Shown here piece by piece: positions 1 through 64,000 of a DNA stretch of 64,000 bases. Numbering within the stretch: position 1 is the first letter of the stretch; each line of letters begins with the position of its first letter. A model generated the notes under the pieces. That model did no database searches and had not been told where the DNA came from. It saw only the letters and a list, made by a program, of their open reading frames with translations. The stretch is from Nitrospinaceae bacterium. Lineage in GTDB: Bacteria > Nitrospinota > Nitrospinia > Nitrospinales > Nitrospinaceae. The stretch spans positions 1-64,000 of the forward strand of contig JAJDBJ010000036.1 of assembly GCA_029261395.1 (NCBI GenBank). The letters run 5' to 3'. The position numbers and the translations under genes are program-made.

Positions 1-69
1 GGTGAACAGGATCATCAGGCCAAGGCCTGCCAACCCCACCAGTGAACGAATAATATGTCGATGCGTCAT
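1..69 (-). CDS. N-terminal fragment of a membrane or exported protein (runs off window)
   Basis: On the minus strand an ATG at 69-67 opens a frame that stays open to the window edge (23 codons). The peptide starts MTHRHIIRSLVGLAGLGLMI, a short basic head followed by a hydrophobic stretch, as in a signal peptide or first membrane helix. An AGGA motif lies about 7-8 bases upstream of the ATG. The rest of the gene lies outside the window, so no function can be given. Confidence 0.45.
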   Translation of the reverse strand, partial: MTHRHIIRSLVGLAGLGLMILFT

Positions 70-284
70 CAGGACATTCCTGTGGATGAGTTCAGTTTTT
101 AATAGAATAGCAAAATTGATACCAATCCGGCGGAGGGAGTGCAAAAGGGAGAGCGATGGAAATCCTGAAAGGCTTTATTTAATTGGGTTTCAAGGGTTCG
201 CACGGTTGCAGGAATAGTCGGTATTGAAGAATGCTCAGTTATCCGGGCTTGATGCTCGGCTGGCTTCAGTCAAGGAATTGACGT

Positions 285-341
285 CGTTAGCGCACTACAC
301 TGGGGGTGTAGGGGTCGGAGGTTCAAATCCTGCCGCTCCGA
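285..341 (+). pseudogene. 3' half of a tRNA-Pro(GGG) gene; probable attachment-site scar
   Basis: This stretch holds an anticodon arm (CTACA stem, loop CTGGGGG, TGTAG) with anticodon GGG, a variable loop, a T arm with loop TTCAAAT, and the 3' acceptor strand CGCTCCG plus discriminator A. No matching 5' acceptor strand or D-stem 5' side lies in the bases directly upstream, so only the 3' part of the gene is present. The T stem also has one G-G mismatch. Integrases commonly recombine into the 3' part of tRNA genes and leave such a duplicate at one end of an island. No integrase is visible here. A functional tRNA is unlikely. Confidence 0.6.
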
Positions 342-457
342 TTCTTCTAACCCCTTATTCCTGTATGGCTTGCAAGTTTCACAACTGCCTAATAACTAAT
401 CACTGAAATTGGCCGTGTGCGAATTTTGTGCAAAAAAAGTTTTAAATTCTACTTTTC

Positions 458-1360
458 TCAAGAAATTCTCTGGTAACTCATTGTAAGCGGTCCCCCAATG
501 TCAAGTTGGTCTTTAATGAGGACGCGGTCCCAGCCTTTCGGTGTGAATACTCCTTGAGTAGACATATCCTTTAAGCGGTAACTAGATGAATCGGCACTAC
601 CCTGCACTAAGCGCGGGTCCACGGGGATTGCCATCATCGGCCACAACATGGTGACATAAGAAATATCTTCTTCGTCTGGCGAATTGGGAGGAAGGCCGCT
701 TCCACATACAATACCGCAAACCTCGCTTTTCTCATTTAAAACAAAGCCACCGCTCATACCACCCTTGAATCTGGCATTAACCTCGAAGCAGGGGAAGCTA
801 AACTTGCCACGGTCTCTCATTTGCCAGTAGATTTGCTTTATAGTCCCAGTGGAAATGGACTTTTGGGTGCTCACCTCAAGATGTGTTAATTTCTTTTTTT
901 TGTTAAACCGAGAGCCGTCGAAGCAAACGTCATGATACCCGAAGGCTCTAACCGTAGCTCCAATCGGTGGGATGTCAAAGGTCACAGGGAGCGCTTTCCA
1001 TTCTTTATGTTGAGTCGCGTTCCTTTCCCAAGGCCGTAGCCAGATAATTGCGATGTCAGAGTGCGCGGAAAGGCCGACGGAGTCGATAGTCCAAACAACA
1101 TAACTGTGATCGTCCCCATCCCATTTGACTTGCACGAGCCAATAGTTTGCTTTGCTTGGCTTATTCCTTGCGAAGTCAGGATCGCATTTAAATATCTCCT
1201 CTATATTGTGTTTTGCCGTGATTGCCATACCAGGCCAGGCAATGAAGCACGAACCGTAAAACAATAAATCTTTATGCGGGCCGATCCCGATCAAAATCGG
1301 CATCAATTCGTAGATATGTTTGTCGTTCGGGTTCATAGGTCTAAATTCCGGGTTCATCAT
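458..1360 (-). CDS. Trypsin-like serine protease (S1 fold), no signal peptide
   Basis: The protein is about 300 residues. Counting from the upstream GTG at 1369, a complete catalytic triad is visible: His54 in TAKHNIEE, Asp105 in AHSDIAII and Ser206 in GGMSGGFV, in the order and context of chymotrypsin-fold proteases. I prefer the ATG at 1360 because a GGGGG run lies just upstream and the GTG has no ribosome-binding site. There is no signal peptide or membrane helix, so it should act in the cytoplasm. It stands alone beside a tRNA fragment, and its sequence looks more AT-rich than neighbouring genes, which suggests acquisition by transfer. The substrate is unknown. Cytoplasmic trypsin-like proteins occur in some defence and signalling loci, but nothing here proves that role. 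Confidence 0.7.
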   Translation of the reverse strand: MMNPEFRPMNPNDKHIYELMPILIGIGPHKDLLFYGSCFIAWPGMAITAKHNIEEIFKCDPDFARNKPSKANYWLVQVKWDGDDHSYVVWTIDSVGLSAHSDIAIIWLRPWERNATQHKEWKALPVTFDIPPIGATVRAFGYHDVCFDGSRFNKKKKLTHLEVSTQKSISTGTIKQIYWQMRDRGKFSFPCFEVNARFKGGMSGGFVLNEKSEVCGIVCGSGLPPNSPDEEDISYVTMLWPMMAIPVDPRLVQGSADSSSYRLKDMSTQGVFTPKGWDRVLIKDQLDIGGPLTMSYQRIS

Positions 1361-1369
1361 AACCCCCAC

Positions 1370-1587
1370 TTATTTATTTGATTAAGATTTGCTGGGCGGC
1401 GGATAGCTATCACCCGAAGGCCCCGCCAACCCCCCATCTCAGCTATTAGAGGGTTCCCCTTCCAGCTTTGGTTGGTATTCCCTCTCATTTCCTCGGCAGT
1501 TATTAGCATGGTAATTGATAATTTTAAGGGCGGCGACTTTATCTTTGTGTCTAATTTGTGTTTTAAAAAGATAGACAAAAAAACATG
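1370..1587. other. Intergenic stretch between protease and NAD-salvage genes
   Basis: About 220 bases with no convincing gene. A minus-strand TTG frame (1578 to 1357) overlaps the protease ATG by a few bases, but its predicted peptide has no recognisable features and its start has no ribosome-binding site. The region probably holds the promoter of the protease gene; I could not pick a single clear promoter. Confidence 0.3.
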
Positions 1588-3534
1588 TCAAATTGGTTGT
1601 TGATCCAGGCGGTCGGCCAGGTCGCGGATTTTTTGGGAGATGTGAACGGGGTAAGGCGGTGCCGATTCGAGGGACCGCAGTGCTTCCGGCAATTGGTCCA
1701 ACTGCCGGGCGGCATGGGTGCGCGATTGCTCCAGAGGTGCCGGAGGACTCAACCGCTTGCCTTGCCGCATGCAGGGTTTCAGCAGAGGTTCGCCGGGAAG
1801 CGATTCGTCTTCCATCGCCAAATGATCTTCCTGTATTTTGCCTTGAGCGTCAAAAGTTCTGAAAACCTGTTTTTTTCCGGGCCAGGTGGCCTTGCCCTGC
1901 GAGCGTTTGCGTCGCGGTTGCCCGTCATATTCCTGTATTTTATAAACACATTCGAGAGAGGGTGCATCTTCGGAAACGGCGAGGCGGGTACCGATGCCGA
2001 AGCCGTCGATCGGTGCTTGTTGGGCGATCAATTGTGTGAGTGAGTATTCATCGAGATTGCCGCTGGCGAAAATTTTTGTTTCTTTGAGTCCGCCTGCATC
2101 CAGAATGGATCTCACCTGCTTTGACAGTTGCGCCAGGTCGCCGCTGTCCAGTCGTATCCCGTGAACCGAGATGCCTTCCTTTTTGAGATCGCGGGCCAAC
2201 ATCACCACTGTGTGAGCGGCTTGCAGGGTGTCGTAGGTATCCAGAAGAAAAATCGTGTTGTCGGGCCAGGAGTGCGCGAAGTCTCGGAACGCGGCGGTTT
2301 CATCACCATGCGCCTGGATGTAGGAGTGCGCCATGGTGCCGAATACCGGGATGCCGTAAAAAGGTTCGGCAGGGACGGTGGCCGTGCCGGTAAATCCCGC
2401 GAGATAACTGGCGCGCGCGACGAACAGGCCCGCTTCCGCTCCATGTGCCCGGCGCAATCCGAAATCCAATAGTATCTTTCCGGGAGCGGTCAGTACCATC
2501 CGCGCCGCTTTAGAGGCTGCCATGATCTGCATTTGCAGAATGTTAATGATGCGGCTTTCTATCAGTTGTGCCTGCGGCAGGGGGGCGGTGATTCTTAATA
2601 CCGGTTCGTTGCCGAAAAAAATAGTCCCTTCCGGTACAGCGTCAACATCTCCGGTGAATCGAAAGTCTTTGAGGGAGTCCACAAAGTCCTCGGAATATCC
2701 GCCGGAAGTTTTCAGCCAGTCTCTTTCCTGTGGAGTGAACTGGAGGCTTTCCAGATATTCCAGAACCTGTTCCACTCCGGCGGCCATTAAGAAGTTGCGC
2801 TGGGCGGGAAGGTTGCGGATATAAAACTCGAACACCGCTGTTTGGTTCATGCCTCGATCATGATAGGCCTTGAGCATGGCCAACTGATACAGGTCGGTCA
2901 GGAGGGCGGGTGGTTTGGGTGGATTGAGGCTGACGGCCTCAACGGTTGCGGGTTGACAGCCCAGATCCAGCATTTCCTGCAGTGCCTTGGCACCGTCATC
3001 AGGCTGAAGGTTGACCGCGCGGATGGCATCTTCCAGCAGGACCACCGAATATTTGAGACGGATGGCATCACGCACGGAGTTGAGCACGCAGTAATCCGTG
3101 GCCAGTCCCCCAATGAACAGGCGCTTGACGCCGACTTGTTGCAAGCGTTGATCGAGATCGGTATTTTCAAAAGCGGAGTAGGCATCGCTTTTCGGTTCGG
3201 TGGCTTTGCTGATGATGACAGCCTCGTTGAGGTCCAGGCCGGAAGCGAATTGGGCTCCATTGGTTTCCGCGACACAATGCGGAGGCCACGGACCGCCTTG
3301 TTCCATAAACGAACAATGGTTGGCGGGGTGCCAGTCCCGGCTCGCGAAAATGGGCAGGTGGCGCGTACGGAATGCGGTGGAATAACGATTGAGTGCCGGG
3401 ACCACGTCATCCCCCTGCGGGACCGCCAGACGGCCGCCGGGAAGAAAATCATTTTGCGCATCGACGATCAATAAAGCATCGTTCGGACCGGGGGTGCAAT
3501 CATTTGTTCCTGCAGTGGTCATACGCGTGTCCAC
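1588..3534 (-). CDS. pncA-pncB: Bifunctional nicotinamidase / nicotinate phosphoribosyltransferase fusion
   Basis: One 648-residue frame joins two NAD-salvage enzymes. Residues 15-205 are an isochorismatase-fold nicotinamidase: catalytic Asp25 (IVDAQNDF), Lys110 (ISKAT) and Cys149 (ATDYCV), with metal ligands Asp67, His69 and His73 in RDWHPANH. Residues from about 210 to the end are a nicotinate phosphoribosyltransferase, with LLTDLYQLAML at its start, the DFGLRRAHG motif, GTMAHSY containing the likely phosphorylated His, and the phosphate-binding GFGIGTRLAVS. The fusion would turn nicotinamide into nicotinate and then nicotinate mononucleotide in the cytoplasm. The start is uncertain: GTG at 3534 has AGGG close by, and an ATG lies four codons later. 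No neighbouring gene belongs to this pathway. Confidence 0.93.
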   Translation of the reverse strand: MDTRMTTAGTNDCTPGPNDALLIVDAQNDFLPGGRLAVPQGDDVVPALNRYSTAFRTRHLPIFASRDWHPANHCSFMEQGGPWPPHCVAETNGAQFASGLDLNEAVIISKATEPKSDAYSAFENTDLDQRLQQVGVKRLFIGGLATDYCVLNSVRDAIRLKYSVVLLEDAIRAVNLQPDDGAKALQEMLDLGCQPATVEAVSLNPPKPPALLTDLYQLAMLKAYHDRGMNQTAVFEFYIRNLPAQRNFLMAAGVEQVLEYLESLQFTPQERDWLKTSGGYSEDFVDSLKDFRFTGDVDAVPEGTIFFGNEPVLRITAPLPQAQLIESRIINILQMQIMAASKAARMVLTAPGKILLDFGLRRAHGAEAGLFVARASYLAGFTGTATVPAEPFYGIPVFGTMAHSYIQAHGDETAAFRDFAHSWPDNTIFLLDTYDTLQAAHTVVMLARDLKKEGISVHGIRLDSGDLAQLSKQVRSILDAGGLKETKIFASGNLDEYSLTQLIAQQAPIDGFGIGTRLAVSEDAPSLECVYKIQEYDGQPRRKRSQGKATWPGKKQVFRTFDAQGKIQEDHLAMEDESLPGEPLLKPCMRQGKRLSPPAPLEQSRTHAARQLDQLPEALRSLESAPPYPVHISQKIRDLADRLDQQPI

Positions 3535-3597
3535 ATTCCCTGGAGCAATGGGGATTTTCCGGGATCGTGAAGGAGGACTGGGTGTGATACCCCGAGT

Positions 3598-4575
3598 TTA
3601 TATCTCAGGTCCCATATACTGGATAAAGTTGTCGAGAATTTTTGCGTCGAATTCGTCGGACATCTGTTTTTTCATGAGGGTCAGAGTATCGAAAGGACTC
3701 ATGGCTTTTTTATAGGAACGGCGGGTAGTGAGGGCGTCGTAGACATCCATGACTTTACAGATTCGCGCGAAAGGGGAAATTTCATCCCCAACGATACCTC
3801 GGGGATAGCCTCCCCCTTTGAATTTTTCATGATGCTGGGTGGCCATATCGACCACCGAATGAGCATAACAGTTCATTTTGTTTAGAATTTCTCCGCCGAG
3901 AGGTGCATGATTCTTGACGATATCAAACTCCTGGGGTGTCAGCAGGCCTTTTTTATTGAGTATATTTTCGGAAATTTTAGATTTGCCCACGTCATGGAGC
4001 ATGCCTCCGAGCCCCAATGTGCGGACCTCGTCATGGTTCATTTTAATTTTGACGCCATAGGTCATGCAGTACAACCCGACATTAACGCTGTGGGTATAAG
4101 TGTAATAGTCCTTGTTGGTGATTTTGGAAATGCCGTAAAAGCCGATGTCGTAATCCTGAAAACACTCCTCCATAATTTCCATCACTTCATCTGAAGTACG
4201 AAGCACTTTTTCCGAAGCGTTGTTTTCGAAAAATTCCTTCATGATATTTTTGGAGACGTCGTAAACTTTCCTGGCTTTTTTCTCGAAGGATACTTTGGGG
4301 TTCGACACGATTTTGCGAAGGGTCGTGGTGGCATGGTGGTAGTATTTGAACAGATCGCTTTCATGGATATAAAAATCTTCCAGGGGATCACCTGATTCCA
4401 GCAGACGTAATACTTTCTCGTGGTGCTCGGGTTTGGAGGTGGCAAAACGGACGTATTTTATGGTGCCGTAACTGCGGGTTTTATAGAAAACATCGAAATG
4501 GTCATCCCCGTTATTGTTGAGGAACTCGAGGTTGATTTTCCTGTAGGCGGTATCGGCGGACATCTGATTCGGCAT
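3598..4575 (-). CDS. HD-GYP domain protein, predicted cyclic-di-GMP phosphodiesterase
   Basis: The 325-residue protein has an HD-GYP domain in its C-terminal half: His162 in THSVNVG, the HD pair at 194-195 in LHDVGK, HHE at 248-250 and GYP at 256-258 in FKGGGYP. These are the metal and substrate residues of cyclic-di-GMP hydrolases. The canonical DG before GYP reads GG here, a mild deviation. The first 130 residues are not a domain I recognise; they carry no membrane helix and are probably a sensing or regulatory region. A second in-frame ATG lies four codons after the chosen start. It is a single gene with its own intergenic spaces, and the window also encodes a GGDEF protein at 24.5 kb. Confidence 0.88.
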   Translation of the reverse strand: MPNQMSADTAYRKINLEFLNNNGDDHFDVFYKTRSYGTIKYVRFATSKPEHHEKVLRLLESGDPLEDFYIHESDLFKYYHHATTTLRKIVSNPKVSFEKKARKVYDVSKNIMKEFFENNASEKVLRTSDEVMEIMEECFQDYDIGFYGISKITNKDYYTYTHSVNVGLYCMTYGVKIKMNHDEVRTLGLGGMLHDVGKSKISENILNKKGLLTPQEFDIVKNHAPLGGEILNKMNCYAHSVVDMATQHHEKFKGGGYPRGIVGDEISPFARICKVMDVYDALTTRRSYKKAMSPFDTLTLMKKQMSDEFDAKILDNFIQYMGPEI

Positions 4576-4689
4576 GGAGCTTTATAGGGTTATAACAGAC
4601 TCACTTTCTTTGAGTAATCAGTCTAAAGGAATTTGAGCGATTGCGAAACCCCAAAAAAATCAAAAATTATTTAATAATGGGATGTGAAT

Positions 4690-6549
4690 TTATTTCTGAG
4701 GAAATGCCCGGGGAGAGGAAAGTATGAAATGAACGATGGAGCGGGCGCATCCCAGTAAATCGACCATAGAAAGGCTTTCACCCGGCTCGTGCATCCGGCA
4801 ATCGGGGTCGTAGGCCCCCAGGCAGAGTGGAGGGATGTTCCCCAGGGCGTCCATCAATTTGGCGACGAACGGGATGGAACCCCCGCACCCGTACAGGCAA
4901 GGCTCATGGTCGTAACCGGTTTTCAGCGATTCCAGCATTAAAGTAAAGGCCGGATGTTCGATGCCGGTCATCCACGGCGGCCCGCCTTTGTCTTCCTTCA
5001 ATTCCAGAGAAAAACCGGCAGGAACATTTTTGAGTAAATGACGTTTCAGATAATCATTTGCGGTGGTTTCCTGATGACCCGGAGCCAGGCGGACTTCGAC
5101 CATTGCCTGTGCGGATGAGTCATTGAAGGTGCGACTCGACCCATCGTGTTCCACATGCAAAGCTCTGAGAGAGGTTTTCCGGACACCTCCACCGGGTTCA
5201 AAAAACTTCTGCCAGCCGGTAGCGGTCAGTGTGCCGTCCCATCCGATCAGGCGGTCCACCATGTGTGCCAGTTGCAGTTCGGGAACGGGAAACGGGCCGC
5301 CGAACATGCCCGAGTGTGGATCTTTGTCCGCCGATTGCAGAATGAGTTCCACAGTCAGGTTGTCGGACTCTGCCCGTTCACGGAACCGGATTTTTAATCC
5401 GAAGCGGTTATAAGTCTTGAATGTGTCTTCCAACCACCGGATAAAGCCCTCCCGATGGATCAGCCCTTCAGTGTGAAAATGGAACCGGGTACCGGCGACG
5501 CCAAACACCACCCCGCCTGCCACCCGATGCCCCGGCCGTACATTGGCGTAGGAGGTTCGTAATTCCCCTTCAATAATATCCGCCATGGTCGAGGGGACGG
5601 TCAATTGAGTTTCGCTCAGTAACCCGGCTTGAGAGCGCAAGGCTTCGAGCGTCGTTGGGATTTTTTCATAGCCCTGGTGTTCTTCTGCGGTGATGGGTGC
5701 ATCCCCCTTGACGATGTCCGTTACCGCGAGAGAATGATCTTCGTGGATCAAGGTCGCCAGTACTTTGTATAGTGCGGTTTGCTCGTCGATGGTCGGATGG
5801 GCCTCGGTCGTTTTCATATGAGCGGTCATTTGAATGACGCCTCTCAATGAGGTGGTCAGGCCGGGAATACCCGTCTCCGGGTTGGTGACGTCGGTGATGA
5901 TGACGCAATCTGCAGTTTCAAAGAATTTCTTGTTTTGTAATATTTGTGGGATCAACGTGTGCGATCCGGACTCTTCCTCGGTTTCGAAGATGACTTTGAT
6001 GTTGCAGGGCAGTTGTTCGAGAAGGCCGGGTTGCGGGTTTTTTGCATCAAATCCGATCGATTGCAATACCGCATCGACCGCCAGGCCGATGGCCACCACG
6101 CCGCTCAAATCGTCCGCCGCGCCTCTGCCATAGGCGCGGGTGCCTTCCGCGTTCCACCGGAGTTCAGTCGGTGGATGGCCATCCCATTTTTCGAAACGCG
6201 CGTCATCCATATAAGGTTGTTTGTCGAGATGAGCGTACATCAGCAGAGTCGGCTTGTCGTTGCCTGCGACGATCTCGGCCATTAAAATGGGAGTGGACCG
6301 CTCGGGACCGGGGGGCGGGACGTTGATATGGATCGTGGGGAATCCGATGCTTTGCAGGTACTTTTGAGCCAGTTGCAGAATTTCCTTCATGTCCGTCGGG
6401 GTGGTGCGGTCGCCTTCAAATTCATTGACGTTGAAACTGCGGCTGTCCACACGGACCATCTCTTTCATGAAGTCCATGTGGCGTTGGACCTGATCCGATC
6501 CGATGTGAAGGGTGCTACGGGCGCGTTCGTCCCACTCGTTCCGATTCAT
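4690..6549 (-). CDS. M20-family metallopeptidase (dipeptidase/deacetylase-like)
   Basis: The 619-residue cytoplasmic protein has the M20 metal site. YAHLDKQP supplies His107 and Asp109, GAADDLSG supplies the bridging Asp near 146, ETEEESGS near 189-196 supplies the catalytic and metal Glu, and the late MHEPGESLSM holds the last His. M20 enzymes remove N-terminal residues or acyl groups from small peptides and amino-acid conjugates. The protein is much longer than the usual 400-450 residues; the excess seems to lie in the middle, around the dimerisation domain. There is no signal peptide. The neighbours do not suggest a pathway, so the substrate stays unknown. Confidence 0.88.
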   Translation of the reverse strand: MNRNEWDERARSTLHIGSDQVQRHMDFMKEMVRVDSRSFNVNEFEGDRTTPTDMKEILQLAQKYLQSIGFPTIHINVPPPGPERSTPILMAEIVAGNDKPTLLMYAHLDKQPYMDDARFEKWDGHPPTELRWNAEGTRAYGRGAADDLSGVVAIGLAVDAVLQSIGFDAKNPQPGLLEQLPCNIKVIFETEEESGSHTLIPQILQNKKFFETADCVIITDVTNPETGIPGLTTSLRGVIQMTAHMKTTEAHPTIDEQTALYKVLATLIHEDHSLAVTDIVKGDAPITAEEHQGYEKIPTTLEALRSQAGLLSETQLTVPSTMADIIEGELRTSYANVRPGHRVAGGVVFGVAGTRFHFHTEGLIHREGFIRWLEDTFKTYNRFGLKIRFRERAESDNLTVELILQSADKDPHSGMFGGPFPVPELQLAHMVDRLIGWDGTLTATGWQKFFEPGGGVRKTSLRALHVEHDGSSRTFNDSSAQAMVEVRLAPGHQETTANDYLKRHLLKNVPAGFSLELKEDKGGPPWMTGIEHPAFTLMLESLKTGYDHEPCLYGCGGSIPFVAKLMDALGNIPPLCLGAYDPDCRMHEPGESLSMVDLLGCARSIVHFILSSPRAFPQK

Positions 6550-6692
6550 GATGGCTATTCCTTGTTGTTATGACGGGAAACGGATTGTTCTCTTTACCAA
6601 AGAGGGTTCATCATATAATATAAGGAGGCTATTCGTAAAGTTTTGTCAGACGGGATTGGCGGGCCCTGTCAGAAAACTGAAAGAGATCAAAG

Positions 6693-6971
6693 ATGATTCA
6701 ACCTATTGTTAATTTGTTCAAATTGATTCGGATTGTCAGGGAACGCGGCAACAGGCTGTTATTCCAGAGATCCAGCAAGCAGGTGCTTGATATCCTGTTT
6801 TGCCGCAACGACATCAACCGTAAAAATCCCGTTTCAGCCTTGTTTTACTGGTTTGGAGTGTTGAAGGGGCTGGATATGCTGGTCTGGCGATTAGAGACCT
6901 TTGGGTTTCTTCATCTTCCGGACTCTACAGAAGCTGACCGGGTGCGCCTTAATCGATACATCGACTCCTGA
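6693..6971 (+). CDS. Small hypothetical protein ahead of glycosyltransferase genes
   Basis: This 92-residue frame starts at an ATG with only a weak AGAG-like ribosome site. The peptide is rich in Arg, Leu and Phe, has no signal peptide, and shows a short hydrophobic patch around SALFYWFGVLKGLDMLVW. I recognise no family. It lies about 70 bases upstream of the first glycosyltransferase on the same strand and may be cotranscribed. It could also be a chance frame; no other frame in this interval looks better. Confidence 0.45.
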   Translation: MIQPIVNLFKLIRIVRERGNRLLFQRSSKQVLDILFCRNDINRKNPVSALFYWFGVLKGLDMLVWRLETFGFLHLPDSTEADRVRLNRYIDS

Positions 6972-7042
6972 TTTGAAATTCATAGTATTATTTTATTAAG
7001 CCCGCCAAGTGGGCCGGCGTAATCCACCCTTCGCGTCCTTAA

Positions 7043-7921
7043 ATGGAAAACATAGAATACAAAACATTTGAGTGCCCTCCTGATGCCAGGTTTTCCATCC
7101 TCATTCCCACTTGGAACAATCTGAAGTACCTCCAATTTTGCGTGGACAGTATTAAAAAGAATTCGCGGTTTCCTCATCAGATTATTCTGCACGTCAACGA
7201 GGGTGCAGACGGAACCCGTGACTGGGTTGAGCAGGAGCGGCTGGATTATTCCTATTCGAATGAAAATGCGGGCATCTGTTTTGCCATGAACGCCGCCGCG
7301 TCGTTAGCGCAAACCGAGTATCTGGTTTACATCAACGACGATATGTACGTTGCCCCGGATTGGGATCTGCATTTGTGGGAGGAGATCGAGCGGCTGAATC
7401 ATATTTATTTTTTACTGGGCTCCGCATTGATCGAGCCCAGGGGAGGAACCAATCCCAATGTTACCGTCTGTTCTGATTTCGGCGACAGTCCGGATAATTT
7501 TCAGGAAAGCGCGTTTCTGGAACGGAGTCCGCAACTGTTGTCCCGGCCGGATTGGAGTGGTGCCGGCGGGGCGGGCGTTTTGGTGCATAAAAAGATTTGG
7601 GATCTGGTGGGGGGATACAGTGTAGAATTTACTCCCGGTTTGTATTCCGATCCGGATTTTTCCATGAAGCTGTGGCAGGCCGGAGTGCGTTATTTTAAAG
7701 GGATTGCCAAAAGCCAAATATTTCATTTCCAAGCCAAGAGTACAGGGAGAATCGTCAAGCGTAACGATGGCCGAAAACAGTTTGCCCGCAAATGGAAACT
7801 GCCCGCTTCCCAATTCATTAAAGATTATCTCCGCCTGACTTCGCCGTTTGATGGATCGCTGAAGGAACCGGAGGAGACTCTGGATTTAAAGTTTGCCAGA
7901 TGGCGTTCCCGTTGGCTATGA
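7043..7921 (+). CDS. Family 2 glycosyltransferase (copy A of a paralogous pair)
   Basis: A 292-residue GT-A-fold glycosyltransferase. The N-terminal strand FSILIPTWNN begins the nucleotide-sugar-binding domain, INDD at 97-100 is the metal- and sugar-nucleotide-binding DxD-type motif, and YSDPDFSMKLW near 201-211 resembles the acceptor/base region (the ED or DxD helix) of GT2 enzymes. It has no membrane segment, so it acts at the cytoplasmic face. It is clearly paralogous along its full length to the product of 9519-10394; an ArnT-like gene separates the two. It probably adds a sugar to an LPS-core or glycan intermediate. Donor and acceptor cannot be read from the sequence. Confidence 0.88.
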   Translation: MENIEYKTFECPPDARFSILIPTWNNLKYLQFCVDSIKKNSRFPHQIILHVNEGADGTRDWVEQERLDYSYSNENAGICFAMNAAASLAQTEYLVYINDDMYVAPDWDLHLWEEIERLNHIYFLLGSALIEPRGGTNPNVTVCSDFGDSPDNFQESAFLERSPQLLSRPDWSGAGGAGVLVHKKIWDLVGGYSVEFTPGLYSDPDFSMKLWQAGVRYFKGIAKSQIFHFQAKSTGRIVKRNDGRKQFARKWKLPASQFIKDYLRLTSPFDGSLKEPEETLDLKFARWRSRWL

Positions 7922-7980
7922 TGCGTGCGTCGGGAGGATGCATTGGATAATGAACCGTTTTCAGCAATGACCGTCTATCC

Positions 7981-9483
7981 ATGAATGCCATCCCCATATT
8001 GAAAGACCGAACGTTCCAGGTCTTTTTTCTGTTGTTCTCCGCACTGCTCATTTTTCTCGGGCGGCAGACCGATATGGGCCTCCTCAATTTTGACGACGCT
8101 TACTACGCCCAAAAAGCAAAGGAGCTGTTGGGCGGGAGCAGTCTCTGGCTCATCACCTTAAACGGTCAACCCGATTTCGACAAACCCCCTCTGCCCTTGT
8201 GGTTGACAGCGCTGGCATTTAAGACGTTCGGTGTTTCCGGGTATTCCGCTGTACTCGTCACGGCTCTTTTTGGGACGGCAACGGTGTATCTCACCTATCG
8301 GTTCTCGGAGAAGATGTTTGAGGACCCTTGGGCGGCGTTTCTTTCAGCAGTCATTTTAATTTTTCCGGGTTATTTTTTGGATTATTCCCGCCGGGGGATG
8401 ACGGATATCGCCCTGACGTTTTTTGTGACTCTGGCTGTTTACTGTTTTTTTCGGGGCAAAGAGAACACGCGATGGTATCTGGCGTTTGGCTTGAGTACAG
8501 CCGGAGCCATATTAACCAAAAGTGTTTTGGGATTGTTTCCTCTATTGATCGCTTTGAGCGTTCTGCTCCTGACCCGGCAATGGAAGACGATCTTCAACCC
8601 GAATTTTATCGGTGGCGTTGTGATTGCTCTTGGGTTGGGGAGCACGTGGTATATCGTCAACTGGCTGGAGTATGGCGATGCATTTGTGAACCAGCATTTT
8701 GGCTGGATCATTTGGGAGCGTTTTGCACACGGCGACTACGCAGTTCCTAATGCCGGGCCGTTTTATTTTCTGGGATACCTGAAGGGCTTCTTCGGGAACT
8801 ATTGGCCGTGGTTGCCCTTTGCTGTGGTGGGTTGCTGGCAGTTCGCTAAAAAGGGATTCCGGGAAAACGATGACCGTTATCTGTTGGCAGTGCTGTGGGT
8901 GGCGGTTATTCTGGTCGTATTGAGTATCAGTAACGCCCAGTACTTTCGGTATGTCTTGCCCGTATTTCCGGCTCTGGCCATCATCGTATCAAAAACGCTC
9001 GGCGACTGGTTGCTACCGGATTGGAAAGATAAAGCGTTGCCCTGGTTGGTGGGAGGTGTCATGATAACGGTGTTGTTCATTAATGTGACCCCTATTGAGG
9101 TCAAACAGGCCGCCAGCTTGCGGCGTAACAGTTGGGAGGTGCGCTTGCTGGCACCGTCTATTCGCTTGAACACTCCGGAAAAGTCGATGTTGGAAAATTA
9201 CAGGTTACCACTATGGAATCCCAGAAACTCCATTCTATTTTATTCAGACCGCTGGTTGGCCGACCCGGTTAACAGTCCGGAAAAAGTTATGGCTTCCTTT
9301 AAAAATAATCACCGGGCCACCTGGCTGACTCGAATCCGTGAATTTGAAAAACTGGATGCCCAATTTCCAGGGCAACTCTACTTGATTCATTCGCAGGAAC
9401 CGTACGCATATTTCACTGCCATGCAATTTCGCGATCAAATTCGTTACGATTTCTCCAGCGAACACTCCATGCAAGTTCGCTGA
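7981..9483 (+). CDS. ArnT/PMT-like membrane glycosyltransferase
   Basis: A 500-residue polytopic protein. After the first helix comes NFDDAYYAQKAKELL, whose Asp38/Asp39 match the catalytic acidic loop of GT-C enzymes such as ArnT and the PMT family, and DKPPLPLW follows in the same periplasmic loop. About ten further hydrophobic helices reach residue 370. The last 120 residues form a soluble tail that would lie in the periplasm. GT-C enzymes move a sugar from a polyprenyl-phosphate carrier to lipid A, glycan or protein. It sits between two paralogous GT2 genes, consistent with building and transferring a lipid-linked sugar. The ATG lacks a strong ribosome-binding site. Confidence 0.88.
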   Translation: MNAIPILKDRTFQVFFLLFSALLIFLGRQTDMGLLNFDDAYYAQKAKELLGGSSLWLITLNGQPDFDKPPLPLWLTALAFKTFGVSGYSAVLVTALFGTATVYLTYRFSEKMFEDPWAAFLSAVILIFPGYFLDYSRRGMTDIALTFFVTLAVYCFFRGKENTRWYLAFGLSTAGAILTKSVLGLFPLLIALSVLLLTRQWKTIFNPNFIGGVVIALGLGSTWYIVNWLEYGDAFVNQHFGWIIWERFAHGDYAVPNAGPFYFLGYLKGFFGNYWPWLPFAVVGCWQFAKKGFRENDDRYLLAVLWVAVILVVLSISNAQYFRYVLPVFPALAIIVSKTLGDWLLPDWKDKALPWLVGGVMITVLFINVTPIEVKQAASLRRNSWEVRLLAPSIRLNTPEKSMLENYRLPLWNPRNSILFYSDRWLADPVNSPEKVMASFKNNHRATWLTRIREFEKLDAQFPGQLYLIHSQEPYAYFTAMQFRDQIRYDFSSEHSMQVR

Positions 9484-9518
9484 ACCACTCTGCAGATATT
9501 TTTTTAAAGGAATATTTT

Positions 9519-10394
9519 TTGGAACGTATTGAGTTTAAGGAATACAAATCAAATCCCGAAGCCCGTTTTTCGATCATTATCCCCACGTGGAATAATCTTT
9601 CCTATGTCCGGTTATGCGTCGACAGCATCCGCAAAAATTCCCGATACCCGCATCAGATCATCCTTCATGTGAACGAAGGATCGGACGGAACGCTGACCTG
9701 GGCCGAGGAACAGCAATTGGACCATTCCTCCTCACCGAAGAATGTAGGCGTCTGTTACGCGGTCAATGCCGCCGCCACGCTGGTCAAAACGGATTATCTG
9801 GTTTACATGAATGATGATATGTATGTCTGTCCCGACTGGGATCATTTTTTATGGCAAGAGATCAAGGCTTTGGATCATTCGCAGTTTTTCATCTCCAGTA
9901 CCATCATCGAACCGAAAGATACCGGGAACCGATGCGTGATCGTCTCTGATGCGTTCGGCGACTCGATTAAGAATTTTCAGGAAGATGCTTTGAAAAAACA
10001 GTGCATGGATTTTCCGAAAGAAGACTGGCAGGGGGGGACCTGGCCTCCCAATATCATCCCCAAAAAGTTATGGGATCTGGTGGGGGGCTACAGCGTCGAA
10101 TTTTCTCCGGGGATGTACTCCGATCCTGATTTTTCACATAAGCTGTGGGAGGCGGGAGTGCGTCTGTTCAAAGGATGCGGCCAGAGCCGAGTCTTCCATT
10201 TCATGTGCAAATCTACTGGACGTGTCGTCAAAAATGATGGGCGCCGGCAGTTCCGGGAAAAATGGGGAATCCCCAGCTCGAAATTCACCAAGCACTATCT
10301 TCATATTGGGAATCCCTTTGACGGGCCCCTGGCGGAACCGGAGGAAACCCTGGCGCTGAAATGGGCGCGGCTGAGGGCGAGGTTTCCCTTTTGA
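9519..10394 (+). CDS. Family 2 glycosyltransferase (copy B of a paralogous pair)
   Basis: A 291-residue GT2 enzyme, colinear with the product of 7043-7921: FSIIIPTWNN at the start, MNDDMYV as the metal and nucleotide-sugar motif, and YSDPDFSHKLW as the C-terminal acidic motif. The start is a TTG preceded by AAAGGA at a spacing of about 7; no better start exists in frame. The two paralogues diverge most between residues 125 and 180, the likely acceptor-recognition region, so they may act on different sugars in the same chain. Gene order GT2, ArnT-like, GT2 suggests duplication around the middle gene. Confidence 0.87.
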   Translation: MERIEFKEYKSNPEARFSIIIPTWNNLSYVRLCVDSIRKNSRYPHQIILHVNEGSDGTLTWAEEQQLDHSSSPKNVGVCYAVNAAATLVKTDYLVYMNDDMYVCPDWDHFLWQEIKALDHSQFFISSTIIEPKDTGNRCVIVSDAFGDSIKNFQEDALKKQCMDFPKEDWQGGTWPPNIIPKKLWDLVGGYSVEFSPGMYSDPDFSHKLWEAGVRLFKGCGQSRVFHFMCKSTGRVVKNDGRRQFREKWGIPSSKFTKHYLHIGNPFDGPLAEPEETLALKWARLRARFPF

Positions 10395-10460
10395 GTCAGC
10401 ACTTGGCCGATTTCCCGAGAGCGGTTAACATATTAAATCACTTCTACTCGATAGGTTGCC

Positions 10461-11213
10461 ATGATCAGTGTTGCCATTATCGTCAAAGACGGTGAAAAAT
10501 ATATCGAGGAGTGCCTTCAGTCGTTGGCATCATTTGACGATGTGTTGCTCCTCGATACCGGGTCCACGGATCGGACGATGGAGATCGCCCGGCGTTTCCA
10601 AAATGTTCGCATCGAAGAGCGCGAGTTTGTCGGTTTCGGGCCCACTAAAAACAGTGCGGCCCAATTGGCAAAACACGATTGGGTATTGTCCGTCGATTCG
10701 GACGAAGTCGTTACTCCTGAGTTGTCTTCAGAAATCCGTTCGTTGTCCCTGGATGACAATCAGGTGTATCGGTTTTCACGTCATTCCTATTATCGAGGGA
10801 AATTTATCAAGGGATGCGGGTGGTATCCCGATAAAATTTTGCGTTTGTATAATAAAAAGCAAACAGGCCTCAACGACAACCAAGTCCATGAAAGTGTGAT
10901 GGTGAAAGAAGGAATGAGCATTGTCGATCTGAGAGGCGTCCTCAAGCATTTTCCTTACGACAGCGCCGGGAGCCTGGTGGCCAAACTCCAATTTTATTCG
11001 ACATTATTTGCCGAACAGAATCAAGGCAAGCTCAAATCATCACCCTTGAAGGCCGTTACCCGAGGGCTGGCCGCATTTTTTAAAGGGTATGTGATCCGTA
11101 AAGGGTTCCTGGACGGTTACGAAGGTTTTCACATCGCGCTCTGCCAGGGGCTGGCCACTTATTTAAAATACCTCAAGCTATACGAAGCCAACCGTGCCGT
11201 ACGTTCCCAATGA
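10461..11213 (+). CDS. WaaE/KdtX-like family 2 glycosyltransferase
   Basis: A 250-residue GT2 protein with SVAIIVKDGE at the start, the LLDTGSTDRT motif typical of the LPS-core glucosyltransferase group WaaE/KdtX, SVDSDEVV as the acidic donor-binding motif, and a C-terminal amphipathic helix that could attach to the membrane. Members add a beta-linked glucose to the inner LPS core. It follows the two paralogous GT2 genes on the same strand and is convergent with the ligase-like gene, supporting a role in LPS core assembly. The acceptor here is an inference from the family. Confidence 0.85.
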   Translation: MISVAIIVKDGEKYIEECLQSLASFDDVLLLDTGSTDRTMEIARRFQNVRIEEREFVGFGPTKNSAAQLAKHDWVLSVDSDEVVTPELSSEIRSLSLDDNQVYRFSRHSYYRGKFIKGCGWYPDKILRLYNKKQTGLNDNQVHESVMVKEGMSIVDLRGVLKHFPYDSAGSLVAKLQFYSTLFAEQNQGKLKSSPLKAVTRGLAAFFKGYVIRKGFLDGYEGFHIALCQGLATYLKYLKLYEANRAVRSQ

Positions 11214-11230
11214 AAAACTCGGGTTCGCAG

Positions 11231-12493
11231 TCATGCAGGTTTTGTGAGCGGAATTTTGCGAATAAAAGGTAGTGCCATTAAGAAATAAGCCAGCATGACC
11301 ACTTCCGAATCGTAAAAATTGGTTTCGAACATGCCTCCGGCCAGAAACGCGATCAACGCGCTGAGACTGGCCAGCGTAACCCATCGATTCGCCGGATCGT
11401 CATCCGAGGTTAACCTTCGTCCTGCCGCGATAAAATAACTCAGCCATAAGAAGAGCCACGCCAGCACTCCCACGGTGCCAGTATCGACCGCCAATTGCAC
11501 GATATTGCTATGGAGCGTACGGTAGCTACGGGAGATTTCTTTATGCTCCGGATAGTTCGCGCGTACCTTCATCAGGCACTTAAACCCGCATCCGGTCACC
11601 GGATAGTCTTTGTAAATTTCCAAGCCCAACTGCCACATGGAAAGACGTTCCTGGAGGGTGACATCATCAAGATTGGCGATGCTTTCCATTCGTTCTTTGA
11701 TGGGCAAAGGGGATACCCAGAACACAAGTGTCGCGAAGACGGGTAATAGCAGGATGAAAATCGGTTTGCGAAATGCTAGAAGAATTAAAAATCCCGAGCC
11801 GAAGCCCAGCCAGGCCTGGCGTGTCAGCGTGAAGGTCAAGGCGAGAATCATCAACAGCAGAGCCGACCACATCCATTTGTTTTTGCCATTTCGAAAGAAC
11901 AGGTACGCGGTCGTCACCAGGGCGGTCTGCATTAGAAGTCCGGCGAAGGTCATGTAAATACTCAATGACCCGGAAACCCGGTGGTGGATCGAAAGACCAT
12001 GGATCGTTACCTGGAGGATTCCAGCCATTGCGGATACTGAAGCGCTTAATACGATCAACCCGATAAAAAAATTGCGGGGGGAGAGTGTGATCATCGCTTC
12101 AGGTTTCCCCAGGCAGAATTGCCCTAGACGGAATTTTTTTAGCGTGTTGAGCAGAGCATGCAAGCTTGCTTTTAGAGTAGGGTCAGACAGCGAATTCAGA
12201 ATCAGGAAGAAGATACCCATCTCGAACAGGCGCTTTAAATGCTCGAAACTCTTCAGGGGGTCCAGAGCTGTAACGACGGCAAGTATGCTGGCCAGCGCAA
12301 AGCCCGCAAATGGAATCCACAACGGCCAACGCAATTGGTTCCAGGAGCGGGTGGCATGGGTTTTATAAAGCCATAACGCGCTCCCTAAAAAACCGCAAAT
12401 ATGGGTGATGCTGATCGAAAAATTCATCGCAATAGTGAATACGATCAAAACGATCAACTGGGCGCGGGTCAGAATTTCAATGCGTCGATTCAT
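11231..12493 (-). CDS. O-antigen ligase / polymerase-like membrane protein (WaaL/Wzy family)
   Basis: A protein of about 420 residues with ten or more hydrophobic helices. The central to C-terminal periplasmic loop carries TLQERLSMWQLGLEIYKDYPVT cut by a helix, then HSNIVQLAVDTG, the R-W and H-N features of the Wzy_C (O-antigen ligase) family. Such proteins transfer polyprenyl-linked glycan to lipid A-core or polymerise it at the periplasmic face. I start it at the ATG encoding MNRRIEIL; an upstream TTG frame would add 19 residues that do not look like protein. It is convergent with the WaaE-like gene, ending 18 bases from it, and closes the glycan cluster. Confidence 0.8.
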   Translation of the reverse strand: MNRRIEILTRAQLIVLIVFTIAMNFSISITHICGFLGSALWLYKTHATRSWNQLRWPLWIPFAGFALASILAVVTALDPLKSFEHLKRLFEMGIFFLILNSLSDPTLKASLHALLNTLKKFRLGQFCLGKPEAMITLSPRNFFIGLIVLSASVSAMAGILQVTIHGLSIHHRVSGSLSIYMTFAGLLMQTALVTTAYLFFRNGKNKWMWSALLLMILALTFTLTRQAWLGFGSGFLILLAFRKPIFILLLPVFATLVFWVSPLPIKERMESIANLDDVTLQERLSMWQLGLEIYKDYPVTGCGFKCLMKVRANYPEHKEISRSYRTLHSNIVQLAVDTGTVGVLAWLFLWLSYFIAAGRRLTSDDDPANRWVTLASLSALIAFLAGGMFETNFYDSEVVMLAYFLMALPFIRKIPLTKPA

Positions 12494-12600
12494 AAGGAAA
12501 AAAACGAGGCGGCCGGAGGCGTCTCCGGAAGCCGCCCACAGGCGGGTCAATGGATCTTTAAAAACGTGATAGGTGAATCCTCACCCAAAAAGAACGGGCT

Positions 12601-12828
12601 TCACTTGCTATGGGAGCCATCGCATTTGGGCGAGGTCTCGCTTTTGCCGCAATCGCAGATGGCCATGCGGCAAGCATTTTCCACTTCCCATTCGACGGGT
12701 GATTTACCGGTATTCTTGGTTTCGTGTGAACCGTCACAGTAGGGTTTATTTGCCGATTCACCACAGGTACAATAGTGTTTGGTTCCGGGAGTTTCATCGA
12801 TATAGAAGGGTGACTCCTGATAGGGCAT
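12601..12828 (-). CDS. Double CDGSH iron-sulfur domain protein
   Basis: A 75-residue protein with two complete CDGSH motifs. The first uses Cys20, Cys22, Cys31 and His35; the second uses Cys58, Cys60, Cys69 and His73. Each is expected to bind a [2Fe-2S] cluster with three Cys and one His ligand, as in mitoNEET-type proteins. The ATG has AAGGAG eight bases upstream. Roles of bacterial members are poorly defined (electron transfer or cluster handling). There is no signal peptide, so it is cytoplasmic. It is a stand-alone gene, divergent from the SDR39U1 gene. Confidence 0.93.
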   Translation of the reverse strand: MPYQESPFYIDETPGTKHYCTCGESANKPYCDGSHETKNTGKSPVEWEVENACRMAICDCGKSETSPKCDGSHSK

Positions 12829-12963
12829 GGAAAGCTCCTTGTGAAAAGAATTTGTTGAAGTTCCCTGTAAAAATACTGGGGAAAGTAATACTCAAGACAG
12901 CTTATTATGAGGTTTTTCTATTTCTAAAACAAGGCCCTTCAAAATGTTGCTTAAAGGAGTTCG

Positions 12964-14319
12964 ATGAAAATTCTAATTACAGGCGCTACCGGATTTGTCG
13001 GTCGGCAGGTGGTTCTCCATTTAAGAGACCGGGGGCACGAAATCGTGGTGTTGACCCGCGATGCCGAAAAAGCTCCGGTGCGTCTGCCCATCGTCTGCCC
13101 GGTTTTTTCATGGCCCAATGTCGACCAGCCGCCGCCGCGTGAAGCGTTCACAGGTGTCGATGCGGTTGTGCACCTGGCGGGTGAGAACATCATCAATCGT
13201 TGGACGACCTCCCGCAAAAAGAAAATCATAAAATCCCGCGTGGAGTCCACTCGCCAGTTGGTTACTGCAATGCAGAATTTGGATCGCCAACCAAAAGTAT
13301 TCGTATGTGCCTCGGCGATCGGTTATTACGGGGATCGGGGAGACGAATCGTTGGACGAGTCGTCTGACCCGGGCGACGGATTTCTCTCCAGCTTGTGTCG
13401 GCAATGGGAAGAGGCGGCCCGACAAGCGGAGGAATCCGGGGTTCGCGTGGTGTCCTTGCGGATCGGTGTGGTGCTGGGTCACGATGGGGGAGCCCTGCAA
13501 CCGATGCTCCCGCCGTTCCGACTCGGCTTTGGGGGCAAAGTCGGATCGGGCAGGCAATGGATGAGTTGGATTCATGTGCGCGACCTGGCGGGTCTCGTGC
13601 TTCACGCCATCGAAACGGAATCAGTAAAGGGGCCACTCAACGCGGTCAGCCCTCAGCCCGTGCCCAACGTGGAGTTCACTCAAACGTTGGCGGCTGTTCT
13701 CAAGCGTCCTCATTTGTTCCCGGTACCGGGATTTATTTTGAAGATCCTCATGGGCGAAGCGTCACAAGTGGTCCTCACCAGCCAGAGAGTGATTGCGCGG
13801 AAAGCGGACGGCTACGAATTCGTATTTCCGGAGTTGAAGGCGGCGTTGCAGGATATCTGCGGGCGGAAGGATCATGAATTGCTGCTGGAGCAATGGGTGC
13901 CCCGGCCCATCGATGAAGTGTTTGGATTTTTCAGCGATGCCAAAAACCTCGAGCTGTTAACGCCGCCGCATCTAAAGTTTAAGGTACTAAACTCATCCAC
14001 GGATTCCTTGCAGGCCGGAACACTCATCGATTACAAACTGCAATTGCATGGCATTCCATTTCGCTGGCAATCGCTGATCGGCGAATGGAATCCGTCAACT
14101 CATTTCAGCGATACGCAAATGCGCGGTCCCTATAAAAAATGGCACCACACCCATACCTTCATCGAGCAGGATGGCGGCACCCTGATCCGCGATCATGCCT
14201 TGTACCGGTTGCCTTTTGGTGTGCCCGGCGATACCGTGGCGTATTTCTTCGTCAAAAAAGATCTGGAAAAAATTTTTGGCTACCGCATTGCTAAAACTCG
14301 TGAGCTGTTTGGGGAATAG
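12964..14319 (+). CDS. SDR39U1/YfcH-type epimerase fused to an SRPBCC domain
   Basis: A 451-residue two-domain protein. Residues 1-300 form an extended short-chain dehydrogenase: GATGFVG at 7-13 binds NAD(P), HLAGENI follows, and ASAIGYYGDRG holds the active-site Tyr region, all typical of the TIGR01777 (YfcH/SDR39U1) family. Residues 305-451 look like an SRPBCC ligand-binding domain (LEQWVPRPIDEVFGFFSDA at its start). The fusion occurs in many bacteria and is often misnamed a cell-division inhibitor; its substrate is unknown. The ATG has AAAGGAG just upstream. The 3' end overlaps the convergent DDAH-like gene by 29 bases. Confidence 0.88.
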   Translation: MKILITGATGFVGRQVVLHLRDRGHEIVVLTRDAEKAPVRLPIVCPVFSWPNVDQPPPREAFTGVDAVVHLAGENIINRWTTSRKKKIIKSRVESTRQLVTAMQNLDRQPKVFVCASAIGYYGDRGDESLDESSDPGDGFLSSLCRQWEEAARQAEESGVRVVSLRIGVVLGHDGGALQPMLPPFRLGFGGKVGSGRQWMSWIHVRDLAGLVLHAIETESVKGPLNAVSPQPVPNVEFTQTLAAVLKRPHLFPVPGFILKILMGEASQVVLTSQRVIARKADGYEFVFPELKAALQDICGRKDHELLLEQWVPRPIDEVFGFFSDAKNLELLTPPHLKFKVLNSSTDSLQAGTLIDYKLQLHGIPFRWQSLIGEWNPSTHFSDTQMRGPYKKWHHTHTFIEQDGGTLIRDHALYRLPFGVPGDTVAYFFVKKDLEKIFGYRIAKTRELFGE

Positions 14320-15082
14320 GATGATGCGTTAAAAGACTCAGGCACGTCACGCCGCCGTCGGCTTTTTGGAATTCGCTCATTTCGACGGGCAAAGTTTTGA
14401 AACCCTGTTGCTGGATGCGTTGTTCCAGCTTGAGAAACCCGGCAGGCAGGATCACGTTATTTCCCACCGTCAAGCAATTCGCCGCGTAGGCTTCCTCTTC
14501 ATCCACTTCAATCCACTTAAACTTGCGGAATGGTTCGGTCTCGATATGAGATGGGTTGATGACCAGCAAGTGCTTACCCAGAGTGCTGACCGATGTTTTT
14601 AAATGCAGTCCTTGCTTCACTCGTACCGGCACCACTTGTTTGGAGGTGAGGGATTGCAATGCTTCGATGGCTTCGGCGGAGGTGCGTTGGGATTGGCCGA
14701 CGTACAGGGTGTCGTCCGTTTGCATGATGTCGCCGCCGTCGATGAACACTGGTGCCTGTAAACGCAGTACCGGCAGGCGCGACTGCAGGGCCTCGGCCAA
14801 AAAAGAAACTTCCCCCTGACGGCTGACTGCCTTCATTGAGCAGAGGACGGCCCGGCCCTCCAGAATCACCGCATTATCCTCGATGAATACGCTGTCAGGA
14901 AAAGCGTCCAGCGGTTCCAGAACTTCCACGGTCAGCCCGGCGGTTTGAAGCGCTTCGCAATAAGCCGCGTGTTGTTGTTGGGCTTTTTGAAAATTGATGG
15001 AAGTTGCTTCCGGATGTTCCGAAAGTGCCTGGGCGAAATTTTTGGAGGGTCGCCGGACCAGTGCCTGCATAATAGCCTTCAT
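14291..15082 (-). CDS. Dimethylarginine dimethylaminohydrolase (DDAH)-like amidinotransferase-fold enzyme
   Basis: A 263-residue guanidino-group hydrolase. It shows DSVFIEDNAV at 63-72 and DGGD at 115-118, which bind the guanidinium group, then the catalytic His160 (GLHLKTSVS) and nucleophile Cys247 (GGVTCLS). These match DDAH, which turns methylated arginines into citrulline and methylamines; a related arginine-deiminase-fold activity is possible. It has the family's usual length and no signal peptide. It precedes a GGCT-like gene on the same strand with 28 bases between, so the two may be cotranscribed. Confidence 0.88.
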   Translation of the reverse strand: MKAIMQALVRRPSKNFAQALSEHPEATSINFQKAQQQHAAYCEALQTAGLTVEVLEPLDAFPDSVFIEDNAVILEGRAVLCSMKAVSRQGEVSFLAEALQSRLPVLRLQAPVFIDGGDIMQTDDTLYVGQSQRTSAEAIEALQSLTSKQVVPVRVKQGLHLKTSVSTLGKHLLVINPSHIETEPFRKFKWIEVDEEEAYAANCLTVGNNVILPAGFLKLEQRIQQQGFKTLPVEMSEFQKADGGVTCLSLLTHHPIPQTAHEF

Positions 15083-15110
15083 AATTCATTCCTGGCAGAG
15101 GTCCGGTTCC

Positions 15111-15584
15111 TTATTCGATAGCGGGGCGGATCATCAATCTCGATAAATAGAGTTTGGTCAGGATTTTGCGGCATCCCTTATAAATTTTAAGCATATCCTT
15201 GCTGGGCAACAGGCCGCTCTGCGTCCGATCTTTTTGGGCGATGTAGACAATCCCATCCACGAAGGTGAAATCGTGTTTGGTGAAGCGCATTTTTTTACGT
15301 TGGTACTCATCTGGATGACCGTACAGGGCATCGAGTTTCGGTACGTTTTCTTCCAGCATTTCATACAGCACGCCTTCCATCATTCCCAGATTGTCCTGAG
15401 TGGGCGCGATGTTGGCGTGTCCCAGCTTTTCTTTGCCGCCGTTATCCACGGGGATTTTGTTGAATACCAGCTTATGAGCTGAAAGAGAGACGCTGAAGGC
15501 CGCCTCATACTCCAACCCCGTTTGCTTGATAACTTCGGGGTTCATCATTTCATCGTAGGCGAACCAATTGATTAAATTGGGCAT
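15111..15584 (-). CDS. Gamma-glutamylcyclotransferase-like (AIG2/GGCT fold) protein lacking the usual catalytic Glu
   Basis: A 157-residue protein with the GGCT fold signature: an N-terminal FAYDEMMN in place of FAYGSNM, HANIAPTQ, then EGVLYEM and LDALYG. In active enzymes the last motif reads LDxxEG and the Glu is the catalytic acid/base; here that position is Tyr88. This suggests altered or lost cyclotransferase activity. It lies directly upstream of the DDAH-like gene in the same direction. The exact substrate is unknown. Confidence 0.7.
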   Translation of the reverse strand: MPNLINWFAYDEMMNPEVIKQTGLEYEAAFSVSLSAHKLVFNKIPVDNGGKEKLGHANIAPTQDNLGMMEGVLYEMLEENVPKLDALYGHPDEYQRKKMRFTKHDFTFVDGIVYIAQKDRTQSGLLPSKDMLKIYKGCRKILTKLYLSRLMIRPAIE

Positions 15585-15834
15585 TTATGGACTCCTGAAT
15601 CTTTGCGATGGAAATACCATCTAAAATCGTAAAGCAAGAAAACCCTGTTGAATCGGGGCTTGATCACGGATGGCCTTGATAATATCAAAAAGCACCAAAA
15701 ACATCCTTGAAAAAAACAGCACAATTGAGTAGCTTGATGATATTATTATTGCTCTTGGGAAGTTTCCCCGGTTATTTTCTAACCCTGATCCTACCCATCG
15801 GGTCCAGACGCATCTTTTTAAAGGAGTGGTTTTT

Positions 15835-16161
15835 ATGTCGGGAAAAATCGTCACCGTATCTGACGCTGAGTTTGAGTCCTCTGTCCTCCAGGGTGATAAG
15901 CCTGCCTTGATCGATTTTTGGGCGGAATGGTGTCAGCCTTGTAAAATGTTGGCTCCCACAGTAGAAGAAATTGCCGGAGAATATGAAGGCAAAGTGCTCG
16001 TGGGCAAGTTGAACGTGGATGACAACCCGGCAACTGCCACCAAATATGGAATTCGCGGCATTCCCACCCTGCTGTTGTTCAAGGGCGGACAGGTCGTTCA
16101 GCAACTCGTCGGAGTTAAATCCCAGGCCGAAATCAACAAGGTCATCGACGAGAATATATAA
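15835..16161 (+). CDS. trxA: Thioredoxin
   Basis: A 108-residue thioredoxin: active site WCQPC with Cys33 and Cys36, and cis-Pro77 in RGIPTLLLF. It reduces protein disulfides in the cytoplasm. The ATG at 15835 has AAGGAG eight bases upstream; the frame extends three codons further to a GTG, but that start overlaps the ribosome site and is unlikely. The usual active-site Gly is replaced by Gln, which may shift the redox potential. A strong intrinsic terminator follows, so it is probably a single-gene transcript at its 3' end. Confidence 0.95.
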   Translation: MSGKIVTVSDAEFESSVLQGDKPALIDFWAEWCQPCKMLAPTVEEIAGEYEGKVLVGKLNVDDNPATATKYGIRGIPTLLLFKGGQVVQQLVGVKSQAEINKVIDENI

Positions 16162-16176
16162 AGATTCGGATCATAC

Positions 16177-16208
16177 CGCCCTCGGGGTTTCCCGGGGGCG
16201 TTTTTTTT
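16177..16208 (+). terminator. Intrinsic terminator of trxA
   Basis: A GC-rich hairpin (CGCCCTCGGG, loop GTTT, CCCGGGGGCG) is followed by eight T residues, directly after the thioredoxin stop codon. It lies in the trxA direction; bioB is convergent and ends a few bases later. Confidence 0.9.
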
Positions 16209-16223
16209 GGAATCGGGTTGGAG

Positions 16224-17225
16224 TCAGATGGAGGAAGCCGATTCCAGAACCGGAACCAGGCCGAGGTTTTCGATCATTTCAATATCCCGTTTGGGATCCT
16301 GCCCCTTGGTGGTGAGGTAGTTGCCGCCCAGAATGCCGTTGGCACCCGCCGCGAACAATTTTTCCTGCTGATCAGCGAACACTTCTTCCCGACCGCCGCA
16401 CACGAACAGATCCATATGAGGCATCACCAGCCGGTGCAGAGCGATGGTTCTCAGCGCTTCGTACAATTCAATAGGTTCGATGTTTTCCGTCGCGGTGCCC
16501 TTGAGGGGTTTCAGGAAGTTGATGGGGTAGGAATCGGTTTCCAGATCCTTGATGTCGAACACCATCTCCACTCTCTGCTCGTAGGTTTCGCCCATCCCGA
16601 AGATACCGCCGACGCAGACATGTAGCCCTGCATTTTTCGCGTTGCGGATGGCCTGCACTTCATCCTGGTACGAATGAGTGGTGACGATGTTTTCGAAATG
16701 ACTGGCTGCGGTTTCGACGTTGTGGTGGAACCGGTCGAGTCCTGCCGCCTTCAGCTCTTTCAGATGCTCGGTGCTCATCAATCCCAGCGAACAACACACT
16801 TCAATTTTGGTTTCCGCCTTGATCATTCGGATGGCTTCCATCAGCGTGTCCAGCTCCTTGCGGTCGGTCATGGCGGTGCCGGAAGTGACGATGGAAAATT
16901 CGTTGGAACCGAAGGCTTCGGCTTCTTTCGCGGCGGCGAGGATTTCTTCAGGTTTCATCAAGCCGTATTCCGGCGAGTCGGTTTCAAATTTCGACGACTG
17001 GGCGCAGAACCCGCAGTCCTCCTGGCACTTTCCAGACTTGGCGTTGACGATCGAGCAGATTTTAACGGCATTGCCCATATGCTGGTCGCGCACGCGGTCG
17101 GTGCCCTCGAACAGAGCATCCAGCTCATCGCGGTCCAGAGAGCCGAGCTCCAACGCCTGCTCGCGTGAAATACCCTGGCCGGCAAGGCCGGCATTTATCA
17201 TCGATTCAATCAATTCTGTACGCAT
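16224..17225 (-). CDS. bioB: Biotin synthase
   Basis: A 333-residue radical-SAM enzyme. The motif Cys67, Cys71, Cys74 in GKCQEDCGFCAQS binds the [4Fe-4S] cluster that cleaves S-adenosylmethionine. Later motifs (HNVETAASHF, GGIFGMGE, and the Arg/Asn-rich barrel end with GANGILGGNYLTT) match BioB. It inserts sulfur into dethiobiotin, the last step of biotin synthesis. The usual ligands of the second cluster, Cys59-type in CSIVNAKSG and Cys in CCSLG and CVGG, are present. No other bio gene is adjacent, so the pathway is dispersed. Confidence 0.97.
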   Translation of the reverse strand: MRTELIESMINAGLAGQGISREQALELGSLDRDELDALFEGTDRVRDQHMGNAVKICSIVNAKSGKCQEDCGFCAQSSKFETDSPEYGLMKPEEILAAAKEAEAFGSNEFSIVTSGTAMTDRKELDTLMEAIRMIKAETKIEVCCSLGLMSTEHLKELKAAGLDRFHHNVETAASHFENIVTTHSYQDEVQAIRNAKNAGLHVCVGGIFGMGETYEQRVEMVFDIKDLETDSYPINFLKPLKGTATENIEPIELYEALRTIALHRLVMPHMDLFVCGGREEVFADQQEKLFAAGANGILGGNYLTTKGQDPKRDIEMIENLGLVPVLESASSI

Positions 17226-17335
17226 ATTCGAAACCTGAAGAGTGGGTGATCAATTGGATTATCAGCAAAAACCGGGTATCCGCTGATGGGATGCAAAATT
17301 CTAGCATACCCCTCAATTGAATACCAAAACCAAAT

Positions 17336-17449
17336 GCCTCCTACCGGGGAGGCGGCGAATCGCCGCTGATAATTTTAAAACCGTGAATTGCGCGTAAAGA
17401 TCATCGCAAGCTGTCAACCGTCAGCAAGCTCCTTCCCCCGGTAGGGGGC
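17336..17449. repeat. Interspersed element, family A copy 1
   Basis: About 114 bp with imperfect inverted ends (GCCTCCTACCGGGGAGG at the left, the reverse complement of the segment at 17431-17449 at the right). Inside is a hairpin GGCGGCGAATCGCCGC and then the family core starting TTAAAACCGTGAATTGCGC. The same order of parts occurs in the copy at 38962. The element covers the end of the DUF255 gene, whose last ten or so codons are read from its right arm. Confidence 0.7.
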
Positions 17450-19513
17450 GTCCAGCAGGGTTTTCAGTTCCCCGGCGGAGGTGACCGGTGCCCGGCAGGT
17501 GCCGTGTTCGCAGACATAGGCCGTGGCTTTGCCATTCACCACCTTTTTGTCGGCCAGCAGAGGAATACGTTGTTTCTCCGGAGCGTCCTCCCAGGCAAAC
17601 GCAAACACCGCATTCGGGAAGAACCCGGTGCGGATGAGTTTCAGCATGTCGTCAGCGGAGGCGTGATCGCGTGGCGCAACGATGGCTACTTCTTTTTTGC
17701 CGGACAGGTACAGGTGCAGAGTTTGCATCATGAACGGCGAGTTGAGGCCGTACTCCATCATCTCAGCATGAAACGCCACGAAAATATTTTCCGCCCGTTT
17801 TTCCAGACCCAGATCGAGTTTGTAGGCCGACAATTTTAGCAATGCGAGGGCGGCGTTGCTGTTGCCGGAAGGTTCGACTCCGTCGTAACCGGAAATCTGC
17901 CGGACGATCAAATCTTCGCCGTCTTCGGCGGTTTCGTAATAGGCGTGCGGTGCTTTGAATTTGTCGTCGACCGTCTGCATCAGCTCCGCCGCCTTGTCGA
18001 TGTAATCAGGATTGTAGGTGGCTTCGTACAGTTCCAGACAAGCCACGGCGATGGCGGTGTAATCGAACAGATAACCGTCGTACCGTGCCTGACCCTCGCG
18101 CCATCGTCTCAGCAGTTTGCCGTCATCGGTGTGCAGGTGTTTCCAGATAAACGCCAGGGCTTTTTCCGCTTTGACGATGCGGTCGTCATCGGACAACACG
18201 CGACCGGTTCGCGCCATGGCCGAGATCATCAGGCCGTTCCATGAGGTCAGTACTTTGTCATCCAGCAGGGGACGGATACGCTGGCTCCGCGTCTCCAGCA
18301 GGATTTTTCGGCCCTTGGCGATTTCCTCTTTGACCACCGTAACATCCAGCCCCTGTTCTTTTGCCAGTTGCTCCGGGGACCGGGTGACGTTCAGGACATT
18401 GTTGTGCTCCCAGTTGCCTTCTTGGGTGACGTTGTAAAAGGGAAGGACGATGCTTGCCGTCTGCCGGTCCAGCAGAGTTTCGATTTCGCCCTGCGACCAC
18501 ACGTAAAACTTGCCTTCCACGCCTTCGCTGTCGGCGTCCTCCGCGCTGTAAAATCCGCCGTCGGGATGCGTCATGTCGCGGTCGATGTACTCCAGCACGT
18601 CGTTGGCGTATTCTGCGTATTCGGATTTGCCGGTGACCTGATAGGCTTCAATCAGGGCGGTGACGAACAGTGAGTTGTCGTACAGCATTTTTTCGAAATG
18701 CGGCACCAGCCAGTGGTAGTCGGTGCTGTAGCGTGCCAGGCCGCCGCCGATCTGATCGTAGATGCCGCCATGCTTCATGGCCTTCAGGGTGTTCTCCGCC
18801 ATCTCCAGGCTGAGTGCGTCGCCGGTTCGATGATGGTGTCTGAGCAGTTGGGACAGCCCCATCGACGGCGGAAACTTGTTCTGCGGTTGAAAGCGGAAGC
18901 CGTGGTGCAGGGTGTCGTACTGATCGCCGTACAGTTTGCGTGCTTTGTCCTCGCCGGCAAACCCAAGCGAGTCCAGTTCGCCGCTCGGTTCCTGCATGGC
19001 GGAATTTTTGAGATAGGTGATCAGCCCGTCGGTTTGTTTGGCGATCTTCGCCTGATCGTTTTTCCAGATGTCATCAAGAAAGCGGAGTACGTCGGCAAAA
19101 GACGGCCGGTTGAACTTCTTGATGGGCGGGAAATAGGTGCCGCCGTAAAACGGAACGCCGTCCGGGGTGACGAAAATGTTCAGCGGCCAGCCGCCCTGTT
19201 GTCCCATCGCCTGAATCGCTTTCATATAAATGCCGTCGACATCCGGCCGTTCTTCGCGGTCGACTTTGATGGCGTAGAAGTTGGCGTTCAGGAATTCCGC
19301 CAGCTTCGGATCTTCAAACGATTCCCGTTCCATGACATGGCACCAGTGACAGGTGGCGTAGCCGATGCTGACCAGTACCGGCTTGTTGTCCTTTTTGGCG
19401 AGGGCGAAGGCTTCATCGCCCCATGGGTGCCAGTTGACGGGATTGTGAGCGTGTTGCAGAAGATACGGGCTTTTTTCGTGGATCAGTTGATTGGTGTATT
19501 TGGGGTCACCCAT
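17414..19513 (-). CDS. DUF255 / YyaL-type thioredoxin-domain protein
   Basis: A 699-residue protein. The N-terminal thioredoxin-like domain begins with [14 protein letters not shown] and carries CHWCHVM (Cys55, Cys58). A long alpha/alpha-barrel region resembling glycoside-hydrolase-like N-acylglucosamine epimerases follows. This is the conserved spermatogenesis-associated 20 / YyaL family, whose biochemical role is not established. Its start overlaps the end of aroA by 8 bases, so the two are translated together. Its last codons, encoding [10 protein letters not shown], come from an interspersed repeat, which suggests the original C-terminus was changed by insertion. Confidence 0.9.
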
Positions 19514-20765
19514 AGAGTTCCTGAAAGCGCTCGAAGAAGTCTGGGAACGATTTGTCGACGCACCGGGGATTCTTGATTTTCACACCCGGGATGCCGAGGC
19601 CGGCTACCGCAAAACTCATCGCCATGCGATGGTCGTCGTAGGTTTCTATCTCAGCAGGTTGATGCGTCCCCGGCTCGATGATGATAAAATCCTCCCCCGC
19701 CTCGACGGAGGCACCCAATCGGGTGAGCTCGTTTGCCAAAGCGGCGATTCGGTCGGTTTCCTTGATTCTCAGGTTGGCGATTCCGGTCATTGTGGTTTTC
19801 CCTTTGGCGAACAGCGCGACCACCGCCAAAGTCTGGACCACATCCGGCATGTCGTTCATATGGATGGTGATTCCGCGCAAAGGATTTCCAAAAACGGTAA
19901 TTTTTTCTCCGGTGCGTTTCACTTCGCAACCCATTTGCTCGAGTGCGTCCGGGAAATGGATGTCTCCCTGGACACTATCCATATTGAGATTGGTGACCGA
20001 TACCTCCCCGCCTGTAACTGCTGCTGCCGCAAAGAAGTAGGAGGCGCTGGAGGCGTCGCCTTCCACGTCGTAGGACCGGGCACGGTAACGCTGGCCCGCA
20101 GGAACGGTGAACTTCCGGTAAAACTCATTGAGTACAGAAACCCCGAAGGTCTGCATGATGTCGAGGGTGATGTCGATATAGGACTTGGAAGTCAGCTCGC
20201 CTTCGATATTGATGACGGTATCGTTTTGAAAATAGGGAGCCGAAAGGAGCAGGGAGGTGAGGTATTGACTGCTTTTGTCCCCGGCCAGTGAGACCACTCC
20301 TCCCGGGGGGGTGCCTCCGTGAATCTCGATAGGGGGGCATTGGTTTCCCTTGATGGATTCGACTTTCAGATGCATCTGCCGCAGGCAGGTCAACAGGTCC
20401 TCGATGGGCCGCTCCTGCATGCGCGTGTCACCCGTCAGGCGCGTGATTCCCGGAGCCAGGGTGGCCAGGGTGGTCAGAAACCGCATGGTGGTCCCGGCGT
20501 TGCCGATAGAGATTTCCCGGTCGGGAAGGCTCAGTTTTCCGCCCTGACCTTGCACCACAGCCGCTTTTGCCTCTTCCTCTACAGGGACGCCGAACTGGAG
20601 CAAGGCCTCCCGCATGTAGCGGGTATCGTCACTGAATAGCGGGTTTTCCAGGCGTACGGTGCCGTCTGCCAGTGCCGCCACGATATAGGCGCGGTTGGTG
20701 TAGCTTTTTGAGGGCGGTGCCGCCACGGTGGCGCGGAGGGTTGAAGCGGGTTGAATTTCGATCAA
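19506..20765 (-). CDS. aroA: 3-phosphoshikimate 1-carboxyvinyltransferase (EPSP synthase)
   Basis: A protein of about 420 residues with EPSP synthase motifs: [17 protein letters not shown] near the start, [10 protein letters not shown] (PEP/shikimate-binding), RPIEDLL, and [10 protein letters not shown] near the C-terminus. It joins shikimate 3-phosphate and phosphoenolpyruvate in the shikimate pathway. I choose the TTG at 20765 (protein starting IEIQPAST) because GAGGTG lies about 7 bases upstream; the frame also opens five codons earlier at a GTG without a ribosome site. It overlaps the downstream DUF255 gene by 8 bases. Confidence 0.96.
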
Positions 20766-20857
20766 GGGAACACCTCGCACGAGATAATTAACTGTTTCAA
20801 ACCATGGGTAAACGGGGCAACTATATCACAAACTCCGCAGTGCCGGGTGCCGCTTGC

Positions 20858-20886
20858 TTGTATCCCCATAGAGCTTTTGCTATGAT
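20858..20886 (+). promoter_or_regulatory. Predicted sigma-70-type promoter with extended -10
   Basis: TTGTAT at 20858, a 17-base spacer ending in TGC, and TATGAT at 20881 form a promoter with an extended -10. It points towards the membrane-protein gene at 20961, about 75 bases away. Recognised by eye only. Confidence 0.5.
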
Positions 20887-20960
20887 GGCCCCATTAAGCG
20901 GAGCCGAGTCAAAGTGTTGGTTTTAAGATTCAGAAGTTTTTCGCTGTGCGGGAAAATGGT

Positions 20961-21257
20961 ATGCGAAAGTTGATATCCAAATGGCATGATCTCGTGGCTT
21001 GGTGGGAAAACAAGTCACCCCAGGAACAAGGTCGGCTCAGATCGTTCATTCCGTGGATTCTGTATGCCGTCGCGGTTTTGTATGGCGTGGTCTATTTATC
21101 GATCCTCAATTCAGTCAACCGGTACAAGACGGGGACGACGGTCAAAACCTGGTTCGGCGGTGACTTGCCGGAAATTCAGCAACAGAAAATGAAGCAAGCC
21201 AAAGACATTAAGGACAGTTTCAAGAAATTGCGCAAACAGGTTTCCGGTAACCGGTGA
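20961..21257 (+). CDS. Single-pass membrane protein of unknown function
   Basis: A 98-residue protein. A charged N-terminal part (MRKLISKWHDLVAWWENKSP) is followed by a membrane helix around FIPWILYAVAVLYGVVYLSIL and a Lys-rich C-terminal tail that may form a short coiled coil. The ATG at 20961 has GGGAA about 8 bases upstream. I do not recognise a family. It precedes a polytopic membrane gene by 60 bases on the same strand and likely shares its transcript. Confidence 0.65.
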   Translation: MRKLISKWHDLVAWWENKSPQEQGRLRSFIPWILYAVAVLYGVVYLSILNSVNRYKTGTTVKTWFGGDLPEIQQQKMKQAKDIKDSFKKLRKQVSGNR

Positions 21258-21317
21258 GCGCCTGAGGGCGCCCAACTTTATTAAAGTGGATTGAGATAGG
21301 AGAGTTTCCGTACCCAG

Positions 21318-21857
21318 ATGAAGCGTCTCATCTATATTTCTAACTGGCTGTACCTTTTCTCGCTGAGCCTCTGGGTCGGCGGGATGTTTTTGTTGGGAAT
21401 TTTGACGGAAATCGTAGTCCGGATCAAACTCAAAGACCACAAGCCGCTGGCCAGTAGTGTCATGAACGGCATCATGGACGCGTTTAACGTTCATATCATT
21501 TACTGGTGCATGGGGTTGATGGTGACCGCTGTAGTGATCAAGTTTCTGGCGGATAAAAATGGCTGGGCCGGATACGTGGAAATGGTGGTGACCAAAAAGA
21601 GATACACCAAGGAAGTATTGCTGGCGATTATGGTGGTGGTGGCGTTGTATGTCGGCAGTGTTCTGCGTCCGCAAATGCATGATCTGGACCAGCAGAAAAA
21701 AGCTAATCCCGCGGATGTCAGGCTACAGACCCAGTTTGACAGTTACCATAGTCGGCTAACCTGGTTTTACACGGTCAATATGCTTCTAGGGCTTTCCCTG
21801 TTTTATATACACGGCAAAGAGATGACCCGGTTTAGAGAAGATCCCGGCGCCCAATGA
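21318..21857 (+). CDS. DUF4149-like four-helix membrane protein
   Basis: A 179-residue protein with about four hydrophobic helices. The first helix reads LFSLSLWVGGMFLLGI, resembling the LWxGG signature of the DUF4149/TMEM205-like family of small membrane proteins. The others lie near residues 60-75, 100-115 and 150-165. The family's function is unknown. It sits between a single-pass membrane gene and a SUMF1-fold gene on the same strand with short gaps, suggesting one operon that runs to the ThyX-like gene. Confidence 0.6.
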   Translation: MKRLIYISNWLYLFSLSLWVGGMFLLGILTEIVVRIKLKDHKPLASSVMNGIMDAFNVHIIYWCMGLMVTAVVIKFLADKNGWAGYVEMVVTKKRYTKEVLLAIMVVVALYVGSVLRPQMHDLDQQKKANPADVRLQTQFDSYHSRLTWFYTVNMLLGLSLFYIHGKEMTRFREDPGAQ

Positions 21858-21894
21858 GCTTTTCCCCCTTATTTTAATTTACCGCAGGAAGATT

Positions 21895-22827
21895 TTGTTA
21901 CTGTTAATTGTCAGCCGTACCCAGTCTGTTGTTTGTTGGATGCTCCTTGGTTTGTTTTTTATTCTGGGAGTACCGCCTGTTGTCCAGGCAGGCACCCCGG
22001 AAGAATCGGTCGATTCCAATAGCGATTTTTCGGATATGGTGCAAATTCCAGGGGGCCGATTCAGAATGGGTTTGTCCTTCAAACAGAGCAATCAGATACT
22101 GGATATGTGCACCAAAGTGGACAAGAACTGCACCCGCTGGTGGTTCAAGGATGAGTTGCCGGGCCATTTTGTTGACGTGGACAAATACTGGATCGATATT
22201 TACGAGGTCACCAACGAAAAATATCTGGAATTTGTGAAAGCCACCGGGCACCGACCGGCGCTGGACGACACTTGCAAAACCGATGCCTGCTGGCAGGGTA
22301 ATCTATGGAAGGGAAATGGCTTTCCCAAAAAAATCCGTAACCAGCCTGTGGCTCAGGTGAATTGGTATGATGCCGTGGCCTATTGCAAATGGCGGGGCAA
22401 ACGTCTGCCTACCGAAGCGGAATGGGAAAAGGCCGCACGCGGACCCTCGGGTAACATGTACCCCTGGGGCAACAAACCGCCGCCCGGCAAGGCGACCTAT
22501 CGCCGGAAATGGCGGGGGGTTCATACCCTGACCGATGTCGGGAGCTATCCTACCGGTGTGTCGATTTACGGGGTGCATGATTTGGCCGGCAATGTCTGGG
22601 AGTGGGTGGCCGATTGGTATGACCGGAATTATTATAAAAAGAAAATCAACTACAACCCGAAAGGGCCGAAGACCGGAAAGTTCAAGGTGGTGCGGGGCGG
22701 ATCATGGGTGAATTACGCCGACACCCTGCACAGTGCATTCCGCCGCTGGAGCCGTCCCGAAGTCCTCTTCAATGACACCGGTTTTAGGTGTGCCAAAGAC
22801 CCCATCGATGAAACCCAAACGAACTGA
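21895..22827 (+). CDS. Exported SUMF1/FGE-sulfatase-fold protein (1 of 3)
   Basis: A 310-residue protein with a signal peptide (hydrophobic stretch WMLLGLFFILGV, then VVQA). From residue 45 on it is a formylglycine-generating-enzyme fold domain: VQIPGGRFRMG, IDIYEVTNEKYLEF, KRLPTEAEWEKAARG, HDLAGNVWEWVADWY, VVRGGSW and the end GFRCA. The paired catalytic Cys of true FGE are not evident, so it is probably a related binding or modifying protein. Start is a TTG with AGGAAG close by; a CTG two codons on is an alternative. Its last 20 bases overlap the ThyX-like gene. Confidence 0.87.
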   Translation: MLLLIVSRTQSVVCWMLLGLFFILGVPPVVQAGTPEESVDSNSDFSDMVQIPGGRFRMGLSFKQSNQILDMCTKVDKNCTRWWFKDELPGHFVDVDKYWIDIYEVTNEKYLEFVKATGHRPALDDTCKTDACWQGNLWKGNGFPKKIRNQPVAQVNWYDAVAYCKWRGKRLPTEAEWEKAARGPSGNMYPWGNKPPPGKATYRRKWRGVHTLTDVGSYPTGVSIYGVHDLAGNVWEWVADWYDRNYYKKKINYNPKGPKTGKFKVVRGGSWVNYADTLHSAFRRWSRPEVLFNDTGFRCAKDPIDETQTN

Positions 22828-24472
22828 TGAATTAACCGACCACGAGAAAACCATCCTCGCTCCTTATTTGACGGACGTGGACGCCAAAGTGTTTTCTCTG
22901 AAGAACCTCAACCCGGAGGTGATCGGCGCCGCACTTGCCCGATACAGCCGGGCTCCGACTGGATTCAAGGAGACGGTGGCACGCGAATTCCTCAATCCCG
23001 ACGGCACCCCCAACGACGTTAAAGGCAGTGAGATGATCGACCGCGTCGTCAACAAGTTCGGCGACGAGTCGGTGGCGGAGTTGGCGGTCGCCCCGCTGTG
23101 CATCGAGGAAACTTCCAACCTGATGACGAAAATCATCGAAGACTGCCGCATCGGCGGTTCGCCCATCGAAGAGTCCACCCGTTATGTATTGTACGACCAG
23201 CAGAGGGAAGGGCGATGGCGTTACGTCTGTCCGGCCAACATCATGGCTTCCGGTTTGAAGGATTCCTATGTGCAGACCATGGATTTTATTTTTGAGACCT
23301 ACGCCGGTATGGTCGAGCCGATGCAGGGCCTGTTCCGGAAACGCCTGCCTGCGGAAAAATTTCAAATTGAAGTGGAACGCAATGGCGGAACCCAAAAAGC
23401 CGGGCTGAATGATCTGGAAGACGACAACGAGCGCCGGGCGCACCGCATCGCCTACAGCTTCACCATGCGCAGTGCGGCATGCGACGTGATCCGGTGCATC
23501 CTGCCTGCCGCGACTCAGGCCAACATGGGAATCGTCGGTAATGGCCGGTTTTTTTCCGGGCTTATTTCCAAATTGCTCAGTCAGGATTTGAACGAGGCGG
23601 AGGATCTGGCCGGGAAGATCAAGGAAGCGCTCGACTCGCAGATTCCGACGTTCATCAAACGCGCCGCCAAAAGAGAATACCGGATGGACATCGACCGCGC
23701 CATGCGGACTCTGTGCAACGGTTTGTTTCAGGGAGTGGCCATCGAATCGTCGCCCGAGGTGGTTCTGCTGGAGGACAAAGATGAGGAGTATTCGATCAAT
23801 CTCCTGGCATCGATGATCTTTCCTTACGTCCAACACTCGACCGAACAGATTCGCGGGATCGTCCGCGCTCTGCCGGAAGACAAGCGCCAGGAAATTTTTT
23901 CCATCTACATCGGTGATCGAAAATCGAAACGGGATCGTCCGGGTCGCGCGCTGGAATACGGGTACCCCATCAACTTCGATATCGTTGCTGGTTTCGCCGA
24001 GTACCGTGACCTGCAGAGGCATCGCATGCTGACCCAGCAGAGACAGGATATGGGAGTTCTGCTCGGCTATTCGATACCCGAAGAGATTCAGGAGATCGGC
24101 AAAGGCGAGGTGGCGCAGGAATGCTTCGAGCGGGCGGAGAGTTTGTACAACGATTTGCTACGCGCCGGCATGCGGGCCGAAGCGCAATACGCTTCCCTGT
24201 TCAATCATTTTATCCGCTGGAACATAGGAATGAATCTGAGAGAGCTGGGCCATTTCACCGAACTGCGCACGCAGAAGGCGGGGCACCCCAAATACCGCCG
24301 CGTCTGCCAGACTATGACTAAACTGTACCTGCAACGCCACCCGGAGATGGCGCCGGTGCTCAAGTACGTGGATTACAACGATTATGATCAGGGTATCACC
24401 CGCGCCGAACAGGAAGCCCGCACCGCCCGCAAAAGTCTCGCCTCCGGCGTCTTCGATGATATGGATGAATAG
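22808..24472 (+). CDS. Tandem (double-domain) ThyX-like protein
   Basis: A 554-residue protein made of two ThyX-like halves. The first half keeps EESTRYV (121-127) and YVCP but lacks the upstream RHR. The second half keeps RHR at 404-406 and the helix MNLRELGHFTELRTQKAGHP but lacks the SxRY part, reading RHRMLTQQRQDM. Canonical ThyX, the FAD-dependent thymidylate synthase, has both in one chain. So this may be an intramolecular dimer with fewer active sites, or a protein with another role. The ATG lies 20 bases inside the preceding gene, which points to coupled translation. Long upstream frames would read through the SUMF1 gene and are unlikely. Confidence 0.8.
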   Translation: MKPKRTDELTDHEKTILAPYLTDVDAKVFSLKNLNPEVIGAALARYSRAPTGFKETVAREFLNPDGTPNDVKGSEMIDRVVNKFGDESVAELAVAPLCIEETSNLMTKIIEDCRIGGSPIEESTRYVLYDQQREGRWRYVCPANIMASGLKDSYVQTMDFIFETYAGMVEPMQGLFRKRLPAEKFQIEVERNGGTQKAGLNDLEDDNERRAHRIAYSFTMRSAACDVIRCILPAATQANMGIVGNGRFFSGLISKLLSQDLNEAEDLAGKIKEALDSQIPTFIKRAAKREYRMDIDRAMRTLCNGLFQGVAIESSPEVVLLEDKDEEYSINLLASMIFPYVQHSTEQIRGIVRALPEDKRQEIFSIYIGDRKSKRDRPGRALEYGYPINFDIVAGFAEYRDLQRHRMLTQQRQDMGVLLGYSIPEEIQEIGKGEVAQECFERAESLYNDLLRAGMRAEAQYASLFNHFIRWNIGMNLRELGHFTELRTQKAGHPKYRRVCQTMTKLYLQRHPEMAPVLKYVDYNDYDQGITRAEQEARTARKSLASGVFDDMDE

Positions 24473-24514
24473 AGAAACGAAGCGCTTCTTACGGATTGTC
24501 AGGGGATTGAATTT

Positions 24515-25876
24515 TTAAGCCGAGGGATTTTTTTTGAACACAACTTTGTTGCGTCCGCTGTTTTTGGCTTCGTAGAGGCGTTGGTCGGCCTGCTTGATGA
24601 CATCATCCGTTTTCAAGCCTTTTTTGTTGTACACGCTCAAGCCGAAACTGAGAGTGACGGGAATTTTTTTATCCTTATAAGTAAAGACCTCTTTTTCGAT
24701 CTTGTCTCTTAGTTTTTCCGCAAGAATCGCTCCGTTTCCCAGATCCGTTTCCGGGAGCAGGATGATAAATTCCTCTCCACCCCACCGCGATACAATATCC
24801 TGTTTACGGGAGTTATTGCTCAGCATACGGGCGATGTCAGTAAGAATCTGATCCCCCGCATCGTGGCCGAAGGTATCGTTGATCTCTTTAAACTTATCGA
24901 TATCGCCCATGATAATGGTAAAAGGATTTTTGTTACGGTCGAACCGGACTTTCTCGTACTCCAGTTTTTCCGCCAACCCCCGGCGGTTCGGAAGATCGGT
25001 TAAGGGGTCGGTGCGAACGGAAACTTCCAGCTTCTTTTTGAGATCCAGCAATTCCTGGATCAACTGTTCCTTTTTTTCCTGCTCGGCTTTTCTTTCGCTG
25101 ATGTTTTCCAAGGTGCCGAAAGTGATCTTGCCGTGGTCGTCGAACAGGAAGCGGGAACGCAGTTGTACCCAGACTGAATTTTTATCGGGCCGTATGATTC
25201 GACACTCAATAGAGATCTCCCGTTCTTCCTTGGCGGCAAGCTCCCAGGTTCGGAAGACTTGCTCTTTGTCTTCAGGATGAATGGGTTGCCACCAGGGGTT
25301 CCCCAGTGTCTCGGTCATGGGGCGTCCGGTGATGATCTGCCAAGCCGGGTTGACGTAAGTCATCAGGTCGTTGGGGTCGGCATGAAAGATGCCGATGGGT
25401 GAGGACTGACTGATTTCCCGGAACCGTTTTTCCCGCATCCTCAGCTGATTTTCCTGGGCTTTGCGCGCCGTGTTGTCGATGGCCAGTCCATTATATTTCA
25501 CCACGTTGCCAGCCGGGTCCAGCACCGGGGCTTCGTGAATGTCCAGCCAGATCTTCTCGCCGCTTTTGCTTTTGATTTCCACATTGTAGGGCTTGACATG
25601 TTTGCCGCTGAACTGGGGGAACTCGGACCTTAGAATCACTTCTTTATTGGTTAGATGCTCGGTCAGGTATTTTTTCCAGTTTTTTTTGAATTCCTCCGGC
25701 TCGTAACCCAAAACCTTACTGATTGTCGGGCTGATGTAGGTCAGCCCCCCTTCCGCGTTGCGGGAAAAGAAATAGAACTTAAAGATCTTTTCAAAAATTT
25801 TGAAGAATTGAGGAAGGTCTTCATCAAGAAAATCAGCATCCTGAATGTCAAAATTTAGGTCTTCCGGTCTCATTGC
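24515..25876 (-). CDS. PAS-PAS-GGDEF diguanylate cyclase
   Basis: About 453 residues. Two PAS domains come first: one around YFFSRNAEGGLTYISPTIS, with a PAC-like end at KSGEKIWLDIHEA, and a second around SPIGIFHADPNDLMTYVNPA. A GGDEF domain with active-site GGEEF follows. RKQD lies five residues before GGEEF, so the allosteric inhibitory site for cyclic-di-GMP is intact. It should make cyclic-di-GMP from two GTP. No membrane helix is seen, so it senses a cytoplasmic signal. The frame opens 29 codons earlier at a TTG without ribosome site; I prefer the ATG encoding MRPEDLNF. Confidence 0.9.
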   Translation of the reverse strand, partial: AMRPEDLNFDIQDADFLDEDLPQFFKIFEKIFKFYFFSRNAEGGLTYISPTISKVLGYEPEEFKKNWKKYLTEHLTNKEVILRSEFPQFSGKHVKPYNVEIKSKSGEKIWLDIHEAPVLDPAGNVVKYNGLAIDNTARKAQENQLRMREKRFREISQSSPIGIFHADPNDLMTYVNPAWQIITGRPMTETLGNPWWQPIHPEDKEQVFRTWELAAKEEREISIECRIIRPDKNSVWVQLRSRFLFDDHGKITFGTLENISERKAEQEKKEQLIQELLDLKKKLEVSVRTDPLTDLPNRRGLAEKLEYEKVRFDRNKNPFTIIMGDIDKFKEINDTFGHDAGDQILTDIARMLSNNSRKQDIVSRWGGEEFIILLPETDLGNGAILAEKLRDKIEKEVFTYKDKKIPVTLSFGLSVYNKKGLKTDDVIKQADQRLYEAKNSGRNKVVFKKNPSA

Positions 25877-26384
25877 AATCACTTTAGAGGCTAAGGGTCT
25901 GAAAATGGATATTTTAATTGTCTTTTTGAGACTCCGGTAAACAAAGAATCCCAATGTTTTCAAATATTTTCGTTAATTCATTCTAACCCGCCCTATTTAT
26001 GTTTTCAATTATTTTAGGGGAGTTCGGGGGATCAGGCAGGATGTGCCGCGATTATCATTTATCATTTAAAATCAATAGTTTAAGTGGGTTTTGACGGGTT
26101 GGTTGGGAGACGGCTGAGCCCTCCCCTCAGTTCAGTGGTTTTTGGGGCGATATGTGGGTTGCCTCATCGATTACTCCTGTCATGATTTGATAAGAGCCTT
26201 AGCCCAGATTTCGATCCTGCTAGCTTGGCCCTGTGGAGAGCCCTCCTTCAGGACAGTTGTTTTCAGCCGAAGTTATAGTTTTGTTTTTTGAACCGCAATT
26301 ATTAAGAAATTCCCCATTGAAAAATGGTCATAAACGCGATTGTGTGCTAGTCTCTAGGGCTTATTTCAGCCTGAGTCAATTTTT
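25877..26384. other. Intergenic region between GGDEF gene and pntA
   Basis: About 500 bases without a credible gene on either strand. All frames are broken by stops. It is divergent: the GGDEF gene leaves to the left and pntA to the right, so both promoters should lie here. I see no terminator, tRNA or riboswitch fold that I can support. Confidence 0.4.
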
Positions 26385-26412
26385 TTGAATTGTGTCAGGT
26401 TTTGGTTATTAT
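26385..26412 (+). promoter_or_regulatory. Predicted promoter of pntAB
   Basis: TTGAAT at 26385 and TATTAT at 26407 with a 16-base spacer, about 45 bases before the pntA ATG. The position and spacing fit a sigma-70 promoter. AAGGGATAAAGTAAG before the ATG supplies the ribosome site. Confidence 0.45.
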
Positions 26413-26457
26413 TCATTTTCATTTCGAAGAATCCATTCCATAAAGGGATAAAGTAAG

Positions 26458-28011
26458 ATGAAAATTGGGATTCCAAAAGAGGTTCATGACGGCGAAAGAC
26501 GAGTGGCCACCACTCCGGAAGTCGCCAGCCAACTTATTAAAAAACTGGGTTTTGAAGTCGCCATTCAGTCCGGCGCCGGAGTTACCGCCAATTTTTCCGA
26601 TGCCGCGTATTCCGAAGTAGGTGTGGCGGTTGTTGAAGACGCCAAGAAGATTTGGAACGACAGCGACATCATCTTGAAGGTTCGCGCGCCGGAATTTAAT
26701 CCGGATTTGAAAACCGAAGAGGTGGATCTACTGCACGAGGGTCAAATCATCATCACCTTTCTGTGGCCCGCGCAGAACCCAGACCTGCTGAAAAAATTAT
26801 CTGAGAAAAAAGTCACCGCACTTGCGATGGACAGCATTCCTCGTATTTCCCGCGCACAAAAAATGGATGCGCTCAGCTCCATGGCCAATATCGCCGGATA
26901 CCGGGCAGTGGTCGAAGCCGCCCAGCATTTCGGCCGGTTTTTTACCGGTCAGATTACCGCCGCGGGTAAAATTCCTCCGGCGAAAGTGATGGTCATCGGT
27001 GCCGGTGTGGCCGGTCTGGCCGCCATCGGTGCCGCCCGCAGTATGGGGGCGATCGTGCGCGCTTTCGATACCCGGCCCGAAGTTAAGGAGCAGGTTGAGA
27101 GTATGGATGCGGATTTTCTCGAACTCGATTTTGAGGAAGAAGGTTCGGGTACCGGCGGTTATGCCAAAGTGATGAGTAAAGAGTTTATCGCGGCGGAAAT
27201 GGCGCTGTTTGCGGAACAGGCGAAAGAGGTGGATATCATCATCACCACCGCTTTGATTCCCGGCAAACCGGCCCCAGAACTGATTCTGGAAGATATGGTC
27301 AAGTCCATGAAAGACGGGAGCGTGATTGTCGACCTCGCCGCAGAGCAGGGCGGCAACTGCAAATTATCTGAGGCCGGCAAGGTGGTGAAAGTTCATGGCG
27401 TTTCCATCATCGGCTATACCGATCTGCCCAGCCGCCTGGCCACGCAGTCGAGCCAATTATACGGCACCAATCTACGCCATCTGTTAACGGACATGTGTCC
27501 GGAGAAAGACGGTAATGCAGTTGTGAACTTTGAAGACGAAGTGGTTCGCGGCGCCACCGTAGTTAAGAATGGTGAAATCACCTGGCCACCACCGGCACCC
27601 AAGCTATCGGCCGCGCCTGCCAAACCTGCGGAGGAGCCCGCACCGGTGGACGTAGCGGAAGAGAAGCCGTCCTGGGTGGGACCCGCCATGACGCTGGGAA
27701 TTGGCGGTTTGGCTTTATTCGGTCTGGGGGCTGTTGCCCCGGCGTCGTTCATGGCGCACTTCACCGTGTTTGTGCTGGCCTGCTTCGTGGGCTATATGGT
27801 GATCTGGAATGTTTCGCCGGCTCTGCATACGCCGCTGATGAGCGTGACCAACGCGGTCAGCAGTATCATTGTCATCGGAGCAATACTTCAGATCGGTTCG
27901 GGAGAAAAATTGATCATGTGGTTGTCCGGCCTAGCTGTGCTGATCACTGCTATTAATATTGCAGGCGGATTCGCGGTGACGCGTCGCATGCTTGAAATGT
28001 TTCGCAAATAG
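26458..28011 (+). CDS. pntA: NAD(P) transhydrogenase subunit alpha
   Basis: A 517-residue alpha subunit. Residues 1-370 are the NAD(H)-binding domain I, beginning [17 protein letters not shown] and containing the Rossmann motif [16 protein letters not shown] Pro/Ala-rich linker near 390-405 leads to four membrane helices. It has the length of the undivided enterobacterial type, not the split alpha1/alpha2 type. With PntB it couples hydride transfer from NADH to NADP+ to proton entry across the inner membrane, supplying NADPH. pntB follows after 11 bases. Confidence 0.97.
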
Positions 28012-28022
28012 GGGGCGAGGAG

Positions 28023-29417
28023 ATGAATCCAGGTATCGTAACCGTCTCTTACATAGGGGCGACTATTCTTTTTATTCTGGCACTCGGGGGATTGAGTAAC
28101 CAGGAAACAGCTCGGCGCGGAAACATTTACGGCATCATCGGGATGTTCATCGCTCTGGTGGCGACGATCGCCGGTGTCACTGCTAATATTGGTATTCTTG
28201 TGGGTGGATTGGTGATTGGTGGTGCTGTTGGTTTGATTCTGGCAAAACGTGTGCAAATGACCGAAATGCCAGAGCTGGTGGCTATCCTGCACAGTCTGGT
28301 GGGACTAGCGGCGGTGCTGGTCGGGTTCGCAAACTTTCTGGGCGGTTCCCATCATTCAGGTGTTGAATTGACCATTCACGATATTGAGACCTATCTGGGG
28401 ATTCTCATCGGTGCCGTCACGTTTTCGGGTTCGATCATCGCGTTCGGAAAACTCAGCGGTAAGATCACCGGGAATCCTATGTTGATCCCGGGCCGGCATT
28501 GGTTCAATCTTGGATTGCTGGTTGCTTCCATTTACATTTGTAAAATGTTTGTCGACCAGTCAGCCGCAGGGCATGGCGGAGGACTCACTCCTCTTTTGAT
28601 TATGACGGGCATCGCTCTGCTGTTCGGAATTCATATGGTCATGGCCATCGGCGGCGCGGATATGCCGGTCGTGGTGTCCATGCTCAACAGTTATTCCGGT
28701 TGGGCCGCCGCGGCAACCGGATTCATGCTCAACAACGACCTGCTCATCGTGACCGGTGCGCTGGTCGGTAGTAGTGGCGCCATCCTGAGTTACATCATGT
28801 GTCGCGCCATGAACCGAAAGTTCCTGTCGGTCATCGCGGGTGGATTTGGAACCACCTCAGGCAGTTCCGCCTCCGCTGAGGAAGGCGAACAGGGCGAAGT
28901 GGTCGCGATGGAAGCGCACGAGGTGGCACAACTGCTGAAAGATTCCAAAGAGGTGATGATCATTCCGGGTTACGGTATGGCCGTAGCCCAGGCTCAGCAT
29001 ATTGTGTACGAGATCACCAAAGCGCTCCGCGCCAAAAAGATAAACGTGCGGTTCGGGATTCATCCCGTCGCCGGGCGCATGCCGGGGCATATGAACGTCC
29101 TGCTGGCGGAAGCACGGGTGCCTTACGACATCGTGTACGAAATGGATGAGATCAACGACGACTTCCCGAATATCGACGTGTCCATTGTCATTGGCGCGAA
29201 TGATATTGTCAATCCGTCGGCGCAGACGGATCCCAACAGCCCGATTGCCGGTATGCCGGTTATGGAATGCTGGAAGGGTCAAACCACCGTCGTCCTGAAA
29301 CGCGGTATGGCGACCGGTTATGCGGGCGTGCAAAACCCGCTGTTCTTCAAAGAGAACACACGGATGCTGTTCGGCGACGCCGGTAAAAGCCTCGATGAGG
29401 TGTTTAAGTCGCTTTAA
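28023..29417 (+). CDS. pntB: NAD(P) transhydrogenase subunit beta
   Basis: A 464-residue beta subunit. About nine membrane helices occupy residues 1-270. The NADP(H)-binding domain III follows, with [34 protein letters not shown] and the end motif [16 protein letters not shown]. It forms the proton channel and NADP site of transhydrogenase. GGGGCGAGGAG-type ribosome bases precede the ATG, and a strong terminator follows, so pntAB is a two-gene operon. Confidence 0.97.
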
Positions 29418-29449
29418 ATTCTGCGAACAACCCGCAGATTGAATTAAGT

Positions 29450-29486
29450 GGGCCAACTCGAATCAGTTTCGGGTTGGCCCTTTTTT
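29450..29486 (+). terminator. Intrinsic terminator of pntAB
   Basis: Perfect 11-bp inverted repeat GGGCCAACTCG / CGGGTTGGCCC (one G-T pair) with loop AATCAGTTT, followed by six T residues. It lies 30 bases after the pntB stop. Confidence 0.95.
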
Positions 29487-29530
29487 ATTTAAAAAACCTC
29501 TGCCGTAATTTAGTGTATTATGCCCGCGGA

Positions 29531-29842
29531 ATGAAAAATAAAAACAACATATATCTGGGGATGTTCCTGCTGGGGATGACCGGTGTACTGATCGGCGTCG
29601 TCCTGGAAAGCACCCCGGCTTCTCTGGTTGCCGGGGCACTGGGAACACTCATCGGCGGTTTCGTCGGCTGGCTCGGGGGACGGCGCTACCTGATCATCAT
29701 CTGCCTGGGCGCAGTGGTTGGAGCGGCTCTGGGGTATCAGGCCGATGATAAGGACATCCTCATCATGGCCGCCGGGTCCGGTGCCGCCATCTCCGGGTTC
29801 ATCGCCAATTTTGCAGAAATGTTCCGGAAAAAACCCAAGTAG
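29531..29842 (+). CDS. Small glycine-rich membrane protein
   Basis: About 103 residues with three or four hydrophobic segments: IYLGMFLLGMTGVLIGVVL, LVAGALGTLIGGFVGWL, LIIICLGAVVGAALGY and a last one near IMAAGSGAAISGFIA. Repeated Gly spacing (GxxxG) suggests tightly packed helices. I chose the ATG encoding MKNKNN; its ribosome site is weak, and the frame is open further upstream into the terminator T-run. Function unknown. Confidence 0.6.
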   Translation: MKNKNNIYLGMFLLGMTGVLIGVVLESTPASLVAGALGTLIGGFVGWLGGRRYLIIICLGAVVGAALGYQADDKDILIMAAGSGAAISGFIANFAEMFRKKPK

Positions 29843-29956
29843 ACAGGATGAGCAGGATTTTTTCACCGCAGAGCACACAGAGATCGCGGAGAAAACCGGA
29901 GCAGGAAACAAAGTGAAAGAGTGAAAGTCAAAAAACAGCTCCGGACCTTGCCCGGT

Positions 29957-30032
29957 CCTCCCCTTACCAAGGGGAGGACTAAGGAGGGGTTATGAATAAC
30001 CTCCCCTGCACCCTCTCCTTGGTAAGGAGGGG
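29957..30032. repeat. REP-like compound palindrome (family B)
   Basis: Two hairpin units face each other. The left unit is CTCCCCTTACCAAGGGGAG, and the right unit ends CTCCTTGGTAAGGAGGGG. Between them lies a second inverted pair, AGGAGGGGTTAT and ATAACCTCCCCT. The layout is like a REP doublet. The central AAGGAGGGGTTATG also provides the ribosome site and ATG of the next gene. Confidence 0.7.
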
Positions 30033-30717
30033 AATAATTAGGACTTTCGCTTACCTGTTGGTTTTTACGATTGCTCCCCAAGTATTCGCCCAAAGTGAAA
30101 CTATGGTCCTGATCCCCGCCGGGGAGTTTCAAATGGGATCAAAAGCGGCAGAAGACGAAACCCCGCACACGGTTCATTTGTCTGCGTACTTCATCGACAA
30201 GTACGAAGTCACGCAGGAACAGTTCGAGGAAGTCATGGCGAGTAACCCGTCGGACTTCAATGGCAAAAAACTGCCGGTCGAGCAGGTCACCTGGTACGAG
30301 GCGCGGGACTACTGCAACAAAGTCGGCAAGCGTTTGCCGACCGAAGCGGAATGGGAACAAGCCGCACGTGGCAAAACGACTACCCGCTACTTTTGGGGCG
30401 ATGCGATGGATGGCGACTTCGCCTGGTACTGGGACAATTCAAAACGCGCGACACATCCCGTCGGCACCCGAAAACCCAATGCCTACGGTTTGCACGACAT
30501 GTCCGGCAACGTGTGGGAATGGGTGGCGGATTATTATGGAGATGACTACTACGCGTCCAGCCCGAAGGAGAATCCGCAAGGGCCCTTCACCAGCAAGTAC
30601 CGCGTCATCCGTGGCGGATCGTGGCGCGATCTTTCAGAAGTTCTACGCACCACACGACGCAACTACGACCTTCCCGCCGGGCGTTTCAACCACATCGGTT
30701 TTCGTTGTGCTAAATAA
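29992..30717 (+). CDS. Exported SUMF1/FGE-sulfatase-fold protein (2 of 3)
   Basis: A 241-residue protein. After a hydrophobic signal segment (TFAYLLVFTIAPQVFA) comes a compact SUMF1-fold domain: MVLIPAGEFQMGS, IDKYEVTQEQFEE, KRLPTEAEWEQAARG, HDMSGNVWEWVADYY, VIRGGSW and GFRCAK. Catalytic FGE Cys pairs are not visible. The ATG at 29992 and its strong AGGAGGGG site lie inside a REP-like palindrome, so the first 12-15 residues come from the repeat. It is likely periplasmic; its partner is unknown. Confidence 0.85.
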   Translation: MNNLPCTLSLVRRGIIRTFAYLLVFTIAPQVFAQSETMVLIPAGEFQMGSKAAEDETPHTVHLSAYFIDKYEVTQEQFEEVMASNPSDFNGKKLPVEQVTWYEARDYCNKVGKRLPTEAEWEQAARGKTTTRYFWGDAMDGDFAWYWDNSKRATHPVGTRKPNAYGLHDMSGNVWEWVADYYGDDYYASSPKENPQGPFTSKYRVIRGGSWRDLSEVLRTTRRNYDLPAGRFNHIGFRCAK

Positions 30718-30731
30718 GTGAGATTAAAATT

Positions 30732-31709
30732 TTAGGAATAGAGGTCGGAGACGAAGTTGCCGTAGCCATTATAGAGTTGAGTGAGGTGGATTTCGCCGGT
30801 GCCGAGCATTTCTTCTTTGGTCTGCGGCCAGCGGGGATGCGGGACACTCGGATTGACGTTGGCGGTGAACCCGTATTCGTGCGGTTGTAGCGTGTTCCAG
30901 AACGTTTGCGGCTTATAGTCGATCAACTCGATGCGTTGAATGGCTTTGATGCTTTTGAAGCCGTACTTCCACGGCACCACCAGCCGTACGGGCGCGCCAT
31001 GTTGTTTCGGAAGCGGGTGACCGTAAACCCCTGTGGTCAGCAGAGTCAATTCGTTCATCGCTTCCTGCACTGTGATCGCTTCGGAGTAGGGCCACGGTTG
31101 CCAGAACGCGATCTGCCCCTGCGCAGTGAACGGCTGGTGAAACGACACCAGGCGCACGTACTTGGCCTTCGACGTCGGTTGGACGTCATCGAGTAGTGCC
31201 TTTAGTGGGAACCCTGTCCACGGCACCGCCATCGACCACGCCTCCACGCACCGATGCCGGTAAAACCGTTCTTCCAAATGAAATTTTTTGAGCAGGTCGT
31301 CGAGGTCGTAGACCTTCGGTTTCTCGACCAGTCCCGTCACCTCCACCTGCCACGGTCGGGTTTTCAGTTTCTGGGCGTGATGGTCCACGTCCTCCTTAAC
31401 TTCACTGAACTCGTAATAGTTGTTGTAACCCGCGGCCACCGACTCCTGGGTGATCGGGCGATCCATTTTGTACTGGGTCATGCGTGTGGCGGGGTATAAT
31501 TTTTTCTCAAGCGCGGTGAGGTTCTTTTCGGGATGTGCGTTAGCGACTTGATCGGTCCCCGGAGCACATCCGTACAGCAGGCTGGCGGAAAACGCACCGA
31601 CCCATCCCATCGCCTGCAGTGCTTCGCGCCGGTTCATGAAGATCGACTCTGGAGTGAGATCCTGTTCCGGCATCTCCCAGCCTTTTGGTATTTTGATATG
31701 GTGAGTCAT
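30732..31709 (-). CDS. msrP: Protein-methionine-sulfoxide reductase catalytic subunit (YedY-type molybdoenzyme)
   Basis: A 325-residue molybdopterin protein. The N-terminal MNRREALQAMGWVGAFSAS is a Tat-type signal with an RR pair. HRCVEAWSM carries Cys154, the molybdenum ligand, and PWTGFPLKAL, HGAPVRLVVPWKYGFKSIK and GFTANVNPSVPHPRW match MsrP/YedY. It repairs oxidised methionines in periplasmic proteins. The haem-containing membrane partner MsrQ is not adjacent, so its electron donor is encoded elsewhere or is one of the cytochromes. Confidence 0.95.
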   Translation of the reverse strand: MTHHIKIPKGWEMPEQDLTPESIFMNRREALQAMGWVGAFSASLLYGCAPGTDQVANAHPEKNLTALEKKLYPATRMTQYKMDRPITQESVAAGYNNYYEFSEVKEDVDHHAQKLKTRPWQVEVTGLVEKPKVYDLDDLLKKFHLEERFYRHRCVEAWSMAVPWTGFPLKALLDDVQPTSKAKYVRLVSFHQPFTAQGQIAFWQPWPYSEAITVQEAMNELTLLTTGVYGHPLPKQHGAPVRLVVPWKYGFKSIKAIQRIELIDYKPQTFWNTLQPHEYGFTANVNPSVPHPRWPQTKEEMLGTGEIHLTQLYNGYGNFVSDLYS

Positions 31710-31783
31710 TTTCTCAATTTCTGTAGTTGTTTGATTTATCGGCGGAGTGCCTCCGCCCGCAATTTAGAACTTTGGTGTGCTAA

Positions 31784-31900
31784 CTAGCGCGACGCTGGAC
31801 TCACCGGGCAAGGCCCGGAACAAATTAAAACCGCTGAATTGCGCCCCAAGATCATTGACAGCAGTTAACCATCAGCAAATTGCCTCCAGGCGCTAGCCTG
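31784..31900. repeat. Interspersed element, family A copy 2
   Basis: About 115 bp holding the family core TTAAAACCGCTGAATTGCGC, followed by a conserved tail GTTAACCATCAGCAAATTGC. Its ends share CTAGCGC with the reverse complement GCGCTAG on the other side, an imperfect inverted repeat. Its flanks differ from copies 1 and 3. It lies downstream of cutA and upstream of msrP. Confidence 0.6.
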
Positions 31901-31911
31901 GCCAGCGGGGG

Positions 31912-32229
31912 CTACCCCGCCCAGTCGTCGATGCCCTTCAAGTACGGTTTGGAACCTTTCGCGATGGGCAGGGCGATCACTTCCGGGACGTCGTAGCTGT
32001 GATGCGCCACCACCCATTTCTCAAGCTCATCGAACCGGTCGGCGCGGGTTTTCGCGATCAACAAAAACTCTTCATCGACGCACAGTTTGTTTTCCCAGTA
32101 GTAGGTCGACTTCACCCCCGGCACGCTATTGACGCAGAAGGCCAGCCTGGCCTCCACCAGTCCGCGGCTCAAGGTGTCGGCTTCTTCCTGTGAAGAAGCG
32201 GTGATGTAGACAACGATATGCGAATCCAT
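31912..32229 (-). CDS. cutA: CutA1-family divalent-cation tolerance protein
   Basis: A 105-residue CutA1 protein of normal length, with VVYITASSQEEADTLSR at the start, CVNSVPGVKSTYYWENK in the middle and SYDVPEVIALPIAKGSKPYL near the end. CutA1 forms very stable trimers with a ferredoxin-like fold and has been linked to copper tolerance, though its true role is uncertain. No signal peptide is seen. It follows the DedA-family gene by 12 bases in the same direction. Confidence 0.93.
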   Translation of the reverse strand: MDSHIVVYITASSQEEADTLSRGLVEARLAFCVNSVPGVKSTYYWENKLCVDEEFLLIAKTRADRFDELEKWVVAHHSYDVPEVIALPIAKGSKPYLKGIDDWAG

Positions 32230-32241
32230 AAAATCTCAAAA

Positions 32242-32829
32242 TCAAAAAATGTATTTGATCAGTACAAACCCCGCAATCAAGAGCACGAGGAAAATGATGC
32301 TGAGAAGATTGAAATATTTTTCGATGAACACTTTGATCGGTGCGCCAAATTTATAGATCAACCCGGCAACGATGAAAAACCGCGCCGACCGGCTGACCAG
32401 CGAGGCCAGCACGAACACCGGGAAATTGATCTCGAATGCTCCCGCCGCCAGAGTGAACACTTTATACGGCAATGGCGTAAACCCGGCCGCACCTACCGCC
32501 CAGGCGTTGTATTCCTCGTACCACCCTCCTATTTTAGCGAACTGTTCTTGAAAATGATAGAACTCGACGATGGGCGTGCCCACCAGGTCCATGAACTGCC
32601 ATCCCAGAAAATAGCCGAACATGCCGCCCAGTACCGAAGCCACCGAGCACACCGCCGCGTACCGGAACGCTTTCATCGGCACTGCCACTGCCATCGCGAT
32701 CAGAAGCACGTCGGGTGGAATGGGGAAAAAAGAGGACTCCGCGAACGCCAGTATTGCCAGAGCTGGAAGTGCGTATTTGGTCGTCGACCAGTGTAGGATC
32801 CAGTCGTAGGTTTTTCGAAGCAATCGCAT
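32242..32829 (-). CDS. YqaA/DedA-family (VTT domain) membrane protein
   Basis: A 195-residue protein with five or six hydrophobic segments. FAESSFFPIPPDVLLIAM matches the re-entrant E-x-x-x-P-x-P loop of the DedA/VTT fold, and GAAGFTPLPYKVFTLAAG is the second half-loop. Such proteins act in the inner membrane; some DedA members move undecaprenyl phosphate or phospholipids. The short YqaA-type subgroup is less studied. It heads a two-gene unit with cutA. Confidence 0.9.
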   Translation of the reverse strand: MRLLRKTYDWILHWSTTKYALPALAILAFAESSFFPIPPDVLLIAMAVAVPMKAFRYAAVCSVASVLGGMFGYFLGWQFMDLVGTPIVEFYHFQEQFAKIGGWYEEYNAWAVGAAGFTPLPYKVFTLAAGAFEINFPVFVLASLVSRSARFFIVAGLIYKFGAPIKVFIEKYFNLLSIIFLVLLIAGFVLIKYIF

Positions 32830-33004
32830 GGGTCGCCTTTCACATCATCATAAAAAAGTTTTAACAGGGTAACATGGCGCAAAGGAACCCTAAAGCAGAT
32901 TAATGCTTTGGCAAGGTATTTTGAGAGGATGATGGTTAAGGACGTGGCAGACTGGAAGGGGTAGGCCGAGATGGGCCATACGGCGGCCCACCTCAGGCAG
33001 GTCA

Positions 33005-33907
33005 TTATTTTTGATAATTAAACCATTTCCGTTCGGCTAACATTTTCTTCCATTCGTCAGACTTTTTGTATTTTTTTCCATGGGCTTTTTTGAATTCCCT
33101 GCGCTCCTTACGCTTCACTTTGTTGTAAGGCTTATTTCTTAAGTACAGCTTGGGACCCTTCTTCTTTTGCTTAATCTTCCAATCTTCAATGGCTACGGGT
33201 GTTTTTTCTGATTGAGCAATTTGTTTTGTACGTTTTTTGATTTTTTCCAGCTTCTGGTCCCTGTTATCTTCGGACCAGTATTTATCTGCTTTATGAATGT
33301 TTTTCACGCGTTCCTTAAAATCAAATTCATACTTTTTGTCTAAAGAAGGCTGAAAGGGATTTTTGGGATGAAGGTGACACCGGGTGCAAACATTGGAGTA
33401 ATCCCAGCGCTGGCCGTGTTTTTCAGTATCGGCTTTGTCGAAATCCCCTTTGGTATTTTTCATTATTTTTCGAATTTCAGATCCGCCGGCAATGGTATGG
33501 CACATTTCGCACCCCACCTGCTCTTTGTTGGGTTCTTGAGGATCAATGGGCGTCGGTTTCTTGTGTGTGGCTGGCCGGAACCCGCCTCGCTGACGGTACC
33601 CGGTGGTGTGGCACCGCAAACAATGAGGATCGGTGGTGTAATCCTTTTCCGGGTCCAGAGCGGCTTTTTTCTTGGCTTCCGCCCGAATGCCGGGTTTTAA
33701 AAGCTCAAACGCCTTGCCATGCCCGGTGTTTTTCCATGCCTGATAATAGGGATCATGGCAACTACCGTCGCATTTCAACGCTCCGACATACTTCATTTTG
33801 TAATTATTCGGTTTCTTCTTCCTTGCTTCGACTTCAGTTATCACGGTGAGCATAACCGTTAGAGACAACAGAGACAGGGCGGTTATTTTTAAAAACTTTT
33901 CAGTCAT
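33005..33907 (-). CDS. Exported tetraheme c-type cytochrome, c554-like
   Basis: A 300-residue protein with a signal peptide (MTEKFLKITALSLLSLTVML). It carries four haem motifs: CDGSCH (46-51), CLRCH (96-100), CEMCH (133-137) and CTRCH (174-178). The first has three residues between the Cys, a rarer CX3CH spacing. The arrangement, with VGALKC and the distal HxxGxA (GHGKAF), resembles the cytochrome c554 family. The last 90 residues are Lys-rich and haem-free. It probably carries electrons in the periplasm. It diverges from a LysR regulator that may control it. Confidence 0.85.
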   Translation of the reverse strand: MTEKFLKITALSLLSLTVMLTVITEVEARKKKPNNYKMKYVGALKCDGSCHDPYYQAWKNTGHGKAFELLKPGIRAEAKKKAALDPEKDYTTDPHCLRCHTTGYRQRGGFRPATHKKPTPIDPQEPNKEQVGCEMCHTIAGGSEIRKIMKNTKGDFDKADTEKHGQRWDYSNVCTRCHLHPKNPFQPSLDKKYEFDFKERVKNIHKADKYWSEDNRDQKLEKIKKRTKQIAQSEKTPVAIEDWKIKQKKKGPKLYLRNKPYNKVKRKERREFKKAHGKKYKKSDEWKKMLAERKWFNYQK

Positions 33908-33998
33908 AAAATTTTCCTTTCCGGGTACTCTGTTTTACGGATTTTCTCCAGTGCAAGAATGTTGCGACTTCCAAGGATATGAAGTCCCACTGTAGTAA

Positions 33999-34063
33999 AT
34001 TTATAGATGAATTAAAAGTTGATTTAATTTGATATATACATTAAAAAATTTAGATCTATAAAT
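33999..34063. promoter_or_regulatory. Candidate operator: inverted repeat between cytochrome and LysR genes
   Basis: ATTTATAGAT at 33999-34008 and its exact reverse complement ATCTATAAAT at 34054-34063 lie in the AT-rich divergent promoter region. The two arms are 45 bases apart. LysR regulators usually bind dyads between their own gene and the gene they control, so these arms could be half-sites of a looped operator. This rests on pattern only. Confidence 0.45.
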
Positions 34064-34083
34064 TATCGCTGAGGGTATGGGCT

Positions 34084-34974
34084 ATGCAAGAAAGGTTAAA
34101 TTTCAATCAACTGTATTATTTCTGGGTCATTGCGAGAGAAGGTTCGATTAAAAAAGCGGGAAAGAAGCTGAACCTCACGGCCTCTGGTCTGAGCGGCCAG
34201 TTGAAATATCTGGAGGAATTTCTGGGTAAAAAGCTTTTTGACCGCAAAGTCCGCAAGCTGGTATTGAATGATGCCGGGAAAGTGATTCTGGATTATGCCA
34301 ACCGGATATTCACCATGAGTGAGGAAATGACAAAAACCATACGTCAGCACAAACCGGTAAAAAAAGCACTTATCCGGGTTGGGGTGTTGCCTTCTCTTTC
34401 CCGAACCCACATCCATGAATTTATTCTGCCTTTGTGGAAAGATTCTACGGTTTTGGTCAAGGTGGTTGAAGGAGGAGTCGATGAATTACTGTACCAATTG
34501 GAGAATCATAACCTGGAAATCATATTGAGCGACAGGGCGGCCTCCGTTCGAAAAACTGGAATCCGGAACTACCGGTTGAAACCGCGAAAAATTGTGGCGG
34601 TGGGAGCAGAGAAGTTTGCCTTCGCGCGCAAGGACTTCCCAAATTCCCTGAATGGATTACCCATGATTCAACTCACCGAGCACAGTCACCTGCGTTCCGA
34701 AATCGAAGATTACTTTTCTCGTCATCAGGTTTCTCCGCAGGTGATTGGAGAGGCGGATGACGTCATTCTCCTCAGATTGGGTGCTGAAAAAGGGGTTTGC
34801 ATCGCTGTTTTACCTCAGAATACTGTTCAGCAGTCTATAGCCGAAAAACGGCTGGTCAAAATCGGAGAGTTGGCTGGAGTTAATGCGGATATGTGGGCCA
34901 TCGTGCAGGCCAAAACCCGGAAAGATCGAATTTTAGTGAAAACGATTCAGAAATTTATAGCTTATAATAAATAA
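34084..34974 (+). CDS. LysR-family transcriptional regulator, NhaR-like
   Basis: A 296-residue regulator. The N-terminal winged helix-turn-helix reads LNFNQLYYFWVIAREGSI, then KKAGKKLNLTASGLSGQL, very close to the NhaR type. The substrate-binding-like domain starts near residue 95 (IRVGVLPSLSRT). NhaR proteins respond to sodium and regulate a Na+/H+ antiporter; here no antiporter is adjacent. The divergent gene is a tetraheme cytochrome, with inverted ATTTATAGAT repeats between, so it may be the target. Confidence 0.9.
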   Translation: MQERLNFNQLYYFWVIAREGSIKKAGKKLNLTASGLSGQLKYLEEFLGKKLFDRKVRKLVLNDAGKVILDYANRIFTMSEEMTKTIRQHKPVKKALIRVGVLPSLSRTHIHEFILPLWKDSTVLVKVVEGGVDELLYQLENHNLEIILSDRAASVRKTGIRNYRLKPRKIVAVGAEKFAFARKDFPNSLNGLPMIQLTEHSHLRSEIEDYFSRHQVSPQVIGEADDVILLRLGAEKGVCIAVLPQNTVQQSIAEKRLVKIGELAGVNADMWAIVQAKTRKDRILVKTIQKFIAYNK

Positions 34975-35105
34975 ACGGAATTTATTTTGTGCTTGAGTAA
35001 CCAAGCCGGATTCGAAGTATAATCCTATCGCCGTGGTTTATTTCGGTTTTTAACCGCTGGAACATGGTCGATCTTCCCGGGTTTTCCTGTCGGAATTGCT
35101 TCAAT

Positions 35106-36377
35106 ATGCTTTCAAATATTTTACCTGTCTGGGCCCTGTTCATCGGGATAGCCATGATTACTCTGGGCAACGGGCTGCAGGGAACCCTTTTGGGTGTGCG
35201 TGCTTCTATGGAGGGTTTCCCGACCATGACTACCGGGTTGGTGATGTCCTGTTATTACGCCGGGTTTCTTTTGGGTTCCCTTTACACCCCCAGGTTTGTG
35301 ATGAAGGTCGGGCACATCCGCGTGTTTGCAGCGCTTGCCTCGCTGGCTTCGGCGGCAGTGTTAATCCATTCCTTGTTTCTTGAGCCGATGGTTTGGGGGT
35401 TGGCCCGGCTGGTCGCGGGTGTTTCTTTTGCAGGCATGTTTGTGGTGGCCGAAAGTTGGCTCAATGGACGGTCCACCAACGAAATCCGGGGCAAAATTTT
35501 ATCTATCTATATGATTATCCAATACGGCGGTTTTATCGGGGGACAGTTTTTACTGAACCTGGCCAGTCCGGAAGGCTATTCCCTGTTCATCCTGATTTCG
35601 ATTTTACTTTCCCTCGCTCTGGTCCCCATTTTAATAACGGCTGTTCCGGCTCCAGTTTTGGAGGAACCCGAGCAGGTGGGCTTGCGCGACCTTTGGAAAA
35701 TTTCTCCTTTAGGAGTGTTTACCGGTATCAACGTGGGCATTGCACATGGTGCGATTTGGGGAATGGGTGCGGTTTTTGCCCAGAATACCGGCAGGACAGT
35801 CACCGAAACGTCCATATTTATGGCGACGTTCGTTTTGGGAGGATTTATTTTCCAATGGCCACTCGGTTTGCTTTCGGACAAAATAGATCGAAAACGAGTC
35901 ATTGTCGGTGCTTCCTGGGTGGCTGTGATACTGGCGGTCTTCTGTATATTTTCAACGTTTGATTTATCGATTTTGATTTTTATGTTCGGCGGCGTCTCCC
36001 TTCCCTTATACGCTCTATCGCTCGCCTACACCAATGACCATTTATCCCAGGATCAAATGGTCGCCGCCAGCAGTACCATGATTTTGGTTTACGGTTTAGG
36101 GGCTTTGCTTGGCCCGGCTTTGGCTTCCATTATGATGTCCGCATTTGGGTCGTGGGGCTTTTTCCTGATTCAGGTATTAGCGCACACGGCAGTGGGATTG
36201 TTCGCACTGGTTTACTTGGCCCGTGAACCCGAACTCCGCCACGCGGACCATACTACTTTTGTTTCCGTGCCTTTCCGATCCAGCCCCATGGCGGCGGTAC
36301 TCAACCCTGAAGCCCATGATGAGGATGTAACTTTCACACCAGTTGAAAATGAAGACGAAGCTCAACTGTATCCGTAG
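35106..36377 (+). CDS. MFS transporter, YcaD-like
   Basis: A protein of about 423 residues with twelve hydrophobic helices. GNGLQGTLLGVRAS begins the first half, and the cytoplasmic loop motif between helices 8 and 9 reads GLLSDKIDRKRVI, the MFS signature. It ends with a 60-residue acidic, soluble tail. It resembles the YcaD group, whose substrates are unknown. The frame extends 14 codons upstream of the chosen ATG; neither start has a clear ribosome site, but the helix pattern fits the later one. Confidence 0.85.
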   Translation: MLSNILPVWALFIGIAMITLGNGLQGTLLGVRASMEGFPTMTTGLVMSCYYAGFLLGSLYTPRFVMKVGHIRVFAALASLASAAVLIHSLFLEPMVWGLARLVAGVSFAGMFVVAESWLNGRSTNEIRGKILSIYMIIQYGGFIGGQFLLNLASPEGYSLFILISILLSLALVPILITAVPAPVLEEPEQVGLRDLWKISPLGVFTGINVGIAHGAIWGMGAVFAQNTGRTVTETSIFMATFVLGGFIFQWPLGLLSDKIDRKRVIVGASWVAVILAVFCIFSTFDLSILIFMFGGVSLPLYALSLAYTNDHLSQDQMVAASSTMILVYGLGALLGPALASIMMSAFGSWGFFLIQVLAHTAVGLFALVYLAREPELRHADHTTFVSVPFRSSPMAAVLNPEAHDEDVTFTPVENEDEAQLYP

Positions 36378-36420
36378 GGCGATTTTTGATTGATGCGGAC
36401 AAGCGCGTTGTGGAATCCTT

Positions 36421-38928
36421 TTAAAGCAGATTCATCGGATCGACGTCGACGGTGATTTTAATTTTTCCGGTGGTGAGTTTGCGCAGTTGCTGGTTGGCGA
36501 GGCATTCGGTGACGAGCGATTGCAACGGTGCTGTCTCATGTGAGCGCAGGATCAAGTGCCAGCGGAAGCGGTTGTTGATGCGATACATCGCGGCGGGGGA
36601 GGGTCCCAGCAATTCCACGCCCGGCGATTGCTTTACAGGTTCCGATAGAAATTGTTTGAGGTGGTTGACCGCCGCCTCGCCTTCGGGTTCGGTTTCGCTT
36701 TCGATTTCCAGAGCGACCAGTTGCGTGAACGGTGGGTAGTTCAGTTTCTCGCGCAGGCTCAATTCCTTTTCGAAAAATCCGTTGTAATCGTGTTGCGGCA
36801 CATAGTCGAACACGTAGTGGTCCGGGTTGTGCGCCTGAACAATGACTGTTCCCGGTATTTTACCGCGACCAGCCCGACCCGCCACCTGCGTCAATAATTG
36901 AAAGGTGCGTTCGCTGGAACGGAAGTCGGGAATGTGTAAAGACAAGTCGGCGTAAACCACACCGACCAGCGTCACGTTGGGAAAGTGATGACCTTTGGTG
37001 ATCATCTGTGTGCCGATGAGGATGTCGATGTCACCGGCGCGCATTTCGTTGTAGATGTTCTCGAAGGAGCCGCGGGTCTTCATGGTGTCGCGGTCCATGC
37101 GTTTGATACGCGCCTTCGGAAATAGAGCCTGCGTTTCCTCCTCCAGCTTTTGCGTACCGAATCCGCTGAAGCGGATGATTTCACCACTGCACTCGACGCA
37201 TTTACCGGGCATGGATACGCTGAAATCGCAATAATGACAACGCAGGGTTTTGGAATTGCCGTGAAAGGTGAGCGAGACACTGCACCGCAGGCATTCAAAC
37301 ACAAACCCGCATTTCCGGCACACGACGTAATTCGCGGTGCCGCGCCGGTTGAGGAACAGGAACATCTGCTCCTTTTGTTCGAGGCGGTCCATCATCGCCT
37401 GCTTCAATGGAATCGAAAAGATCGAATAATTTTTGGCCTCGTCGCGTTCTTTTCTCATGTCGACTATCCGGATCACCGGAAGCAGACGGTCACCGATGCG
37501 TTCCTCCAGCGTCAGGTACTCGAATTCGCCGGTGGTGGTTTTCCGGCGCGATTCCAAAGACGGCGTGGCGGAACCGAGGATCACCACCGCACCGCAGGAC
37601 TGAGCCCGTTGGATGGCCGTTTCGCGGGCATGGTAGCGCGGAACGCTGTCCTGTTTGTAGGAGGTGTCGTGTTCCTCGTCGATGATCAGGACGCCCAGGT
37701 TTTTGAACGGGGCGAATACCGCCGATCGCGCCCCGACGACGATGGAAACTTTTTCTTCCCTGATTTTTTTCCATTCCAGGTAGCGCTCGATATTGGTGAG
37801 TCCGCTGTGCAGAATGGCGACGTTCGACCCGAACCGCCGTTGAAATCGGTTCACGGTTTGCGGCGTTAGCGATATTTCCGGAACCAGCATGATGGACGTT
37901 TTTCCGATGTCCAAAGCCTGCTGGATGGCGCGCATGTAGACCTCGGTTTTGCCGCTCCCTGTCACCCCGTGCAGGAGAAACGTTTTAAACTCGGACGCCG
38001 TAATGGACCGGGCCAGTTGTTTGAATACCGTTTGCTGTTCTTCGGTGAACACCTGTGGCGCTTCGGCGTTCCATTCGGGGTCGGTTTCGTCGGTTGCAGT
38101 GCGTTCCTGTTTGACGGCGACGGTTTCGGCCAGTCCCTTGCGTTTCAGTTCGCGGAGGGGAGCCGAGTAGCCGGGAAGCGTTTTGCTCAGGTCCGAAAGG
38201 AGAGTCTCCTTTCCAGTCAGCAATTCAAAAAGTTCGCGTTGTTTGGGACTGCGCTTGAGGAGTTTTTCAATTTCTTCCGGGGTGTGGTGGTCGAGCGTGA
38301 GGCAGACCTTTTTGTCGGTGGTGTAGGCAACCGATTTTTGTTTGATCTTCACCTGCGCTGATACGTAGTCATCCCGAACCAGTTGCGCCAGGGCATAGGC
38401 GCTGAACTGTTTGCGCAGTATTTTTTCGATCTGCTTTTTGTTGAGTGAGGTTTTGCTCTGCAGTACGAGCAGAATTTTGAGCGAATTTTGCGGAAGCGAA
38501 TGTTGCTGAAGAGCGGCCTCGCCTTTGTCCGTGAGAACGAAGATTTCGTGGTGATCTTCATCAATGCCGCCGGGAAGAGCGGCTTTGATCACCTCGCCCC
38601 AGCCCGCATTGTAATAATCCGCCACCCACCGGGTCAGCGTCAGCAACTCCTCCGAAATAACGGGAGCGCCGTCTGGCAAGTCTTGGATGAGTTTGATCTC
38701 AAAATCGCCTTCGCAGTGATCCGTCAGGCCCACCACGTAGCCGGTGATTTTGCGGGGACCGAAGGGGGCCAGTACGCGTGTTCCGACCCGGACCTGCCCC
38801 TGGAGATGCTCTGGAATGCCGTAGGTGAACCCCTCTTTCAGAGGCAGGTTGAATACGACCTGGGCGTAGACTGGCGCTGATTGCGGGTCTTCCGATGTTA
38901 AAGAGTTTTGCCGGGTCGCTGTTGTCAT
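36421..38928 (-). CDS. priA: Primosomal replication-restart helicase PriA
   Basis: An 835-residue helicase. The 3'-end-binding N-terminal domain (VFNLPLKEGFTYGIPE) leads to Walker A in GVTGSGKTEVY and Walker B DEEH. Eight Cys in CRKCGFVFECLRC and CHYC...CVEC form two zinc sites. GTQMITKGHHFPNVTLVGV and QVAGRAGRG are the later helicase motifs. PriA rebuilds replisomes at stalled forks. It is somewhat longer than the usual 730 residues. It is a single gene; an interspersed element lies just upstream of its start. Confidence 0.97.
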   Translation of the reverse strand: MTTATRQNSLTSEDPQSAPVYAQVVFNLPLKEGFTYGIPEHLQGQVRVGTRVLAPFGPRKITGYVVGLTDHCEGDFEIKLIQDLPDGAPVISEELLTLTRWVADYYNAGWGEVIKAALPGGIDEDHHEIFVLTDKGEAALQQHSLPQNSLKILLVLQSKTSLNKKQIEKILRKQFSAYALAQLVRDDYVSAQVKIKQKSVAYTTDKKVCLTLDHHTPEEIEKLLKRSPKQRELFELLTGKETLLSDLSKTLPGYSAPLRELKRKGLAETVAVKQERTATDETDPEWNAEAPQVFTEEQQTVFKQLARSITASEFKTFLLHGVTGSGKTEVYMRAIQQALDIGKTSIMLVPEISLTPQTVNRFQRRFGSNVAILHSGLTNIERYLEWKKIREEKVSIVVGARSAVFAPFKNLGVLIIDEEHDTSYKQDSVPRYHARETAIQRAQSCGAVVILGSATPSLESRRKTTTGEFEYLTLEERIGDRLLPVIRIVDMRKERDEAKNYSIFSIPLKQAMMDRLEQKEQMFLFLNRRGTANYVVCRKCGFVFECLRCSVSLTFHGNSKTLRCHYCDFSVSMPGKCVECSGEIIRFSGFGTQKLEEETQALFPKARIKRMDRDTMKTRGSFENIYNEMRAGDIDILIGTQMITKGHHFPNVTLVGVVYADLSLHIPDFRSSERTFQLLTQVAGRAGRGKIPGTVIVQAHNPDHYVFDYVPQHDYNGFFEKELSLREKLNYPPFTQLVALEIESETEPEGEAAVNHLKQFLSEPVKQSPGVELLGPSPAAMYRINNRFRWHLILRSHETAPLQSLVTECLANQQLRKLTTGKIKITVDVDPMNLL

Positions 38929-38961
38929 GGAGAATTCACCTTTCAGGCGGATTGTATCAGA

Positions 38962-39074
38962 CTCCTACCCGGAGGGGGGCGGCGAACCGCCGCTGGTAAA
39001 TTAAAAACCATGAACTGCGCCCAGGAATGTTGATTTTTGGAAAACGGTTAGCCAATTCCCCCTCCGGGTAGGAG
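38962..39074. repeat. Interspersed element, family A copy 3, with perfect 17-bp terminal inverted repeats
   Basis: A 113-bp element. The ends CTCCTACCCGGAGGGGG and CCCCCTCCGGGTAGGAG are exact reverse complements. Inside lie a hairpin GGCGGCGAACCGCCGC and the core TTAAAAACCATGAACTGCGC. It has the size and order of copy 1. The structure is like a very small non-autonomous transposable element or folded RNA. It lies between the divergent priA and the gene at 39200. Confidence 0.8.
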
Positions 39075-39199
39075 CTAAGAAAAGATTGACAGAGGCGCTC
39101 AATTCTAATAGTCTTCTTGTTTTCCCAATGGTCCCCGTGCAGAGGTATATCAGGGGGATTGATTTATTGATCTAACGACGTTCTGTGGAGGTTCGCGCC

Positions 39200-39388
39200 A
39201 TGAAAGTAGGAGATATCATTAAAATTGATTTCGCTGGGAAGAAGAAAGAGGGCGTGGTCTTCAAATTATTCCCAAATTCCGTGCACCTGAAGGTGGATTT
39301 TGAACGGGACAAGGGAAAAATCGTCAAGCGCAAGCTGAATGAAGTTGGAACCGGCAAAAAAGACAAAGGCAAAAAGGCTAAAAAATAA
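39200..39388 (+). CDS. Small basic protein, unknown function
   Basis: A 62-residue protein starting MKVGDIIKIDFAGKKKEG with a strong GGAGG site nine bases upstream of the ATG. The first part resembles a small beta-barrel (KOW/SH3-like) pattern; the end is a Lys-rich tail (KKDKGKKAKK) that could bind nucleic acid. I recognise no family. It lies alone between priA and the isomerase gene. The gap after it (39390-39440) contains a long imperfect hairpin, CCCAAC...GTTGGG, without a T-run. Confidence 0.7.
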   Translation: MKVGDIIKIDFAGKKKEGVVFKLFPNSVHLKVDFERDKGKIVKRKLNEVGTGKKDKGKKAKK

Positions 39389-39454
39389 CCCAACGTGCCC
39401 CGTAGAAAACCGGCCACAAGCCAGGGGGCGTTCTGTTGGGTCAATTCCGACTGA

Positions 39455-40471
39455 CTAGAAGTAAATTTTAATAGTGGCCTGTTTTCTTAAATCCTTCAGG
39501 TAAGGATGGCTTTTGGTTTTGATTTTCTGATCGGTTAGAATCTTCCGGATATTTTCCCTTTCACTTTCCAGCGTTCCCTTTTTGCCCTCTTTTTTTCCTG
39601 TGACCTTCAAAATTTGATAACCGTGTTGGGTACGGAAGATTTCGCTGACTTGACCTACTTTGAGTTCAAAAGCCCGTTTGCTGAAGGGACCGAACATGCG
39701 GTCTTTCGTGAAGAAGCCCAAATCCCCGCCACGTTTTGCAATGGAATCCTGCGAATGCGCTTGGGCCAACTCTGCAAAGTCGCCGCCTTTACTTAGCTTG
39801 GTCACGATTTTTTGCAGGGCCTGGCGGGCTTTTTGATCTCCTGCAGAGCCTGCTTTGGGATCGACCTTGATTAGCATAACGCTGGCGCGACGTTGTTCCC
39901 CGCTCGAAAACTGCAGTGGATTTTTACGGAAGTAATCCTCAATCTGCTGATCGGTGACTTTGATCCCAGCGCCCAATTCCCTGCGAAATACCGCATCGAT
40001 CAGGATGTCTTCCCTGAGTTCCTGCTGGTATTGTTTGAGAGTCATCTTTCGCAGTCCCAGTTGTCTGAGAAATTCTTCTTCGGATGAGAATTGTTTTTTG
40101 ACCGCGTTCACTTCTTCATCAACTTTGCTGGAGGAGACCTGGATTCCCATGGTGTCGGCTTTTTTAAGGAGCAGATGACGGTTGACCTGATCCTGAAGCA
40201 GTTTTTTGGCGGCTACTTTTTCTTGTGCCTGCGTCAGAGGAATACCCCGTTCCTTGTACCGTTTTACGGTTTTTATGAGACCGGGCCAGATCACTGATTT
40301 TTTTATTTCGGTCCCGTTTACCTTGGCGAGTACGTCAGGCAGGGAGATGGACGGCTCTACAGCGTGGTCGTGTCCGCCGCCATGGGCCCAAATTTGAGAC
40401 GCGGTTCCGACGATGTAAAGAAACGGTAACAATAAAAAAATCAATGGTCTAGGGTTGCTCGAACGCTTCAT
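39455..40471 (-). CDS. Exported parvulin-type peptidyl-prolyl isomerase (SurA/PrsA-like)
   Basis: A 338-residue protein. A signal peptide (PLIFLLLPFLYIVGTAS) leads to a SurA-N-like helical chaperone part, then a parvulin domain with RASVMLIKVDP, FAELAQAHSQDSIAKRGGDLG cut at its end, and FGPFSKRAFELKVGQVSEIF plus GYQILKVTG. A His-rich HGGGHDH follows the cleavage region. It should help fold outer-membrane or periplasmic proteins. I start at the ATG encoding MKRSSNP, which has AAGGA eight bases upstream; the open frame continues 23 codons further. Confidence 0.9.
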   Translation of the reverse strand: MKRSSNPRPLIFLLLPFLYIVGTASQIWAHGGGHDHAVEPSISLPDVLAKVNGTEIKKSVIWPGLIKTVKRYKERGIPLTQAQEKVAAKKLLQDQVNRHLLLKKADTMGIQVSSSKVDEEVNAVKKQFSSEEEFLRQLGLRKMTLKQYQQELREDILIDAVFRRELGAGIKVTDQQIEDYFRKNPLQFSSGEQRRASVMLIKVDPKAGSAGDQKARQALQKIVTKLSKGGDFAELAQAHSQDSIAKRGGDLGFFTKDRMFGPFSKRAFELKVGQVSEIFRTQHGYQILKVTGKKEGKKGTLESERENIRKILTDQKIKTKSHPYLKDLRKQATIKIYF

Positions 40472-40598
40472 GCTGTCATCCTTGTGAATCGGTGCTGTTG
40501 TGAAATAAATAGTGAGGTGTTTTCTTTTGGAGCATAACATAAAGCCTTGGGCAAGGGAATGTCAACTCGTTTTGGCAAACCGGGAGGGGAGGTGGACT

Positions 40599-41402
40599 TT
40601 AGCGGAGGGGCAACACGGTCCGGAAGCCATAAATATTGTTTTGCATCTCCGGTAAATTGCGGGCCCGTTGGGTGACCTGAACGCCATCGATATTGTTGAC
40701 CCAGGAACCCCCGCGCAGGACTTTCATCTGCGTGGCTTCGGGGCCTTCAGGATCCAGTTCCGGGCTGATGCGGTAGTAATCCTTGTCGTACCAGTCGAGG
40801 CACCATTCCCAGACGTTGCCGGCCATATTGAGTGCTCCAAAAGGGCTGGCGCCGGTGGCGTAATAATCAACGGGTGCAGTGAACTCATAGCGATCCTCCA
40901 TTCCGAACACATTGACGAAATAGAGTTTCTTCCCTTTGGCCCACTTCTCTCCCCAGGGGTAGAGCCGGTCGTCGTTGCCCCGTGCGGCTTTTTCCCATTC
41001 CGCCTCGGTGGGCAGACGGCGGCCCTTCCAGCGGGAATAGGCCATGGCATCAAACCAGCTGACACCAACCACCGGGTGGTCGGGTTGGTTGAACCGGTCG
41101 TCCTCCCAATATTTGGGTTTGACGTGTCCCGTGGCCTCGAGAAACTTTTTATACTCGGCGTTGCTGACTTCGTGTTTGTCGATGAAATAGGCCGAAGTGT
41201 AAACGAAGTGCATCGGTTTCTGATCTTCAGCTTCGCTGGATGACTGACCCATTTGAAAATAACCTTCGGGAACGTAAACCATCCCCGGAGGTGTATTGGG
41301 CACCGCCCACGCAGAAGAAAGGCCAATGGTTGACAGAACAAGCCACAACAACGTTTGGATTTTAATTTTTTTTAAGATGGAGGGTTCAGGATAGGAAATC
41401 AT
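40599..41402 (-). CDS. Exported SUMF1/FGE-sulfatase-fold protein (3 of 3)
   Basis: A 267-residue protein. A signal peptide (TLLWLVLSTIGLSSAWA) is followed by the fold markers MVYVPEGYFQMG, IDKHEVSNAEYKKF, RRLPTEAEWEKAARG, NMAGNVWEWCLDWYD and VLRGGSW. The end reads GFRTVLPLR, so the Cys usual in GFRCA is absent. It is unlikely to be a true formylglycine-generating enzyme. Its ATG overlaps the stop of the small gene at 41399-41623 by four bases, so the two are coupled. Confidence 0.87.
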   Translation of the reverse strand: MISYPEPSILKKIKIQTLLWLVLSTIGLSSAWAVPNTPPGMVYVPEGYFQMGQSSSEAEDQKPMHFVYTSAYFIDKHEVSNAEYKKFLEATGHVKPKYWEDDRFNQPDHPVVGVSWFDAMAYSRWKGRRLPTEAEWEKAARGNDDRLYPWGEKWAKGKKLYFVNVFGMEDRYEFTAPVDYYATGASPFGALNMAGNVWEWCLDWYDKDYYRISPELDPEGPEATQMKVLRGGSWVNNIDGVQVTQRARNLPEMQNNIYGFRTVLPLR

Positions 41403-41623
41403 GGAGCATCGAAAAATCCGATATAGGTGACCATTTGGGTCTCGGGGTCTACGTGGAGCTCCTTTTCAATATTTTCAAAGTCGATCCACTTGTAATGCCC
41501 ATTCCAGCAATTCAACGAGACGACGGAATTACCGTACCAATCGGTACAGTGATTCAGGAAAACGGGCGCACCGCATTGGTTGCATAGCCCCTGGATTTCG
41601 ATTGTGTTTCCTACTGCAGTCAT
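41399..41623 (-). CDS. Small Cys-rich protein coupled to a SUMF1-fold gene
   Basis: A 74-residue protein with CNQCG (Cys14, Cys17), Cys26, and CWNGH (Cys39, His43), a pattern that could bind zinc. There is no signal peptide, so it stays in the cytoplasm while its neighbour is exported. An ATGA overlap ties the two genes together. I do not recognise the family. Confidence 0.7.
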   Translation of the reverse strand: MTAVGNTIEIQGLCNQCGAPVFLNHCTDWYGNSVVSLNCWNGHYKWIDFENIEKELHVDPETQMVTYIGFFDAP

Positions 41624-41806
41624 ATTTCCGCCGTATCTTCACAAAGAGTTTCCGTCAAGTCCAGATGGTTCTAGTATGAATAAAAAAAGAAAGGGTGCAA
41701 GTAAAAATTGAGTTTTTTAATATTTTGAAGTTCGGGCAGGCCGCGTTTTGTCAAGCATTTTCTCGGCAACGGGGTTCGAGTTTTCGAGCGAGGTCCAACC
41801 GCGAGG

Positions 41807-42415
41807 TTATTTTCGGTTGCGGTCTTTTTTTTTAGGAAGTGGGAACCCGGCGTGTTTAAAAAGGTCGGTCAGCGCTTCGAGAGGAAGTCCGACGATGTTG
41901 GACCAGGACCCCTCCCAGGATTCGACCAGAAAGGCACCTTCCCCCTGAATGGCATAGGCGCCTGCTTTGTCGAGAGGTTCGCCCGTCGCGATATAGGATC
42001 GGATTTCGTTTTCAGAAACGGATTTGATGGAGACGGTCGAGACTATAGCGGTTTCATATTCTTCAGCCTGCGGGGAGATCAGCACGACACCAGTGATCAC
42101 CCGGTGCTGTTTCCCTGTCAGTTTTGAAAGGATACGGTAGGCGTCTTCGGCATCAGTGGGCTGGCCGATGATCTCCTGACCCAGCACCACCATGGTGTCC
42201 GCTCCCAGCACATGACAGCCGGGATTTTGCCGGGCCACCCAGTGGGCCTTGTCGCGGGCGATATTCGTGGCATTTTGCTCTGGAGACTGATCGGGATCGG
42301 TGATTTCGTCCACATGGGAAGGGCTCACCTCGAACTCCAGGCCCAGTGAGCGCAGTAATTCCGACCGCCGGGGCGAACGGGAAGCTAAAATCAATTTATT
42401 TGAGGATGAGGGCAT
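41807..42415 (-). CDS. maf: Maf-family nucleoside triphosphate pyrophosphatase
   Basis: A 202-residue Maf protein: LILASRSPRRSELLRSLG at the start, NIARDKAHWVA, LGADTMVVL with the catalytic Asp, GKQHRVITGV, and GAYAIQGEGAF near the end. Maf proteins hydrolyse modified or canonical nucleoside triphosphates (dTTP, UTP or m7GTP) to monophosphates. It has normal length. It is divergent from the small isomerase gene at 42527. Confidence 0.95.
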   Translation of the reverse strand: MPSSSNKLILASRSPRRSELLRSLGLEFEVSPSHVDEITDPDQSPEQNATNIARDKAHWVARQNPGCHVLGADTMVVLGQEIIGQPTDAEDAYRILSKLTGKQHRVITGVVLISPQAEEYETAIVSTVSIKSVSENEIRSYIATGEPLDKAGAYAIQGEGAFLVESWEGSWSNIVGLPLEALTDLFKHAGFPLPKKKDRNRK

Positions 42416-42526
42416 AAGGTATCTGGATATTTTAAAGGAAATAATTTAGACTAGCCAGCATTCAAACTACAAACAACCATTATCGGTTCCCGTACTTTGG
42501 GAGCCTGTGATTTTACGAGGGTGAAC

Positions 42527-42931
42527 ATGGTAGGTTTTTCTCATCAAATTCAAGTGCGCCACATTGTGGTGGAACAGCAAGAAGTCGCAGAATTGTTAAA
42601 AGAGACCATCAGCGAAGCTAAATCGGCCACCGACCGGGTTCAAATGCTGATGCGGCTGGCCGAAAAATACAGCCTGTGCGATTCCAAAGAAGACGGCGGC
42701 AACCTCGGATGGATCGAATTGTCGTCCGACGATCCCCGCATCCGGGGATACGAACCGGTATTAAAGAATACGGAACTGGAACAGATCATCCGTGAGGGGG
42801 TCAAGGATATGACCCTCAATCGAGGTGAAGTGTTTGGTCCGGTACAGACGCAGGAAGGTTTTCACCTCATTATGATCACCAACGACTTCGGTGCCGACCG
42901 TGCGACAGCGTTCACGGGTTCCTCGCTTTAA
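42527..42931 (+). CDS. Stand-alone cytoplasmic parvulin-like isomerase
   Basis: A 134-residue protein with a parvulin domain: VRHIVVEQQEVAELL, LAEKYSLCDSKEDGGNLGWI and FGPVQTQEGFHLIMI. It has no signal peptide or chaperone part, unlike the isomerase at 39455. Parvulins turn Xaa-Pro bonds. I choose the ATG at 42527 because GAGGGTGA lies just before it; the frame is open ten codons further upstream. A loop of about 20 residues is inserted before the last strands. Confidence 0.85.
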   Translation: MVGFSHQIQVRHIVVEQQEVAELLKETISEAKSATDRVQMLMRLAEKYSLCDSKEDGGNLGWIELSSDDPRIRGYEPVLKNTELEQIIREGVKDMTLNRGEVFGPVQTQEGFHLIMITNDFGADRATAFTGSSL

Positions 42932-43072
42932 GCCTGTTTTTCTGCACTTCAAATCGTGAAATGGAACACAGTTGAAGCAGTCGTCTTTGGAGTCGATGTC
43001 CATGGGACTGCCGCCGACTTTTTGGAAGTCAAGGTAGCTGGGTTCTTCTGTTTGCTTTTGTGGTTGCTCGAT
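42932..43072 (-). pseudogene. Possible small Cys-rich gene with missing or shifted start
   Basis: On the minus strand a frame reads EEPSYLDFQKVGGSPMDID and then SKDDCFNCVPFHDLKCRKTG, a composition that looks like real protein (CxxC, acidic and aromatic residues). It has no ATG/GTG/TTG start before residue Met of MDID. A good ribosome site (AAGGAG) with TTG lies upstream in another frame. A single base shift would join them. It follows the 43141-43422 gene in the same direction. It may be a decayed or mis-sequenced small gene. Confidence 0.25.
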
Positions 43073-43140
43073 TTATCGAGCGTTGCAAGAACCGCTCCTT
43101 GAATGGGGCGACTAAATAATTTTCCGCCTTGGGTGAACAG

Positions 43141-43422
43141 TCAAGGTTCAAAAGTTTTTTTCCGGCGCAGAATCTGTCCGGTTCCCGCGTGTACCAGCAT
43201 CTTCAATTCGAAGGGATAAGTCCGGCAGACGTTCACGAATTTTTCCACGGCATCGCTTTTGGCATCCGACTCGTCCGGCGCATCCACTTCGATTTCCCAG
43301 GCGTATTTCAGCGTGGGGATACGCTCGAAGCAGGCTTCCTCCAGTCGCAAAAGCAGTTCGCTCTCCAAACCTTCGTTCAAATCATTCAATTCTGTTGCCA
43401 GTAAAACGTTAAATGTCGCCAA
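43141..43422 (-). CDS. Hypothetical 93-residue protein
   Basis: A 93-residue acidic protein starting at TTG with AAGGAGGAG directly upstream. It begins ATFNVLLATELNDLNEGLES and has no signal peptide or membrane segment; helices alternate with strands and end FELKMLVHAGTGQILRRKK. I do not recognise the family. It may share a transcript with the frame at 42932-43072. Confidence 0.55.
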   Translation of the reverse strand: MATFNVLLATELNDLNEGLESELLLRLEEACFERIPTLKYAWEIEVDAPDESDAKSDAVEKFVNVCRTYPFELKMLVHAGTGQILRRKKTFEP

Positions 43423-43469
43423 AACTCCTCCTTGCCAAAAATGGGTCTACGGAATGCCCGTATCTTATC

Positions 43470-43572
43470 ACAAGCCGGGCTGCTCCGCGCAGGGCGAACT
43501 TTAAAACCTTGAGCTGTGCCCAACGATTATCGCTTATCCGTTGACCATCAGCCTCTCCTGCTAAGGAGCCTC
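43470..43572. repeat. Interspersed element, family A copy 4
   Basis: About 100 bp with the core TTAAAACCTTGAGCTGTGCC at 43501-43520 and the conserved tail GTTGACCATCAGCC, shared with copy 2. The flanking hairpins differ from the other copies (CCTCTCCTGCTAAGGAG at the right). A further stretch, TTGCCTCCAGGCGCCAGCC near 43627, also matches the right arm of copy 2. It follows the end of the BASS transporter gene. Confidence 0.6.
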
Positions 43573-43598
43573 CCTTGGAAGGATGCGAAGATAACGGT

Positions 43599-44585
43599 TC
43601 AATCGCGGGAATCAGTCTTGGCGAAATTGCCTCCAGGCGCCAGCCTGGACAGACCGGCCAAGAGGCTTCCGAGAATGCAATGGGTGAGCGCCGAGATGGC
43701 TCCCGGTACGGTGGCCAGCCCAAAGGCGGTAAAATTGCTCCGTGCCAGCTCCGTCGCCAAGCCGGAGTTCTGCATGCCCACCTCCACCGAAATCGTCCGG
43801 GCGTCCTGATCGCGGATTCCGAGGCTCCGGGACAGACCGTAGCCCAGCAGGAATCCCAGTAAATGCAGAATCACCACCGCCCACAAAAGGGACATGCCGC
43901 TTTCCAGAATGGCTTCCTTCTTGGCGGCGAGTATGAAGTCGACAATGAACACGATCGACAGCACCGCCAGAAACGGCGTATAGGCGGTGACTCGCGCTAC
44001 CCATCGGTGAAAAAAGTGATTGAGGGCGATGCCTCCTGTTACGGGAAGGATGACTACCACGAAGGTTTTTTTCAGCAGGCCGAGGGTGTCCACATCCACC
44101 GCCGTGCCGGTCAGAGATTCCGAAGCGGATTGCACCAGCCAGGTGGTCAGCAGAGGCGTCATCAGCACCGCCAGCAGAGTCGAGCAGGTGGTGAGGGTGA
44201 CCGACAGGGCAACGTTCAACTTGGCAATGAAACAGACTACGTTGGACGCCGTGCCGCCGGGGGAACATCCCACCAGCACCAGACCGATAATGAAGTCGAT
44301 CGGCAGTTTGAATAAATGTGCCAGCCCGAAGGCCACCAGCGGCATGAGGAGGTATTGCAGGCCCACGCCGAGCAGGATCGTTCCGGGGATTTCCAGAATT
44401 CGTACGAAATCCTTGGCCGTTAGCGTCAACCCCATGCTGAGCATGATGAGAGCGAGGAAATACGGAATCCAATCCGGCTGGAACCAGGTGGCCGTGGCGG
44501 GTTCCCACAACGCCAGGCCCGCGCCGAGCACCACCCACACGGGAAACGCATTGGCCAGCGTGATGAAAAGTTTTTCGCCGGGCAA
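43599..44585 (-). CDS. Bile acid:sodium symporter (BASS) family transporter
   Basis: A 328-residue protein with about ten hydrophobic helices. VLVGCSPGGTASNVVCF and GMQNSGLATELAR are the two crossing motifs of the BASS/SBF fold, which bind sodium. Bacterial members carry organic anions such as pantoate, pyruvate-like acids or amino-acid precursors. The substrate is not evident. The last 15 codons run into sequence related to the interspersed family (RLAPGG is read from CCTCCAGGCGC on the other strand), so the C-terminus may be altered. Confidence 0.9.
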   Translation of the reverse strand: MPGEKLFITLANAFPVWVVLGAGLALWEPATATWFQPDWIPYFLALIMLSMGLTLTAKDFVRILEIPGTILLGVGLQYLLMPLVAFGLAHLFKLPIDFIIGLVLVGCSPGGTASNVVCFIAKLNVALSVTLTTCSTLLAVLMTPLLTTWLVQSASESLTGTAVDVDTLGLLKKTFVVVILPVTGGIALNHFFHRWVARVTAYTPFLAVLSIVFIVDFILAAKKEAILESGMSLLWAVVILHLLGFLLGYGLSRSLGIRDQDARTISVEVGMQNSGLATELARSNFTAFGLATVPGAISALTHCILGSLLAGLSRLAPGGNFAKTDSRD

Positions 44586-44637
44586 GGCCCGGGGCTGATT
44601 TTTTTCGGCGATCTCGGTGTCCTCTGTGATGTTTAGC

Positions 44638-44674
44638 TCCCCCTTGTAAAGGGGGCCGGGGGGATTCTTCCTTT
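44638..44674. repeat. REP-like hairpin CCCCCTT...AAGGGGG
   Basis: CTCCCCCTTGTAAAGGGGG forms a hairpin followed by CCGGGGGGATTC. It is similar in design to the palindromes at 29957-30032. It lies between the methyltransferase and BASS genes and has no T-run in the gene direction. Confidence 0.5.
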
Positions 44675-44685
44675 AACTTTTGTAG

Positions 44686-44714
44686 TTGCCCCGTTTACGG
44701 GGCGGTTTTAACAA
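44686..44714. repeat. Short repeat with hairpin, left of methyltransferase gene
   Basis: TTGCCCCGTTTACGGGGCGG followed by TTTTAACAA. It matches TTTACCCGTTTACAGGGG and its GGTTTTAAATT continuation at 45428-45458 in the same orientation. Each unit contains a GC hairpin (GCCCCG / CGGGGC). On the plus strand it resembles a weak terminator, but no plus-strand gene ends here. Confidence 0.5.
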
Positions 44715-45365
44715 CTATTTTGATTTCTGGACGATGATGCTGGAGTAGGCCTGATCGTTGTCCTCATACGCCTGGTAGCGGATGATTTTCATATCCTTGA
44801 ACGCCTCCAGCAGTTCGTTGGTTTTCAACAGCCACTTGGGATTGAACTTCTGATGTTTCAGGTGGTCGATGTTGTAGGTTTCGATGATCGCCATGCCGCC
44901 GGGCTTGAGCGCGTCGTTGATCTGCGGCCACAGGTCTCTCTGCATGTAATACATCAGGAGAATTACGTCGTAGGCGTTCTTCTCCAGTTGATGATTTTCC
45001 AGATCGACGACGCGTGTTTCAATTTTCACCCCATTCTGTTTCGCCAGTTGGTGCGCCTTGGCGAGGCCTTTCTCCGAGATGTCCAGTCCGACCACCTCGA
45101 ACCCCTGCGTGGCAAGGAACACTCCATTCCTGCCCTCACCAATGGCGATATCCAGTGCCTTGCCTTTGGGCAGTAGATGGACATTCTGCTTGAGAAACGG
45201 CACCGGTTCCTTGCCGAATATAAAGGCTTCGGTGCTGTATTTTTTGTCCCAGCGGTCCTTGTCGCGCGGTTTGGCGTCCAGCAGTGGAGCGCCCGCCACA
45301 GCGGTAACTATCAGAAAAGCCAAGGTGTTTAGCAGGATTTTTTTAAGGGGAGAATCGAGACTCAT
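44715..45365 (-). CDS. Class I SAM-dependent methyltransferase with an N-terminal export or anchor segment
   Basis: A 216-residue TehB-like methyltransferase. ALDIAIGEGRNGVFLATQG is the SAM-binding motif I, VVGLDIS motif II, and YDVILLMYYMQRDLW the later strand. Before it lies a basic-hydrophobic N-terminus (PLKKILLNTLAFLIVTAVAG) that reads like a signal peptide or membrane anchor. This is odd, because SAM is not known to be present outside the cytoplasm. The ATG at 45365 has GGAGG six bases upstream, so the hydrophobic part is translated. Short direct repeats flank the gene. Confidence 0.8.
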   Translation of the reverse strand: MSLDSPLKKILLNTLAFLIVTAVAGAPLLDAKPRDKDRWDKKYSTEAFIFGKEPVPFLKQNVHLLPKGKALDIAIGEGRNGVFLATQGFEVVGLDISEKGLAKAHQLAKQNGVKIETRVVDLENHQLEKNAYDVILLMYYMQRDLWPQINDALKPGGMAIIETYNIDHLKHQKFNPKWLLKTNELLEAFKDMKIIRYQAYEDNDQAYSSIIVQKSK

Positions 45366-45427
45366 GAACGCCTCCAGTAGAGTATGATGGCGTAAATTGT
45401 ACTCCAACCCCCCAACCTGTCAAGCCA

Positions 45428-45458
45428 TTTACCCGTTTACAGGGGAGGGTTTTAAATT
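45428..45458. repeat. Short repeat with hairpin, right of methyltransferase gene
   Basis: TTTACCCGTTTACAGGGGAG followed by GGTTTTAAATT, in the same orientation as the unit at 44686-44714. The stem is CCC(G)TTTAC(A)GGG. Together the units bracket the methyltransferase gene. Confidence 0.45.
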
Positions 45459-45499
45459 GTAAACTTGGGTCAACTTTTCCCATTCATGCGGAGTGTGCA

Positions 45500-46063
45500 A
45501 TGTTGCAGACGGTTTTCATGCGGCGGCGGGTTATCGGGTTGTTTGTACTGGCGGTTTTCGGATTCCAGGCTTTTCTTGTGTCCACCCTGTGGGCGGGTGA
45601 TGCCGTTCAGAAAAAACCGGTGGCGACATCTGCCGACCAGCGTTTTGCGGATTTCGGAGACGGCACCCTTCTTGATACTAAGTCCAATCTCATGTGGATG
45701 AAACTCGATTACTGGCTGATCGAAAAGAAATGGGTGAACTGGTACACCGCTATGGAATTTGCGCAACGCATGAATAACAAGAAATTCGCGGGCTATGAAG
45801 ACTGGCGCCTGCCGACTCCTGAAGAAGCCATGCAACTCTACGACCGGCGCAAACGGAACGTCGACAAGGACGGCGACAAGGTGTTCATCGATCGCATCTT
45901 CCCGAAAGGCGGCGGCTGGGGCACCTGGACCAGTTCCGAAAAGGGGGGGCAAGCCATCGTTGTTTCCTACAAGGATGAAGGCGGCCAAGCCTATCAGGAT
46001 AAAATCAATGGCCCCGACGCGTTTCTCCGCCTGGTGCGCGGCCCCGTCTCCTCGATAAAATAA
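45500..46063 (+). CDS. Exported DUF1566 (Lcl C-terminal domain) protein
   Basis: A 187-residue protein with a signal peptide (VIGLFVLAVFGFQAFLVSTLWA). The mature part has RFADFGDGTLLDTKSNLMWM, then DWRLPTPEEAMQLYD, GTWTSSE and FLRLVRG, the pattern of the DUF1566/Lcl_C domain, a C-type-lectin-like fold related to SUMF1. The ATG at 45500 has GGAG six bases upstream. Function unknown; probably periplasmic. Confidence 0.85.
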   Translation: MLQTVFMRRRVIGLFVLAVFGFQAFLVSTLWAGDAVQKKPVATSADQRFADFGDGTLLDTKSNLMWMKLDYWLIEKKWVNWYTAMEFAQRMNNKKFAGYEDWRLPTPEEAMQLYDRRKRNVDKDGDKVFIDRIFPKGGGWGTWTSSEKGGQAIVVSYKDEGGQAYQDKINGPDAFLRLVRGPVSSIK

Positions 46064-46327
46064 GCATAAAGACCAACGCCCGGTTGACTCGTTATGTTAT
46101 CAAAAAGGGCCTGTTGCATTAGCCAGTACTCTTTTTAGAGGGTTTTTCCGCCTCCTCATGTTTGTAGTACAAACCATGACAACATAAACAACGAATCCAT
46201 GATGGTAGCGCTCGGGATAAATGTGTATTCTGTCTGCGCTTGGTGGGGTTCCGTTGGAAACATTTTTATGAAGGTCCCCATACGCCAATTGAAATTCAAA
46301 AATCTTTCTCTAAATTTGGAGGTTTTC
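46064..46327. other. Intergenic region before the DUF1264 lipoprotein
   Basis: About 260 bases. The plus-strand frame of the next gene is open here but would give an unlikely N-terminus; the lipoprotein signal starts at 46328. No terminator or RNA gene is evident. The region probably holds the promoter of the lipoprotein gene. Confidence 0.35.
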
Positions 46328-46861
46328 ATGAAACTGTCAAAAGTATTTTTTCTTTCTTTGGTTATGATCAGTATGACCGCGGCCTGCGCCACTGCCGGGG
46401 ATAAGGCATCCAAGGCTCCACCCAGTCCGTTGGATGGCTACACCATTCACGTCAGCGCTCCACATGTGATGGACGGTGAAGTGATGGGCCCTTTTCATCA
46501 TTATTGCAAACCTATCAACGACGACGTGATCCAATGCATCCTTTTTGAGTCTACCGAACCCAACGCGCGTTTGACGGAGATCGAGTATATGGTTTCCAAA
46601 AAACTGGCGCGATCAGCGATTCCTGAATGGTCGCACAAGAAAAACTGGCACGACCACAAACAGGAGATCGAAACCGGACGCGTGGCGGTGCACTACCCCA
46701 CCGATAAGGAAACGGTCGATAAAATTGTCAGCCATGTCTCGGACACGGACGGCATCATTTTCCACCTGTGGCCGGACGGTGCTCCCATTCCTGACGGCTC
46801 CGTTGGCATCCCCCAGTCGGTAGGGCATTGGGAAGCGTTGCATGGTAAAATCAGCGAATAA
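46328..46861 (+). CDS. DUF1264 (OBAP-like) lipoprotein
   Basis: A 177-residue protein. MKLSKVFFLSLVMISMTAAC is a lipoprotein signal with the lipid-linked Cys at the end. The mature part has the DUF1264 pattern: HVMDGEVMGPFHHYCKPIND, QCILFESTEPNARLTEIEYM, WHDHKQEIETG and FHLWPDG. The family includes plant oil-body-associated proteins; bacterial roles are unknown. The ATG at 46328 has GGAGG six bases upstream. A strong terminator follows, so the cytochrome genes are separate. Confidence 0.85.
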   Translation: MKLSKVFFLSLVMISMTAACATAGDKASKAPPSPLDGYTIHVSAPHVMDGEVMGPFHHYCKPINDDVIQCILFESTEPNARLTEIEYMVSKKLARSAIPEWSHKKNWHDHKQEIETGRVAVHYPTDKETVDKIVSHVSDTDGIIFHLWPDGAPIPDGSVGIPQSVGHWEALHGKISE

Positions 46862-46871
46862 ATGACAAACT

Positions 46872-46911
46872 GGATTCCCTCTTTCCATCCGGGAAGAGGG
46901 AATCCCTTTTT
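46872..46911 (+). terminator. Intrinsic terminator of the DUF1264 gene
   Basis: A perfect 12-bp stem, GGATTCCCTCTT and AAGAGGGAATCC, with a 10-base loop, followed by CTTTTTC. It lies 10 bases after the stop codon. Confidence 0.95.
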
Positions 46912-46922
46912 CGGTTCAATCA

Positions 46923-47351
46923 ATGCGTATTCAAATTCTATTCATATTGACGGGGACAATGGTTTTTCTGCTCGGGCAACCGGTCCGGGCGTTTCATCCC
47001 AGTGTGTACACCCCGCGCGTTCCTCCGGATCAGTTGGAAGAAATCCAGGAGATCGAAAGCCCTTTCGAAACCACCCCGGAACGGATCGAGGCAGGACGTC
47101 AGGTTTTTTTCGGCAAAGGATTGTGTGTTACCTGTCACAGTAAAAACGGCAAGGGGGTGCGGATGCCCGGTCACGCGCCCCGCAATTTTACCGATGCTCA
47201 ATGGCAGGATGCCCGCACCGACGGCGAGTTGATGTGGATTCTCAAAAACGGCAGTCCCGGTACGGGCATGCCGAAAAGGGTGGGTCAGGGTATCACCGAG
47301 GAAGAGGGCTGGAACGTGATCCAGTTTATCCGTACCTTTCGCGGGCAATGA
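46923..47351 (+). CDS. Monoheme c-type cytochrome (exported)
   Basis: A 142-residue class I cytochrome. The signal peptide (ILFILTGTMVFLLGQPVRA) is followed by CVTCH (68-72) and the methionine ligand Met116 in GTGMPKR. It shares the ILKNGSPGTGMP segment with the cytochromes at 48679 and 49212. It should carry electrons in the periplasm. It starts just after the terminator of the upstream gene, within 15 bases, and has no obvious ribosome site. Confidence 0.93.
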   Translation: MRIQILFILTGTMVFLLGQPVRAFHPSVYTPRVPPDQLEEIQEIESPFETTPERIEAGRQVFFGKGLCVTCHSKNGKGVRMPGHAPRNFTDAQWQDARTDGELMWILKNGSPGTGMPKRVGQGITEEEGWNVIQFIRTFRGQ

Positions 47352-47414
47352 GAGTGTCCTGAGTCGGAATCAGTTGAAAATCGGTCTGCAAATGGTTTCA
47401 CTCTTTCCTCCCTG

Positions 47415-47443
47415 TTGCAGGGGGCGGATTACGGGCGTATTAT
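47415..47443 (+). promoter_or_regulatory. Predicted promoter of the cytochrome cluster
   Basis: TTGCAG at 47415, a 17-base spacer and TATTAT at 47438. It lies about 115 bases before the di-heme peroxidase gene and would drive 47559-50877. Pattern-based only. Confidence 0.4.
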
Positions 47444-47558
47444 GATGTTGTTCGGCATAGAAAACACGCGATGCTCAAAAATTCTCAAGCTTGAGTCCCT
47501 CAATTCCCAAGAAAGAGGTTTGGAAGGGATTTGAAAATTCAACCGAGGAGGGTCAATC

Positions 47559-48650
47559 ATGAAGCCCGTTTATTATTTCGCCCTATGCGCGGCTTTTCTT
47601 TTCGCTTGTTCCGGCGAGAAGGAACAGCCCGCTGAATCCAAAACAGATACAGCCTCCGTTGAGGCCGAGGACACGTCTTTTTATGAGCCGATGCCTGCAG
47701 GGATTTATCCCCAGGACAACCCCTGGTCGCAGGACAAGGAGGATTTGGGCAAACTGCTTTATTTTGATCCCCGCCTCTCTGGCGACAACTCAATCAGTTG
47801 TGCGACCTGCCATCACCCGGATAAGGGATGGAGCGACGGTCTGCCCCGTTCGATCGGATTCGGCGGCAAGGAATTGGGACGCCATTCGCCAACGGTGATC
47901 AACAGCGGTTACTTTGAAGTTCAGTTCTGGGACGGACGCGCACCGACGTTGGAAGCGCAGGCCAAGGGGCCTATCCAGGCCGCGGTCGAGATGAACCAAA
48001 AAGCCGACGAGCTGATCGAAGAGCTCGGCGCCATCCCGGAATATCGTGAAAGATTCAGCAAGGTGTTCGGTGATTCTGGAATCACTTTCGACAATATTGC
48101 CAAGGCTATTGCCACGTTCGAACGATCCGTGGTCTCCAAAAACTCCGCCTATGACAAGTACATGGAAGGCGATAAAAATGCCATGTCGCCTGCGGCGGTA
48201 AATGGAATGAAATTGTTCTTCGGCAAGGCCAAGTGCAGTATTTGTCACAACGGTCCGGCTTTGACCGACAGTGGTTTTCATAACATCGGCGTCAAGCAAC
48301 ATGGCCCACTCACTGTAGACCTGGGGCGTTACAATATTTCCAAAGAAGATTCTGACAAGGGCGCCTTCAAGACACCGGGACTGCGTAGTATTTCGCAATC
48401 GGCGCCTTATATGCACGATGGTAGTGAGGCGACGTTGAAAGACGTGGTGGATTTTTACAACCGGGGCGGCGATGTCGCGAAAAACCGGAGCCCTTTCATC
48501 ACGCCATTGGAGTTGAGTGATCAGGAAGTGCTGGAGATGATCGAGTTTCTGAAAGCGCTTGATGGTGAACCGATCAATATAACGATCCCAAAACTTCCAG
48601 CGGTGGTGGAAACAGAAAAAGGTAAATCGAAAACCGGCAAGAAGGCTTAA
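47559..48650 (+). CDS. Di-heme cytochrome c peroxidase / MauG-type lipoprotein
   Basis: A 363-residue protein. The N-terminus MKPVYYFALCAAFLFAC ends in a lipobox Cys. It has two haem motifs: CATCHHPDKGW (Cys81, Cys84, His85) and CSICHNG (Cys226, Cys229, His230), with FDPRLSGDNSISC before the first. This is the order of bacterial cytochrome c peroxidases and MauG-like proteins. It could reduce peroxide or oxidise a partner in the periplasm. It heads a run of four same-strand cytochrome genes with 28-43 base gaps. GAGGAGGG precedes the ATG. Confidence 0.95.
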   Translation: MKPVYYFALCAAFLFACSGEKEQPAESKTDTASVEAEDTSFYEPMPAGIYPQDNPWSQDKEDLGKLLYFDPRLSGDNSISCATCHHPDKGWSDGLPRSIGFGGKELGRHSPTVINSGYFEVQFWDGRAPTLEAQAKGPIQAAVEMNQKADELIEELGAIPEYRERFSKVFGDSGITFDNIAKAIATFERSVVSKNSAYDKYMEGDKNAMSPAAVNGMKLFFGKAKCSICHNGPALTDSGFHNIGVKQHGPLTVDLGRYNISKEDSDKGAFKTPGLRSISQSAPYMHDGSEATLKDVVDFYNRGGDVAKNRSPFITPLELSDQEVLEMIEFLKALDGEPINITIPKLPAVVETEKGKSKTGKKA

Positions 48651-48678
48651 GCTGTCAAATTGAGAGGGGAGCGGTCGT

Positions 48679-49179
48679 ATGCGATTCAAATGTTGGAAGC
48701 GATATTTGTTGCAATGGCAGGTTTGCTTGATGGGGGTTCTGTGGATGGGGTTGGTTTTTCCTGAACCGATGTTTGCCCAACAACAAAAAAGACATGACGA
48801 GCCTTCTGGTATCTGCCCACAGCCACGCAAGACAGTGACGGCGCCCGATGAATATCTAAAGCTGAAGAATCCACTCGAAGTGAACCCGCAAAATATTCTG
48901 GCCGGGAAAACACTCTTTCATATAGACGCTAAGCCCACCGCCTGTAAAGTTTGTCATGGCATCAGCGGCGACGGATTGGGCATCCTGTTCCACCGGGTAG
49001 ACCCCAAGCCGCGAAACTTTACATGTGTTCACACCATGGACGACCTTCCCGACGGCCAATTGTTCTGGGTCATCAAGAACGGTTCTCCGGGAACGGCCAT
49101 GCCGTCCTTCAGTTATCTGGAAGACGATCAGGTGTGGGAATTGATTCTGTATCTCCGAAGTTTTTCCAAAAAAGAATAA
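48679..49179 (+). CDS. Monoheme c-type cytochrome (pair member 1)
   Basis: A 166-residue exported cytochrome with a signal-type N-terminus (CLMGVLWMGLVFPEPMFA) and CKVCHG (Cys89, Cys92, His93). The Met ligand probably lies in GTAMPSF. Before the haem site is GICPQPRKTVTAPDE, shared with the next gene's GVCPQTRSTAQAPDE. The two are paralogues. The ATG has GAGGGGAG eight bases upstream. Electron-transfer role in the periplasm is inferred. Confidence 0.92.
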   Translation: MRFKCWKRYLLQWQVCLMGVLWMGLVFPEPMFAQQQKRHDEPSGICPQPRKTVTAPDEYLKLKNPLEVNPQNILAGKTLFHIDAKPTACKVCHGISGDGLGILFHRVDPKPRNFTCVHTMDDLPDGQLFWVIKNGSPGTAMPSFSYLEDDQVWELILYLRSFSKKE

Positions 49180-49211
49180 TTTTTAAATTTGATAGGTGAT
49201 AGGGCGGTCGC

Positions 49212-49772
49212 ATGAAATTTAAAGGAAACGGATGGTTGGTTGTTGCGGTCTTATTGGTTCTTGGAGGATGTGTGGCCCCGGAGTTTGTCTCAGCCGCCGA
49301 GGCTTCTTCCGAAGAAAACCAACTGCTGGCTATGCACCATGGGCGACCGCACGGCGGTCGGCACGAGCGGCATCAGCATCATCACGGCATGGGGCGTGGC
49401 GGGCAGGGCGTTTGTCCGCAAACCCGGTCCACTGCCCAGGCACCGGATGAAATCGCTCAACAGGAAAATCCGTTTGAATCCAATGCAGAAAATTTCATCA
49501 AGGGGGAATCGCTGTATCAATGGACGGCGGAGCCCAGCCCGTGCAAGATTTGCCACGGACCCGCCGGCAACGGGCTTGGCATGATGACGCAGGGCCTATC
49601 CCCCATGCCGCGCAATTTTACCTGCTCACAAACCATGCAGGAAATTTCCGACGGACAAATGTTCTGGATCATTAAAAACGGTTCGCCCGGAACTGGAATG
49701 CCCGCTTTTAAATTTTTATCCGACGACGAAATTTGGAAATTGATTATATACATCCGGCATTTTGATAAATAG
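49212..49772 (+). CDS. Monoheme c-type cytochrome lipoprotein with His-rich segment (pair member 2)
   Basis: A 186-residue protein with lipobox LGGC (Cys20). A His/Gly/Arg-rich stretch, MHHGRPHGGRHERHQHHHG, at residues 41-59 could bind metal. Then come GVCPQTRSTAQAPDE, the haem site CKICHG (Cys111, Cys114, His115) and GTGMPAF with the Met ligand. It is paralogous to the 48679 product beyond the His-rich part. The membrane anchor suggests it docks at the outer or inner membrane facing the periplasm. Confidence 0.92.
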   Translation: MKFKGNGWLVVAVLLVLGGCVAPEFVSAAEASSEENQLLAMHHGRPHGGRHERHQHHHGMGRGGQGVCPQTRSTAQAPDEIAQQENPFESNAENFIKGESLYQWTAEPSPCKICHGPAGNGLGMMTQGLSPMPRNFTCSQTMQEISDGQMFWIIKNGSPGTGMPAFKFLSDDEIWKLIIYIRHFDK

Positions 49773-49815
49773 CCATTAATGAATCACAGCAACATCAAAT
49801 GATTGGGGGTGGGCT

Positions 49816-50877
49816 ATGCGTTGGGAAATAATTTCTAATCTCAAATCGTATCGAGTGAGTCTGGCGTTTCTCTTATTGTTCTTTCTGGGCTGTGCGGCTC
49901 CGGTCAACAAGAAAAATGAGGCGCAAGCGAGTGATACTGGTGCAGGCGCAAAACTTGTTCAGGGAGCCTGCTCCTCCTGCCATAAATTTTCCGGTCAGCC
50001 GGAAACCAAATTCAATCTGAAAGCTCCCGACCTGATGTGGGGTGGCGTGAAATACCAGCGAGCCTGGCTGGAGCGATGGCTTCAGGGCCAGGAGGAGAAT
50101 CTGTATCCCAACGGCTACCGGTGGGATCAGGCTGGCGGATCTGAAAAACACATGACGGTATCCAGAGAAGACGCGGTCGCGGTTGCGGATTATTTTGAAA
50201 CGAACCTGCTCGATGAGCGCGTTGCGAAAAATGCCATCGACTTATCCCAATTCACCGAGCAGGAACGGGATTTCGGTGCGGTCATTTTCAAGCAGTACTC
50301 CTGTTTCGGATGCCACCAGATCCAGGAAGACGGCAAAAATGTCGGTGGACCCATCAGCGCCAATTTATACGACTCGGGAAACCGTTATAACGTTGACTGG
50401 CTGTACCGGTTTGCGTTAAACCCGCAGGATTTCACACCGCACAGCGGGGAATACCTGGCGGATTTGAGCGGTCTGGGTGTGCGTTATGTGGTCGGGTATT
50501 TGATGACGCTGGGAGTTAAGGATTATAAATTCTATGAGCCTTGGAAATCGGAGACCTTTCAAAAAGCCGATGCCAACCGGGGAGCCGCGGTCTACAAAAA
50601 CTATTGCACGCAATGCCACGGCATGGAAGGCAAGGGCGACGGTCCCGGCGCGGCGGGTCTCGATCCCAAACCAGCGGTGCATGCCGTCTTGCCGCTGAGC
50701 GACTATCCGGAAGACTATCTTTACAACGTGGTGTATTACGGAGGCAAAACCGTCGGTAAATCTCCCGATATGCCGGATTGGGGATTGACGATTCCGCCAC
50801 AGGATCTGGCCGATCTCATCGCCTATCTGCGCGCCACATTTAAAGGGGCGCCAGAGGAAGCGCCGTCTGCTCCGTGA
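49816..50877 (+). CDS. Triheme c-type cytochrome lipoprotein
   Basis: A 353-residue protein with lipobox LGC (Cys26) and three haem motifs: CSSCH (52-56), CFGCH (163-167) and CTQCH (264-268). The three haem domains follow each other, the last ending in a Met ligand in SPDMPDWG. It probably joins an electron-transfer chain with the two monoheme cytochromes and the di-heme peroxidase upstream. It ends 20 bases before the convergent ettA. Confidence 0.93.
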   Translation: MRWEIISNLKSYRVSLAFLLLFFLGCAAPVNKKNEAQASDTGAGAKLVQGACSSCHKFSGQPETKFNLKAPDLMWGGVKYQRAWLERWLQGQEENLYPNGYRWDQAGGSEKHMTVSREDAVAVADYFETNLLDERVAKNAIDLSQFTEQERDFGAVIFKQYSCFGCHQIQEDGKNVGGPISANLYDSGNRYNVDWLYRFALNPQDFTPHSGEYLADLSGLGVRYVVGYLMTLGVKDYKFYEPWKSETFQKADANRGAAVYKNYCTQCHGMEGKGDGPGAAGLDPKPAVHAVLPLSDYPEDYLYNVVYYGGKTVGKSPDMPDWGLTIPPQDLADLIAYLRATFKGAPEEAPSAP

Positions 50878-50896
50878 AGCCGATGGTTATTTCTTC

Positions 50897-52570
50897 CTAA
50901 CGTATCGTGAGTTTTTTGTATTTGGAGCGGCGGTTCTCTTCCCGGCCGCCGAGCTCCTTTTTACGTGTTTCCTGATAAGCCTCAAAATTACCCTCGAACC
51001 ATCTGACCTTGCTATCCCCTTCGAATACCAAAAGATGTGTGCAAATCCGATCGAGAAAGAACCGGTCATGCGAAATCACCATCACGCATCCGTTGAAATT
51101 GAGAATCGCGTTCTCAAGATTGCTGAGCGTGGTGACGTCGAGATCGTTGGACGGCTCATCGAGCAGGAGTACGTTGCCGCCGCGCCGCAGTAACTTCGCC
51201 AGGTGAACTTTATTGCGTTCACCGCCGGAGAGGTCGCCTACCTTTTTTTGCTGGTCCGAGCCTTTGAAGTTGAACCGCCCGACATACGCGCGGGCGTTCA
51301 GGTTGCTCCCAGCGATTTCGATCCTGTCATCGCCGCCGGAGATTTCCTCGTATACGGATTTGTTGGCCTCCAGATCGTGCCGATGCTGGTCGACGTAGGA
51401 GAGTGCCACGCTCGATCCTAATTCCAGAGAGCCGCCATCGGGTTGCTCCTCGCCGACGATCATACGGAAAAGAGTGGTTTTGCCAGTGCCGTTGGGGCCG
51501 ATGAGCCCAACCACCGCGCCGCGCGGCACCGCGAAGCTGAGGTCGTCGATCAGCACGTTATCCCCGAATCCTTTTTTGAGATTTTCTACGATGATAACTT
51601 TTTCGCCGAGAGGAGGGCCGGGCTGGATCTGAATGTCCAATGAGTTTTCATCGACTTTAGTTTTTTGTGCGGCGAGTTTTTCATAATCGCTGATGCGCGC
51701 CTTGTTTTTGGAACGGCGCGCGCTGGGGGTGGCTTTCAGCCAATCCAATTCTTTCGCAAGGCGTTTCTGCAGGCTGGATTCGGATTTCTCGCGTTGCGCC
51801 AACTGTGTAGACTTCTGCTCCAGCCAGGAGGAGTAGTTGCCCTCAAATGGAATCCCCTTGCCGCCGGTGAGTTCCAATATCCACTTGGTGATGTTGTCGA
51901 GAAAGTACCGGTCATGGGTGGAGACGATGACGTTTCCGGGGTAGTCGCTGAGGGTGTCCTCCAGCCATTGCACGGTTTCCGCGTCCAAGTGGTTGGTCGG
52001 CTCGTCGAGTAGAAGGATGTCCGGTTTCTGGAGCAGGAGGCGGCACAGGGCGACACGCCGGGCCTCGCCGCCGGAAAGCGTGCCGGCGTTCTGGTCGTCG
52101 GGCGGCAAGATCAATGCGTCCATCGCCACGTCAATCTGCCGGTCCAGTTCCCAGCCGTCGGCGGCATCGATGTCATCCTGCAGGCGGCCCATTTTTTCCA
52201 TGGCCTTTTCCATTTCGTCATCCGACATGGGGTTGGCCATGCTGGCGGAGACTTCGTTGAATTCTTCGAGCATCTGCTTGATGTCACCGAAAGCTTCCTC
52301 GACCGATTCCCGTACCGTTTTGTTGGCGTCGAGTTGCGGCTCCTGGGGCATCCATCCGATGCGCGTGCCTTTGAGCGGCTCGGCGCTGCCGTCGTGTTCC
52401 TTGTCCTCGCCCGCCATGATGCGGAGCAGGGTGGATTTACCGGTACCGTTTTCGCCGACGAAGCCGATTTTGGCGCCGTGGTAAAAGGACAAATTGATAC
52501 CGTCAAAGATCTTTTTGGCTCCGTAGGTTTTACTGAGCCCGCTGATTGAAAATATATATTCTCCGGCCAT
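50897..52570 (-). CDS. ettA: Energy-dependent translational throttle protein (ABC-F ATPase)
   Basis: A 557-residue ABC-F protein with two ATPase domains: Walker A GENGTGKST and GPNGTGKTT, signatures LSGGEARRVAL and LSGGERNKVHL, and DEPTNHLD and DEPSNDLD. The linker between them carries the ribosome-binding arm region. It has EttA length and matches its order. EttA binds the ribosome E site and adjusts translation to the ATP/ADP level. It has no membrane part. Confidence 0.96.
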   Translation of the reverse strand: MAGEYIFSISGLSKTYGAKKIFDGINLSFYHGAKIGFVGENGTGKSTLLRIMAGEDKEHDGSAEPLKGTRIGWMPQEPQLDANKTVRESVEEAFGDIKQMLEEFNEVSASMANPMSDDEMEKAMEKMGRLQDDIDAADGWELDRQIDVAMDALILPPDDQNAGTLSGGEARRVALCRLLLQKPDILLLDEPTNHLDAETVQWLEDTLSDYPGNVIVSTHDRYFLDNITKWILELTGGKGIPFEGNYSSWLEQKSTQLAQREKSESSLQKRLAKELDWLKATPSARRSKNKARISDYEKLAAQKTKVDENSLDIQIQPGPPLGEKVIIVENLKKGFGDNVLIDDLSFAVPRGAVVGLIGPNGTGKTTLFRMIVGEEQPDGGSLELGSSVALSYVDQHRHDLEANKSVYEEISGGDDRIEIAGSNLNARAYVGRFNFKGSDQQKKVGDLSGGERNKVHLAKLLRRGGNVLLLDEPSNDLDVTTLSNLENAILNFNGCVMVISHDRFFLDRICTHLLVFEGDSKVRWFEGNFEAYQETRKKELGGREENRRSKYKKLTIR

Positions 52571-52596
52571 GGTGTATTGGGTTTTCCTTGATTAGG

Positions 52597-53253
52597 TTAT
52601 GAGGATGAGTTTTTTTGAAGGATGACGAAATCTTTATCATTATTCAGGATCATATCAAAATTATGGTGCTGTGCAATCCATTCAAACGTTTTCGGGCCGT
52701 AAAAGCAAATATGAGTGGGATCACGCTTGTAGTACCAGTTGAGAAATCCGAGTTTGTCCAGTCGCCCGTTTTGCGTCGGATAGAACTGGGTCATCACCGC
52801 GCAGTATCCGCGGGGCGACAGTATGGGGATGATTTTCGTTAATTCCTCGCCGGGTCGTTTGAGATGCTCGAATGTTTCCGTGGAGACGATCAAATCGTAA
52901 GCCGGGTCTTCTTTGAGCTCCGGGAAAAAATAAGGATCATAGCCTTCGGCTTGATATCCCTGGCGTTCCAGCAGGGTTTTCAGGACGGGTTCGTAGCCAC
53001 AGCCGTAATCGAGGACGGTTTGGACGTCCGGGCAATAGTTCACGATGAGGTCGATTTTTTGCTGGAACATGTGGACGTAGCCTTCGTTGTCGAGGCTGTT
53101 TTCATGTTCGAGGTAGCGTTCGATTTCTTTTTCCTGGGTAATGAAAAATTGGGACGGGACAAAAATGAGCTGGCAGGCGGTGCAAAGGTGGTACTCGCGT
53201 TGTTCGGCTTTGAGTAAAAATTCGGAAGGGGAATAGCACAGTGGACAGCTCAT
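52597..53253 (-). CDS. SAM-dependent methyltransferase with N-terminal zinc ribbon
   Basis: A 218-residue protein. CPLC (3-6) and CTAC (residues 29-32, roughly) near the start form a small zinc ribbon; then VQTVLDYGCGYEPVLKTLL is the SAM motif I, and VSTETFEHLKRPGEEL the later methyltransferase segment. The ending resembles the methyltransferase_23 group, often found with glycan genes. The target is unknown. It is upstream of ettA in the same direction, with a 26-base gap. Confidence 0.85.
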   Translation of the reverse strand: MSCPLCYSPSEFLLKAEQREYHLCTACQLIFVPSQFFITQEKEIERYLEHENSLDNEGYVHMFQQKIDLIVNYCPDVQTVLDYGCGYEPVLKTLLERQGYQAEGYDPYFFPELKEDPAYDLIVSTETFEHLKRPGEELTKIIPILSPRGYCAVMTQFYPTQNGRLDKLGFLNWYYKRDPTHICFYGPKTFEWIAQHHNFDMILNNDKDFVILQKNSSS

Positions 53254-53393
53254 GGATGGAATTGTGACACAATCCGAGGCTCATTACCCGTGAGTTTTGT
53301 GGGCCTGCGCATGAAATTTCTCTTCTTTTTAAGGCAGGATTTATGATAGGTTTGAACGAATATTAAGGAGCTTTTCTCGCTGGAGGCGTTGGA

Positions 53394-53966
53394 ATGGGGA
53401 AATACGTTAATGGAAATGGGGTTCGTCCGGGTTATGTGATTATTTATAACAAGGAACTGTACCGAGTGATGGCCTCAGAGCACCGCAGTCCCGGCAAAGG
53501 GCGCGCCTTTTGTCAGGTCAAGCTGAGGAATCTGAAAAACGGTACCCAGACTGAGGTCAAATTCCGGGCGGACGAAAACGTCGAGCGCGCCGTCCTCGAG
53601 CAGGCCGAAATGGAATATTTGTATTCCGATCCCTCGGGTTATTGTTTTATGAACAGCGAAACTTACGAGCAGATTTTCATCGAAGACAATATTATCGCCG
53701 ACGCCAAGCAGTACCTTCTGCCCAACACCAAGGTGAAGGTTGAGTTTCATGAAGAGAAGCCCATCGGCATTGAGCTTCCGGAATTCGTTGAGTTGGCAGT
53801 CGAAGATACCGAACCGCAGATGAGAGGCGCCACTGCCTCCGGAAGCGGCAAACCTGCCACTCTGGAAACCGGGCTGGTGGTCACTGTGCCCCAATTTGTG
53901 GGCATTGGGGAAAAGGTCCGGGTATCGACCACGTCAGGTGAATATCTCGAACGAGTTAAAAATTAA
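53394..53966 (+). CDS. efp: Elongation factor P
   Basis: A 190-residue EF-P with three beta-barrel domains. The loop SPGKGRAF carries Lys35, the site modified in many bacteria. The last domain ends ATLETGLVVTVPQFVG and IGEKVRVSTTSGEYLERV. EF-P stops ribosomes stalling at Pro-Pro. GGAGG lies about seven bases before the ATG. No modification gene (EpmA/B, EarP or YmfI) is adjacent; a deoxyhypusine-synthase-like gene lies at 61.9 kb. Confidence 0.96.
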   Translation: MGKYVNGNGVRPGYVIIYNKELYRVMASEHRSPGKGRAFCQVKLRNLKNGTQTEVKFRADENVERAVLEQAEMEYLYSDPSGYCFMNSETYEQIFIEDNIIADAKQYLLPNTKVKVEFHEEKPIGIELPEFVELAVEDTEPQMRGATASGSGKPATLETGLVVTVPQFVGIGEKVRVSTTSGEYLERVKN

Positions 53967-54094
53967 GCCAATACATCCCCGGTAGTAGGGGGCCTGTCGA
54001 CCGCTTCAACCCTCTTTTTCCTCTTTTTGAAATATTAGTTCCCCTGTATTTTCATCGTTTGAAAAAGCAAGCCGTATTTTAATCCACCCTTTAA

Positions 54095-54123
54095 TTGAAT
54101 TGAGAGAAATTAACAGTTAAGAT
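54095..54123 (+). promoter_or_regulatory. Predicted promoter of tolQRAB
   Basis: TTGAAT at 54095, a 17-base spacer and TAAGAT at 54118, about 80 bases before the tolQ ATG. Reasonable sigma-70-type spacing; no other candidate stands out between efp and tolQ. Confidence 0.45.
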
Positions 54124-54202
54124 ATGTCGTTAAGCATTAGCCTTTTAAGCTAATTTTTATCATTCATTTTCCTGCCATTGACCTTCTTTAGGAACATCTC
54201 CC

Positions 54203-54955
54203 ATGCTAGATGTTGCAAGCTCAGCCGATCCGTTAAGTATTTTGGAAATGGTTTCCCGGTCCACTCCCGTAGCGAAAGCGGTCCTTTTACTGCTCTTGGT
54301 ATTTTCTATCGTGTCCTGGAGTATTATTTTGACCAAATTTTTTATATTCCGCCGGGCACGCAAGGAAGACCAAACGTTTTTGAAAATTTTTTCAAAAAGT
54401 GACAGCCTGACGAATATTTATAATTTTTGTAAGGAAATGAAATTCAGTCCGATTGCCAGGGTTTTTTTGGCGGGCTATCACGAATTGTATGTGTTCAAGG
54501 AAATGGTGAGTTCCCGTTCCAAGAATTCAGAGGGACGACCGTTGAGTTTGACTCCGAAGGATCTCAAGGGCATTAGCCTGGCTTTGAACAAGTCCACCAA
54601 TCATGAAATTGAAAAACTGGGGCACCGGTTGGATTTTCTGGCGACCACGGGTAGTACGGCGCCTTTTATTGGTTTGTTCGGTACCGTTTGGGGAATCATG
54701 CATTCGTTCCGGGTGATCGGAGTCTCAGGTTCCGCCAGTATTGGTGGAGTGGCTCCAGGTATCGCCGAAGCGTTGATCGCGACCGCTGCTGGTTTGGTCG
54801 CCGCAATTCCAGCCGTCGTGTTTTTCAATTATCTGAACAGCCGGATCCATGGATTCAATCACCGGATGGAAGACTTCAGCGAAGATTTTGTATACATGGT
54901 TGAAAAAGATTTTATGAGTGGAGCGGCGGATCCTGTGAGGATGGAGGAACTGTAG
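54203..54955 (+). CDS. tolQ: TolQ-type proton-channel protein
   Basis: A 250-residue MotA/TolQ/ExbB protein. It has a first helix near 25-45 (VLLLLLVFSIVSWSIILTKF), a long cytoplasmic loop, then two helices with STAPFIGLFGTVWGIMHSF and AEALIATAAGLVAAIPAVVF. With TolR it uses the proton gradient to drive TolA. AGGA lies nine bases before the ATG. tolR begins at the very next base after its stop. Confidence 0.95.
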   Translation: MLDVASSADPLSILEMVSRSTPVAKAVLLLLLVFSIVSWSIILTKFFIFRRARKEDQTFLKIFSKSDSLTNIYNFCKEMKFSPIARVFLAGYHELYVFKEMVSSRSKNSEGRPLSLTPKDLKGISLALNKSTNHEIEKLGHRLDFLATTGSTAPFIGLFGTVWGIMHSFRVIGVSGSASIGGVAPGIAEALIATAAGLVAAIPAVVFFNYLNSRIHGFNHRMEDFSEDFVYMVEKDFMSGAADPVRMEEL

Positions 54956-55357
54956 GTGGAACGAAGAAAGTCGACCCGATTGATGTCAGAAATCAATGTG
55001 ACTCCATTTGTGGATGTCATGCTGGTCCTGCTGGTGATTTTCATGATCACCGCGCCGCTGATGCAACATGGGATGGACCTTGAGCTTCCTCAGGAGAGTA
55101 CCCAGACCGTGGAAGTTAAAGATGTTCCCACGGTATCGGTTCGAAGTAACAAAACGATTTACTGGAACAAGGAAAAAATGGCGACCCTGATGACTCTCAC
55201 CGAAAAGCTGACAGGCTATTTGAAGAAGCAGAAGGATGGTGCTGTTTATTTCCGCGCTGATCGAAGTTTGGATTATGGCTTTGTCATCAAAGTCATGTCC
55301 ACCATACGACGTGCCGGCGTCCAGAATATCGGGATGATGACCGAACCCAGCCAATGA
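54956..55357 (+). CDS. tolR: TolR/ExbD-type protein
   Basis: A 133-residue protein. One helix follows MSEINVTPFVDVMLVLLVIF, in which the Asp of FVDV takes part in proton flow. The rest is the periplasmic ExbD/TolR domain (ELPQESTQTVE at its start). The start is a GTG directly after the tolQ stop, and the end overlaps tolA by four bases (ATGA). Confidence 0.95.
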   Translation: MERRKSTRLMSEINVTPFVDVMLVLLVIFMITAPLMQHGMDLELPQESTQTVEVKDVPTVSVRSNKTIYWNKEKMATLMTLTEKLTGYLKKQKDGAVYFRADRSLDYGFVIKVMSTIRRAGVQNIGMMTEPSQ

Positions 55358-56502
55358 GATCCGCGCAGTCTCCATCCATCGATTTCAACCAGATGCTGGT
55401 GGTGTCTGTTTTTTTTCATTTCTTTTTATTCACGGTGTTCATGTTCCTTCCACAAAACCAGAATACAGTCAAACACATCAAGCCGGCCTTTGTGGTGAAT
55501 TTTGTCGATATTCCGGCGGGACCGGATATTCAACCGGCTCCCCCGGCGCAGGAGACGCCTGTTGCACCTTTGCCCCCGGCGAAGCCTGTCGTTGAAAAAC
55601 CGATTCCCAAAAAATCCAAACCGATCCCCGAACCCAAGGCCGTTCCAAAGCCTAAGCCGGTTCCTGAGAAGTCGGCGGCTTCCAAAGCTCTGGTTTCCAA
55701 GTTGGATCAGCTGGCTCAATTAGAGAAGAAAACGATTCCTAAAAAAGACAAGAGGGTGAAGGCAGTTCCCCAGCCGCTGGATGATTTTAAGAGCATAACA
55801 ATGAAGACGGCGGCGGAAAAGAAAACGGTCCGGAAAAAAATTGTGAAGGATGATTTGAGGATTAAGGAACTTGAGTTTGAGCAACTGTCGAAAAGATCCG
55901 CCAGCCACCAGCCGCAGAACAAGCCCAAAAAAACATCCAGTCGTTTCAAAGAACTGGAGGAGTTGGAGAAGATGAACAAGCAGGCCGATGCGGCTTTAAG
56001 CAAACCAAAAATAAAACATACGGACCCCAAACCTAATGAATTCGTAAAGCAATTGGAGGCTATTAAAAATCAAAAAGTTCAAATTAAAATCGACACGAGT
56101 AAGCTATCGTCCCGACATTCTCAAAAGTTCAAATCTGGAATCCTCAATATGAAGATGGCGAAGGCCCAGAAGAGCTCCGCGGCTCCAGCTGCTTCCGGAG
56201 AGTCGGGAGATCCCGCCGCCAATGCGCTTTCGTTTTATCTAGGGGAGGCGCAAACTCAAATTAATGCGCAGTGGAAAAATCCTGCGGGAGGAGGGTCCGG
56301 CAAGGTTCAAGTCTCTTTCAAAATTTTTCCAAATGGCAAGATAGAAAGCCCTAAGATCAAAAAAAGCTCTGGAGTGAGTAAGCTGGATAATCTAGCGTTG
56401 CTTGCTGTAAAAAATGCAGTTCTCCCACCGTTTCCTAAAGAAATTAGGGAACCTAATTTACCTTTTATTTATGAATTTACCTATGAGACAAAAAACAATT
56501 AA
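55354..56502 (+). CDS. tolA: TolA/TonB-type energy transducer
   Basis: A 382-residue protein. One N-terminal helix (VVSVFFHFFLFTVFMFLP) is followed by a long Pro/Lys-rich and then helical periplasmic arm, and a TonB_C-like C-terminal domain with GSGKVQVSFKIFPNGKIESP cut into its first strands. TolA links TolQR to TolB/Pal. The C-terminal domain looks more TonB-like than classical TolA III. It overlaps tolB. Confidence 0.88.
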   Translation: MRSAQSPSIDFNQMLVVSVFFHFFLFTVFMFLPQNQNTVKHIKPAFVVNFVDIPAGPDIQPAPPAQETPVAPLPPAKPVVEKPIPKKSKPIPEPKAVPKPKPVPEKSAASKALVSKLDQLAQLEKKTIPKKDKRVKAVPQPLDDFKSITMKTAAEKKTVRKKIVKDDLRIKELEFEQLSKRSASHQPQNKPKKTSSRFKELEELEKMNKQADAALSKPKIKHTDPKPNEFVKQLEAIKNQKVQIKIDTSKLSSRHSQKFKSGILNMKMAKAQKSSAAPAASGESGDPAANALSFYLGEAQTQINAQWKNPAGGGSGKVQVSFKIFPNGKIESPKIKKSSGVSKLDNLALLAVKNAVLPPFPKEIREPNLPFIYEFTYETKNN

Positions 56503-57826
56503 ACTTCTAGCTTTGCTCGGTGGCCTGTTATTTTGGTTTTCGGCGAATCCCGCTTATTCGGAATCCGAAATTTTTGTCGAGTTGTCCAAGACAACCCGGA
56601 GCGAGGTGAATATTGCGGTGCCTCAATTTGTTTCTTCGGGAGGGGGAGTGGATGAGAGTTTCTCTGAAAAGAGCCGCAATATTCTGGAAAACGACCTCCG
56701 CTTGTTTGAATTGTTTGTCCCGGTGGCTCCTGGTATCTATTCCAAACTGGCGAAGAGTGAAGCCCAGCTCGAGCAAGTCAATTTCGGCGCCTGGAGTAAG
56801 CTGGGGGCTCAATGGCTGATCAAGGGGCAATATGAAAAAAGCATATCCGGCGACAAGTACAAGTTTGTGTTTCGTCTCTATGATGTGGTGAACGAGCAGT
56901 TTTTGGTCGGCAAACGATATCAGGGCAAGAAAAGTTTCATGCGAAAAATCATGCACCGGTTTGCCGATGAGGTTATGGAGCAACTGACCGGCAAACGGGG
57001 AGTGGCCGAAACCCGTCTGGCTTTTCTTTCACGTACCCGTGATGGGAAGGAAATGCATGCAGTGGATTTCGATGGCGCCAATGTTCAGAAACTGACGGAT
57101 GAGAAATCCGTTATCTTATCTCCGGATTGGTCACCCGATGGCCGTTTCATCGTTTACACCTCCTACAAAGAACATAATCCGGACTTGATCCTTCTGGATC
57201 CCGATGGGCGCCGACGGCGGCGTCCGCTATTGAGATTGCCCGGTATCAATTCGGCACCGGCCTGGTCACCCGATGGCAGTAAAATTTCCCTGGTGCTCAG
57301 TAAAGACAGCAATTCCGAAATCTATGTCTTAAACCGATGGCGGAAACTGACCCGGTTGACCCGCCACTTCAATATCGATACTTCGCCCACTTGGTCGCCG
57401 GATGGCAAAAAGATTGCTTTTACCTCGGATCGGTCGGGTACCGGGCGACCGCAAATTTATATCATGGATGCTGTCAGTGGCGATCGCACCGGTGTGAAGC
57501 GCATCACTTTCCAATCCCGCTACAATGACAATCCTTCCTGGTCGCCGGATGGAGATAAAATAGCCTTCACCTCGATGGTTAAAGGAAAATTTCAAATCAA
57601 AATTTACAATACGGAAACCCGTAAAACGACGGATGTCACCACGGGGCGGGGAAGCAAGGAGGAGCCCACTTGGTCTCCCGATGGACAGTTTCTGGCTTAC
57701 CGACTGACGCGTGGAAGAAAGCCCTCCATTCATATCAAGCGCGTTGGAGGCGGGAAGAGTCGGCAGTTAACCTTTCTGCCTGAAGGGGGCGTCAGCCCCA
57801 CGTGGTCCCCCTACCCAAAAAGATAG
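56471..57826 (+). CDS. tolB: TolB beta-propeller protein
   Basis: About 450 residues. A signal peptide (LLALLGGLLFWFSANPAYS) is followed by the TolB N-domain (EVNIAVPQFVSSGG), then five WD40-like repeats marked by WSPDGR/WSPDGS/WSPDGK. TolB in the periplasm binds Pal and TolA. The start lies inside the tolA end; ATG at 56471 or 56483 are both possible. The frame is open earlier within tolA but gives no sensible protein there. Confidence 0.95.
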   Translation: MNLPMRQKTIKLLALLGGLLFWFSANPAYSESEIFVELSKTTRSEVNIAVPQFVSSGGGVDESFSEKSRNILENDLRLFELFVPVAPGIYSKLAKSEAQLEQVNFGAWSKLGAQWLIKGQYEKSISGDKYKFVFRLYDVVNEQFLVGKRYQGKKSFMRKIMHRFADEVMEQLTGKRGVAETRLAFLSRTRDGKEMHAVDFDGANVQKLTDEKSVILSPDWSPDGRFIVYTSYKEHNPDLILLDPDGRRRRRPLLRLPGINSAPAWSPDGSKISLVLSKDSNSEIYVLNRWRKLTRLTRHFNIDTSPTWSPDGKKIAFTSDRSGTGRPQIYIMDAVSGDRTGVKRITFQSRYNDNPSWSPDGDKIAFTSMVKGKFQIKIYNTETRKTTDVTTGRGSKEEPTWSPDGQFLAYRLTRGRKPSIHIKRVGGGKSRQLTFLPEGGVSPTWSPYPKR

Positions 57827-58152
57827 GCTGATTTTTCAGGAGTTAGGGTGGTCAGTCTTGTAATTTTTACAGTAACTGGTAACATAAAGGAGCTTCAATT
57901 TATTGATTGAAAAATAGTAACCTATAGTCATATAATTTAAAAGGACGAGAAAGGGAGCCTCCCCGGCTCTCAGGATGATCTTTTAAGCCAAAATAATTCA
58001 AATAGTTATATCGGGGCTGTTGAGGTGTGCTCTATTGGGCAATTTATTCTTTGAAGACTTTTGAGCGTTTAGATGTGAGCTCATGGGATCAGATATAGTA
58101 ATGATTGGAAGATGTTAATTTACTTAAGCCATTGAATTTAAAAGAGGTACTT
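57827..58152. other. Intergenic region between tolB and pal
   Basis: About 325 bases with no gene of its own. It carries a promoter-like pair at 57907-57936 and a weak GC hairpin (GGGAGCCTCCCCGGCTCTC near 57954). Long for a within-operon gap, so pal may have its own transcript and a long leader. Confidence 0.5.
57907..57936 (+). promoter_or_regulatory. Predicted promoter of pal
   Basis: TTGAAA at 57907 and TATAAT at 57931 with an 18-base spacer, both close to consensus. It would give a leader of about 210 bases before the pal ATG. Confidence 0.6.
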
Positions 58153-58932
58153 ATGATTAAAATCAAAAATGCAATGCACTCCAATTTGTTTTTTGGGACG
58201 GTGATGTTTTTGGGATTTCTCCTGTTGTGGGGATGTTCCAAGAATGTTGCTCCTCCGGAAATTGAAGAACCCCCGGCACCGGTAGTTGAGGCGATTCCCG
58301 AGCCTGGATCCGAGGCTGAAATAGACCTTACTCAGGAAGAAGTGGATCGTATTCAAGAGTCCGATGAAATGGGATTTGGGGGCGGTATTGAGACCTCGGG
58401 GCCTGAAGCGATTGATGAGATCGATGTTGTCGAGGTCGCGCCGGGACCCGAGCCCGAACCTATTCCAGAATTTTCTCCCGAACAGTTTGAGGAAACAGTT
58501 GAGGCGCCTTCAGTGATGGACATGCAAGATGATATTTTTGTGGCACCTGAGGCTGAGCCGGTTCAGGAAGCGCGCGTACTTCCGGATTTTAAAGATGAGC
58601 AACAGTTGCAAGATATCCATTTTGAGTATGATCGCGATAAACTGGACAGCACAACCCAGACCATTCTCCGAGCCAATGCGGAATGGTTAAAGAAAAATCC
58701 CAATGCCCGCGTAGAAATCCAGGGGCATGCGGATGAGCGAGGGACCAATAATTACAACTTGGGTCTCGGAGAACGCCGTGCTTTGCAGACCAAGAAATTC
58801 ATGGTCAATTTGGGTATTGATGAAAGCCGGTTATACACCATCAGCTACGGGGAAGAAAAACCCTTCTGTTTTGATAGTAATGAAAACTGCTGGTGGGAAA
58901 ATCGCCGGGCGCATTTTACTGTTGCTGATTGA
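58153..58932 (+). CDS. pal: Peptidoglycan-associated lipoprotein Pal
   Basis: A 259-residue lipoprotein. The signal ends in LLLWGC. A long acidic, Pro-rich spacer of about 115 residues (several times the usual Pal linker) is followed by an OmpA-type peptidoglycan-binding domain: IHFEYDRDKLDS, IQGHADERGTNNYNLGLGE and RAHFTV. Pal anchors the outer membrane to peptidoglycan. AAAGAGG precedes the ATG at 58153. A terminator follows. Confidence 0.95.
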   Translation: MIKIKNAMHSNLFFGTVMFLGFLLLWGCSKNVAPPEIEEPPAPVVEAIPEPGSEAEIDLTQEEVDRIQESDEMGFGGGIETSGPEAIDEIDVVEVAPGPEPEPIPEFSPEQFEETVEAPSVMDMQDDIFVAPEAEPVQEARVLPDFKDEQQLQDIHFEYDRDKLDSTTQTILRANAEWLKKNPNARVEIQGHADERGTNNYNLGLGERRALQTKKFMVNLGIDESRLYTISYGEEKPFCFDSNENCWWENRRAHFTVAD

Positions 58933-58972
58933 TCGGCAGTTATAGCAGTTTCATGGAAATAGTTTAACGAAG

Positions 58973-59011
58973 CGGCCGCAACAGGGGTATACTTGTTGCG
59001 GCTGTTTTTTA
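58973..59011 (+). terminator. Intrinsic terminator of pal
   Basis: The 9-bp stem GCCGCAACA and TGTTGCGGC, loop of ten bases, followed by TGTTTTTT. It lies about 40 bases after the pal stop codon. Confidence 0.92.
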
Positions 59012-59087
59012 TTTCTCTATTGGGACTTCAGTGAAACAGAAATAAATTATTTGTTTACAAGATCTTAAATAGCATCGGGAAAACATA

Positions 59088-60290
59088 ATGAAAATAAAAT
59101 TCATTCGCATATCTTGTGCCTTGTTAGTTTGCTTGGTTTGGTTTGCATCTATGGCGCCTGCCCAGTTATTTGCCGATGACAGAAAGTCGGAACGGATTTT
59201 ATTGGAAATTAAAAAACTCAATACTCGAGTCGTAGAACAAGTTATTCCGCAAATCCAAAATACAAACCTGACAATTGAAAAACTTAATACTGAAATCAAC
59301 AAAGTCAAAGCTGAGGTCAATAGAATACGGTCAGGGAACAAAACCGTTAACCAGCAACTAGAAATTATATCAAGCGTGATCCCGGCAATGCAGGGTGCCA
59401 TGGAACAAAGCCAGGCCCAGTCCATTCAGGAAATTCAATCGTTGAGTAAGCGCCTCACCCAGCTGGAAGCTCAAATCAAAACAAATCAGGATGTGGTCAA
59501 ACAGGAAGTCAGCGCTCACATTCAGGTATTGAAAGAAGGCATGGCCAAGGATATGGAGCGGCTGGCACAGCTCAACCAGAATGCCTTTCAGGAATTGATT
59601 AAAAATAATGAGAAGCGCTTAAACAATCAAAATGCCCGTGTGGATAAATCCATCGCCGTAATGACGGAGATTGCGAAGGGAGGCTCGAAAACCAACGAAA
59701 CGTTAGCTTCTCTTCAGGCCGGTGTGATGCAAAACAGCAAGTCCTTAAGCGAGCAAAACAAAAAAATCATCGACATCCTTTCCAAAACCCTGCGTGAACA
59801 GGAAACCGCATCTGGCAAAATAGATGCTCTTGGTGGCAATCAATCCAAATCGGATGAAAACGTCCGATTCGCCCGAGAGACCATGGTGGCTCTGAAAGAT
59901 ATATTGGACAAGCGACTGGCGGAGATTGATAAAACCCAACAGGCACTTCAGGCGCAGAACGATAAAGGTCTGCAGAATGTCGATTTAATCAAACAAAACC
60001 TTTTGGTAGCGGATCAGAAAATAAACAAGCTGGCCGAGGTGTTGAAAACCTTTCAAATCCAGGGCAGTGAGGTGGGAAGAGCCAAGACGGAGTTGATCAA
60101 TGAAAAAATAACCCGGCTTATAGAAATCCTGAAAGCAATCGCCGCCGAGCAGGGAAAGATGGAAAAGCTCGTTGCCTCCCAGGGAGGAGCGGGAAGCGAT
60201 AAGAAATTGTTAGACGCTTTGGCGGACTTGAAGCGCAAAGCCAACGTCAATATATCCCGAAGCGACAGTATTTTGAAAAAACTGAAGTGA
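59088..60290 (+). CDS. Exported coiled-coil protein in the position of CpoB/YbgF
   Basis: A 400-residue protein. A signal peptide (ISCALLVCLVWFASMAPA) is followed by almost continuous coiled-coil heptads rich in Lys, Glu, Gln and Leu to the end. Tol-Pal operons usually end with cpoB, which has a short coiled coil and then TPR repeats; no TPR is visible here. So it may be a lineage-specific partner of Tol-Pal, or unrelated. A terminator separates it from pal. Confidence 0.7.
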   Translation: MKIKFIRISCALLVCLVWFASMAPAQLFADDRKSERILLEIKKLNTRVVEQVIPQIQNTNLTIEKLNTEINKVKAEVNRIRSGNKTVNQQLEIISSVIPAMQGAMEQSQAQSIQEIQSLSKRLTQLEAQIKTNQDVVKQEVSAHIQVLKEGMAKDMERLAQLNQNAFQELIKNNEKRLNNQNARVDKSIAVMTEIAKGGSKTNETLASLQAGVMQNSKSLSEQNKKIIDILSKTLREQETASGKIDALGGNQSKSDENVRFARETMVALKDILDKRLAEIDKTQQALQAQNDKGLQNVDLIKQNLLVADQKINKLAEVLKTFQIQGSEVGRAKTELINEKITRLIEILKAIAAEQGKMEKLVASQGGAGSDKKLLDALADLKRKANVNISRSDSILKKLK

Positions 60291-60323
60291 TTTTCCGAAT
60301 TCTCACCAGAGCGTGACCTGTTT

Positions 60324-61043
60324 ATGAAAGTATCGGCCATCATTCCCGCCGCCGGAATGGGGATCCGAATGGGTTCCAATATTCCGAAACAGTTTTTGCT
60401 GCTCGACGGCAAACCCATCCTGCATCACACTCTGAAGGTTCTGGATCAATGTTCCATAGTGAATGAAATTATCCTGGTTATGTCGGAAAAGGAAATTGAA
60501 AATTCCCGGCAACCGATTCAGGATTCCCATCCTAAAGTAACAAGGATCATTGCAGGAGGAAAGGAACGGCAGGATTCCGTTTATAACGGTTTGCAGAGCC
60601 TGGACTCCGAGACCGATATCGTTGTGGTTCACGACGGCGTCCGACCATTTGTTTCAGCGGATCTCATCCACGAAACGGTCGAGGTCGCCCGCGATTTTGG
60701 CGCGGCGATCACCGCGATTCCCGTAAGTGATACGATTAAAAAAGTGAATGAAGAGGGCCTGGTCGAGTGTACCGTTGACCGCAACGGATTGTGGCGCGTT
60801 CAAACGCCGCAGACGTTCCAGGTCGCTTTGCTTAAGGAAGCCTTTGCAAAAGCCCAGGCTGATAATTTTTATGGAACCGATGAAGGTTCCTTGATCGAAT
60901 ACCTGGGAAGGGAAGTAAAAGTAGTCTCTGGTTCGGAGTTCAATATCAAAATCACACGCCCGGAAGATTTGGTATTGGGAGAAAAAATAGCCGAACTTCT
61001 GAAGATCCGCCACTCCGAACCCCGGGCGGAGAGCTGGTCGTGA
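60324..61043 (+). CDS. ispD: 2-C-methyl-D-erythritol 4-phosphate cytidylyltransferase
   Basis: A 239-residue enzyme: AIIPAAGMGIRMGSNIPKQF at the start binds CTP; GGKERQDSVYNGL, VVVHDGVRPFVS and GLWRVQTPQTFQ are the family motifs. It joins CTP and methylerythritol phosphate in the MEP isoprenoid pathway. It overlaps the following DUF1232-like gene by four bases. ispF is not adjacent. Confidence 0.96.
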   Translation: MKVSAIIPAAGMGIRMGSNIPKQFLLLDGKPILHHTLKVLDQCSIVNEIILVMSEKEIENSRQPIQDSHPKVTRIIAGGKERQDSVYNGLQSLDSETDIVVVHDGVRPFVSADLIHETVEVARDFGAAITAIPVSDTIKKVNEEGLVECTVDRNGLWRVQTPQTFQVALLKEAFAKAQADNFYGTDEGSLIEYLGREVKVVSGSEFNIKITRPEDLVLGEKIAELLKIRHSEPRAESWS

Positions 61044-61285
61044 TCAAGAATATACTGGTTGCTTTGGCCGGTCTGCTCAGCCTGGTGTACCTGCTCAATC
61101 CCACAGCCGGTTTATTTGAGCTGATTCCGGATAATTTGCCTATCATCGGCAATCTGGACGAAGCGGCGGCTGTTGCCATTATTTTGGCGGCGTTTCGGTA
61201 TTATGGGATCGATTTGACATCTTTTCTCAGCCGGGGCGTGAAAGGCCACTCTCAGTCATCGGGTAAGAAAGGTGACCCAGAATAG
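61040..61285 (+). CDS. DUF1232-like small membrane protein
   Basis: An 81-residue protein. YLLNPTAGLFELIPDNLPII and GNLDEAAAVAIILAAFRYYG match the DUF1232/YkvA pattern, with one or two short helices. Function is unknown. The GTG start overlaps the ispD stop (GTGA), so translation is coupled. Confidence 0.75.
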   Translation: MIKNILVALAGLLSLVYLLNPTAGLFELIPDNLPIIGNLDEAAAVAIILAAFRYYGIDLTSFLSRGVKGHSQSSGKKGDPE

Positions 61286-61411
61286 CCACCTTCCTGGAAA
61301 AAACTTACTCCCTCCCGCTTTTCTCGGCATCTAACACTTGTGATTCGCTGGTCCCTCATACAATTCGTTTTTATAACCCTGATCCGCCAATTATTTGGAA
61401 GGAGAATAGCC

Positions 61412-61849
61412 ATGCTGAAAGTAGGTAGTGAAGCCCCCGATTTTCTGGTCAACGACCACAATGGAAACCGAGTCACGCTGAAGGATTTGCGAGGAAAGAA
61501 AGTCATCCTCTGGTTTTACCCAAAAGCCGATACCCCCGGGTGCACCATGGAAGGCAAAGGATTTCGCGACGATTACGAGAAGTTTCAGGAAAAGGGCACT
61601 GTGATTCTGGGAGTCAGCCTGGACAGCGAGGCGGAAAATAAAGCGTTTGCGGAAAAGTTTAATTTCCCCTATCCCCTGCTGTGCGACGTCGGGCGGGAAA
61701 TTGCAATGGCTTATCACGCCATTCAAAGCAAAGACGACGCCTATGCCTCACGCATCAGCTATGTGATCGACGAACAAGGAGTCATTCAGGAAGCCATCGA
61801 TAAGGTGGATACCTCAGCGCACTCCAAAGACCTGTGTTCCCGGCTTTAA
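61412..61849 (+). CDS. bcp: Peroxiredoxin, Bcp/PrxQ type
   Basis: A 145-residue thiol peroxidase. YPKADTPGCT carries the peroxidatic Cys44; the common resolving Cys five residues later is absent (Lys49). Cys91 in PLLCDVG or Cys near the C-terminus (LCSRL) could serve instead, or the enzyme may be 1-Cys. It reduces hydroperoxides using thioredoxin or a related thiol donor. AAGGAG lies about eight bases before the ATG at 61412; the frame opens earlier without a ribosome site. Confidence 0.92.
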   Translation: MLKVGSEAPDFLVNDHNGNRVTLKDLRGKKVILWFYPKADTPGCTMEGKGFRDDYEKFQEKGTVILGVSLDSEAENKAFAEKFNFPYPLLCDVGREIAMAYHAIQSKDDAYASRISYVIDEQGVIQEAIDKVDTSAHSKDLCSRL

Positions 61850-61963
61850 ATACTTAATCCTGGGGTTTCACATACTTGGCTGACGTCTTTTAGTTCGAGG
61901 GCTTGACCTGAAGGGAGAGGCAAGCTATTATTCCACCTTTATTCATTCAAGCTTTGAGAGCCG

Positions 61964-63064
61964 ATGTCCTATCAAGATCAGATAAAAAACCTTCATCCCC
62001 TTAATGCTCAGGAAAGAAAGCAGAAGAAAGCTCTCCTCAAAACCCGAATCGATCCGATTGATTTCGATAAAATAAAAAACGTGGCCGATCTGGTAGAGGC
62101 CTATCAGGGTACCTCGATTCAGGCCCGCAATGTCGGCCAGTGCGCCCATATTTATCAAAAGATGCTCAAGGACAAGGAACGCCCGACGATCATGCTGGGG
62201 TTGGCCGGACCGCTCATCGCCGCTGGCCTGCGCAAGGTGATTCGAGATATGATTCACCACAACATGGTGGATGTCGTGGTTTCCACCGGGGCAATTCTGT
62301 ATCAGGATTTTTACGCGGCCATGGGAGCCGGACATTATTACGGCAGTCCAGAGGCCGATGACACCCGACTGCGGGAACTGCTGATCAATCGCATCTACGA
62401 CACCTATGTCGATGAGGAAAAATTTGCCCAGTTCGATTCCCTGATCGGCCAGTTTGCCGACAGTCTGCCTGCACGCAAATATTCCAGTCGAGAGTTTATC
62501 TCGCTTCTCTCTAAAGTAATCGATGACAAAGATTCGATTCTTGTCACCGCCCGCAAAAAAGGAGTTCCGATTTTTTGTCCGGCGCTCAACGATTCCAGTA
62601 TTGGTATTGGTATAACCGAACATTATGTCGATGCCAGGAAAGCAGGACGGCAACCGATCACCATCGACTCCATTCGTGATAATTATGAGTTGACCCAGTT
62701 GGTGGTGAAATCCAAAAAAACAGCGGCGTTTTACGTGGCAGGCGGAGTGCCAAAAAATTATATCAACGATTCGATTGTCATGAGTTATATCTTCGGAAAG
62801 AATACCGGCGGCCACAAATATGCAATACAGATGACCACCGATGCGCCGCATTGGGGCGGGCTCAGCGGCAGTACCCTGGCCGAGGCTCAGTCCTGGGGCA
62901 AGGTCAACAAGGAAGCCAATTTCAGTATGGCTTTTGTTGAGCCCAGCGTTTCACTGCCCCTCGTATTTGGCTCCGCTTTTCAGAGAAAAGCACACAAGGG
63001 CCGGAGTCGACTCTCCATCAAGTGGTCGGGAGACGAGTTGAAAGAGCTCAAAGTGAAAAAATAA
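61964..63064 (+). CDS. Deoxyhypusine synthase-family protein
   Basis: A 366-residue NAD-dependent protein of the deoxyhypusine synthase fold: MLGLAGPLIAAGLRKVIRDM, HHNMVDVVVSTGA, GVPIFCPALNDSSIGIGI and ITIDSIRDNYELT. AQSWGKV carries Lys313, which matches the catalytic Lys of the eukaryotic enzyme. The eukaryotic enzyme modifies eIF5A with spermidine; bacteria lack eIF5A, and bacterial homologues may make homospermidine or act on another target. The ATG follows GAGCCG, a weak site. Confidence 0.9.
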   Translation: MSYQDQIKNLHPLNAQERKQKKALLKTRIDPIDFDKIKNVADLVEAYQGTSIQARNVGQCAHIYQKMLKDKERPTIMLGLAGPLIAAGLRKVIRDMIHHNMVDVVVSTGAILYQDFYAAMGAGHYYGSPEADDTRLRELLINRIYDTYVDEEKFAQFDSLIGQFADSLPARKYSSREFISLLSKVIDDKDSILVTARKKGVPIFCPALNDSSIGIGITEHYVDARKAGRQPITIDSIRDNYELTQLVVKSKKTAAFYVAGGVPKNYINDSIVMSYIFGKNTGGHKYAIQMTTDAPHWGGLSGSTLAEAQSWGKVNKEANFSMAFVEPSVSLPLVFGSAFQRKAHKGRSRLSIKWSGDELKELKVKK

Positions 63065-63079
63065 ATCCCGCTTCACGCC

Positions 63080-63400
63080 TCATTTTTTACCCTGATATTC
63101 GCTTTTAAATCCCAGAATATAGTATTGGTTGAATTCCAAAGGCTCGATCGCGGCGGGATAGATCATGTCCACAAACCGCTGGGTGGCAGGGGATCTTTGA
63201 TGGATGGCGACGGCATCCTCGTTTTCGAAGATCATCGTGTGTAAAAACCGGGTGGGATGCCCCATCTCCTGGTTCGCCATGTAGAACAACGTCGTCGGTT
63301 CGTTGATCCGTATATATTTGACAAAATCCTCAACGGTACGTTTGCAATCTTCCACCATCTCCGGTGGGACCTGATAACGCGCTGTCATGCATACCAGCAT
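63080..63400 (-). CDS. Antibiotic-biosynthesis-monooxygenase (ABM) domain protein
   Basis: A 106-residue single-domain protein. TARYQVPPEMVEDCKRTV and EPTTLFYMANQEM, plus SPATQRFVDMIYPA, match the ABM dimeric ferredoxin-like fold found in quinol monooxygenases and haem-degrading enzymes. It has no signal peptide. It is in the same direction as the cation-efflux gene and starts 27 bases after that gene's stop. Confidence 0.85.
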   Translation of the reverse strand: MLVCMTARYQVPPEMVEDCKRTVEDFVKYIRINEPTTLFYMANQEMGHPTRFLHTMIFENEDAVAIHQRSPATQRFVDMIYPAAIEPLEFNQYYILGFKSEYQGKK

Positions 63401-63426
63401 GAATATTTCTCCTCTTTTGAGTGATC

Positions 63427-64000
63427 CTAATTCAAATTTGTGTCAATGAAGACACGGACTTCGCTGACGTGCTCGATGGTTTGAAGATGTTCCTTCAGTT
63501 CCCTTATAACGGAATTGGCTTCATCAGGGTCGACTCCTTCTTTCATTTTAACAAACACTTCCAGCGTAGTTTTTCCGTGGTGGTAATGAACGCGCAGATG
63601 AGTTCGCTCCTGAATATCTTTCATTGAGGCGATTATTGGATCCACCTGTTTCTCCAGATAGCCTCGGTTCGCCCAGTAAATGGATTCAAACGCGTCGTCG
63701 TCTTCAGTATCGACGTGAACGAGAACCTCTTGAACGGTATCCATTGTGCGGATCAATTTGCGCCGTACGCCTTCCGCGATATGATGCCCCTCGGTGACCG
63801 ACGCTTCATGGTCGACCAGAATATGGACGTCCATCAGCACGTCACCGCCGATCCGTCGTGTTCTTAAATTGTGTGTGTGAATTACTCCAGGCAAACTGTT
63901 GATCATGGTTGCGATGCGGCGGGTTTCCTCTTCACTCAAGGCCGTGTCCATGAGATCGCTCAGCCCGCGGAATGAAATGTCATAGCCCACTTTAATGATC
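63427..64000 (-). CDS. Cation diffusion facilitator, C-terminal part (runs off window)
   Basis: At least 190 residues of a CDF transporter, entering from the window edge in IIKVGYDISFRGLSDLMD, the end of the last membrane helix. Then two copies of the cytoplasmic ferredoxin-like metal-binding domain follow: SLPGVIHTHNLRTRRIG with VDHEASVTEGHHIAEGV, and a second with THLRVHYHHGKTTLEVFV. CDF proteins export Zn2+, Fe2+ or other divalent ions. The membrane part lies beyond the window, so metal choice cannot be judged. Confidence 0.85.
   Translation of the reverse strand, partial: IIKVGYDISFRGLSDLMDTALSEEETRRIATMINSLPGVIHTHNLRTRRIGGDVLMDVHILVDHEASVTEGHHIAEGVRRKLIRTMDTVQEVLVHVDTEDDDAFESIYWANRGYLEKQVDPIIASMKDIQERTHLRVHYHHGKTTLEVFVKMKEGVDPDEANSVIRELKEHLQTIEHVSEVRVFIDTNLN

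Follow-up and report, generated by a model that had tools for sequence, protein, structure and literature searches.

A double-length ThyX protein with its active-site motifs divided between two domains as the sole dTMP-forming candidate of a Nitrospinaceae genome

The window analysed here, a 64,000-nt stretch of DNA from a member of the Nitrospinaceae, a family of nitrite oxidisers, contains on its forward strand a gene for a 554-aa protein in which PF02511 (ThyX) was the sole Pfam family matched, in two separate stretches (105.8 bits against a cut-off of 24.8, E = 3.2e-30). No match to the Thymidylat_synt profile PF00303, which represents ThyA, was seen in this protein, and with the equivalog model of canonical ThyX, TIGR02170, it scored 46 bits, below the cut-off of 87.9. 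The gene, its upstream neighbour and the features recognised within it were as follows:

21895..22827, + strand: upstream gene with an FGE-sulfatase domain; its 3′ end overlaps the thyX start by 20 nt
22808..24472, + strand: thyX, predicted two-domain flavin-dependent thymidylate synthase gene, 554 aa plus stop (PF02511 matched twice)
22913..23647, + strand: N-terminal ThyX domain, residues 36-280 (PF02511 at 53.6 bits, cut-off 24.8; hhalign against canonical ThyX, E = 1.7e-11)
23060..23074, + strand: GDESV, residues 85-89; Ser88 of the protein is equivalent to T. maritima position 55 and M. tuberculosis Ser71 (Ser/Thr conserved in 69/69 N halves)
23141..23149, + strand: DCR, residues 112-114, degenerate RHR position of the N half with the first Arg and the His lost (alignment)
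23168..23185, + strand: EESTRY, residues 121-126, SxRY dUMP/catalytic motif (T. maritima S88, R90, Y91; 69/69 N halves)
23492..23506, + strand: RCILP, residues 229-233, T. maritima Arg147 equivalent (Arg in 69/69 N halves)
23648..23968, + strand: inter-domain region between the two PF02511 matches, helical in the AlphaFold2 model and differing among aligned relatives
23969..24346, + strand: C-terminal ThyX domain core, residues ~388-513 (PF02511 at 50.6 bits, cut-off 24.8; hhalign against canonical ThyX, E = 1.3e-10)
24017..24025, + strand: RHR, residues 404-406 (T. maritima R78-H79-R80; 69/69 C halves)
24233..24268, + strand: NLRELGHFTELR helix, residues 476-487, N163/R165/R174 equivalents (Arg174 position in 69/69 C halves)

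The upstream FGE-sulfatase gene and thyX are possibly co-transcribed. In a relative, L010, the overlap between these genes measures 4 nt, and pntA-pntB, encoding an NADPH-forming transhydrogenase, come immediately after thyX; in the window pntA-pntB lie further downstream, at 26458-29417. A functional tie between pntA-pntB and ThyX, by way of the NADPH use of the latter, is only a guess.

The start methionine is common to the aligned relatives, and no internal stops were found in 22808-24472. Nothing was found to favour a fusion artefact of assembly or sequencing, or a decaying pseudogene, beyond the draft state of the genome (84 contigs). Against such an origin, length and reading frame are unchanged in close relatives from 12 independent Nitrospinaceae/Nitrospinota assemblies (72–93% identity) and in complete plasmids and phages. 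We regard the chance of an artefact or pseudogene as negligible and rejected this explanation because of the intact frame in the 12 assemblies.

Residues equivalent to S/T55, R78, H79, R80, S88, R90, Y91, R147 and R174 are all present somewhere in the 554-aa protein, but the contiguous RHRx7SxRY of canonical ThyX is found in neither domain, SxRY being confined to the N half and RHR to the C half. This is the arrangement of two-domain (chlamydial-type) ThyX, with SxRY and R147 in the first PF02511 domain and RHR and R174 in the second. The earlier note had described a first half with EESTRY and without RHR, and a second half with RHR and the NLRELGHFTELR helix and without SxRY. Both descriptions proved correct: DCR occupies the place of RHR in the first half, and no SxRY was found in the second. 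The complementarity of the halves that it had pointed out extends further, to the Ser/Thr55 and Arg147 equivalents in the first half and Arg174 in the second.

Each half could be related to canonical ThyX more readily than to its partner. Direct comparison of N-half and C-half profiles gave no match (E = 0.025), and the two halves are linked through canonical ThyX, with no visible likeness to each other. A phmmer search of PDB sequences with the single protein found no ThyX; when a profile of the long family was used, M. tuberculosis ThyX (2af6) was matched in two pieces, its first part by the N half and its last part by the C half.

The conservation of this division was assessed in a set of 69 two-domain ThyX proteins (after removal of near-duplicates), drawn from Nitrospinota and many further bacterial families as well as from plasmids and phages, which were split into halves and aligned with 40 canonical ThyX sequences. 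The T. maritima numbering was verified against the PDB sequence, where R78, S88, R147, N163 and R174 stood at the expected places. The canonical set was picked by motif, and its 40/40 conservation at positions 78-80 and 88-91 is therefore by construction, while positions 55, 147, 163, 165 and 174 are free of this selection effect. The two-domain proteins agreed in 69/69 cases in how the residues are divided and in which half comes first: S/T55, S88, R90, Y91 and R147 were present in every N half, and R78, H79, R80 and R174 in every C half. Conversely, Ser or Thr at position 55 was found in 12/69 C halves, S88/R90/Y91 in 1/69 and R147 in none (0/69), and Arg at position 78 in 2/69 N halves. The third Arg of RHR was retained in 47/69 N halves, and Arg stood at position 174 in 22/69 of them, although alignment in this column is uncertain and possibly off by one or two residues. 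The split motif is not due to chance, because the halves each align to canonical ThyX and the division recurs in 69/69 proteins.

In FastTree phylogenies, N halves formed one group and C halves another (support 0.86–1.0). Separate grouping of the halves speaks for a single ancient event in which ThyX was duplicated and fused, and the proposal of a ThyX duplication followed by division of the active-site residues is supported by both the family alignment and the trees. A divergent group (L113 and L115-L127; 14 proteins of 516–590 aa) showed the same division, with SHP in place of RHR in the N half, NxR gone from both halves (including Arg165) and often a Ser at position 55 in the C half.

Three individual proteins may be mentioned separately. 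L128 is nearly canonical in sequence and has the same division as the others. L100 has an N half with an intact RHR...SQRY and a C half with RHR and without SxRY, and, judged from its sequence, resembles a transitional form in which the division is incomplete. L114, a 600-aa ORF with a two-piece match, was rejected as a two-domain ThyX and left out of the counts: it is a canonical ThyX with an intein-like insert of ~345 aa between RHR and SQRY, which begins with CLSGDTVI, ends with VHN-S and contains an HNH-like stretch.

One alternative assigns catalysis to a single half and leaves its partner as a scaffold or regulator, with the catalytic half forming ordinary ThyX sites with its own kind and substituting for the missing residues. 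Pseudo-enzyme halves are frequent after duplication, which counts for this explanation, as do the third Arg of RHR in 47 N halves, the retention of N163/R165 in the C half and the complete RHR...SQRY in the N half of L100. However, neither half drifts: S88/R90/Y91/R147 are kept throughout the N halves and R78/H79/R174 throughout the C halves, and a mere scaffold would not retain precisely what the other half has lost. We consider it improbable that a single half carries the catalysis.

The AlphaFold2 monomer model reached a pLDDT of 68.5 after four viral relatives were added to the alignment; with 13 close relatives only, pLDDT was 50 and fold matches were meaningless. The best PDB matches of the model were all ThyX (probability 1.00, TM-score by target 0.53–0.63, ~210 columns), and the active-site region of the N half had a pLDDT below 50. 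Evidence from the model for a ThyX fold of the 554-aa protein is moderate because of its pLDDT of 68.5.

The genome from which the window derives is a draft in 84 contigs estimated to be 97% complete. Profile searches of this genome found no ThyA, no second ThyX (only one Thy1/PF02511 protein), no thymidine kinase and no DHFR, which answers the question raised in the earlier note of whether thyA or a normal thyX exists elsewhere. Across Nitrospinota, ThyA and thymidine kinase were each found in 0/77 genomes, and ThyA was found in 0/52 genomes outside the phylum with two-domain-type ThyX matches. DHFR_1 matches were observed in 5/77 Nitrospinota genomes (G009, G040, G041, G063 and G064). Two-domain ThyX is the only dTMP-forming candidate in its own genome, where it stands in for ThyA as the dTMP source, and a thymidylate synthase function of the 554-aa protein is strongly supported by genomics.

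The same data bear on a second alternative, in which the protein has a ThyX fold but acts on a different substrate or makes a different product, for instance as a PolB-like UMP/dUMP methylase or a phage-derived base modifier, and does not serve as the cell's thymidylate synthase. PolB does have a ThyX fold, and its structure 4p5b was among the fold matches; two-domain ThyX is carried by phages and plasmids as well, and the score of the 554-aa protein lies under the TIGR02170 cut-off. Against this stand the lack of ThyA, a second ThyX and thymidine kinase in the genome searched, the lack of ThyA and thymidine kinase across the phylum, and the presence of canonical ThyX instead of the long form in sister orders of the class, and we find a different substrate or product very improbable. 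Of the two functions suggested previously, the asymmetric thymidylate synthase is favoured and a new function is less so, since no ThyA or normal ThyX was found elsewhere in the genome to provide an alternative route to dTMP.

Genomes of the order to which the window belongs contained the long ThyX, and genomes of other families and sister orders of the class (G001-G003, G067-G076) contained canonical ThyX of ~210 aa; within one class, one ThyX form appears to have been replaced by the other. Outside the phylum, two PF02511 matches were found in many genomes, most of which hold two-domain proteins of 450–600 aa. Plasmid carriers included Parabacteroides (WP_009276148), Euzebya (WP_164711104), Miltoncostaea (WP_217924789), Paenibacillus and Bacillus, and phage carriers included Tunturi_5 and Ma-LMM01. 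The plasmid two-domain proteins are named FAD-dependent thymidylate synthase in RefSeq. Searches of viral contigs with P0001 and three other queries returned no relative, and two further queries returned a few.

A link to chlamydiae is provided by G326, a genome of 1.0 Mb with the gene order GreA-NqrA-HemB-ThyX-ChxR and the chlamydia-specific ChxR_N domain. We take this order to be that of CT636-CT630 in C. trachomatis, where CT632 is presumably thyX. The sole ThyX of G326, L112, is 529 aa long and has split motifs. The C. trachomatis ThyX was reportedly studied mechanistically by Griffin et al. in 2005 (cited in PMC8316439). Since enzymology of chlamydial ThyX has been published, two-domain proteins like this one very probably function as flavin-dependent thymidylate synthases. 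Chlamydiaceae depend on thyX and are without thyA (PMC3932018, PMC4913046). The gene itself is not novel, because the subfamily is widespread, its members carry the annotation FAD-dependent thymidylate synthase, and the chlamydial enzyme appears to be one of them.

In M. tuberculosis and H. pylori ThyX, a single active site is built from three subunits: subunit A gives RHR, with its contacts to FAD and dUMP, and Arg199 (T. maritima R174); subunit B gives Ser71, which contacts FAD, and Arg190 (T. maritima position 55 and R165); and subunit C gives Ser105, Arg107 and Tyr108 (T. maritima S88, R90 and Y91) (PMC6514825). Similarly, Ser88 and Arg182 of PBCV-1 ThyX act from different monomers (PMC3498832). 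R174 takes part in dUMP binding and activation (PMC8316439, PMC6514825), and the roles of S88, R90, Y91 and R174 in the ThyX reaction are given in PMC8316439.

Translated into a pseudo-tetramer, this geometry is matched by the division pattern of the main group of two-domain proteins; among the divergent proteins, position 55 is non-discriminating and Arg165 is lost from both halves. Outside the divergent group Arg165, a B-role residue, is present in both halves, and the B role is therefore non-discriminating. We infer the following assembly, site count and chemistry. ThyX would have been duplicated in tandem and fused long ago, and complementary residue loss would then have left the A-role residues to the C half, and the C-role residues together with Ser55 to the N half. 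The C half holds the FAD-anchoring and dUMP-activating residues (RHR, R174), and the N half would supply the dUMP pocket of its neighbour (SxRY and R147, the latter a dUMP ligand of ThyX) and the adjoining FAD (S/T55). Two chains would then pair up as a pseudo-tetramer that corresponds to the ThyX homotetramer, with the C halves related as A to D, in which each C half together with both N halves would make one complete composite site. The FAD pockets of the N halves, devoid of all three residue sets, would be dead, giving two live sites instead of four. The expected reaction is that of dUMP, methylene-THF and NADPH to dTMP and THF via FAD.

Taken as a whole, the best explanation, which we hold with considerable confidence, is that the thymidylate synthase of this cell is a double-length complementary ThyX working as a two-chain pseudo-tetramer with two live sites. 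A broader generalisation seems somewhat more probable than its opposite: that a widespread and ancient subfamily, which includes the sole synthase of Nitrospinaceae and that of chlamydiae, works as an obligately asymmetric pseudo-tetramer with two composite and two dead sites, brought about, after a single duplication and fusion, by irreversible loss from each half of what its partner retains. The protein is ordinary by family; in the literature searched, mostly papers accessible without subscription, we found no description of a ThyX duplication, a split motif, its family-wide division or an assembly with two live and two dead sites.

Humans lack ThyX, which is studied as an antibacterial target (PMC3498832, PMC4913046). 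The mechanisms and inhibitors published so far are based on symmetric single-domain tetramers. In the two-domain subfamily, to which the chlamydial enzyme seems to belong, active sites would be different in number and make-up. The subfamily also offers a natural test of the assignment of residues to subunits in the ThyX site, otherwise approached only by mixing of mutants. For Nitrospinaceae, the sole candidate route to dTMP has now been identified.

Compared with known systems, the 554-aa protein shares with canonical homotetrameric ThyX/FDTS (T. maritima TM0449, M. tuberculosis ThyX) the fold, as predicted, the FAD/dUMP residues overall and the genomic role. Canonical ThyX, however, is a single chain of ~210–250 aa with a contiguous RHRx7SxRY in each subunit, whereas here the motif is split over two halves. 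PolB, the UMP/dUMP methylase of Streptomyces cacaoi (4p5a/4p5b), has the ThyX fold in common with it, but is single-domain and, by annotation, belongs to antibiotic biosynthesis. Two-domain ThyX proteins of plasmids and phages are of equal length and have their residues divided alike, but show only 21–35% identity and reside on mobile elements, not being the sole chromosomal enzyme. Finally, L112, the putative ortholog of the C. trachomatis enzyme, resembles the 554-aa protein in having two PF02511 domains, the first with SxRY and the second with RHR and R174, and in the absence of ThyA from its genome; it belongs to the ~31–35% identity class, is not a close ortholog, and lies in a different gene neighbourhood.
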